33,302 bases of DNA. Source: Myxococcales bacterium. Its GTDB lineage: Bacteria; Myxococcota_A; Polyangia; Polyangiales; JAFGIB01. A program made the position numbers and the translations under genes. The stretch lies in the NCBI GenBank assembly GCA_028817905.1, contig JAPPOR010000903.1, forward strand, positions 1-33,302. The letters run 5' to 3'. The stretch's first letter is position 1, and each line of letters begins with the position of its first letter. Below the pieces are notes generated by a model. The model saw only the letters and a program-made list of their open reading frames with translations, made no database searches and had not been told where the DNA came from. Positions 1-33,302 of the stretch are shown here, one piece after another.

Positions 1-2
1 GT

Positions 3-59
3 TGGCCTGGCGCAAGCCTACTGGGCTGGCACTTGTGGGCCCACCTGGAGAAGCGTTAG
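3..59 (+). CDS. possible 3' end of an upstream gene (partial)
   Basis: One plus-strand frame is open from the window edge to a TAG at 57-59 and encodes a short tail ending in ...LWAHLEKR. Most codons end in G or C, as in the confirmed genes here. The stop lies just before the stop of the convergent dehydrogenase gene. Only 18 codons are visible, so the family cannot be recognised, and chance openness is quite possible. Confidence 0.25.
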   Translation, partial: WPGASLLGWHLWAHLEKR

Positions 60-788
60 CTAGCGCATATTGCGCACGTCGACGCATACCCCGATCTGCG
101 AGTGTGGATCGAACGCGACCTTGAGCAGTTTTTCTGCGGCTTCCTCCGGCGTTTGCAGGCTGCCGCTGGCTTTCAGCTTGCGGAAACGGGCCACGTCCCG
201 AAAGACTTGGGCGTCGGTGGCGCGAATGGACTCTTGCATACGCGTCTCGATCACTCCCGGCGCGATGGAATACACGCGCAACCGCTCCTCCTCCTCGATC
301 GCGATGACCTCACTCAGCCGATCAACTGCCGCTTTGCTCGCGCAGTAGCCGCTCCATCCGAAGTACGCGTTGCGCCCGGCGCCGGACGAGATGTTCATCA
401 GGATGCCGGTCTGGGCGTGCGCGTGCAGTTTCCGGATGTAGGCCTGGCTGCCCAATGCCACGCCGAGGATGTTGACATCTAGCAAATGCTTGAGTTCACC
501 GTCGTTCAGGTCTCGCAGCGGCCCCACGGGGTCGAGCAGGCCGGCATTATTGACCCACAGGTCCACGTGTCCGAAGCGCTCAAAGGACTCGTCGGCGAAC
601 GCCGACATGTCGTTGGCATCACGCACGTCGAATACGCTACTGAGGACACGTTCGCTGTCCGGGATCGCGGGGCGCGAACGGCTACATAGCGCGACCGACA
701 TGCCGCGCTCCAGCGCGACCTTGGCCAGGCCAGCGCCGAGCCCCTGGCTCGCTCCCGTAACCACAGCGACCTTGCCCGTGAGATCCAT
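60..788 (-). CDS. short-chain dehydrogenase/reductase (SDR)
   Basis: A 242-residue classical SDR that should oxidise or reduce a hydroxyl/carbonyl group using NAD(P)H in the cytoplasm. The Rossmann dinucleotide-binding motif TGASQGLG is at residues 11-18 and the structural NNAG at 80-83. The catalytic set is a Ser in MNISS near residue 134 and Tyr148-x3-Lys152 in GYCASK. The length is normal for the family. It lies 37 bases downstream of the glycosyltransferase gene on the same strand, so it may be read from the polysaccharide operon. The substrate cannot be read from sequence; nucleotide-sugar, lipid or general detoxification roles are all possible. Confidence 0.9.
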   Translation of the reverse strand: MDLTGKVAVVTGASQGLGAGLAKVALERGMSVALCSRSRPAIPDSERVLSSVFDVRDANDMSAFADESFERFGHVDLWVNNAGLLDPVGPLRDLNDGELKHLLDVNILGVALGSQAYIRKLHAHAQTGILMNISSGAGRNAYFGWSGYCASKAAVDRLSEVIAIEEEERLRVYSIAPGVIETRMQESIRATDAQVFRDVARFRKLKASGSLQTPEEAAEKLLKVAFDPHSQIGVCVDVRNMR

Positions 789-825
789 GCCGCACCGAGG
801 TTTACCCGATCTCGGGGTGTACTGG

Positions 826-1995
826 CTACTGCTCCGCCGCGCGCAGCGTGCGTACCCAAGCCTGGTCTTTCACGCTGGCCGAGAGGATGGCGGGCAGGAT
901 GCCAGCCTTCCACAGCATGTAGCGGGGTGCGGCAGCCAGGGCTCTGATGTCTTTGAGGTCCGCGCCCCCGACCGCGAGGCCGGCCGCCACGTGAGCCGCC
1001 ACTACTCCCAGCCCGCCAAGCGCGTACAGCTGGCTCGGAGGAAACGGGATCACCAGCGCCACCCCCAGCCCTGCGACGTGATAGGCCAGCGGCAGCAACA
1101 TCAGCTCAAACGCTGGCTCGAGGGCGCGCGGTGTTCCGGTCGCGGCCTGCCTGAGGAGGGACGGCACGTGCTCTCGAATCATGCGAAAACGCCCACCCTC
1201 CCAGCGGGCGCGCTGGGTGTCCGCGGCTTTGTCGTCGCTGGGCATCTCGGCGCGCACGTAGGTGTCGTGCAGGAACTCGACCTTGAAGCCTGCACGCACC
1301 AGTGCGATGTGGTGTTCGAGGTCCTCGACGACGGAATGCGCATTGTATGGGACGCTTTGCAGGCACGTGCGGCTCATACCCCAGCCGTTACCAAGGATGC
1401 CCGCGGATAGACCCCAGCGTGCGCGGCCACGGGGGCGCAGCACGTTGAACGCCAGGAAGGCGACGTTCATTAAGCGCGTGCGCGTCGAATCGTCGATGTT
1501 CTTGACGTGGTAGGCGCTCTGGACTGCCTCGGCACCAGCTGCGAACGCCGCCTCGCTTGCGGTCAAGAAGTTGGGCGCGACTTCGGTGTCGGCATCAACG
1601 ATCAGCACGGCGTCGGTGTCGGTTTCTGACATCAGGCGCTGGAAGGCGAACTCCAGCGCGAAGCCCTTCCCGCGCGCCGTGTCGTCGCGTCGTTCCCACA
1701 CCGTGGCGCCAACACCACGCGCCCGGGACGCCGTATCGTCCAAGCAGTTGTCTGCGATCACTATGAAGTCACAAGGAGTCGCCGGTCGGTCGGCCAGCTG
1801 TAGGCTTCGCAAACAAGCCGTGATGCTGGCGGCTTCGTTGTGTGCCGGGATCACGATGCTCAGTCGCCGTAGGGTGCGCACCGGCTGCCCAAGGCGGCGT
1901 GGGGGCAAGACGCCGCCGACCGTGAGCGCCAGCAGCTCCAGCGAGCCCGGCAGGGTGGCGGCTGCGGCCGTGGAGCCAAGCAGGGACAGGATCAC
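826..1995 (-). CDS. membrane-associated GT2 glycosyltransferase
   Basis: A 389-residue family 2 glycosyltransferase of the processive type, expected to transfer a sugar from a nucleotide-sugar at the inner face of the cytoplasmic membrane. A hydrophobic N-terminus (about 1-30) precedes the GT-A domain, which opens with SIVIPAHNE at 46-54. The metal-binding DAD is at 134-136, an acidic ED pair at 224-225, and the QxxRW-like QRARW at 261-265. Further hydrophobic segments follow toward the C-terminus (about 290-360). The start is GTG at 1993-1995, supported by GGAGG six bases upstream. It follows the WecG-type gene by 20 bases, so the two are probably co-transcribed. The sugar specificity is unknown. 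Confidence 0.9.
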   Translation of the reverse strand: MILSLLGSTAAAATLPGSLELLALTVGGVLPPRRLGQPVRTLRRLSIVIPAHNEAASITACLRSLQLADRPATPCDFIVIADNCLDDTASRARGVGATVWERRDDTARGKGFALEFAFQRLMSETDTDAVLIVDADTEVAPNFLTASEAAFAAGAEAVQSAYHVKNIDDSTRTRLMNVAFLAFNVLRPRGRARWGLSAGILGNGWGMSRTCLQSVPYNAHSVVEDLEHHIALVRAGFKVEFLHDTYVRAEMPSDDKAADTQRARWEGGRFRMIREHVPSLLRQAATGTPRALEPAFELMLLPLAYHVAGLGVALVIPFPPSQLYALGGLGVVAAHVAAGLAVGGADLKDIRALAAAPRYMLWKAGILPAILSASVKDQAWVRTLRAAEQ

Positions 1996-2015
1996 GTGGG
2001 TCCTCCGGGGGTGGA

Positions 2016-2780
2016 CTACCGGCCGCTTGGAAACGGCCGGTTCCGCTCGACTATCTCACGTCCGAGGCGGTAGAGAAACTCGGAGTTCGTCGTCAGGTAT
2101 CGCTTCCCGAGACGGCGTGGTTCCTGAGCCAAGCGGTACAGCCACTCAAGGCCCGCCTTCTGAACGAAGTCCGGGGCGCGTGAGCGTACGCCCGCGATCA
2201 CGTCGAAGCTGCCACCAACCCCGATCGCGAGGTTCACTCCCAGCTCGTCCCAATGTTCATCCAGAAAGCGCTCTTGACGTGGCACACCCATGGCGACGAA
2301 CAGGATGTTGGCGCCGCTGTCGGCGATCGCTCTGGCCCGGCCCGAGGCTTCGTCTGGCCCAAAATAGCCGTCGGCGATGCCGGCCAGCTTCAGTCCGCTG
2401 GTGGTTGCTTGCAGATGGGAGGCGACCCCGTCCACGATGTCGCGTGTTGCCCCCATCAAGTAGACACTGTGCCCGCGCGCGGCGGCCCTCGCGCTGAGAA
2501 CCTCCACCAGTTCCACCCCAGCCACGCGTTCCGGCAAGGTGCCTCCCAACATGGGTGCCGCCCACACCAGCGGCTGCCCGTCGGCAACGACGAACTTCGC
2601 CCGCTCGACGAAACCCTGCAGGAATGGATCATGCCTCATCATCATGAGGATCGCCACGTTGACGGTGCAGAGCCAGCCCCGCTCTCCGGCTTCGACGTGC
2701 TCGATGCAACGGGTGACCGCCTCATCGAGTGTGAGTGGGTCAAAGCTGCCGTTGAGGATCTGAAGTCGGCTGCCGCTCAT
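2016..2780 (-). CDS. WecG/TagA/CpsF family glycosyltransferase
   Basis: A 254-residue GT26 enzyme. Family members (WecG, TagA, CpsF) add the second sugar, often N-acetylmannosaminuronate, N-acetylmannosamine or another hexose, to an undecaprenyl-linked first sugar. Hallmarks are VVADGQPLVW with the conserved Asp, ERVAG, and the block GVGGSFDVIAG...RAPDFVQ followed by GLEWLYRL and EPRR near the C-terminus. A longer reading frame opens at 2834 but would overlap the toroid gene by 35 bases. The ATG at 2778-2780 follows a G-rich ribosome-binding site and gives the standard N-terminus, so I chose it. It sits in the middle of the polysaccharide operon. Confidence 0.92.
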   Translation of the reverse strand: MSGSRLQILNGSFDPLTLDEAVTRCIEHVEAGERGWLCTVNVAILMMMRHDPFLQGFVERAKFVVADGQPLVWAAPMLGGTLPERVAGVELVEVLSARAAARGHSVYLMGATRDIVDGVASHLQATTSGLKLAGIADGYFGPDEASGRARAIADSGANILFVAMGVPRQERFLDEHWDELGVNLAIGVGGSFDVIAGVRSRAPDFVQKAGLEWLYRLAQEPRRLGKRYLTTNSEFLYRLGREIVERNRPFPSGR

Positions 2781-2799
2781 CGCCAAGCCCCCGCCCGGT

Positions 2800-3939
2800 T
2801 CATGATAACCAACCCGCGCATTCGAGCATGGCATCGACGAAGAACTTCGTGGCCCAGTTGGGGTAGGTGAGTGGCGAGTACCTTCCCCAGGTCGGATGGG
2901 AGCCCTTGATCGCGCCGCGCCGATTGTCGTCCCGTGTGTTCAGGTCCTGTTGGGCCATCACATAGCGCAACACGTTTGCGGCACCGCGTTTGAGGTCGGA
3001 ACGGTCCAGTTTCCTGTGCATTTTCGCCCATACGATTGCCAGCTGCGCGTTGCCCGTCAGGCAGCAGTAGGTGGCCGCGGGTCTGCCGTTCTTGTCGACC
3101 TGTCCAGCCAAGAAGCCGTCTTCGCTCACCAACGGGAGCAGCGCCTCCGAAGCACGCAGGGCGGAGCTGCGGTAGACGTCGTCATCGAGGAGCTCTCCCG
3201 CCTCCCACAATCCTCGGATCGCATACGCGATGGTGTGAGTGAACGGTGCCTTGCCCATCTCGAAGGCGCAGTTGTCGTAGAGTCCGCCCGCCTGTTGCTG
3301 GCTGACAGCCCAGTCCAGGTTTGCGCGCGCCACCCGCACGGAGTCCGCTGAGGGTTCCACCTGATTGTGCCGCAATAGCGCCCACGCAACCCGGCTATTG
3401 TACACGTGGGGAATGCCCTTGTGCGTATTGCGCGTCCAGCGTCCTTGTGGGTCTGCGATCTCGACGAGCCACGAAGCCGCGTTGCCTGCAGCCTTCTTCA
3501 CGCGGACGTCAGCGCCTTCTTCGATCGATCGCACCAGCCCGAACAGGTCCTGCCCCGTGTCGAAGACGATGCCTGCTCCAGGACCGTAGTTCGGGTTCGA
3601 GAATGAGCCGTCGCGGTTCTGGACGCTGCACAGCCAATCTACCATACGGTCTGCGCGAGGCTTGAAGCTGCTGCGCCCGTAGTCGGCCGCCAGCCGGTAG
3701 AACGTGACGGCGATGTAGCCGGTGGTTTCGATGTAGGATGGTCGCCAGCCTCCGCGGATCGAATACCCGTAGCTGACGCCGCCGTCCGGCGTGGCATCGT
3801 GTGCCCGCAGGAGCCACTCGACCGCGGCCTCGCGGTGCGCACTCTCGGGCGCGATGCCAGGTCGCGGCAGCGGGAGCAGGTCGCGGACGATTACCTTGCC
3901 GAAGGGTGCGATCGGAACGGCTTGGTTGGAGAGTGTCAT
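2800..3939 (-). CDS. alpha/alpha-toroid protein of polysaccharide clusters
   Basis: A 379-residue soluble protein built of repeated helical hairpins, resembling squalene cyclase/prenyltransferase and glycoside-hydrolase toroids. Repeat-like blocks are QNRDGSFSNPNYGPG...FDTGQDLFGL (about residues 109-136), GRWTRNTHKGIPHVYNSRVAWALL, FTHTIAYAIRGLWEAG and YCCLTGNAQLAIVW. From memory, this architecture recurs in bacterial exopolysaccharide loci, where it is often mis-named delta-aminolevulinic acid dehydratase or prenyltransferase. I see neither the DxDD motif of class II terpene cyclases nor zinc ligands, so those activities are doubtful. A role in trimming or binding the polysaccharide is inference. 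No clear SD precedes the ATG at 3939. Confidence 0.8.
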   Translation of the reverse strand: MTLSNQAVPIAPFGKVIVRDLLPLPRPGIAPESAHREAAVEWLLRAHDATPDGGVSYGYSIRGGWRPSYIETTGYIAVTFYRLAADYGRSSFKPRADRMVDWLCSVQNRDGSFSNPNYGPGAGIVFDTGQDLFGLVRSIEEGADVRVKKAAGNAASWLVEIADPQGRWTRNTHKGIPHVYNSRVAWALLRHNQVEPSADSVRVARANLDWAVSQQQAGGLYDNCAFEMGKAPFTHTIAYAIRGLWEAGELLDDDVYRSSALRASEALLPLVSEDGFLAGQVDKNGRPAATYCCLTGNAQLAIVWAKMHRKLDRSDLKRGAANVLRYVMAQQDLNTRDDNRRGAIKGSHPTWGRYSPLTYPNWATKFFVDAMLECAGWLS

Positions 3940-3978
3940 AGGTCAAGCTGGGTGGCGCAGAGGCTAGCCGTCATTATG

Positions 3979-4020
3979 AAAAACTGTCGCCCGTATCACC
4001 AGACCAGAGGGCGGTTTTTT
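3979..4020 (-). terminator. intrinsic terminator or attenuator within the polysaccharide cluster
   Basis: In plus-strand terms, AAAAAC (3979-3984) and CGCCC (3988-3992) pair with GGGCG (4009-4013) and GTTTTT (4014-4019), with a TGT bulge and a 16-base loop. Read on the minus strand, the hairpin comes right after the stop of the membrane-protein gene and ends in a run of five U. The T-run on the plus strand makes it potentially bidirectional. It lies in the 87-base gap before the toroid gene and could terminate, or partly attenuate, read-through. Confidence 0.6.
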
Positions 4021-4026
4021 GGCGTC

Positions 4027-6078
4027 TCAGGGTTCCTTGGACTCCCCCTTTTCGGCGATGAGGCGAACCTTTTTGGGGTCCAGTTCGACGACTGTCTCAT
4101 TGCCCAGTTGGGCAAGCCGTCGCATGAATGGTCCGAAACGCCGCTTCAGGCGCCGCCTCATGCGGTCTCGCTTCCCATTGTGGTGCATGTGTACATAGCG
4201 AACATCATAGTACTGCATGAGTTTAGCCCGCGTGCGGACGTCGGCCCGCCTCTGCATCATGATGCGCTGGTCGTCCTGCCGGCGTCGCTTATTTGAGATA
4301 CCAGGGGCGGTCCTTCGGTCAGCGGCGGCGACGAAGAATAGGTCGTGGTGGGTAGCCAGGAAGGGGATCGCCTTGTCGCGAGCGATCACGACCGAGCCGG
4401 CTTGCATAAGTTCGGCGAGCCGCCGGGCGTGCTCCCCGTGTTGGCGGCGTGCTTTCGTCCCGGCCGCACCTACAAGGGAGGCACGCCCCAACTGTTCGAA
4501 GTTGCGGTTGGAGCGCTTGCGACCCGGTGGTCCCCAGTTCACCGCGATCGCGCCTGCGACCAGTAGCGGCGCGAGCCAGCGGTCTAGGGAACGTGGCAAC
4601 CAGAACAGCAGCGCGGCTGGCATGCAGAGCAGCGTGAAGGGTCCGATGTAGGCTGGCATGCGACCCATAATCCAGCCCGACCCACCGGTGCGGGCGATCA
4701 GCAGTTCAGACAGTGGCGGAAAGAACATGTACATGCACAGGGCACCGAGGGCGACCAGCAAGTATCCGAACTGGGCCTGGCGGCGTAACAACAGTCCAGC
4801 GAGTAGCATGACGATTGTCAGGAAGCCGTTGCTGTCCGGGATTCTGAACCGCCCTTTGGATTTCACCACGCGGCGGTTGCCGACCTCGGTGATGTAGCGG
4901 CTTGCGGGCGGAGCCGGCAGTACCTGGCGCCTTGGCTTGTCCAGCTTGCCGCCGGGGTTCTTCTCCCTCTGAATCCTGGCGTCTTTTCCTCGGACTCCCA
5001 GGGCTAGCAGCTCGTCGGCGCCGAGGCCGTCGAGTGGGTGAACCGCGGGCAGAGGTCGTCCGGCCGGTTCCGCTGGTTCGCGCGCCGCGATCGCGACGAA
5101 TGGCAGGCACAGCCCGAGCCCCACGAGCGCGAGCAGGGGTTTCAGCACTCGGCGCGCGGAGCGCGTCCGGTGCAGGTTGCGTGCGAGTGCGACCACAAGC
5201 ACCGGGGCAGCCATCATGGCCCCAAACAGTGCATAGAGGGCATGCACCTGGGCAGTGACCCACGAGGTCATGGCGACCGCCGCGACCGCGCGCCAGCTAT
5301 CCGGTTCCATGGCGTAGTGAACACCGGCGGCCAGGGTCAACACACCGAGCCAGGCGTATCCGATCTGGTTGGGGTACAGCAGCAGGTCCTTGGTGATGTA
5401 GCTGATGATCACTGCCGCGGCTGCACACCACGAAAGTGCCCGGCGTTGGAACACGACCCATCCTAGGTGATACATCGCGCTGGCGCATGCGAGCTTGGCC
5501 CATGCATGGGTACACAACCACACGACGTACTCCTGCTGGCCGGTTAGCTTGACCGCGCCCGCGAGCAGCGCGTGATAGAGGTTGGTGTGATAGATGCGCG
5601 CGAAGTAGCGCTCTCGAAAGAAGATGTCCCAGTTGTTGAAGCCGTGGTCGACCAGGTGTCGGATGCGCGCGATGTGGTAGACCGCATCACCCCCCTGATG
5701 CCCACCGTGGTTGAACGCCGCAGCCATGTCTACCGCGAGCAATGCGATGACGAGTCCGCCTGCCCAGGTATCGGCGTTGCGCAGGGCGGAGGGCAGGTGG
5801 AAACGCTCGCGGTAGCGCACCACAATCCACATCCAGTAAGCTGCACCTGCGCCCACCGCGCTTGCGATTGCAGCGCTGAAGGCGACGATAGGAGCGTGTG
5901 TCGCGTAGCCGAGTAGACTCAGAGGAGAGAGAGCGGCGAAGCTCGTCAAGTATCCAAGCCCAACTAGGCTCATGATGCCTGCCTCCCGATTCCACAGGCG
6001 GAGGCGGTGGCATAGCGCGGTTCCCGGTAGCAGAAGCAGGAACCAGAATAGCGGAACTGTGAACGTCGAGTTGGGCAT
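4027..6078 (-). CDS. large multi-pass membrane protein, putative GT-C-type
   Basis: A 683-residue integral membrane protein with roughly a dozen hydrophobic segments. It has a long hydrophilic Arg/Lys-rich insertion in the middle and a soluble, very basic C-terminal tail of about 150 residues. An acidic loop with HQGGDAVYHIARIRHLVDHG after the first membrane segments recalls the Asp-bearing first external loop of GT-C glycosyltransferases and polymerases. The context, between a GT2 gene and the toroid/WecG genes, fits a membrane sugar transferase or polymerase, but I cannot name the family. The frame is open further upstream to 6351. That would overlap the GT2 gene, so I use the ATG at 6076-6078; a GTG at 6082-6084 is an alternative. 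Confidence 0.75.
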   Translation of the reverse strand: MPNSTFTVPLFWFLLLLPGTALCHRLRLWNREAGIMSLVGLGYLTSFAALSPLSLLGYATHAPIVAFSAAIASAVGAGAAYWMWIVVRYRERFHLPSALRNADTWAGGLVIALLAVDMAAAFNHGGHQGGDAVYHIARIRHLVDHGFNNWDIFFRERYFARIYHTNLYHALLAGAVKLTGQQEYVVWLCTHAWAKLACASAMYHLGWVVFQRRALSWCAAAAVIISYITKDLLLYPNQIGYAWLGVLTLAAGVHYAMEPDSWRAVAAVAMTSWVTAQVHALYALFGAMMAAPVLVVALARNLHRTRSARRVLKPLLALVGLGLCLPFVAIAAREPAEPAGRPLPAVHPLDGLGADELLALGVRGKDARIQREKNPGGKLDKPRRQVLPAPPASRYITEVGNRRVVKSKGRFRIPDSNGFLTIVMLLAGLLLRRQAQFGYLLVALGALCMYMFFPPLSELLIARTGGSGWIMGRMPAYIGPFTLLCMPAALLFWLPRSLDRWLAPLLVAGAIAVNWGPPGRKRSNRNFEQLGRASLVGAAGTKARRQHGEHARRLAELMQAGSVVIARDKAIPFLATHHDLFFVAAADRRTAPGISNKRRRQDDQRIMMQRRADVRTRAKLMQYYDVRYVHMHHNGKRDRMRRRLKRRFGPFMRRLAQLGNETVVELDPKKVRLIAEKGESKEP

Positions 6079-6137
6079 ATCCACGAGCAAGCGCGCGAGG
6101 GGGCCGAGTCGGCTGGCACCCTCCCACCGTTGTGCGG

Positions 6138-7031
6138 CTACCTTCGTCCGGCGCGGGCAGCTCGTTCGACGCGGCGCAGCGCATGGTATGCGCGCTGGAC
6201 CCACGGGGCGTTGGTGTTGACGTACAGTGATGTCACGGCGGCCAGGTTGTCGCGGTGTGCCAAGCGCAACGCCGAGCCAAGACCCAAACGTCGGCCGGCG
6301 AGCTTGTGTTCCAGCAGTTGCATGGAGCGCTCGTGCCGCGGGCTCATCCACGGTGCGTGTTTGGCCCGGAAGATCGTGAGGGCTTTCAGCACCCGCTCTG
6401 GTGATGTGCTGATGCGACCGTAGTCGTGGTCCACGCGTACCTCGTACGTGATTGCCGATGTCTTGAGGGCGTCACCGTAGCGGGCCAACAGGCGCACCCA
6501 TAGGTCATAGTCTTGGAACGCGGGCAACGACTCGTCAAAGCCGCCCACTTCACGCAGGCGCTCGGTCAACGTGAAGACCTGATTGCCCACGCGGTTGTAG
6601 TGCAGCATACGGTCGAGGGTGATCGGTCCTGCATCGAGCGTATTGGGAACAGCGCCGTGCCGACTGATCTCGAGCCGCGAGCTACAGACGAACGCAAGGC
6701 CAGGTCGAAACGCTGCCCGCAGTCCTCGCACGTGGTCCGGATCGAGCGTGTCGTCGTCGTCGAGTCCGGTGATGAACATTCCGGAGGCACTCCACAGTGC
6801 GCGGTTTCGTGCGGCACTTGCGCCCTTGGGCACGTCGTTCCGTAGGACCTTGAGCGCGCTCGTGCGGTGTTCGATTTCGGAAAGCACTGCTTGAGTTGCG
6901 TCGCTGGAGCCGTCGTCGACCACGATGACTTCCACATCGACGCCGCGCTGGGCCAGGGCGGACTCAATCGCGCGCTGAACCAGGTCGCTGCGGTTCCTGG
7001 TTGGAATGTAGATGCTCACCAACTCGTGCAT
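6138..7031 (-). CDS. GT2 family glycosyltransferase
   Basis: A 297-residue GT-A enzyme, first gene of the polysaccharide cluster in transcription order. The N-terminal VSIYIPTRNRSDLVQRA (5-21) and VIVVDDGSSDAT (35-46) form the nucleotide-sugar site, ASAARNRAL (71-79) follows, and the metal-binding DDDD is at 91-94. GGFDESLPAFQDYDLWVRL carries the usual acceptor-side motif. It has no membrane segment and would act on a lipid-linked acceptor at the cytoplasmic membrane face. The C-terminal 90 residues are helical and Arg-rich. The gene ends 59 bases before the membrane protein. The transferred sugar is unknown. Confidence 0.92.
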   Translation of the reverse strand: MHELVSIYIPTRNRSDLVQRAIESALAQRGVDVEVIVVDDGSSDATQAVLSEIEHRTSALKVLRNDVPKGASAARNRALWSASGMFITGLDDDDTLDPDHVRGLRAAFRPGLAFVCSSRLEISRHGAVPNTLDAGPITLDRMLHYNRVGNQVFTLTERLREVGGFDESLPAFQDYDLWVRLLARYGDALKTSAITYEVRVDHDYGRISTSPERVLKALTIFRAKHAPWMSPRHERSMQLLEHKLAGRRLGLGSALRLAHRDNLAAVTSLYVNTNAPWVQRAYHALRRVERAARAGRR

Positions 7032-7513
7032 CGCCCCCTACCTGGCACGTGAGGGTTAGCACGCTGACCCACTGATGGTCGATGGCTCGGTCCCATCCTT
7101 CACCCACCTACATGCCCTGGCGCAACGGTTCGATTCTGCAGCCCTTGCGCTTCCGTTGACCTCAACGGCCGGGAAACCATCCCGCGCATTGTGCTTCAAA
7201 TAGCGATTCTCGGGGGCAACGATCGGCTCGCAGGATGCATATCGGGTGCGCCAAACCTTGCGCAGTGGTGCATTCTTGGGCGATGAGATCCGAGCGAGCC
7301 TCTCTCCCGCCCGGATACTTCACCAATGTTGTGGCGGTCTCACTGGTCCCCGACTTCACCAGGTCTTCGTCCTCCTCTCGCAAAGTCACCAGCGAGTATT
7401 TCGGTCGTTGTCGATAGCCCAGTGAAGCCGGTGCGTCCTGCGCGATCCGCTCGCGAGTTCGTGAAATGCCCGGGCAAGCTGCGGTCTCGCCAGGCGAAAG
7501 TGGGAGTTGTCAG
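7032..7513. other. 482-base intergenic region between divergent units
   Basis: This gap separates the minus-strand polysaccharide cluster from the plus-strand lipoprotein gene, so it should hold both promoters and any operator. I found no convincing -35/-10 pair, no strong inverted repeat and no tRNA. Small open frames on both strands (for example 7162-7389 minus, 75 codons) have no recognisable motif and no good ribosome-binding site, so I do not call genes. Confidence 0.5.
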
Positions 7514-8092
7514 ATGTACGTTTCCGTTCCTTGGACATGCACGGCGCTGCTAGTCGTCCTGGTTGCAGGGTGCCTGGGTAGCCGCTCAGACGTTTCGAAT
7601 CAGGCCTCCTCCGGGCGATCGCCTACCGGCGGAAGGCGGTCGTCCCCAAGCGATTACGCCATCGAGGTTGGCTCGCCTCGGCCTGCCTCGCTTGCCGGCC
7701 AAGGAGGAAGCGATGTCAGGGGTCACGCGGGTCCACCTTCGAGGGGCGGCGAGCCCCCGGTCGATCCTATTGTGGCCGTGCGGGAACGTTTCAGGCGTGT
7801 CTACAGCGACTTTCGTGCGGTCGCGAAGGCATGTGGCCAGGAGCTCATGCCCCTCGGTCCTGGGGAGCTGGTCCTATCCTGTGTTCGCGACCTGCTGGAA
7901 GTGTGGCCGGCCGTTCCCAGCGGGTTCGAGTGCTACTTGGAGCAGCTTGACCGGACCATCGGCTGCATCGATGAGGCTTGTATGGAGACGTGTTCTCCCG
8001 ACCCACAGGGCCTGAGCTGTCCGGGGGTGGCCCCCGATTTCTCCGAAGCAGTCGGGGACTGCGCTTCCGGAGGCGAGGTCCGGCCACCATAG
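7514..8092 (+). CDS. Cys-rich lipoprotein, unknown function
   Basis: A 192-residue exported lipoprotein. The chosen ATG at 7514 has GGGAG upstream and gives a clean type II signal peptide with lipobox VAGC. The longer frame from 7466 would bury that signal. A low-complexity Ser/Gly/Pro linker of about 70 residues follows the lipid-bearing Cys. The C-terminal domain of about 105 residues holds eight cysteines, including a cluster around C..EQLDRTIGCIDEACMETC, which suggests several disulfides in an oxidising compartment. I do not recognise a family. Position +2 after the Cys is Leu, which by the E. coli rule would not retain it in the inner membrane, so outer-membrane anchoring is likely. Confidence 0.75.
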   Translation: MYVSVPWTCTALLVVLVAGCLGSRSDVSNQASSGRSPTGGRRSSPSDYAIEVGSPRPASLAGQGGSDVRGHAGPPSRGGEPPVDPIVAVRERFRRVYSDFRAVAKACGQELMPLGPGELVLSCVRDLLEVWPAVPSGFECYLEQLDRTIGCIDEACMETCSPDPQGLSCPGVAPDFSEAVGDCASGGEVRPP

Positions 8093-8120
8093 AACTCGAT
8101 AATTTCAGGACCACCATATG

Positions 8121-8150
8121 TTGACATGACTGTATTTTTTGAATATTAAT
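8121..8150 (+). promoter_or_regulatory. sigma-70-type promoter for the FHA gene
   Basis: A perfect TTGACA (8121-8126), a 17-base spacer and TATTAA (8144-8149) lie in a markedly AT-rich patch (about 8095-8160). The predicted start is near 8157, about 38 bases before the FHA gene's ATG. It is the best sigma-70-like promoter I could find in the window. Confidence 0.6.
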
Positions 8151-8194
8151 AGAAGGATGCCTTCACGGCTTTGATTGGTCTTTGCAGAGGGCGG

Positions 8195-8848
8195 ATGAGT
8201 GGAATGTTCGCAGATCGGATGCAGCTAGACTGGTTTCCCGCCCGTGTGCTCGGTCAGTTCGGCCAGATGCCGCAGCGGGATTTCTTGAATTCATTCGGAA
8301 ACACCCTTTTTCTCCTGGTGCGCGTCCCCGACCAGGGAGGGCCCCTGTGTACCGCCCTGGCCAGCACGTCGACGCTCGCCACAGATGGCCCGAGCGGGTC
8401 CGGCGGGGACACGGGCCAGATGGACTTTCAGACCTGCTTTGCTGCCGACGTCTCACCTGATGTCCTGTCGGACGTGTGGAAGCACGCCGCCGATGGCGAC
8501 AAGGAGCGCGAGCAATTGCAGCGTCTGCGGGAGCTCAATATCTTCGTCACGGCTCTCCGCAAGCGGGATGGTGGAGGGTTTCTCGAGAAGATTACGGTCG
8601 GGCGCACCCGGAATCACGACGTTGTGCTTCGCGACCAGAGCGTGTCTAAGTTTCACGCATCCTTTCAACCGCGCGACGACGGCTCGATCACGGTTCGCGA
8701 CATGGGCAGCAAGAACAAGACCAGGGTCAACGGCGCGATTATCGAGCAGGCCACCGTCATCACCCCAGGTGATGCGGTGACCTTCGGTTCCGTCGAGACC
8801 TTCCTGTGCAGCGCTGCTGGTCTCTGGGCAACTCTCAATCAGCAATAG
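8195..8848 (+). CDS. FHA-domain protein
   Basis: A 217-residue cytoplasmic protein with a C-terminal forkhead-associated domain, which binds phosphothreonine peptides. FHA hallmarks are VGRTRNHDVVL (GR at 136-137), SKFH with Ser151 and His154, and GSKNKTRVNG with Asn174 and Gly180. These are the conserved phosphate- and peptide-contact positions. The N-terminal 110 residues have no recognised domain. The ATG at 8195 follows AGAGG; an in-frame TTG at 8171 is less likely. FHA proteins usually partner with Ser/Thr kinases or type VI secretion, but neither is visible here, so the partner must be encoded elsewhere. Confidence 0.88.
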   Translation: MSGMFADRMQLDWFPARVLGQFGQMPQRDFLNSFGNTLFLLVRVPDQGGPLCTALASTSTLATDGPSGSGGDTGQMDFQTCFAADVSPDVLSDVWKHAADGDKEREQLQRLRELNIFVTALRKRDGGGFLEKITVGRTRNHDVVLRDQSVSKFHASFQPRDDGSITVRDMGSKNKTRVNGAIIEQATVITPGDAVTFGSVETFLCSAAGLWATLNQQ

Positions 8849-8856
8849 CGCAGGCG

Positions 8857-8872
8857 CAGGGCTGAGGCCCTG
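8857..8872 (+). terminator. hairpin after the FHA gene
   Basis: CAGGGC-TGAG-GCCCTG is a perfect six-base stem with a four-base loop, eight bases after the FHA stop and between convergent genes. No U-tract follows, so a terminator role is only plausible. Confidence 0.35.
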
Positions 8873-8935
8873 AATGGACCGGCGAAGACGTCTTTGTTTG
8901 GAACCAGGCTTCCGGCACTGCGGTTTTCGGGCTGG

Positions 8936-9400
8936 TCACTCTTCGGAGGCGGGAAACGCCGGGACCGTGAGTACGGGGCAAGGAGCGCAGCGAACCAGTC
9001 GCTCGGCTACGCTTCCGAGCATGAGTCGCTTGGCACCCGTGCGTCCGTGGGTACTGACCACCAACAGATCCTCGGGCTTGCACGCTTTCGAGATCGCGTC
9101 ATAGGGGGGCCCTTCCAACACTTGGCACTCGACCTGTCCCCGCAGACCGGTCTTGCTAGCGGTCTGCGCAGCGAGTTCTTTGAGGTGCGCGGCTGCGGCA
9201 TCCCGGGCTTCGGCGAGGAACTTCTCGGCTTGCGCCAGGGTCGTCGGCGCCAGTGCGGGGTCCACCGCGATCGGATAGTGAAAGACGTGGAGCAGCGTGA
9301 CGCGCGCCTTGAATTGGCCCGCCAGCCTGAACGCCGCTTCTACTCCCCGGGTCGCGGCTTCTGAGAAATCCGTGCACGTGACGATGTGTTGAATCTGCAT
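8936..9400 (-). CDS. universal stress protein (UspA family)
   Basis: A 154-residue single-domain Usp with the N-terminal MQIQHIVTCTDFSEAA and the C-terminal nucleotide loop STHGRTGAKRLMLGSVAERLVRCAPCPVLTVP. The ATP-binding pattern G-2x-G-9x-G-S/T is nearly complete, but the first Gly is Ser. Family members are cytoplasmic homodimers induced by starvation or stress and may bind ATP. I use the ATG at 9398-9400, which matches the family N-terminus; the open frame extends upstream to 9475 without resemblance. It is transcribed away from the mla operon, and three further usp genes lie downstream of that operon on the other strand. Confidence 0.93.
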   Translation of the reverse strand: MQIQHIVTCTDFSEAATRGVEAAFRLAGQFKARVTLLHVFHYPIAVDPALAPTTLAQAEKFLAEARDAAAAHLKELAAQTASKTGLRGQVECQVLEGPPYDAISKACKPEDLLVVSTHGRTGAKRLMLGSVAERLVRCAPCPVLTVPAFPASEE

Positions 9401-9621
9401 ACCACGCGGGAAGCTAGCACGCCTGGCCGGGATCAAGCATCTGTTGTTGACCTGGCTCGCGCGAGATGCCTCCAAGACGGGCTACCGGGCAGTGGCTGGC
9501 AGGACACTGGCGTTGTGCGGTCGGGCGGACCCCTGCGCCACCCCGCACCGCGTCCAAATATCCGGGCTGGGCCAATTTAGGGTATAGCTCGAATACGGCT
9601 GCCACGGCCGTCGCCGGGCCG

Positions 9622-10410
9622 ATGCGCGACCCTTTCGCAAAATCCGTGCTGCCCTCGCTGGAGGGGGCGATCCGCGACGTGCGAGGAGTATTCCTGCTGT
9701 CCGCGGCAGCCCTGCGTGCAGCCGGTCAGCGGCCGTTCGGGCGGGAGGCGATTCTGGACCAGATCGAGGCCATTGGCGTGCGGTCGACCAGCGTGGTGCT
9801 GCTGACCGCGGTCTTTTCGTCGATGGTCATTACGGTCCAGTTTTCGGTGCAGCTAGCCCGCTTCGGTGCCAAGGAATGGGCTGGCAACGCGGTCGGTGTG
9901 ACCTTGGCCCGCGAACTTGGACCGGTCATGACGGCCCTGATGGTCGGAGGCCGGGTCGGAGCGGGAATCGCCGCCGAGCTTGGCTCGATGAGCGTGACTG
10001 AACAAATCGACGCCGTCCGTGCACTCGGGGCCGATCCAGTGAAGAAGCTGGTCGTACCTCGGGTGCTTGCCACCCTCACCGTGCTTCCTCTCATGGACGC
10101 CGTCGCAGTCGTCATCGGGGTACTCGCGGGCGGTCTGGTAGCCTCGCTGGACCCCAACGTAAGCCTATACTACTTCGTGCTTGCCGCCCTGCGCTCGACC
10201 ACCATGACAGACTTCATGACGGGCTTGGTCAAGACACTCTTCTTCGCCTTCAATATTGCGATCGTGGCCTGCTACCGCGGGATGACCACTCGTGGGGGCA
10301 CCGTTGGCGTTGGGCGAGCCACCACCGAGACCGTTGTCATCACCTCCGTGGTGACGCTGGTTCTCGACTTCGTGCTCACCAAGATCTTCTTGACGGTAGG
10401 CTGGGGATGA
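9622..10410 (+). CDS. mlaE: Mla/MCE-system ABC permease MlaE
   Basis: A 262-residue inner-membrane permease of the MlaE family, the channel-forming subunit of ABC importers/exporters that move phospholipids between the inner and outer membranes. The family block ELGPVMTALMVGGRVGAGIAAELGSM at 98-123, followed by VTEQIDAVRALGADP (125-139), carries the conserved Glu/Gln coupling segment that contacts the ATPase. Five or six hydrophobic segments follow the N-terminal amphipathic part. The ATG at 9622 gives the usual MlaE length; the frame opens earlier at 9466 without family similarity, and no strong SD is visible. The stop overlaps the mlaF start (ATGA). Confidence 0.95.
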   Translation: MRDPFAKSVLPSLEGAIRDVRGVFLLSAAALRAAGQRPFGREAILDQIEAIGVRSTSVVLLTAVFSSMVITVQFSVQLARFGAKEWAGNAVGVTLARELGPVMTALMVGGRVGAGIAAELGSMSVTEQIDAVRALGADPVKKLVVPRVLATLTVLPLMDAVAVVIGVLAGGLVASLDPNVSLYYFVLAALRSTTMTDFMTGLVKTLFFAFNIAIVACYRGMTTRGGTVGVGRATTETVVITSVVTLVLDFVLTKIFLTVGWG

Positions 10411-11195
10411 ACACCGAGCTCACGCAGGAAGCGATCATACGCTTTTCCGGTATTCACGTGGCGTTCGGGAGCAACCGAGTCTTCGAGGGTCTCGAGCTTT
10501 CGGTACGCCGCGATGAGATCCTGACGATTCTGGGTGAGAGCGGCTGCGGCAAGAGCGTGCTGCTGAAGGTAATTCTGGGACTGGTCCCCTGGCAGCAAGG
10601 AAGTGTCAACGTGGATGGTCATACCTTGTCCCCCGGCCATGACAGCGACTTGCTGGCCGTGCGGCGCAAGGTCGGCATGGTGTTCCAAGGAGGAGCACTG
10701 TTCGACTCCCTAACCGTCTTTGACAACATTGCCTATCCGTTGCGCGAGCGGGGCATCTCGGACAGGGCCCAGCTGCGCAAACGCGCGGGGGAGGTGCTCG
10801 AGATGGTGGGGCTTCCGGGCATCGAGGCGAAGATGCCCGCGGAGCTGTCGGGGGGCATGCGCAAGCGTGTGGCGCTCGCACGGGCGATCGCCGAGGCGCC
10901 CAAGGTACTGCTCTACGACGAGCCGACGACTGGGCTCGACCCGGTCAATGTGAGGCGGATCAGTGAATTGATCGTGGCGCTCCGTGAGCGTCTGGGAGTG
11001 ACAGCGGTTGTGGTGACCCATGACCTCGCCAGCGCTTTCATGATCAGCGATCGCATCGCGATGGTGGCCGAGCGTCGGATCGCTGCAATCGGTTCGAACG
11101 AAAGTCTTCAGCGCAGTTCCGACCCTCGGGTGCGTAGGTTTCTGGACGCGATGCCGCTGGGCTCGACGGAGGCGCTGCCTGGAGGCGGTCCGTGA
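10407..11195 (+). CDS. mlaF: Mla/MCE-system ABC ATPase MlaF
   Basis: A 262-residue ABC ATPase powering the MlaE permease on its cytoplasmic face. Walker A GESGCGKS is at 43-50, the Q-loop Gln at 94 (MVFQGG), the signature LSGGM at 147-151, Walker B VLLYDE at 167-172 with catalytic Glu172, the D-loop at TGLD, and the switch His205 in VVTHD. All catalytic positions are intact. The length matches the family. The gene overlaps both neighbours by four bases (ATGA upstream, GTGA downstream), implying translational coupling. No MlaB-like STAS gene is adjacent, although the E. coli enzyme needs one. Confidence 0.96.
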   Translation: MNTELTQEAIIRFSGIHVAFGSNRVFEGLELSVRRDEILTILGESGCGKSVLLKVILGLVPWQQGSVNVDGHTLSPGHDSDLLAVRRKVGMVFQGGALFDSLTVFDNIAYPLRERGISDRAQLRKRAGEVLEMVGLPGIEAKMPAELSGGMRKRVALARAIAEAPKVLLYDEPTTGLDPVNVRRISELIVALRERLGVTAVVVTHDLASAFMISDRIAMVAERRIAAIGSNESLQRSSDPRVRRFLDAMPLGSTEALPGGGP

Positions 11196-12307
11196 GTGCG
11201 CGGCGCAACTTCCGGGTACTCGTATTCCTCGCCGTCGGCCTATTCGCCCTAGGCTCCGCGGTGTTTCTGATCGGCCAAAAAAGTGGTCTGTTCGACGCCA
11301 AGGCGACCCTGTACGTCAAGTTCCCCGATGTCCAGGGCCTGGTGGTGGGCGCGCCCGTGCGCCTCGCAGGGCTCGACATAGGGATGGTTGCAGACATCGA
11401 GTTTTCGCCTGGGCTAGACGAGATCGAGGCCCGCGTAACCATGTCGATCACGGCCGAGCATTTGCCGCGGATTCGGGAGGATTCGCGGGCTAAGATCGAC
11501 AGCAAGGGCCTGTTGGGGGACAAGCTTATTGAGATCTCGGTGGGGAGTCCCAACAAGCCCGGACTCGAAGATGGGGAGACTGTGCAGACTGAGGCCGCGA
11601 CCAGTTTGGCAGCCTTGGCGACCAGCCTTGAGGAAGCCGTCAGCTCGGTTACGCGTGCCGCCGATACGGCGGACCAAGCTGTCGCGCGCCTTGCTAGCGA
11701 GCGCACCCAGGAGGACTTCTCGCGTATTCTCTCGTCGTTGGCATCGATCGTCGAAGCCGTCGAGCGCGGGGACGGGCTTGCCCATCGCCTGGTCTACGAT
11801 CGCTCGCTGGCTGACCGCGTGGCGTTGGCTGCCGACCACGCCGGGCGCGCGCTCGCTGCCGCGCACCGGGCTACCGAGCGCATGGACCGCATCCTCACTA
11901 CCATTGAGTCCGGGCCCGGTGCCGTCCACGCACTCGTATACGGGCAGGAGCTACAGCAAGCGGTGTCGGACGTGGCAAGTGCCTCCGCGACGCTGAAGCA
12001 ACTGGTGGGAGACGTCCGGACCGAACCCGGGCTTCTGCACGGGCTGATCTACGGTGAGTCAGATAGCAACATGCTATCGGATTTGGCCAGCGCGGCGGCT
12101 CGGCTTGATCGGCTGATGGCGGCGGTGGAGCGCGGGGAGGGCACCGTGGGTGGGTTGATGGTCGATCCGACGGTCTACGAGGACATGAAGACCATTCTGG
12201 GCAACGTCGAGCGCAACGTACTTCTCAAGGCGCTGATTCGCTTTGCGATCAAGGAAGGCGATATCGAACGACCGGCCCGCATGCCGGAGGCCAAGGCGGC
12301 GCCATGA
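11192..12307 (+). CDS. mlaD: MCE-domain lipid-transfer protein (MlaD-like)
   Basis: A 371-residue periplasmic substrate-binding subunit anchored by one N-terminal membrane helix (about 8-28). The MCE domain spans about 37-118 (ATLYVKFPDVQGLVVGAPVRLAGL ... KGLLGDKLIEISVG). MCE proteins form hexameric rings that pass phospholipid between membranes. E. coli MlaD is only about 180 residues, so this is a long form. Its C-terminal half is a predicted helical region with four copies of a motif like VERGxGxxHxLVY at about 189-202, 237-250, 274-287 and 311-324, which could build an extended needle or stalk. The GTG start overlaps the mlaF stop. Confidence 0.94.
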   Translation: MSARRNFRVLVFLAVGLFALGSAVFLIGQKSGLFDAKATLYVKFPDVQGLVVGAPVRLAGLDIGMVADIEFSPGLDEIEARVTMSITAEHLPRIREDSRAKIDSKGLLGDKLIEISVGSPNKPGLEDGETVQTEAATSLAALATSLEEAVSSVTRAADTADQAVARLASERTQEDFSRILSSLASIVEAVERGDGLAHRLVYDRSLADRVALAADHAGRALAAAHRATERMDRILTTIESGPGAVHALVYGQELQQAVSDVASASATLKQLVGDVRTEPGLLHGLIYGESDSNMLSDLASAAARLDRLMAAVERGEGTVGGLMVDPTVYEDMKTILGNVERNVLLKALIRFAIKEGDIERPARMPEAKAAP

Positions 12308-12801
12308 GGGGCGTGGGCAGCTTTTTGGGTGTCTGTTGGATGCTACTTGCCGGCTGCGCGTCAGGAGGTTTTGCCGGGGGCGTCTATGACGGTCCCGACG
12401 TTCGATATCGGCTCGTCCCGTCCAGCGGCTACACTCCCCTCGGGATCGATGAGCACGACGTCGCCTTTGAGGTCTCCGGGGGTGGCACCGTGGGCGTTAG
12501 CTCGCGATGCGAAGGCTACGAGGACGTTCCGGCGCGCGCGCTGGTCGGGCATCTGCTGTTCGGCACGACCGACCGCGTCCGTCGGCTCGAGGAGACCACC
12601 ACCGTGGATGGACGCGGTGCGCTGCACGTGGTGATCGACGTGGCACTGGATGGTGTTCCCGTCACTCTGGACATTTTCGTCCTCCCGAAGGATGGATGTC
12701 TGTTCGACTTCGTGTATGTATCCCCGCGACCGGGCGATCCTGCCGAACGTGCGGCGTTCGCCCGATTCGTCCAGAGTTTTCGGCTCTTGGAGGTCAAATA
12801 G
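12304..12801 (+). CDS. lipoprotein coupled to the Mla operon
   Basis: A 165-residue lipoprotein whose signal peptide ends in the lipobox LAGC within the first 20 residues. The mature part is a compact alpha/beta domain ending in FARFVQSFRLLEVK. This kind of ending is common in PsbP/DcrB-like lipoproteins, but I cannot assign a family. It overlaps mlaD by four bases (ATGA), so it is the fourth translationally coupled gene of the operon and very likely part of the transporter. It sits where other operons carry MlaC, PqiC-type or auxiliary lipoproteins. A role as outer-membrane or periplasmic partner of the MCE protein is inference. Confidence 0.85.
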   Translation: MRGVGSFLGVCWMLLAGCASGGFAGGVYDGPDVRYRLVPSSGYTPLGIDEHDVAFEVSGGGTVGVSSRCEGYEDVPARALVGHLLFGTTDRVRRLEETTTVDGRGALHVVIDVALDGVPVTLDIFVLPKDGCLFDFVYVSPRPGDPAERAAFARFVQSFRLLEVK

Positions 12802-12860
12802 GAAGTGATTGACATGCGCTTGCCGGCCCTGCGACGGTGCGCACGTCTAGGGTGGTGGAA

Positions 12861-13337
12861 ATGAAGCTGGAAAAAATCCTATGCCCGACGGACTTCTCGG
12901 AAGCCAGCGATGCTGCCGTCGAGTATGCGGTGCAGCTCGCGAAGTTGGTTGGGGCGGAGATCCGGGTGCTACACACCTATGCGCTACCGACCTACTACGC
13001 GATGCCGGAGGTTGCGCTGATCCCTTCCCAGGAGTATGCCCTGCACTGTTCCACGACTGGCCAGGCGAAGCTCGATGCACTTTTGGAAAGGCACGCGGCC
13101 AGGGGGGTCAAGATGCACAGTGCTCTGCTGGTCGGACCGGCCCCCTCGGAGATCGCGAATGACGCCGCCAACTATGGGGCCGACGCAATCGTGATGGCTA
13201 GCCGGGGCCAGGGGGCTGTGGCCAAGCTAGTGCTGGGGAGCGTAACAGAAAGGGTCCTGCGGATGGCGACCTGTCCGGTCATTGTCGTGCCCCCCAGCTT
13301 TCTCGAGCGACCGGGCGATGGACCCGCTCCAGGCTAG
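12861..13337 (+). CDS. universal stress protein (UspA family)
   Basis: A 158-residue Usp beginning MKLEKILCPTDFSEASD and ending in the family loop SRGQGAVAKLVLGSVTERVLRMATCPVIVVPP. The ATP motif is altered: the first Gly is Ala (MASRG) and the HGR found in the other copies is RGQ, so nucleotide binding may differ. The ATG at 12861 is preferred over a GTG at 12837 because it matches the family N-terminus and follows a purine-rich GGTGGTGGAA. It is the first of three tandem usp genes; the next starts 11 bases after its stop. Confidence 0.93.
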   Translation: MKLEKILCPTDFSEASDAAVEYAVQLAKLVGAEIRVLHTYALPTYYAMPEVALIPSQEYALHCSTTGQAKLDALLERHAARGVKMHSALLVGPAPSEIANDAANYGADAIVMASRGQGAVAKLVLGSVTERVLRMATCPVIVVPPSFLERPGDGPAPG

Positions 13338-13348
13338 AGAGATCGACT

Positions 13349-13804
13349 ATGAAGCTGCAAGCCGCCAATATCCTATGTCCCGTTGACTTTTCGAAGTGCT
13401 CCGCCCGTGCCCTTGACTACGCGATTCAGCTTGGTGAGACGCTAGGCTCCGAGCTGCACCTACTGCACGCGTATATCGATCCGCTTTCCAGAGTGCCCTT
13501 TGGGCGCCCCGGTCTGCAGGGCCCTGCCTCGGCACCGTCCGAGGTGATCGACCACGCCACATCCCGGCGCGCACGAGAGGTGGACAAGCTACGCGCGCGT
13601 TGTTCGGGCTACGCGCCGGCCGTTGACATTGCGGAGGTCGAAGGCGATCCCAAGGTCGTGATTCCAGAGTATGCTCAGAAGATCTCGGCCGACTTGATCG
13701 TCATGGGGACCCATGGGCGGACACGTCTCGCTCGCGTCTTGCTGGGGAGCGTGGCCGAGCGGATGGTGCGAGTGGCGCCTTGCCCGGTGTTGACTGTCCC
13801 CTGA
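13349..13804 (+). CDS. universal stress protein (UspA family)
   Basis: A 151-residue Usp with N-terminal AANILCPVDFSKCSARALDYA and an intact ATP-binding motif at the C-terminus, GTHGRTRLARVLLGS, followed by VAERMVRVAPCPVLTVP. It therefore looks like an ATP-binding Usp rather than the UspA-type non-binder. It is the middle gene of the tandem usp trio with short gaps on both sides, so co-transcription is likely. It is clearly diverged in sequence from the flanking paralogues, so this is not a recent duplication. Confidence 0.94.
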   Translation: MKLQAANILCPVDFSKCSARALDYAIQLGETLGSELHLLHAYIDPLSRVPFGRPGLQGPASAPSEVIDHATSRRAREVDKLRARCSGYAPAVDIAEVEGDPKVVIPEYAQKISADLIVMGTHGRTRLARVLLGSVAERMVRVAPCPVLTVP

Positions 13805-13847
13805 TGGCGCCAACAGGCTTTCAGGTAGCACGGAGGAGGAAAACGAT

Positions 13848-14300
13848 ATGCCAGCCATCCAACACATCATCTGTGCCACCGACTTTTCGGATGCGTCGCG
13901 GCCAGCGATCGAAGCCGCTGTTCAGTTCGCCGCGCGCTTCCGCGCCAAGCTCAACCTCGTGCACGTACTGCACGCGCCGGCCTATGCTGGCTGGGATGAC
14001 GGTCCGGCGACTGCTGCCGTTCATTCGGCGTTTCTCGACGACCTTCGCAAGGCAGCCGAGGAGGGGCTGGCCGAGGCGCGCAAACTGGCGTCGGCTGTGA
14101 CCGACGAGCCCGTGGAGCTCGAGACCAATCTGGTCGAGGGTGTGCCACACCAGGTGCTGGCAGAGATGTCGCACGAGGCCGACCTGCTCGTGTTGGGCAC
14201 CCATGGACGCACGGGCCTGCAGCATCTCCTGATCGGCAGCGTGGCCGAACGAACCGTGCGCCTGTCGGAGTGCCCGGTGCTCACGATACGTCCGAGCTAG
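13848..14300 (+). CDS. universal stress protein (UspA family)
   Basis: A 150-residue Usp with N-terminal IQHIICATDFSDASRPAIEAA and an intact ATP motif GTHGRTGLQHLLIGS, followed by VAERTVRLSECPVLTIRPS. It resembles the minus-strand copy at 8936-9400 (IQHI..CTDFS), so these two may be the closest pair. A strong ribosome-binding site, GGAGGAGG, lies eight bases before the ATG. It is the last gene of the trio, and its stop codon lies inside the left arm of a 12-base inverted repeat. Confidence 0.94.
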   Translation: MPAIQHIICATDFSDASRPAIEAAVQFAARFRAKLNLVHVLHAPAYAGWDDGPATAAVHSAFLDDLRKAAEEGLAEARKLASAVTDEPVELETNLVEGVPHQVLAEMSHEADLLVLGTHGRTGLQHLLIGSVAERTVRLSECPVLTIRPS

Positions 14301-14383
14301 CGACCTTGAGTCAGCGCTTCGTGCACGTTTGAGTGAGTTTGATCGCGCTACCTTGATTGGAAGCGTTTGGACAAGGTCGCTAG
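14297..14383. terminator. 12-base inverted repeat between convergent genes
   Basis: CTAGCGACCTTG (14297-14308) is perfectly complementary to CAAGGTCGCTAG (14372-14383), enclosing 63 bases. A nested AGCGC (14313-14317)/GCGCT (14345-14349) pair sits inside. The left arm includes the usp stop and the right arm ends just before the epimerase stop. It could act as a bidirectional terminator or 3'-end stabiliser, although no U-tract is present. Confidence 0.5.
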
Positions 14384-14386
14384 GGG

Positions 14387-15385
14387 CTACACCGCGACTT
14401 TGTTGCCGGCCTTACGAGCGTTGAACTGCTCGAGAATCCAGGCGTAGGTTTTGGCCATGCCATCCGCCAGCGAGATGCCGGGTTCCCAGCCGAGGCACTG
14501 TTGGATCCGGGTGTTGTCGCTGTTGCGACCGTTTACTCCCTTCGGCGCGTCCAACTTGTAGTCTCGCTCGAGCTCGATGCCTGCGACGCGCTCGACGATG
14601 TCGACCAGTCCGTTGATCGTCACCAGCTCGTTCGACCCGAGATTGATCGGCTCGAGGATGTCGCTGTCCATGATCTTCAGGATGCCTTCGACGCAGTCGT
14701 CGATGTACATGAAACTCCTGGTCTGCTTCCCGTCTCCCCAGATCTCAATCCGGTGGCGACCCGTGTCGCAGGCTTGAATCACTTTGCGGCACAGCGCTGC
14801 GGGTGCCTTTTCACGACCCCCGTCCCAGGTGCCATGGGGACCATATACGTTGTGGAAACGCGCCACGCGCGTGTGGAGACCGAAGTCCTCCCGAAAGTGC
14901 CGGCACATCCGCTCGGAGAAAAGCTTCTCCCATCCGTATCCATCTTCGGGCATGGCCGGGTAGGCGTCTTCCTCCTTCAGCGCTACGACGTCCTCGTCGC
15001 GTTGCTTATCGGCGTTATAGACGCACGCAGACGACGAATAGAAGAACCGCCGAACGCCCTTTACCTGGGCCGCCTGGAGCATGTGCGTATTGGTGAGCAC
15101 ACTTAGCATGCAGAGAGCTTTGTTGTTCTCGATAAAGCCCATGCCACCCATGTCGGCTGCCAGCTGGTACACATCACCGGCGTCCTCACACGTCTGCATA
15201 CAGGCGGTCTTGTCCTTCAGGTCGAGCGAAAGGTTCTCGACGTCGTCAAACCGCTGATACCAAACGTCCTGGGGCTTGATGTCGACCGCGCGGATGCGCT
15301 TGACGCCTCGGTCCCGAAGGGCCGCCACCAGGTGTCCACCGATGAACCCACCGGCACCGGTCACCACGCTGTACTTGTCTGTCAT
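14387..15385 (-). CDS. GDP-mannose 3,5-epimerase-like NAD-dependent sugar epimerase
   Basis: A 332-residue extended-SDR nucleotide-sugar epimerase that closely resembles plant GDP-mannose 3,5-epimerase, which converts GDP-D-mannose to GDP-L-galactose/GDP-L-gulose. It has NAD-binding GAGGFIG at 10-16, the distinctive LAADMGGMGFIENN (75-88), SSSACVY with Cys121, YGWEK with Tyr150 and Lys154, GREKAPAALCRK with Lys193, and GDGKQTRSF followed by the sugar-side Arg. The acid/base Cys and Lys specific to the 3,5-epimerase are both present. AGGAG precedes the ATG at 15383-15385. The product probably feeds surface polysaccharide. A related epimerase of other specificity is the main alternative. Confidence 0.88.
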   Translation of the reverse strand: MTDKYSVVTGAGGFIGGHLVAALRDRGVKRIRAVDIKPQDVWYQRFDDVENLSLDLKDKTACMQTCEDAGDVYQLAADMGGMGFIENNKALCMLSVLTNTHMLQAAQVKGVRRFFYSSSACVYNADKQRDEDVVALKEEDAYPAMPEDGYGWEKLFSERMCRHFREDFGLHTRVARFHNVYGPHGTWDGGREKAPAALCRKVIQACDTGRHRIEIWGDGKQTRSFMYIDDCVEGILKIMDSDILEPINLGSNELVTINGLVDIVERVAGIELERDYKLDAPKGVNGRNSDNTRIQQCLGWEPGISLADGMAKTYAWILEQFNARKAGNKVAV

Positions 15386-15595
15386 GTCGCTCCTGTGCGG
15401 TCAAACGTGCCGGTCAGTATCGGAACATGGCTGCGCTCCCGTCAAGTCTCCCGCCTCGGCACGTTGGCTGTCAGACGGTGGATGCGGCGCATCCTCGTTC
15501 TGTTCAAGACGGGCCGTGGATTGCGGCAGGTAGCCACAGCACCTACCCCGGCTAGTGCGCTGTCCGGCAGTCTGCAGTGCTGAACTCAACGCTTT

Positions 15596-15634
15596 CACCC
15601 ATGCAGGGTGCGATTGATGAGCAACGGTTGCACC
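15596..15634. promoter_or_regulatory. candidate enhancer-binding sites upstream of the sigma-54 promoter
   Basis: CACCC-ATGCA-GGGTG (15596-15610) and GCAAC-G-GTTGC (15621-15631) are two perfect short palindromes about 75 to 110 bases upstream of the predicted transcription start. That is the usual location for bacterial enhancer-binding proteins. Short palindromes occur by chance, so this rests on position. Confidence 0.35.
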
Positions 15635-15681
15635 GATGAAAAAGTTGTTTGAAGCCGGCGGCTCGTTGGTCTGACGCGCAC

Positions 15682-15697
15682 TGGCACGGCCCATGCA
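15682..15697 (+). promoter_or_regulatory. sigma-54 promoter (-24/-12)
   Basis: TGGCACG (15682-15688), four bases, then ATGCA (15693-15697) differs from the consensus TGGCACG-N4-TTGCA at one position. The invariant GG and GC are exactly ten bases apart. Transcription would start near 15708, giving a leader of about 70 bases to the TTG-initiated gene at 15779. Confidence 0.65.
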
Positions 15698-15778
15698 AAG
15701 AGTTCATGCAACGCGGGTCGCGCTAGCCGCGACGACCTTCCAGGGAGAGGAGGGCGTGCCGCCAATCGGAGTGAACCG

Positions 15779-16222
15779 TTGTCTCAACAAGCGTGCGAAG
15801 AGTTTTGGCAGTCTATCCCCAGCCGTGTCGCGGAGGCCAGGGACCTCTGGCAGCAGGGTTCCACCTCGACCCGTGCGCGGGTGGCGTTTGAAGATCTCCT
15901 ATTCGATCTCAAGCGCGAGACGATTGTGCTTGGGCTGACGGATGCGCGCGACGTCATAGTTGCGTTGGAGGCGTTCGCGATCTCCGTGCCCCTGTCGGCC
16001 ACCGCATCACGGGCGGCCGAACCGGGCATTGATGGCGGGTTGGACATGCTGCTGGCCATGGTTCACCCCAATGTGGCGATCCACTTCACCGCCCTGTTTC
16101 GCCTGCTGGTGCACTTGACCAGCCAGATTGCGGGGGAGGAGCGGCCGGCTGGCTCCTATCGCCCTGTCTTTGTTCATCCTCGGGCGAAGGGTCGCGCCGA
16201 CGTGCGTCCACGCGTCGACTGA
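15779..16222 (+). CDS. small Hpt-like helical protein with TTG start
   Basis: A 147-residue soluble, mostly helical protein. The start is TTG, with GGAG seven bases upstream. Residues about 32-68 (ARVAFEDLLFDLKRETIVLGLTDARDVIVALEAF) follow the pattern of a histidine phosphotransfer (Hpt) domain, where R..H.LKG.A..LGL..L...LE is typical. The phospho-accepting His position is Phe and the following Gly is Arg. If homologous, it cannot carry a phosphoryl group and might act as a decoy or adaptor. The last 25 residues are basic and disordered and overlap the 3' end of lnt by 49 bases on the opposite strand. The Hpt assignment is by eye only. Confidence 0.65.
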   Translation: MSQQACEEFWQSIPSRVAEARDLWQQGSTSTRARVAFEDLLFDLKRETIVLGLTDARDVIVALEAFAISVPLSATASRAAEPGIDGGLDMLLAMVHPNVAIHFTALFRLLVHLTSQIAGEERPAGSYRPVFVHPRAKGRADVRPRVD

Positions 16223-17760
16223 AGCAACCCAGCGAGGGTGCAGAGAAGGCCCGCGATGCCTGGCCAGTTGCCCCAACGTGAGAACGGGGTCGTCTGGGAC
16301 AAATACCTGACCGTGGCAACCAATGTTTCGCGCGAGAACGTCTGTCCGCTCGTTAGGACGCGTCCCGCAGGATCGAGCACCGCACTGACGCCGCTGTTGG
16401 TGGCACGCACCAGATAGCGAGCGTGCTCCACCGCCCGGAACTTGGCGAGTGCGAGATGCGCCCACGGGGCGGTCGTGTCTCCGAACCAGGCGTCGTTTGT
16501 CATGTTCACGAGCAGGTTTGGCTGGCCCAGCTTGACCGACCGGCGGACGAACTCGGGCAGGATGTCCTCGTAGCAGATCAAGACAGCGATGCGGTGGTTT
16601 CCGAGCGCCAGGGATCGCTGGTCGGCTCCAGCCGCGAAGTGGCCGGTCTTCGGAGAAAGGCGATAGAGCGCGGGAAACGCATCTCCGAGAGGGAAGTACT
16701 CTCCAAAGGGGAGTAGGCGGACCTTGTCGTAGCGTACCTGTCTTGCCCCCGTTGTTGTCGGGCCGGGGGAAAGGATCGCTGAGTTGTAGTGCTTGCGGGG
16801 CACGGCCTGCGCGCGTGAGGTGAGGGCTCCGAACAGCAGGGGCGAGCGGATGCCCCGTTGCACCTCCGCCACGGCCATGGCCTTCGGGGTGGAGCTCACT
16901 GTTGGCACCACGTGCCCGACCGCGGTCTCGGGCCACACAATCAGGTCAAGCGGTCCGGCACGCTCGAGTGCGAGCGACTGCTCCCTGTGCCGACGCAGGC
17001 TTTCGCGCGGGTCCCTGCGCTTCTGCATGAGCCCCATGTTCGCTTGAACGATGCCCACACGGGCGCGCTCTGCGTCTTCGATCGTCTGCTCCAGGGTGGT
17101 CAGCGCCGTGGCCCCGTATAGCAGGCTGGCGAGCCATGCGGCGGCGGTGCACACCAGGAGCCGGGACGCTGTCCGCGCCCCTTGGGCGAACAGGGCGTAC
17201 ACCGCTCCGTTGGTGAGCGCGAGCAGCGCGGAAATCAGCGTGGCCCCACCCAGACTGGCGACCTGGATCGCCACGGGAAAGTCATGCAGTGCGACCGCCA
17301 GCGGGGCGGGAAACGGGTGTGGATAGACGTACTCGCAAGCTGCGAACGCGGGCGCCACTAGCCAGAGAAACGGCAGGCCGGCGCTTCGGAAGCGGTCCAC
17401 AACCAGTGCAAACAGGACGAAGTGCCCCGCTTGGAGGAGCCAAACGCTTGCAGCCACGGCCAAGCTTCCGGCCAATCCAAATCCACCGAAGGCTTCGATC
17501 GTCGGGACCAGCCAGTAGAAGCAGCCGGCATTGGCCGTCAGGCCGAACACGGCCCCCAAAATGAGTGCGCGAGCCACCCCGGGGCGACGCCGTGTCATCG
17601 CACACAGCAGCGGCACCAGCGCAACCAGGCTCATCGGCCAGAGATCAAAGCCGGGTGTTGCAGCGAAGTAGAGCCCTCCGGAAGCAACGGCCAGCAGGAG
17701 CGATGCCATGTCCGGGCCTGACTTTGCGCGCTTGGACATCTTTCGAGGGGTGGTTGACAT
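16174..17760 (-). CDS. lnt: apolipoprotein N-acyltransferase
   Basis: A 528-residue inner-membrane enzyme that N-acylates the lipid-modified Cys of apolipoproteins, the last step of lipoprotein maturation. Hydrophobic segments fill the first 220 residues. A nitrilase-like periplasmic domain follows, with catalytic Glu278 (WPETA), Lys346 (YDKVRLLPFGEY) and Cys396 (ICYED), and then a C-terminal membrane helix. The length is close to E. coli Lnt (512). I chose the ATG at 17758-17760; the frame is open upstream to 18057 but would run into the divergent HTTM gene. An ATG at 17772 is also possible. The many lipoprotein genes nearby are its likely substrates. Confidence 0.96.
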   Translation of the reverse strand: MSTTPRKMSKRAKSGPDMASLLLAVASGGLYFAATPGFDLWPMSLVALVPLLCAMTRRRPGVARALILGAVFGLTANAGCFYWLVPTIEAFGGFGLAGSLAVAASVWLLQAGHFVLFALVVDRFRSAGLPFLWLVAPAFAACEYVYPHPFPAPLAVALHDFPVAIQVASLGGATLISALLALTNGAVYALFAQGARTASRLLVCTAAAWLASLLYGATALTTLEQTIEDAERARVGIVQANMGLMQKRRDPRESLRRHREQSLALERAGPLDLIVWPETAVGHVVPTVSSTPKAMAVAEVQRGIRSPLLFGALTSRAQAVPRKHYNSAILSPGPTTTGARQVRYDKVRLLPFGEYFPLGDAFPALYRLSPKTGHFAAGADQRSLALGNHRIAVLICYEDILPEFVRRSVKLGQPNLLVNMTNDAWFGDTTAPWAHLALAKFRAVEHARYLVRATNSGVSAVLDPAGRVLTSGQTFSRETLVATVRYLSQTTPFSRWGNWPGIAGLLCTLAGLLQSTRGRTSARPFARG

Positions 17761-17829
17761 AGCGCATCCCATGCGCTGCCGCCATGCGGATCGCTCGTAC
17801 GGCTTCTCACGGCTGACCAGGCGCGGTAC

Positions 17830-19527
17830 ATGAGCTCCATGGTTCGGTCGGACATCCGTGGTGTGCTGCGCGAGACGTTCGGGTTTGACCTTCGCTCGCT
17901 CGCCCTTCTGCGAGTTGCCCTGGCGGTCATGCTGTTGGTCGACCTCGCGGTGCGCGCCGTGACTCTGACCGAGCACTATACGGACACTGGCGTGTTGCCG
18001 CGCGCGTTGCTGCGCGAGACCTACCTCGACCACCACCCGGGCCGATACAGTTTCCATATGTGGGGGGGGGACCTCTCGTTCCAGGTCTGGCTATTTGTTG
18101 CGGCCGCGTTGTGTGCCCTGCCCCTGCTCGTGGGAACCTTTAGCCGTATCGCCTTGCTCGCTTCGTGGGTGTTGTTGTGCTCAGTGCAGAACCGCAACTT
18201 CATGATCGAGACGGGAGGTGACTACCTGCTGCGCCTCGCCTGCCTGTGGGCACTGTTCTTTCCGTTGGCATCCGTGTGGTCCTGGGACGCGGCCCGCAGG
18301 CGGGGGAAGTTTGTGGCGGGTTCACCGCGGAAGCATCACGCGACGTTCGCGACGTTCGCTTTCTTGGCGCAGCTATCGTGTGTGTATTGGTTCAGCGCCA
18401 TTCACAAGACGCACCGCCAGTGGCGCGTCGACTTCACGGCGGTCCACTACGCCCTGCACATCGACGCCTATGCGACGCCTTTCGGCGTCTGGCTGCGTCA
18501 GTTCCCCGATGTGACGCGAGTGCTGACGATCGTTGTGCTCTGGTTCGAGTATGTGATGCCGTTTTTCGTGTGCGGGTTTGGCCTGTTGTCCATCGTTCCG
18601 GGCTTGGGGGCCATGGCGCGCATTCAGTCGCCCATCCGTACCGTGGCCGTGTTCGCTTTCGTTGTGCTGCACAGCGGTCTTGGGCTTGGACTTTCGCTGG
18701 GAACGTTTCCGTGGTTTGCGGCGGTGATCTGGCTGGGTGTCTTGCCGGGTTGGTTCTGGGACCGGCTGCTTGCGCCCGGCCTTCGCCGCCTGAGGCTTCC
18801 ACGGCTGGCGGATGCGGTTGTGGGTGCGCTCGAGTCGGAAAGCGGCCAGGCTGCTATGGGTTCCGGCGGTGCGGAACCTTCGCCGTCATCGACGTTTGCG
18901 GCGTTCCGGGCCCGGGCTCAGCCGCTGCTGCGAGCGACTCCTGCGGTCCTCGCCGCTGTCCTGCTCTACTACACCGTTGCGATTAATCTTGGAACCGTGA
19001 GTCGTCGTTTCAGGCCCCTGACCCGGGGCTCGGGCTTGACGCTCGTCCCCGATGCGAGCCGGGCCATCGACTTCCTGCGGCTCGACCAACATTGGGGTCT
19101 GTTCGCTCCCTATCCCCGCGTGGTCGACGGCTGGTATGTGCTCCTGGGCACGCAGCTCAGTGGTACCCAGGTGGATCTGCGCGCGCCCGACACTCGCCTG
19201 ACCTGGAAGCGGCCTCGGTACGTTTCCAGCAGTTACCCGACCTTTCGCGTGCGCAAGTACTTTCGGAACATCCGCCGGAAGTACAAGCGCTTCCGACGGC
19301 AACGCTCAGCCTACACAACGTATCTGTGCCGCCATTGGAACGCGCGCCACAGCGGTGACGATCGGATTGAGACGCTGGATCTGATCTTCATGGGCCGCAA
19401 GACGCGCAAGCGCGGCGGGCACAAGGCGCCGAAGCGCAAGACGCTGTGGCATCGGACATGTCCCGATATCGCTTGTGATGGTGACTGTTTCCAGTGGGGG
19501 GAAAACCGCGAGCGGCTCGACCGTTGA
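17830..19527 (+). CDS. HTTM-domain membrane protein (gamma-carboxylase-like)
   Basis: A 565-residue multi-pass protein. Its N-terminal 330 residues match the HTTM domain shared with vitamin K-dependent gamma-carboxylase. They open with LRVALAVMLLVDLAVRA, then have several membrane helices, the loop ETGGDYLLRLACLWALFFP, and YWFSAIHKTHRQWR with a membrane-embedded Lys. A Ser/Ala linker, another membrane segment (about 370-390) and a soluble domain follow, ending in a strongly basic stretch and a Cys-bearing tail (CPDIACDGDCFQW). Bacterial HTTM proteins lack established activity. A nine-G run at 18062-18070 lies in the coding sequence. The gene is divergent from lnt across 69 bases. Confidence 0.88.
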   Translation: MSSMVRSDIRGVLRETFGFDLRSLALLRVALAVMLLVDLAVRAVTLTEHYTDTGVLPRALLRETYLDHHPGRYSFHMWGGDLSFQVWLFVAAALCALPLLVGTFSRIALLASWVLLCSVQNRNFMIETGGDYLLRLACLWALFFPLASVWSWDAARRRGKFVAGSPRKHHATFATFAFLAQLSCVYWFSAIHKTHRQWRVDFTAVHYALHIDAYATPFGVWLRQFPDVTRVLTIVVLWFEYVMPFFVCGFGLLSIVPGLGAMARIQSPIRTVAVFAFVVLHSGLGLGLSLGTFPWFAAVIWLGVLPGWFWDRLLAPGLRRLRLPRLADAVVGALESESGQAAMGSGGAEPSPSSTFAAFRARAQPLLRATPAVLAAVLLYYTVAINLGTVSRRFRPLTRGSGLTLVPDASRAIDFLRLDQHWGLFAPYPRVVDGWYVLLGTQLSGTQVDLRAPDTRLTWKRPRYVSSSYPTFRVRKYFRNIRRKYKRFRRQRSAYTTYLCRHWNARHSGDDRIETLDLIFMGRKTRKRGGHKAPKRKTLWHRTCPDIACDGDCFQWGENRERLDR

Positions 19528-19554
19528 GGTTCGCCGCCGCTCTGCCCAGGGTGG

Positions 19555-20370
19555 CTACTCGACCACGCACCCCAGCGACGTGGCGAGCGTTCCTCGCGTG
19601 GCTTCGAGGGGTTCCTCGCGCGCTGCAGGCAATGCGTGAAACAGATTCAGCCCCGAGCGCGCCTCCACCTCGTTTACGGTGACCAGGTGGTCGCAGATAT
19701 TCGCGTCGCGGGTGGTTTCCTGCTGAAATATGAAGGCGGCGACCCGGAGCACGTCGCCTTGCGCGACGGCCAGCACCTTCCAGTAGCCCGAGGGTACCGC
19801 GTGGCTTTCGTCGGCCTTCGGGAGCATTCCGGCGTTGCCTTCATACAAGGGTCCACTTGTGACGTAGACCGCGTGGGCGCTGGCGCTGCGTGCAAGTGCG
19901 CGCTCGGCGTTTTCCAGCTTGACCCATGCTCCCTGGTTTAGGCTGCTGCTTTGCGGTGTGATGTTCGAGAGATAGTTCGTCTGCGACCAGTGGGGCGTTC
20001 CGGCAAAACTCGCCAGTGGAACCTGGTGCCCCCGGTCGGTCTTGAGTGCCGCGTTGGCGCCCCTGTAGTCGTCGGGCTCGAGGGTTTCATTGGCAGCCAG
20101 CAAGGGGTCCGTTTTCCAGTTCCGAGTATGGGATACGCCGATCGTGTCCCTCGTTACGCGATAGGCCACCCAGTCTGCGAACTTGGTCGCGTCATTGGAG
20201 GACAGCACATAGATTTCGCGGATGATGACGTCGTTCGTGGCGGGCCCGCCCGCTGGGCAGCCGTGAGCGCAGAAGCTGTGATGAATCTCCTGTCCGGTTG
20301 CGAGACCCGAAAACACGCACAGACCGATGACAGCTATGGGGGCGGGGACGGCGCGGCGAAGGCTGAACAT
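19555..20370 (-). CDS. secreted DNA/RNA non-specific endonuclease (NUC1 family)
   Basis: A 271-residue beta-beta-alpha-metal nuclease of the Serratia nuclease/EndoG type, with a Sec signal peptide (about 1-26). The active-site series is intact: Arg113 and His115 in DRGH, Asn136 in SNITPQ, Asn145 in LNQG and Glu153 in KLE. The spacings of 21, 9 and 8 residues equal those between His89, Asn110, Asn119 and Glu127 of Serratia nuclease. It should degrade DNA and RNA outside the cytoplasm with magnesium. The ATG at 20368-20370 follows AGAGGG, which is part of a hairpin (see 20371-20410). The longer frame to 20469 lacks a signal peptide start. No immunity gene is evident. Confidence 0.93.
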   Translation of the reverse strand: MFSLRRAVPAPIAVIGLCVFSGLATGQEIHHSFCAHGCPAGGPATNDVIIREIYVLSSNDATKFADWVAYRVTRDTIGVSHTRNWKTDPLLAANETLEPDDYRGANAALKTDRGHQVPLASFAGTPHWSQTNYLSNITPQSSSLNQGAWVKLENAERALARSASAHAVYVTSGPLYEGNAGMLPKADESHAVPSGYWKVLAVAQGDVLRVAAFIFQQETTRDANICDHLVTVNEVEARSGLNLFHALPAAREEPLEATRGTLATSLGCVVE

Positions 20371-20410
20371 GTCGGACCCTCTTTGCTGTGGTTCAAAGAG
20401 GTAGAGGGTC
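20371..20410 (-). promoter_or_regulatory. RBS-sequestering hairpin in the nuclease leader
   Basis: Read on the minus strand, the leader ends CCUCUUUG-AACCACAG-CAAAGAGG followed by GUCCGAC-AUG. The eight-base perfect stem contains the SD sequence (AAAGAGG). An alternative left arm, GACCCUCU, can pair with AGAGGGUC, again covering the SD. Two competing left arms against one SD arm suggest regulated translation, for example temperature- or ligand-dependent. No known riboswitch class is recognised. Confidence 0.5.
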
Positions 20411-20435
20411 GCGCGCCAAGATTGTGACGCCGATG

Positions 20436-20471
20436 GCCGGGGCAAGCGCCGGGGCAAGCGCCGCCGCAAGT
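20436..20471. repeat. 12-base tandem repeat, three copies
   Basis: The unit GCCGGGGCAAGC occurs twice in a row (20436-20459), and a third copy, GCCGCCGCAAGT, differs at three positions. It lies upstream of the nuclease leader, in the gap between the nuclease and the small secreted protein. It may be only a minisatellite. Confidence 0.6.
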
Positions 20472-20525
20472 CGATGTTGCGGAAACTGTTGGGTTATTGG
20501 GACCGCACGGGGATCCGAACACGAC

Positions 20526-20537
20526 CGTTCATGAACG
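20526..20537. promoter_or_regulatory. 12-base perfect palindrome
   Basis: CGTTCATGAACG is a perfect palindrome within the 211-base gap between the small secreted protein and the nuclease gene. It lies about 155 bases upstream of the nuclease start and could be an operator. A GACCGT/ACGGTC pair (20523-20528 and 20563-20568) partly encloses it. No repressor gene is adjacent. Confidence 0.3.
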
Positions 20538-20581
20538 TTGGTATACGACCCGTTCGGCCAGGACGGTCGGAGTCGCGGCTG

Positions 20582-21166
20582 CTACTTGCGCTTATAGGTC
20601 AGCCGATACGTGATCGGTTGTTGCAGGCGCGGGCTCGTGATGACCACGTCACGATGAAGTGTCTTGCCGTCACTCGCCAGCGTGAAGGTGTTCTTGATCG
20701 CTCCCCTTTCGCCCTCGACCGTTTGGATGACCTTGCCGCCTTTGAAGTCGTGCATGACCTTGGCTTTTCGTCCATCACGCTCCATCGTCTTCGGCTTCCC
20801 CGGCTTGAGCACGATCTTGTCCAAATCCCCGATCTTGAGGCCGATCTGCCCGCCCGGCGTATCGATCCAGACCTTGTCCATGAACTTCTGCCGCGGGTTC
20901 ATGGACATGGCTTTCTTCGCCATCATCTTCATGACCGAGCCGAGTTCTGAGAGGGCCTTGTCGATCGCCTTGTCTATGATGGCCTCTCCATGGGCCTTGT
21001 CCGCCGCGTAGATGTAGTTGCCGGAAAACTTGGTCAAGGCAGCGTCATCTGCACGGACCCGGGGGCAGGGCGTGGCGATTGCGCAGGTGGCTGCGAGTGC
21101 GAGTGCTGCTACCGCCAGCCTCGCGCCGAGTGAACGCTCATTCTTCTTGTACATTTTGGTATGCAT
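20582..21166 (-). CDS. small secreted protein, unknown function
   Basis: A 194-residue protein with a Sec-type signal peptide (Arg/Lys-rich start, hydrophobic core LAVAALALAATCAIA, likely cleavage near residues 32-40). The mature part begins DDAALTKFSGNYIYA, has a Lys/Met-rich helix around residues 60-95, then alternating strand-like segments ending YRLTYKRK. The strand pattern suggests a small beta-barrel such as a lipocalin-like fold, but I cannot assign a family. The ATG at 21166 or the one at 21154 could start it. It lies 65 bases after the dehydrogenase gene and upstream of the nuclease on the same strand. Confidence 0.75.
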   Translation of the reverse strand: MHTKMYKKNERSLGARLAVAALALAATCAIATPCPRVRADDAALTKFSGNYIYAADKAHGEAIIDKAIDKALSELGSVMKMMAKKAMSMNPRQKFMDKVWIDTPGGQIGLKIGDLDKIVLKPGKPKTMERDGRKAKVMHDFKGGKVIQTVEGERGAIKNTFTLASDGKTLHRDVVITSPRLQQPITYRLTYKRK

Positions 21167-21231
21167 ATCGCGGTTCTTCCAGGCTACATCGCTACCATAT
21201 CAGCTCTCTTCCCCCATCTGCTCGGCTCGCG

Positions 21232-22206
21232 TCAAGCGAACGAGATCACAACCGCGCCGCTGCGTGCCTCGGTTTCCACGCGCCGATGGGCCTCAGGGGC
21301 CTGTTCCGGAGTGACGATGCGGTCGAGGGCCACGCGTATCTCTCCCCGCTCGATCATGTCTTTGAGTGCATTGAGCTCCTCCCGGGTCTCCTTGGCAAAG
21401 GCGAAGGAGACCCGCTTGGCACCGCTACGGTTCGTCAGCTTCGAGCGCACCATATCGGACAGTCTGGGGTTGCCGATGAGGTAGCGACCGCCGGGTTTGA
21501 GGGCCTGGATGCATCCGCGGTAGGAGCTCCGCACCACCATGTCAAAGATGACGTCATAGACAGGCCCCCCACGAGTGAAATCCTCTTGCGTATAGTCGAT
21601 GAAGTGATCCGCACCGAGCTCGCTCACCATTGTGTGCTTGTGGGGCGCGTCTACGCCAGTCACCTCGGCACCCATCGCTTTGGCGATCTGTACGCCGAAC
21701 GCGCCGATGCTGCCACCGGCACCATTGACCAGCACGTGATCGCCTGGCCGCACGTTCGCCAGCCGCATGAAATGGAGCGCATTGAGGCCTCCCAGGGGGA
21801 CCGCGGCCGCTTCCTCGAAGCTCATGTTGTGCGGCTTGGGAACAATGGTGCTCTTTGCCGGCAGGCAGACATACCGACCGTAGGCACCCATATGCAGGCC
21901 TGCGGAACCGAAGACCTCGTCACCGACCGATAGCCCGCGCACATGTTTGCCCAAGGCGTCCACGGTTCCTGAGAAGTAGGCTCCCAAGATCGGACGCCGC
22001 GGACGTGTAATTCCGAACACGAGTCGCAGGGGTACCCAGTACCAGTAGACGGGCGGGCGAAAGCTTCGCATTTCACAATCGGCCTTGGTCGCCTCGGCCG
22101 CCGCCACCTCAATGCGAACCTCGTCTGGGCCTGGCTCTGGTGCGGGTACCTCCTTGACGTGCAGGACCTCGGGAGGCCCGTAGCTCCCACAAACGACCGC
22201 CTTCAT
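21232..22206 (-). CDS. NADPH-dependent quinone reductase-type dehydrogenase (MDR)
   Basis: A 324-residue medium-chain dehydrogenase/reductase of the zinc-free quinone oxidoreductase type. The N-terminal GroES-like domain includes YGPPEVLHVKEVPAP, DxVGxx-type GDEVFGSAG and YAxxx-like YGRYVCLPA. The Rossmann domain holds GAGGSIGAFGVQIAKAMGAEVTGV, typical of NADPH users. The catalytic zinc ligands of alcohol dehydrogenases are absent. The ATG at 22204-22206 follows GGAGG by seven bases; the frame extends upstream to 22272 without similarity. It is divergent from the YWTD lipoprotein gene. The substrate is likely a quinone, enone or alkenal. Confidence 0.92.
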   Translation of the reverse strand: MKAVVCGSYGPPEVLHVKEVPAPEPGPDEVRIEVAAAEATKADCEMRSFRPPVYWYWVPLRLVFGITRPRRPILGAYFSGTVDALGKHVRGLSVGDEVFGSAGLHMGAYGRYVCLPAKSTIVPKPHNMSFEEAAAVPLGGLNALHFMRLANVRPGDHVLVNGAGGSIGAFGVQIAKAMGAEVTGVDAPHKHTMVSELGADHFIDYTQEDFTRGGPVYDVIFDMVVRSSYRGCIQALKPGGRYLIGNPRLSDMVRSKLTNRSGAKRVSFAFAKETREELNALKDMIERGEIRVALDRIVTPEQAPEAHRRVETEARSGAVVISFA

Positions 22207-22381
22207 TGTTCGGCCTCCGCCGCGTTGCCTCGTCCTCCTCGTGCCATTCTCAGTTCCACTCCAATTCCTCAATCTCCCGAACGGTACCTTGGCCGCCGGA
22301 TTCGGCCAACCGTGGAAACCAGACGCGTCTGCTGCACGATGATCCCATCGGCGGCGACGGTATGGCCCTCCGGGGCAATGG

Positions 22382-22405
22382 TCGGGGGGGCGCTTGGCCC
22401 CCCGA
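22382..22405. other. GC-rich hairpin in the divergent intergenic region
   Basis: TCGGGGGG (22382-22389) pairs with CCCCCCGA (22398-22405), an eight-base perfect stem, 62 bases before the lipoprotein ATG. No U-tract is present. It could be a leader structure or a barrier to divergent transcription. The rest of the 260-base gap holds no recognisable element. Confidence 0.35.
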
Positions 22406-22466
22406 TGTGATAGCGCGAGAGTGTTGGGCTTGGACCGTGCCTTTGGGTGGGCCGGGAGGTGGGGCT

Positions 22467-23840
22467 ATGAACGCTTGCCAGACGAGGGATAGGGGTGCTG
22501 GACAGCTGGGCCTGCGCAACGTGTCTTCGTGTGCGAAGACCCTGCGTGCGGCGGGCGCGTGGGTGCTCGTGGCGGTGGTCGTCCAGGGCTGTGGAGCCAC
22601 CGGAGACGAGGGCTTGGAGGCACCCTCCGTCGCGGCTTCTATGGAGTCGCCGACAGCGGCTTCGGGGGCGGCCTCGGGGGCGCCCACGGCGCCAGCGGCG
22701 GCGGTCGCACAGGGGTCTCGCGCAGGCTCTTCGGCGGCGGCACCGGGTGGGGGCGGAGACCCGGTGGCCGAGACGAACCAGACGCCGGCTCGGGGGTCGT
22801 CTTCCGACGACCCGTTGGGCGCCGCAGGGGCCGCAGGAGGGCAAGAAGCAGCCCCCGGCCCTGCCATGACGGAGGGGGATTCCATGACCCCTGCGATGGA
22901 GATGGTGGATGCGGCTGAAGCAGACGAGGCTCCAGACTCGCCGCCAGGACTCGAGCTGCCCGATGGGACGCCAACCCTGTTCTGGTTGGACATCACTTCC
23001 AACGCAGTAACAAGGGCGAGCCCAGACGGTTCGGGGGCGATGGTATTTGCTTCTGGGCGTCCGCTGTCAGCACCGGACGGCGTGGCGGTCGATCCTGTTG
23101 GTGGCCACGTCTTTGTCCTGAATATGGGAAACCTATTGGGTGGAGGCAATAGGGGTAGCCTCGTGCGCTACGAGCTGGATGGAAGCAACGCCGAGGTTAT
23201 TATGCCGGCTGGTTCCACAGCCGACGGAGAAACCTTCAACACCGGCAAGCAGATCTCGATCGACCGCGTGCACAGGAAGCTCTACATGGGTGATCGCGAA
23301 GGCGCCAAGGTGTGGCGCTGCGACTTCGACGGGGGCAATCTAGAGGTCCTGGTCAGCGGCCACGGCTTTCGTCAGATCGTGGGGGTTGCGCCTGATCCGC
23401 TTGAGCGTATGTTTTATTTTACCGATCGCAACGACAGAAAGCTTCTGCGTGCCAGCATGGACATGCCCACTGGTCAGACCCATGCAGACCGTGACGACGT
23501 TGAGCTCCTGTACCATGATCAAGCCGCGGACGCGATGCCGCTCGACATCGAGCTGGACGTCGTAGGACGCACGGTCTACTGGACCGATCGGCGGCAAGAT
23601 GTGGTGTTCAGCATGGGCATGGACATGCCCGCCGGCGAGGACGCCATGACTCGCTCCGACGTCAAGCGGGTCGCGACGGGGCTGAACGAGGCCATCGGCC
23701 TGGCGTACGACCATGAAAACGGGGTGCTCTTCGCAACGCACAACGGCAACGTCTCGGCGTTCGAGGCGGATGGCAGCGGCCGTCCACGGCGGATCGGCTC
23801 GCGCGGTCGGACTGGCATCGCTTTCACGAAGATCCCCTAG
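22467..23840 (+). CDS. lipoprotein with YWTD-type beta-propeller
   Basis: A 457-residue exported lipoprotein. The signal peptide ends VVVQGC with the lipidated Cys42. About 130 residues of Ala/Gly/Ser/Pro/Glu low-complexity linker follow, and then a propeller domain made of LDL-receptor class B (YWTD) repeats. Repeat cores are [59 protein letters not shown] and [19 protein letters not shown]. Propellers of this type bind proteins or sugars, and the long linker would present it away from the membrane. The ATG at 22467 follows GGGAGG; the open frame further upstream lacks a signal. The ligand is unknown. Confidence 0.88.
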
Positions 23841-23890
23841 CACTCCCGCCTTGGGCGATATGGGTGTCCTGGAGTATCCTCCGCGCCGCT

Positions 23891-24772
23891 ATGGACCCGA
23901 AGCCCATGTCGAGAACCCCCCAGCCGCCCCGTCAGGCGGCCCACTGGAAATCGCTCCTCCGCCTCGCTGCTGTCCTTGCTGGGCTGTTGACCGGGGCGAG
24001 CGCCGGGGTCACTTCTGGGGTCAGCTCGGGGTGCGCTGCGCCGGAACCGCGGCCTGCCGTTGTGCCGACCGCGGCGGTGGTAAAGGTGGATGACGCCGCG
24101 AGTCAGATCACAGCTCGTGCTGTATGGGTCACCTTCGCTGGTGCTGACAAGGCGGGGGCGGAGATCGAGCGTAGCCGCGACCAGGCGCGCCAAAGGGCCG
24201 AGATGATCGCATCGGTCGCCCGCGGTGCGGGCGAGGACTTCTGGTCGCTGGTGCAGCGCTACAGCGATCGACCCGCCATGCATGATGCAGGTCCTGTGGG
24301 GCGCGCGGTCGTTCGCGGCGATGGCACCTTCCCGGCCGACGTCGAGCGGGTCGCTTTTCGGCTGGAGCAAGATGAGGTCTCGCAACCGATCGAGACCAAG
24401 CAAGGTTTCGTCATCGTGAAGCGGACCCGTGATGCTTCTGATCGTCCCACGCAGGTCGCCGCCAAGCACATTTTGATCAGCTACAAGGGTGCTGAACGTG
24501 CTGCCCGCGACGTCACGCGGACCAAGGCCGAGGCGCGTAGCAGGGCCGACGAGGTCTATCAGCAGGTGCAGTCAGCAAGCGCTGACTGGGATGCGATCGC
24601 GGATGAAAATACCGACGAGCCAGGTGCTGGCCAGGGCGGGGATCTTGGTGTTTTTGGGCCCGGTCAAATGGTTCCGGCGTTTGAACGGGTGGCGTTTGCC
24701 CTGGAAGTGGGCGAGGTCAGCGAGCCGGTCGAGTCGCCCTTTGGCTTTCACATCATTCGACGCTACAAGTGA
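23891..24772 (+). CDS. two-domain parvulin (PpiC) peptidyl-prolyl isomerase lipoprotein
   Basis: A 293-residue exported folding factor. A signal peptide ends in VSSGC, with Cys48 the probable lipidation site. Two rotamase domains follow (about 72-180 and 188-293). The second has the parvulin motifs KHILISY (His193), [23 protein letters not shown] and SPFGFHIIR (His287). The first has the fold pattern but Ala77 and Val174 replace both histidines, so it is probably a non-catalytic chaperone module. ATGs at 23891 and 23906 are both possible starts. It probably helps fold outer-membrane or periplasmic proteins. YqeY starts three bases after its stop. Confidence 0.92.
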
Positions 24773-24775
24773 ACG

Positions 24776-25222
24776 ATGGACTTGCGAACACGCCTAGCCG
24801 AAGATCTCAAGAGCGCCATGCGCGAAAAGGACACCGTGCGTACCGAGACCATCCGCGGGGTGCGCGCGGCCATCTTGAATCGCGAGGTCGAGCAAGGGGG
24901 CGAGCTTGACGACGCCGCGATTCAGCAGGTCATCGTCGGTCTGGTCAAGCAGCGCGCCGACTCGATCGATCAGTATGCGCAAGGTGGCCGCCAGGACCTG
25001 GTCGACCGCGAGCAGCGCGAAAAGGAGCTGTTGGAGGGCTATCTGCCAGCTGCGCCCGATCCGGCCGAGATCGAGGCCACCGTTCAAGCGGTGATCACTG
25101 AACTTGGCGCGAGTGGCATGAAGGAGATGGGCCGAGTGATGCAAGCGTGCAAAGCCAGGCTGGGTCCCGTGGTGGATGGCAAGACGCTCAGCGGAGTCGT
25201 CAAGGCTGCCCTGTCATCATGA
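24776..25222 (+). CDS. yqeY: GatB/YqeY domain protein
   Basis: A 148-residue stand-alone YqeY protein, related to the tRNA-binding tail of the GatB amidotransferase subunit. The pattern LAEDLKSAMREKDTVRTETIRGVRAAI, the acidic-basic helices with KQRADSIDQY and GRQDLVDRE, and the terminal GMKEMGRVMQACKARLG...VVDGKTLSGVVKAAL match the family throughout, and length is normal. Its cellular role is not well established; tRNA- or amidation-related function is inferred from the GatB relation. Only three bases separate it from the parvulin gene, so the two are likely co-transcribed. Confidence 0.95.
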   Translation: MDLRTRLAEDLKSAMREKDTVRTETIRGVRAAILNREVEQGGELDDAAIQQVIVGLVKQRADSIDQYAQGGRQDLVDREQREKELLEGYLPAAPDPAEIEATVQAVITELGASGMKEMGRVMQACKARLGPVVDGKTLSGVVKAALSS

Positions 25223-25290
25223 CGACGATGAAGGGGGCAGGCGGGAGGGTGAGCCGCTTGACCCAAGACTAGGACAAACTAGGGAAACCA

Positions 25291-26352
25291 ATGATCCGTG
25301 CCAAACCAGCGGTTGAGGCGCTGGACCCGTACAGGGCCCCGCTTGAGGGACGCCGTTCGAAGCTGCGCCTGGATTTCAATGAGAACACCCTGGGGCCGAG
25401 TCCACGGGTTCTGCAGGCGATTTCCAAGCTAGGGACAACCGATATCGCCGCCTATCCCGAGTATGCCGGACTGGCAGCGGCGTATGCGGGTGAGCTGGGA
25501 CTCACAGCGGCGCAAGTGGCCGCATTCAATGGTGTGGACGCAGCCATTCGTGCTGTCTTTGACGCGTTTGGGGACGCGGGCGCGACCTTTCTGACAACGA
25601 TGCCCACGTTTGGGTACTACAGGCCGTGCGCCGACCTGCAAGGCATGTGTACGCACGCAATTCCATATGGGGAAGGGCTCGCATTTCCCTCCGAAGCCTT
25701 CGCGTCTGCGCTCGCCGGAACGCCGCGTTTGGCGTTCATCTGCAACCCCAACAACCCAACGGGCACGCTGATACCGGCGGGTGAGCTGCTGTCCTTGGCG
25801 CGGCGGGCTCCCGAGACCCTGGTGGTCGTGGACGAGCTGTATGCCGACTACACGGGCGTGAGCGTACTTCCCGAGGCCCTGGCGCTGTCCAACGTGGTGG
25901 TTCTTCGGTCTCTGTCAAAGAGCTACGGTCTGGCGGGACTTCGCATCGGGTTCGCCGTCGCGCCCCCCGAGTTGCTCGACCGGCTGACGCGCGTGGTCGG
26001 TCCCTACGACATCAACTCCGTGGCGGTGGCCGCGGCTCGGGAGGCACTTGCCGATCGCGACTATCGCGACAAGTACGTCCAGGAGGTTGCGGCGGCGAAG
26101 GCCTGGACCGTGAAGGCTCTGCGGGAGCGCGGTCAGCGAGTCCACGCGGACGGGGGCAACTACGTGCTTGTCTGGCCGGATCGGCCGCTGTCGTGGGTGG
26201 TTGCTCGCCTCGCGGAGCATGGCGTCCTGGTACGCAGTATGGAGGGCAAGCCACTGATAGGAGACAGCTTTCGTCTCACTATCGGGACCTGCGAGCAAAT
26301 GGCAGAGTTCCTCACGCGCTTCGACAGCGCAATTGCCGAACCACCGTCCTGA
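25291..26352 (+). CDS. hisC: histidinol-phosphate aminotransferase-type PLP enzyme
   Basis: A 353-residue class I/II aminotransferase of the HisC group. HisC makes histidinol phosphate from imidazole-acetol phosphate in histidine synthesis. LDFNENTLGPSP (28-39), CNPNNPTGT (151-159), the cofactor Asp181 and Tyr184 in VVVDELYADY, the Schiff-base Lys210 in SLSKSYGLAGLRIG, and the C-terminal SFRLTIG Arg are all present. No other histidine gene is nearby. Close relatives act on aromatic amino acids or in cobalamin side-chain synthesis, so the specificity is not certain. The gene starts 68 bases after yqeY and is followed by apaG. Confidence 0.88.
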   Translation: MIRAKPAVEALDPYRAPLEGRRSKLRLDFNENTLGPSPRVLQAISKLGTTDIAAYPEYAGLAAAYAGELGLTAAQVAAFNGVDAAIRAVFDAFGDAGATFLTTMPTFGYYRPCADLQGMCTHAIPYGEGLAFPSEAFASALAGTPRLAFICNPNNPTGTLIPAGELLSLARRAPETLVVVDELYADYTGVSVLPEALALSNVVVLRSLSKSYGLAGLRIGFAVAPPELLDRLTRVVGPYDINSVAVAAAREALADRDYRDKYVQEVAAAKAWTVKALRERGQRVHADGGNYVLVWPDRPLSWVVARLAEHGVLVRSMEGKPLIGDSFRLTIGTCEQMAEFLTRFDSAIAEPPS

Positions 26353-26376
26353 TCGTAAAGGCCAAGGGTGAGCGTC

Positions 26377-26763
26377 ATGGGGCCGAGCGAAATCACCAAC
26401 GGAATACGGGTCCAGGTCAGGCCGCGTTTTTCTCCGGAGCATTCCGATCGCCAGAACCAGCAGTGGTTCTTTCTGTACACCGTGCGCATCTCCAACGAGG
26501 GTGGACGCGCCGCGCAGCTGTTGGAGCGGCATTGGATCATCACGAACGCTTATGGGCAGGTGGAGGAAGTGCGCGGGCCGGGGGTTGTGGGGCAGCAGCC
26601 CCTGCTCAAGCCTGGTGAGTCGTTCGAGTACACGTCCGGGTGTCCTCTGGAGACGCCTTTCGGGACGATGGAGGGAACCTACCGAATGGTCGATTCGGTG
26701 GGCGATCACTTCGACGTAGTGATCCCAGCGTTTTCCCTACGGGAACCCAACAGCATGCAGTGA
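26377..26763 (+). CDS. apaG: ApaG family protein
   Basis: A 128-residue ApaG protein, a compact fibronectin III-like beta sandwich. Motifs in order are GIRVQVRPRFSPEHS, WFFLYTVRISNEG, LLERHWIITNAYGQVEEVRGPGVVGQQPLLKPGESFEYTSGCPL, and GTMEGTYRMV. It fits the whole family profile. ApaG is linked to diadenosine tetraphosphate (ApaH) in enterobacteria, and its biochemical role is unclear; apaH is not adjacent here. The ATG at 26377 has an AAGGG eight bases upstream; an in-frame GTG at 26368 is an alternative. Confidence 0.95.
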   Translation: MGPSEITNGIRVQVRPRFSPEHSDRQNQQWFFLYTVRISNEGGRAAQLLERHWIITNAYGQVEEVRGPGVVGQQPLLKPGESFEYTSGCPLETPFGTMEGTYRMVDSVGDHFDVVIPAFSLREPNSMQ

Positions 26764-26823
26764 AGACGGTTCTGGGGGGGGCGGGGCGCGGAAACAAAAC
26801 TTTGCACACGCGACAAGATTACT

Positions 26824-26839
26824 TGGCACTTGCCCAGCA
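26824..26839 (+). promoter_or_regulatory. possible sigma-54 promoter before the histidine kinase
   Basis: TGGCACT-N4-CAGCA keeps the invariant GG (26825-26826) and GC (26837-26838) with ten bases between, and six of seven bases of the -24 element. The -12 element is weak. Transcription would start near 26850, which favours the kinase start at 26927. Confidence 0.35.
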
Positions 26840-26926
26840 GACTTCGGATCCATGGTCGAAGTCGCACGTCCTTGGCTCTCCGAGGGTCCGGTATGCCCTG
26901 TATCCCGCGATGGGCGGGTCGCCAGC

Positions 26927-28369
26927 ATGAAGGTCGTAGACCCGGGCCCTGACCTCACCAGCGATCAGCTCGCCGAGCGCTTGCTGTCCGAGCGGGAGTC
27001 CCAGGGCCTTGCTTGGGCGGCTCGCGCGCGGCTGGGGTACCTGGTGCTTGGGGGGGTGCTGGCCCCCTTGACGAGGGGTTCGTTCACCGACCTCGTGTTC
27101 ACCGAGATCGTCATCCTCTTTGGCGTGCTTCTCAGTTTCTTGATCCTGCGGGAGGCCGAACGGGGATCGCGGCTCACGCGCGCGGCCATGGCGGGAATCG
27201 TCTTTGACATTCTCGCGTTCTTCCTCTTGCCGATCTCGTGGTACCACGCAATGCCAGAGGGAACCCCGGCCGTGTTCGTCGTGAAGGCACGCGCCGACAA
27301 CATTGCGCTAGTGCTCGCGGCGGTCAACGCCCTGTGTCTGCGGCCGGCGTATCCGTTGATCGTCGCGCTCGCGGCGGCTTTGCAGCGGGTCGCGTGCCTC
27401 GCGTTTGCGCTCGCAGATCCAGCTACACAGATCTCCTGGGATCCGGTTGAAAACCACCTGCAGGGAGGGCTTCATCCGATGTTCTTCGTGTGGGACGTCC
27501 TATCCATTGTGATCATTGGAGTGGTGCTCGCGGTCCTCGCGGGGTGGGCTCGACGGACCGTTCGCCAAGCCGTGGCGACCGAAGCGCAGAACTGGCAGCT
27601 TCGAGAGGAGCAGGCCCAGCTAGTGGCCGACGCCAAGGTGACTGGGATGAGCGAGCTGGTGGCGGGGGTAGCCCACGAGCTGAACACGCCGCTGGGTGCA
27701 GCACGCAGCGGCTTCGACAGCGTCCGGCGTGCTGCAACCAAGCTGGCAGAAGGCTTGAGCGAGGACCTCGGCCCCACCGCCCGAGCCCGCCTACGTAAGC
27801 GCGTGCTCCCCGCCCTTGAGGCCTCGAACGAGGCAGCCGTGCAAGGGCTGCAGCGGATCGCTTCGTTGATGCGTTCGCTGCGGGATTTTTCGCGCCTCGA
27901 TCAGTCGGAAGCGCAACCGGTCGATCTTCACACGGGGCTGGATGCGGCTGTCGACCTCATCCCTCCTCATCTGCTGGTCGGGGTCGACCTGGTCCGAGAC
28001 TACGGCCAATTGCCTTCGATTATCTGCCGGCCAGCAGAGCTGAATCAAGTGTTTATGACGGTCGTGACCAATGCCTGTGAGGCTGTCGCGGGCCGGGGCC
28101 GGGTTGTGGTACGGACGCGCACCCACGACGGGTGTGCGCTCGTAGAAGTGGAGGATGACGGCTGCGGCATCCCCCCGGATCGCCTGGCGGGGCTCTTCGA
28201 GGTAGGGTTTGGCACCAAGGATCGGCAGCGCCGCATCGGCTTGCGATTGGGCCTGCCGATTGCGCGCCGTGTGTTGCATCAGCACGGGGGGTCGATCTCG
28301 ATCCGTAGCAAGGTGGGCGAAGGTACCTGCCTGTCCATGCGCCTGCCCTTGGAGCGCCGCACAGGCTGA
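26927..28369 (+). CDS. orphan membrane-bound sensor histidine kinase
   Basis: A 480-residue sensor kinase. Five or six hydrophobic segments (about residues 35-205) form a membrane sensor of unrecognised type. A coiled linker and the dimerisation domain follow, with the phosphorylated His at about residue 250 in GVAHELNTPLG. The ATPase domain has the N-box VVTNACEAV, G1 VEDDGCGIPPDRL, an F-box region GLFEVGFGTKD and G2-like IGLRLGLPIARRVLHQHGG. All catalytic boxes are recognisable. No response regulator is adjacent, which is common for myxobacterial kinases. An ATG at 26852 would add 25 residues but has no ribosome-binding site. Confidence 0.9.
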   Translation: MKVVDPGPDLTSDQLAERLLSERESQGLAWAARARLGYLVLGGVLAPLTRGSFTDLVFTEIVILFGVLLSFLILREAERGSRLTRAAMAGIVFDILAFFLLPISWYHAMPEGTPAVFVVKARADNIALVLAAVNALCLRPAYPLIVALAAALQRVACLAFALADPATQISWDPVENHLQGGLHPMFFVWDVLSIVIIGVVLAVLAGWARRTVRQAVATEAQNWQLREEQAQLVADAKVTGMSELVAGVAHELNTPLGAARSGFDSVRRAATKLAEGLSEDLGPTARARLRKRVLPALEASNEAAVQGLQRIASLMRSLRDFSRLDQSEAQPVDLHTGLDAAVDLIPPHLLVGVDLVRDYGQLPSIICRPAELNQVFMTVVTNACEAVAGRGRVVVRTRTHDGCALVEVEDDGCGIPPDRLAGLFEVGFGTKDRQRRIGLRLGLPIARRVLHQHGGSISIRSKVGEGTCLSMRLPLERRTG

Positions 28370-28426
28370 AACGCACGCGATGCCAGAGCTACCCGGCCGC
28401 GCAGCGTCCCGTCCGACGTGGCGCGG

Positions 28427-30115
28427 TCAGCCCGCGCCTTGGTGGTCGATCCGCGTGGGTCCCTCCGGATGCGGCGGTTCGACGCGGGTCTGCATCGCTT
28501 CCCGGATCGCGGACCGCAGACGGTCAAGGCCCAGTCCTGTTTGGGCGCTTACTGGCATCCCATTGAGGCGAGCGGCCAGATGCGCGGCTTCGTTGCCGTC
28601 CAGACGATCGGTCTTGTTGAGCACCGTCAACCGCGGGATCTGGTCAAGGTCGAGCTTTGCCAACAGCATTTCGGTGGCTGCGATGTGGTCGTCGTGGGCC
28701 TGGTCTGAAGCGTCGACCACGTGCAGCAATAGGTCCGCGTCGGCCGCTTCTTCGAAGGTTGCTCGAAAGGCGTTGAAAAGGTCCTTCGGCAGGTTGCGGA
28801 TGAAGCCCACCGTGTCGGTCACTACCGCTTCCGGGCGGTTCAAGCCCAGGTGCATTCGCCGCGAGCGAGTATCTAGGGTGGCGAACAGCTTGTCTTCTGC
28901 CACGACATCACTACCGGTCAGGACGTTCAGGAGCGTGCTCTTGCCGGCATTCGTGTAGCCGACAATCGCGACCATGGGGATCGCTTCGCGGCTACGGCGG
29001 CCACGCCGCTGTTGGCGCTGCCGGGAGAGTTGTTTCAGGCGAGCGTCAAGCTGCGCGATCCGCTCGCGGGCGCGCCGCCGTCCGACCTCGAGCTTCGTCT
29101 CACCTGGGCCGCGGCCTCCAATACCACCCGTCAGGCGTGACAGAGAGTCGTCCTTGCTGCCGAGTCTTGGCAAGAGGTAGCGTGTTTGGGCCAGTTCGAC
29201 CTGCAGCTTTCCATCCAAACTCTGCGCGTGCTGGGCGAAAATGTCGAGGATGAGCTGCGTGCGGTCGAGCACTTTCAAATCGGTCATGCGTGCGATCGCG
29301 GTGGCTTGGGCGGGGGTTAGGTTGCGGTCGACGATCAGCACATCGACGTCCAGTTGCATCGCCCTGAGGACCGTTTCTTCGAGGCGGCCACGTCCCAGGA
29401 GGAACTTGGGATCCACACGATCCCGGACCTGAAGCACTGTGTCCGCAACCTCTACGCCCGCCGTGCGAGCCAGCTCGCGCAGCTCGCTGAGCGATCGACG
29501 CGCCATGATCGCGTTGCGTTTGTCGCAGACGTGCACGAGGATTGCTCGCCCATCCTTGGCGGCAACCGTGCGTGCGCGGCCCACGCGCGCAAACTCGACC
29601 TCGAGTGCGCCGACGATCCTCGACGGATCGCAATCGAGCTGGGCGTAGGGGACCGGGCCGTAGGTGCGAAATGGATCGTCCTGGCTGTCCTCAGGCAGCG
29701 GGACGTTGTGCGCGTAGTGCACGGTTCGCACGCGTCCATCGCGTGCAAGGGACAGGGCCGCCACCATGTCCAGGCGCAGGCGCGTCAGGTCGACAAGATC
29801 GTCGCGCGTGAGCGGTTCGTTTCGAAGGTGCGTGTGCACCAGGCGCAGCGCGCGGAAGCGTCCCGAGCCAGCTCGCATACGACCGATGTCCGGCAGCATG
29901 AGCTTCGCTGAATCGCCGACCACCACGTATTCGATCTGGCCCGACCGATGGATCAGTACGCCCACCTGACGGTGGATCGCGTGGGAGACCTCCGAAAGTG
30001 CCCGACTCAGCTCCGGGGTCGTCAGTCGATCGAACGGAACGCGACGGCGGTACAGCTGCTCGAGCGCTTTGCGGTGCGACGGGCTGAGGCCCGTGGTGTT
30101 GCCGTAAATCTGCAA
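28427..30115 (-). CDS. hflX: ribosome-associated GTPase HflX, long form
   Basis: A 562-residue HflX, a GTPase that splits stalled or hibernating ribosomes under stress. The HflX core starts near residue 190. It includes the glycine-rich [14 protein letters not shown] (330-343), G1 GYTNAGKST (386-394), G3 DTVGF (434-438), G4 NKTD (about 508) and G5 SAQTG. E. coli HflX has 426 residues, so there is an extra N-terminal domain of about 185 residues. That domain holds [21 protein letters not shown], which recalls the HxH..(S/T)xxD signature of JAB/MPN metalloproteases. No clear SD precedes the ATG at 30115. Confidence 0.95.
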
Positions 30116-30264
30116 TGATTACGATACTTGGGTGGCTGTCTGTCCCCATGGAGCGCTACCCGCTGGGGGCGCTGCACCACACGCTGTATGAATTAACGCG
30201 GTAGACCCGCCGCGGCAAGGGCTTTTCATGGGCGGTGTACGGGCGCGGGCCGACAGGCCCCGGG

Positions 30265-30279
30265 CGCGCGTCACGCGCG
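30265..30279 (-). terminator. GC hairpin directly after nagZ
   Basis: CGCGCG-TCA-CGCGCG lies immediately after the nagZ stop, with a second GGGCC-GACA-GGCCC hairpin just beyond (about 30247-30260). No U-tract follows, so these may be Rho-related 3' structures rather than a classical terminator. Confidence 0.3.
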
Positions 30280-31410
30280 TCACACCAGCCCCGCCCCGCG
30301 CAGCCGGCGTGTGAGCTCGTCGGAGAGCCGTTGGGCAGCCGGGTCCGACAACGATGCCGAGACGACTTCGGCTGTTGGCACCCTGCATCGAAAACGCTCG
30401 CCTAACGTTTGGACCCGGGCACTGGCTTCCGAAAGACGTGCTGCGAAGTTCGTGTCCGTCTCCGCTCGATGCACAAGGGCCTCGTGGATAGCTAGCGCGC
30501 GCTCGACATCACTGCATAACAGCAGGGCGTCGCAGCCGGCCTCGATCGCGAGAATGGCAGACTCCTCCGGCGGGTAGCGATGCGAGATCGCCTTCATTTC
30601 CATGTCGTCGCTGAAGATCAACCCACCGAAGCCCAGTTCGTCTCGCAACAGGTTGTGGATCGCGCTCTTGGCCAACGTGGCGGGCATGCCTGGTGCAAGT
30701 GCGTCAAAGACAATGTGCGAGCTCATCATCGCCGCTGCCTCGTGCGCGAGCGCTCGGAAGGGGGCGAGTTCCACACGCTCGAGACGCTCCCGTTCATGCG
30801 GGAGCCTCGGTAGCGCCAAATGGCTATCCGTATCCGTATCGCCGTGCCCCGGGAAATGCTTGCCGCAAGCAGCCACGCCTCTGCTCTGGAGGCCTTCGAT
30901 CGCGGCCCGCCCGTGTCGGATCACATGCTCGGCCGTCGTGCCAAAGCTTCGGTCACCGATGACCGGGTTGTTCGGGTTGCTGTCGACGTCCAGCACGGGG
31001 GCCATGTTGACGTTGAACCCCAGGGCGCGCAGCTGGCCGGCCAGGGTGCGGTGAAGCTGTGCCGTGAGCTCCGGGTCGTCGAGCTTTCCGAGGCTGCGCA
31101 TGGCAGGTAGCTGCAACAGCGGTGGGCCGATCCGCCGAACGCGGCCACCTTCCTGGTCTACGGCCAACAGTGGGGCACGTTCGCCCGGAAAGGCCGAAAG
31201 CAGCTCGGCGTTAAGCGCCGACAGTTGCTCGCAGCTTTCAACGTTGCGTCGAAATAGGATGAATCCCCCGAGGGCGCCTTGGCGCGCCAGGCGCATCAGG
31301 GGGGCTGGGGCCGGACCGGCCGGGAACCCCGCTACCAGGACCCTACCTGCGTGCAGTTGCCGCTCGTCCATGCGTGGTTGCAGGATAACCGAGCCTCCGA
31401 CCCGGATCAT
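30280..31410 (-). CDS. nagZ: beta-N-acetylhexosaminidase NagZ (GH3)
   Basis: A 376-residue glycoside hydrolase family 3 enzyme that removes N-acetylglucosamine from GlcNAc-anhydroMurNAc muropeptides during peptidoglycan recycling. The barrel motifs LLAVDQEGGRVRR (81-93), NMAPVLDVDSNPNNPVIGDRSFG (135-157) and KHFPGHGDTDTDSH (184-197, with the Asp/His acid-base dyad) lead to the nucleophile Asp268 in FSDDMEM. There is no signal peptide, so it should be cytoplasmic. I use the ATG at 31408-31410, which follows a G-rich tract; an ATG at 31371 gives a length nearer the family average. hflX lies 164 bases downstream on the same strand. Confidence 0.94.
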   Translation of the reverse strand: MIRVGGSVILQPRMDERQLHAGRVLVAGFPAGPAPAPLMRLARQGALGGFILFRRNVESCEQLSALNAELLSAFPGERAPLLAVDQEGGRVRRIGPPLLQLPAMRSLGKLDDPELTAQLHRTLAGQLRALGFNVNMAPVLDVDSNPNNPVIGDRSFGTTAEHVIRHGRAAIEGLQSRGVAACGKHFPGHGDTDTDSHLALPRLPHERERLERVELAPFRALAHEAAAMMSSHIVFDALAPGMPATLAKSAIHNLLRDELGFGGLIFSDDMEMKAISHRYPPEESAILAIEAGCDALLLCSDVERALAIHEALVHRAETDTNFAARLSEASARVQTLGERFRCRVPTAEVVSASLSDPAAQRLSDELTRRLRGAGLV

Positions 31411-31865
31411 GCATCGATACCCCGCCCCTCGACAGTTGCTGGATCGGCGGGCAGCCGTCGGACCCCCGGGGTGCTGTCGCCGACAAGCTGCCTCGGCATT
31501 TCCTTTCGCACCCGAAACCCCTGCGAACCCGATCACTTGCGCTGACACCAAGGCGCTTGTGAGAGCTCGTTGGTGGGTCGAGGGACAAGCGATGGGTTCT
31601 TGGAGCTTCAAGCAAGGTCGTTACCCATTCGCCTCGACAATTGCGGTCTTCTCGACATGTTGATACATATGGGTCGACGGGCGTGTACCCTATACGCTCG
31701 GCGCCCCGGCCCGCGAAGCAGCCTGGCCCCGGTGGTTTCGTCATCCAGCCCCCACAGCACGCGCGAAACGTGGGGCGATGTGCTCTGACCGACCCGGCAG
31801 CCAGGGACCTACACTTCGCTCCACCTTCACGTAGCCTAGTCTGCCGGGACTTACGCTGTTCGCAC
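31411..31865. other. 455-base divergent intergenic region, nagZ / pcnB
   Basis: This gap must contain the promoters of nagZ-hflX and pcnB. A weak plus-strand candidate is TTGCGG followed after 17 bases by TACATA (about 31643-31671). I see no strong inverted repeat, tRNA or conserved small frame. The plus-strand frame of pcnB stays open back to 31641, but that stretch shows no protein similarity. Confidence 0.4.
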
Positions 31866-33251
31866 ATGGAATCCGCTTCCCCTGATTTGGACGAAGAAGT
31901 CGCTGCCCCAGCTCAGCTGGCCGTCGGTGCGCACGCCGCGGACCCCCACAGGGTGCCCAAGCCTCGTGTGTATGGCGACTTGATCTCAGTCGACCGGATC
32001 GACCCCGATGCCGTGAAGGTGCTGCGTCGATTGACCCGCCATGGGTATAGCGCCTACCTGGTGGGCGGCGGGGTGCGCGACCTGCTACTGGGGCATGAAC
32101 CCAAAGATTTCGACATTGCGACCAGCGCGCGACCGAATGAGGTTCGTAGGCTATTCCGCAACTGCAGGATTATTGGCCGGCGCTTTCGCCTGGCGCATGT
32201 CCTGTTCGCCGGTGGCAAGGTGATCGAGGTGGCGACGTTCCGCCGAGACCCCGCGCTGCAGGGGCCGTCGCATGTTGGCATCGGGGATGGAGGCCGCGCA
32301 TCCGAGTTGATTTCCGTCAACAAGGAGCGGGGCGATGATGCCGATCTTCTGATCCGCCAGGACAACACCTTTGGACTGCCCCATGAAGACGCCATCCGGC
32401 GTGACTTCACGATCAACGGCCTCTTCTACGACCTCGAACGCCAAGAGGTGATCGACTACGTGCGCGGTGTGCCCGATTTGGAGGCGGGCACCGTTCGGAC
32501 GATCGGAGAACCCGACGTTCGCTTTCGCGAGGATCCCGTGCGCATCCTGCGTGCCATCAAGTTCAGTGCGCGGCTCGATCTAGGCTTGGGGTCCGAGATC
32601 TACGACGCGATGGTGGATCAGCGCCAAGAACTGGGACGTAGCGCGCCGCCCCGTCTCTTTGAAGAGATCCTGAGGCTGTTGCGTGGCGGTGCAGCCCACC
32701 GTTCGATCTACTTGGCTTGGGATTTGGGCGTGCTGGGGGTCGTTCTGCCGGAGTTGTCGGCGTTTCTCGATGATGGAGTCGATATTGCTGACCTGACCTG
32801 GGGTCGGCTGTCCGCGATCGACGAAATGCGGGCGGATGATCGCTTGCCGAGCGATGCGGTTCTGATCGCCGCGCTTCTGTACGGGCCCTTGGAAGAAGCG
32901 CTGTCGGGCGCGAAGAATCCTGGGTTGGCGTTCGACGAGTTCTTCGATGACATTACGGAACGCCTGGCGGTTCCACGCAGGATGCGAGACCGGATCCGTC
33001 TCATCCTCGCCGGGCAACGCCGCATGGATCGAGGTCGCCATAGTGGGATGCGTCGGCGCGAGTTCTTTCTTGATGCCGCCGCGCTGTTCGAGGTCCGCTT
33101 GTCGGCGGAGGGACGGGAAGCGCCCGATTGGCTACTGGACCTCTCCCCGGGAGGGGGTGAGGACGGTCATGCTCACGGTCACCATCGCCAGGGGCATGGT
33201 GTCGGCAGGCCGGCCTACCGGGCGCGCCATCGCCGCCGCACGCAGGGTTAG
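31866..33251 (+). CDS. pcnB: poly(A) polymerase I (PcnB)
   Basis: A 461-residue class II nucleotidyltransferase. The head motif LVGGGVRDLLLG (65-76) and the metal-binding DFD at 81-83 are followed by RRLFRNCRIIGRRFRLAHV (94-112), which distinguishes poly(A) polymerase from CCA-adding enzyme. EDAIRRDFTINGLFYD and the RNA-binding FREDPVRILRAIKFSARL follow. It adds 3' poly(A) tails that promote RNA decay. The C-terminal 35 residues are His/Gly/Arg-rich (GHAHGHHRQGHG); E. coli PcnB also ends in a basic tail. I use the ATG at 31866, although it lacks a clear SD. CCA-adding activity remains an alternative. Confidence 0.92.
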   Translation: MESASPDLDEEVAAPAQLAVGAHAADPHRVPKPRVYGDLISVDRIDPDAVKVLRRLTRHGYSAYLVGGGVRDLLLGHEPKDFDIATSARPNEVRRLFRNCRIIGRRFRLAHVLFAGGKVIEVATFRRDPALQGPSHVGIGDGGRASELISVNKERGDDADLLIRQDNTFGLPHEDAIRRDFTINGLFYDLERQEVIDYVRGVPDLEAGTVRTIGEPDVRFREDPVRILRAIKFSARLDLGLGSEIYDAMVDQRQELGRSAPPRLFEEILRLLRGGAAHRSIYLAWDLGVLGVVLPELSAFLDDGVDIADLTWGRLSAIDEMRADDRLPSDAVLIAALLYGPLEEALSGAKNPGLAFDEFFDDITERLAVPRRMRDRIRLILAGQRRMDRGRHSGMRRREFFLDAAALFEVRLSAEGREAPDWLLDLSPGGGEDGHAHGHHRQGHGVGRPAYRARHRRRTQG

Positions 33252-33301
33252 CCCGGATCATTCACGACTTCGACGCCGCCTCGCTTGTCCTTCGACTCCA
33301 C
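33248..33301 (-). CDS. possible 3' end of a downstream minus-strand gene (partial)
   Basis: Entering from the right edge on the minus strand, one frame encodes VESKDKRGGVEVVNDPG and then TAA at 33248-33250. Thirteen of 17 codons end in G or C, as in the real genes here. It would converge with pcnB and overlap its stop. Too little is visible to name a family. Confidence 0.3.
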   Translation of the reverse strand: MESKDKRGGVEVVNDPG

Positions 33302-33302
33302 A

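Follow-up and report, generated by a model that had tools for sequence, protein, structure and literature searches.

A register-degenerate leader hairpin predicted to bury the Shine-Dalgarno sequence of a secreted nuclease gene in a Myxococcales bacterium

The leader of a secreted nuclease gene in a Myxococcales bacterium (contig JAPPOR010000903.1; the window analysed here is positions 1-33,302) contains an inverted repeat that can fold over the Shine-Dalgarno (SD) sequence in several registers. The best explanation, held tentatively and at a little under even confidence, is a static hairpin that attenuates translation, if it is transcribed. On the minus strand the leader reads GACCCTCT-A-CCTCTTTG-AACCACAG-CAAAGAGGGTC-CGAC-ATG. 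Its 11-nt right arm, CAAAGAGGGTC (20375-20385), contains the SD-like GAGGG (20381-20377) and is common to two perfect 8-bp inverted repeats. In register A, positions 20375-20382 pair with left arm 1, GACCCTCT (20403-20410), across 20 nt (−12.2 kcal/mol at 37 °C); in register B, positions 20378-20385 pair with left arm 2, CCTCTTTG (20394-20401), across the 8-nt loop AACCACAG (20386-20393), which lies within the loop of register A (−11.2 kcal/mol at 37 °C). The initial annotation had described two adjacent left segments, each pairing perfectly over eight bases with the SD arm, an AUG four to seven bases beyond the stem, and a hidden SD belonging to a secreted nuclease, and this structural description is borne out: register A pairs the whole GAGGG, register B pairs its GAGG, and the ATG at 20370 lies outside both, 4 nt from the end of A and 7 nt from the end of B. 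Because the 17-nt left segment, GACCCTCTACCTCTTTG, repeats CCTCT, the helix can slide, with the spare left-arm bases bulging out. Intermediate registers C-F have predicted energies of −10.9 to −12.3 kcal/mol, and at 37 °C A, B and C-F differ by no more than about 1.5 kcal/mol; given such near-equal energies, the structure is better regarded as one hairpin with a sliding bulge. In every predicted register the GAGG core is paired, and some left-arm bases are predicted to stay unpaired whichever register forms.

The gene itself (19555-20370, minus strand, ATG start) encodes a DNA/RNA non-specific endonuclease of 271 aa with a signal peptide-like N-terminus, MFSLRRAVPAPIAVIGLCVFSGLATG. It carries the PF01223 domain (E 4e-41 in the domain search), and its best solved match is the Serratia marcescens nuclease (1g8t, E 6e-75, residues 33-268), whose DRGH motif it shares and whose cysteines match its own, four in number. 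With domain, motif, export signal and cysteines all present, it is a secreted nuclease of the Serratia type (PF01223); in this protein-level comparison (1g8t, 1ql0), the two enzymes are alike in the homologous residues 33-268, DRGH, cysteines and signal peptide but come from different bacterial lineages. The reading frame stays open 5′ of the ATG, as far as a TTG at 20469, and the hairpin was considered as a coding part of a longer protein. This was rejected: the 33 codons upstream of the ATG have non-coding scores in all three frames (−6.9 to −8.0; coding windows average +5.5 ± 3.4), and those that follow the ATG have coding scores. The tblastn alignment with a Pseudoalteromonas relative begins at nuclease residue 2. 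Since the upstream frame is non-coding-like and the ATG yields a normal signal peptide, the hairpin sits in a leader and not in coding sequence.

How unusual the masking is was judged against about 396 kb of the same genome, comprising 205 gene leaders whose starts, from a simple gene caller, are approximate. At least one 8-bp stem over the SD zone was found in 4 of the 205, and two such stems in the nuclease leader only; among 3,000 shuffles of the leader, 0.7% had at least one and none had two. Hairpins with dual left arms number two in 0.79 Mb of strand sequence of the genome, the second being a GC-repeat, and arise at 0.25-0.75 per Mb in Markov-generated sequence of like composition. The predicted cost of opening the SD zone at 37 °C is 10.2-11.6 kcal/mol, against a median of 3.5-3.8 for the 205 genes. 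A cost as high as the nuclease gene's is reached in only 2-4 of them, that gene included (the top 1-2%). The SD thus lies in a stable stem, stronger than is typical of this genome. By unpaired probability, averaged over a zone that differs slightly from this one, the leader falls in the lowest 10% of the 205. Overall folding energy, in contrast, is ordinary (z = −1.4), with 165 of the 205 leaders, the nuclease's included, folding at least as stably. The hairpin was picked post hoc, so these rarity figures are somewhat flattering; with that said of its selection, the SD masking is unusually strong for the genome and beyond chance.

The initial annotation went further and read the two pairings as switchable masking. 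The pairings themselves do not support that reading, since both registers bury the same GAGGG and an exchange between them passes from one OFF state to another, with no ON state. Mutually exclusive folds differing in SD exposure, as in a two-state riboswitch, were not found among the predicted registers. In the predicted folds, the two left arms make the masked state redundant and offer no open one. As a mechanism, the SD-holding right arm would pair with the CCTCT-repeating left segment in any of several registers, every one of which would bury GAGGG and leave the AUG free, and initiation on the exported-nuclease gene would likely be low and roughly constant. We infer that both arms are transcribed, that the RNA folds in this way in the cell and that expression is lowered as a result. 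The best promoter-like hexamers on the minus strand (TTGCCC, 16 nt, AATCTT; 20411-20445) are weak and would place the transcript start near 20411, immediately ahead of left arm 1; they are unremarkable, their score being reached by 29% of random 250-nt stretches. Moreover, 119 of the 205 sampled genes have no clear SD, and hence masking one may matter little in this genome. Known SD-sequestering leader hairpins likewise hold the SD in a stable stem with the AUG just outside; the nuclease leader differs in its degenerate left arm, which lets the helix slide, and its effect on translation is putative. Both pairings mask the SD, no opening by heat is predicted and the relatives found do not share the hairpin, so it resembles a fixed brake, or an accident, more than a switch. 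If real, a static brake here would be a further case in which translation of an exported degradative enzyme is damped constitutively, and it would come from a lineage that has been little studied. As a minor curiosity, the stem is register-degenerate, so that two left arms would add robustness to the masked state but provide no switch, and it carries a caution: alternative pairings make a switch only if they differ in what they expose.

The main rival to the static brake is an incidental origin, a serious possibility to which we give about a third of our belief. Here the inverted repeat would be unselected, with slippage in a CCTCT-rich leader having made the second left arm, or with the transcript starting inside the hairpin. 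The relatives of the nuclease favor this view, since the hairpin is absent in six of six (all of them distant, at 45-60% identity, with leaders taken from annotated or best-guess starts), and their SD zones are predicted to be 36-90% unpaired. The ordinary overall folding energy and the occurrence of single 8-bp SD-zone stems in 4 of 205 leaders point the same way, as does a perfect 12-nt tandem duplication, GCCGGGGCAAGC (20436-20459), just 5′ of the hairpin, which is consistent with local slippage but could also be a direct-repeat regulator site. Against an accident stand the rarity of the dual arrangement in random sequence (0.25-0.75 per Mb) and an SD-opening cost in the top 1-2% of genes.

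The relatives themselves are few and scattered. No nuclease homologue was found in six same-family genomes at E 0.001, and searches of 318 genomes from the class and 379 from the phylum gave distant homologues only, or none above the thresholds used. The closest relative found is in a Gemmatimonadetes MAG, at 60% identity; 98 genomes around that one contained no further relative, and neither did viral contigs. Five others, at 45-53%, are plasmid-borne, in Pseudoalteromonas, Vibrio, Nitratidesulfovibrio, Aureibacter and Picosynechococcus. The patchy occurrence of these homologues suggests that the nuclease has spread horizontally. The Nitratidesulfovibrio plasmid copy (L066 1534-2239) adjoins a HipA-family toxin gene and the Picosynechococcus copy (L068 1781-2209) a phosphorothioation-associated methyltransferase gene, which suggests that plasmid-borne relatives are carried near defense genes.

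A regulated translational switch, in which the SD is released when an sRNA, a protein or ribosome standby takes up the left arms, is unlikely. The left segment does hold two copies of CCTCT, both of which a strand-invading partner could bind, and some left-arm bases would be available in every register, being predicted to stay unpaired. But the registers are alike in SD exposure, the leader has no Rfam match and no evident ligand-binding domain, and no second copy of it exists in the genome. The same single-copy status led us to reject a repeat family or regulon built on the hairpin or leader.

Quite improbable as well is that the symmetry acts in DNA, as a 24-bp operator, CCTCTTTG-N8-CAAAGAGG, bound by a dimeric regulator. 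At the DNA level the symmetry is perfect and the nuclease gene begins shortly after the site, but 11.1 Mb contain only two other sites with at most 2 mismatches, which gives no sign of a regulon; an operator serving this single gene is possible. The scanned region holds no intrinsic terminator on the minus strand. Between the nuclease and the gene upstream lies a separate, operator-like 32-bp imperfect palindrome centered on CGTTCATGAACG (20516-20547), whose 21-bp core recurs nowhere else in the genome at up to 3 mismatches.

The initial annotation had also named RNA thermometers, in which warming melts the stem and frees the SD, and we consider this very improbable. The arrangement fits, with the SD buried and the AUG clear of the stem, a layout found in several thermometers, and the ROSE and fourU elements likewise have an SD in a hairpin beside the AUG that is paired at low temperature, as is predicted for the nuclease leader. 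Folding at several temperatures, however, gave no rise in predicted SD accessibility. In a run at 10-90 °C, the SD was predicted to be paired from 10 to 70 °C, with an unpaired probability of about 0.03 up to 70 °C in a 60-nt fold; between 20 and 45 °C that probability changed by −0.007, ranking 36th from the bottom among the 205 leaders. Unlike ROSE elements, the stem is perfectly Watson-Crick, with no destabilizing mismatch or bulge opposite the SD; unlike fourU elements, it has CCCUC/CCUC in place of UUUU as its anti-SD; and unlike either, it has no predicted melting in the physiological range. Thermometers have been described as a balance between stabilizing and destabilizing elements, and perfecting the SD pairing in the Pseudomonas ibpA thermometers abolished expression at both low and high temperature (PMC3669281). 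In a computational study, known thermometers and random mRNAs could not be told apart by the predicted melting of their ribosome-binding sites (PMC2896394), and folding alone is therefore weak evidence either way. A gathering-threshold Rfam scan matched no family, and in the part of the literature covered no secreted nuclease was reported to have a thermometer or a leader that masks its SD. The least credible reading is a sliding fail-safe lock, in which capture of one CCTCT copy lets the other close the SD, and the SD opens only when both are captured at once. If true, this would amount to a two-input AND gate, with a trans-acting RNA or protein as captor and nuclease translation as output.

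Finally, the physiology makes no strong demand for regulation. Nucleases of the Serratia marcescens type are exported by the Sec route, directed by a signal peptide, and need disulfides that form only after they leave the cytoplasm; to our knowledge, they are made without a dedicated inhibitor or immunity gene. The initial annotation had argued that the lack of an evident immunity gene calls for tight control, an argument weakened by this general knowledge of enzymes that are exported without one, and tight translational control of the nuclease may exist but is not a necessity. As for the neighbors, a predicted 562-aa protein (17839-19527, plus strand), with no Pfam or NCBIfam match, is convergent with the nuclease gene. 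Upstream of the nuclease and on the same strand (20582-21154, minus) is a gene for a small protein, likewise matching nothing in Pfam or NCBIfam, that has a signal-like N-terminus of its own.
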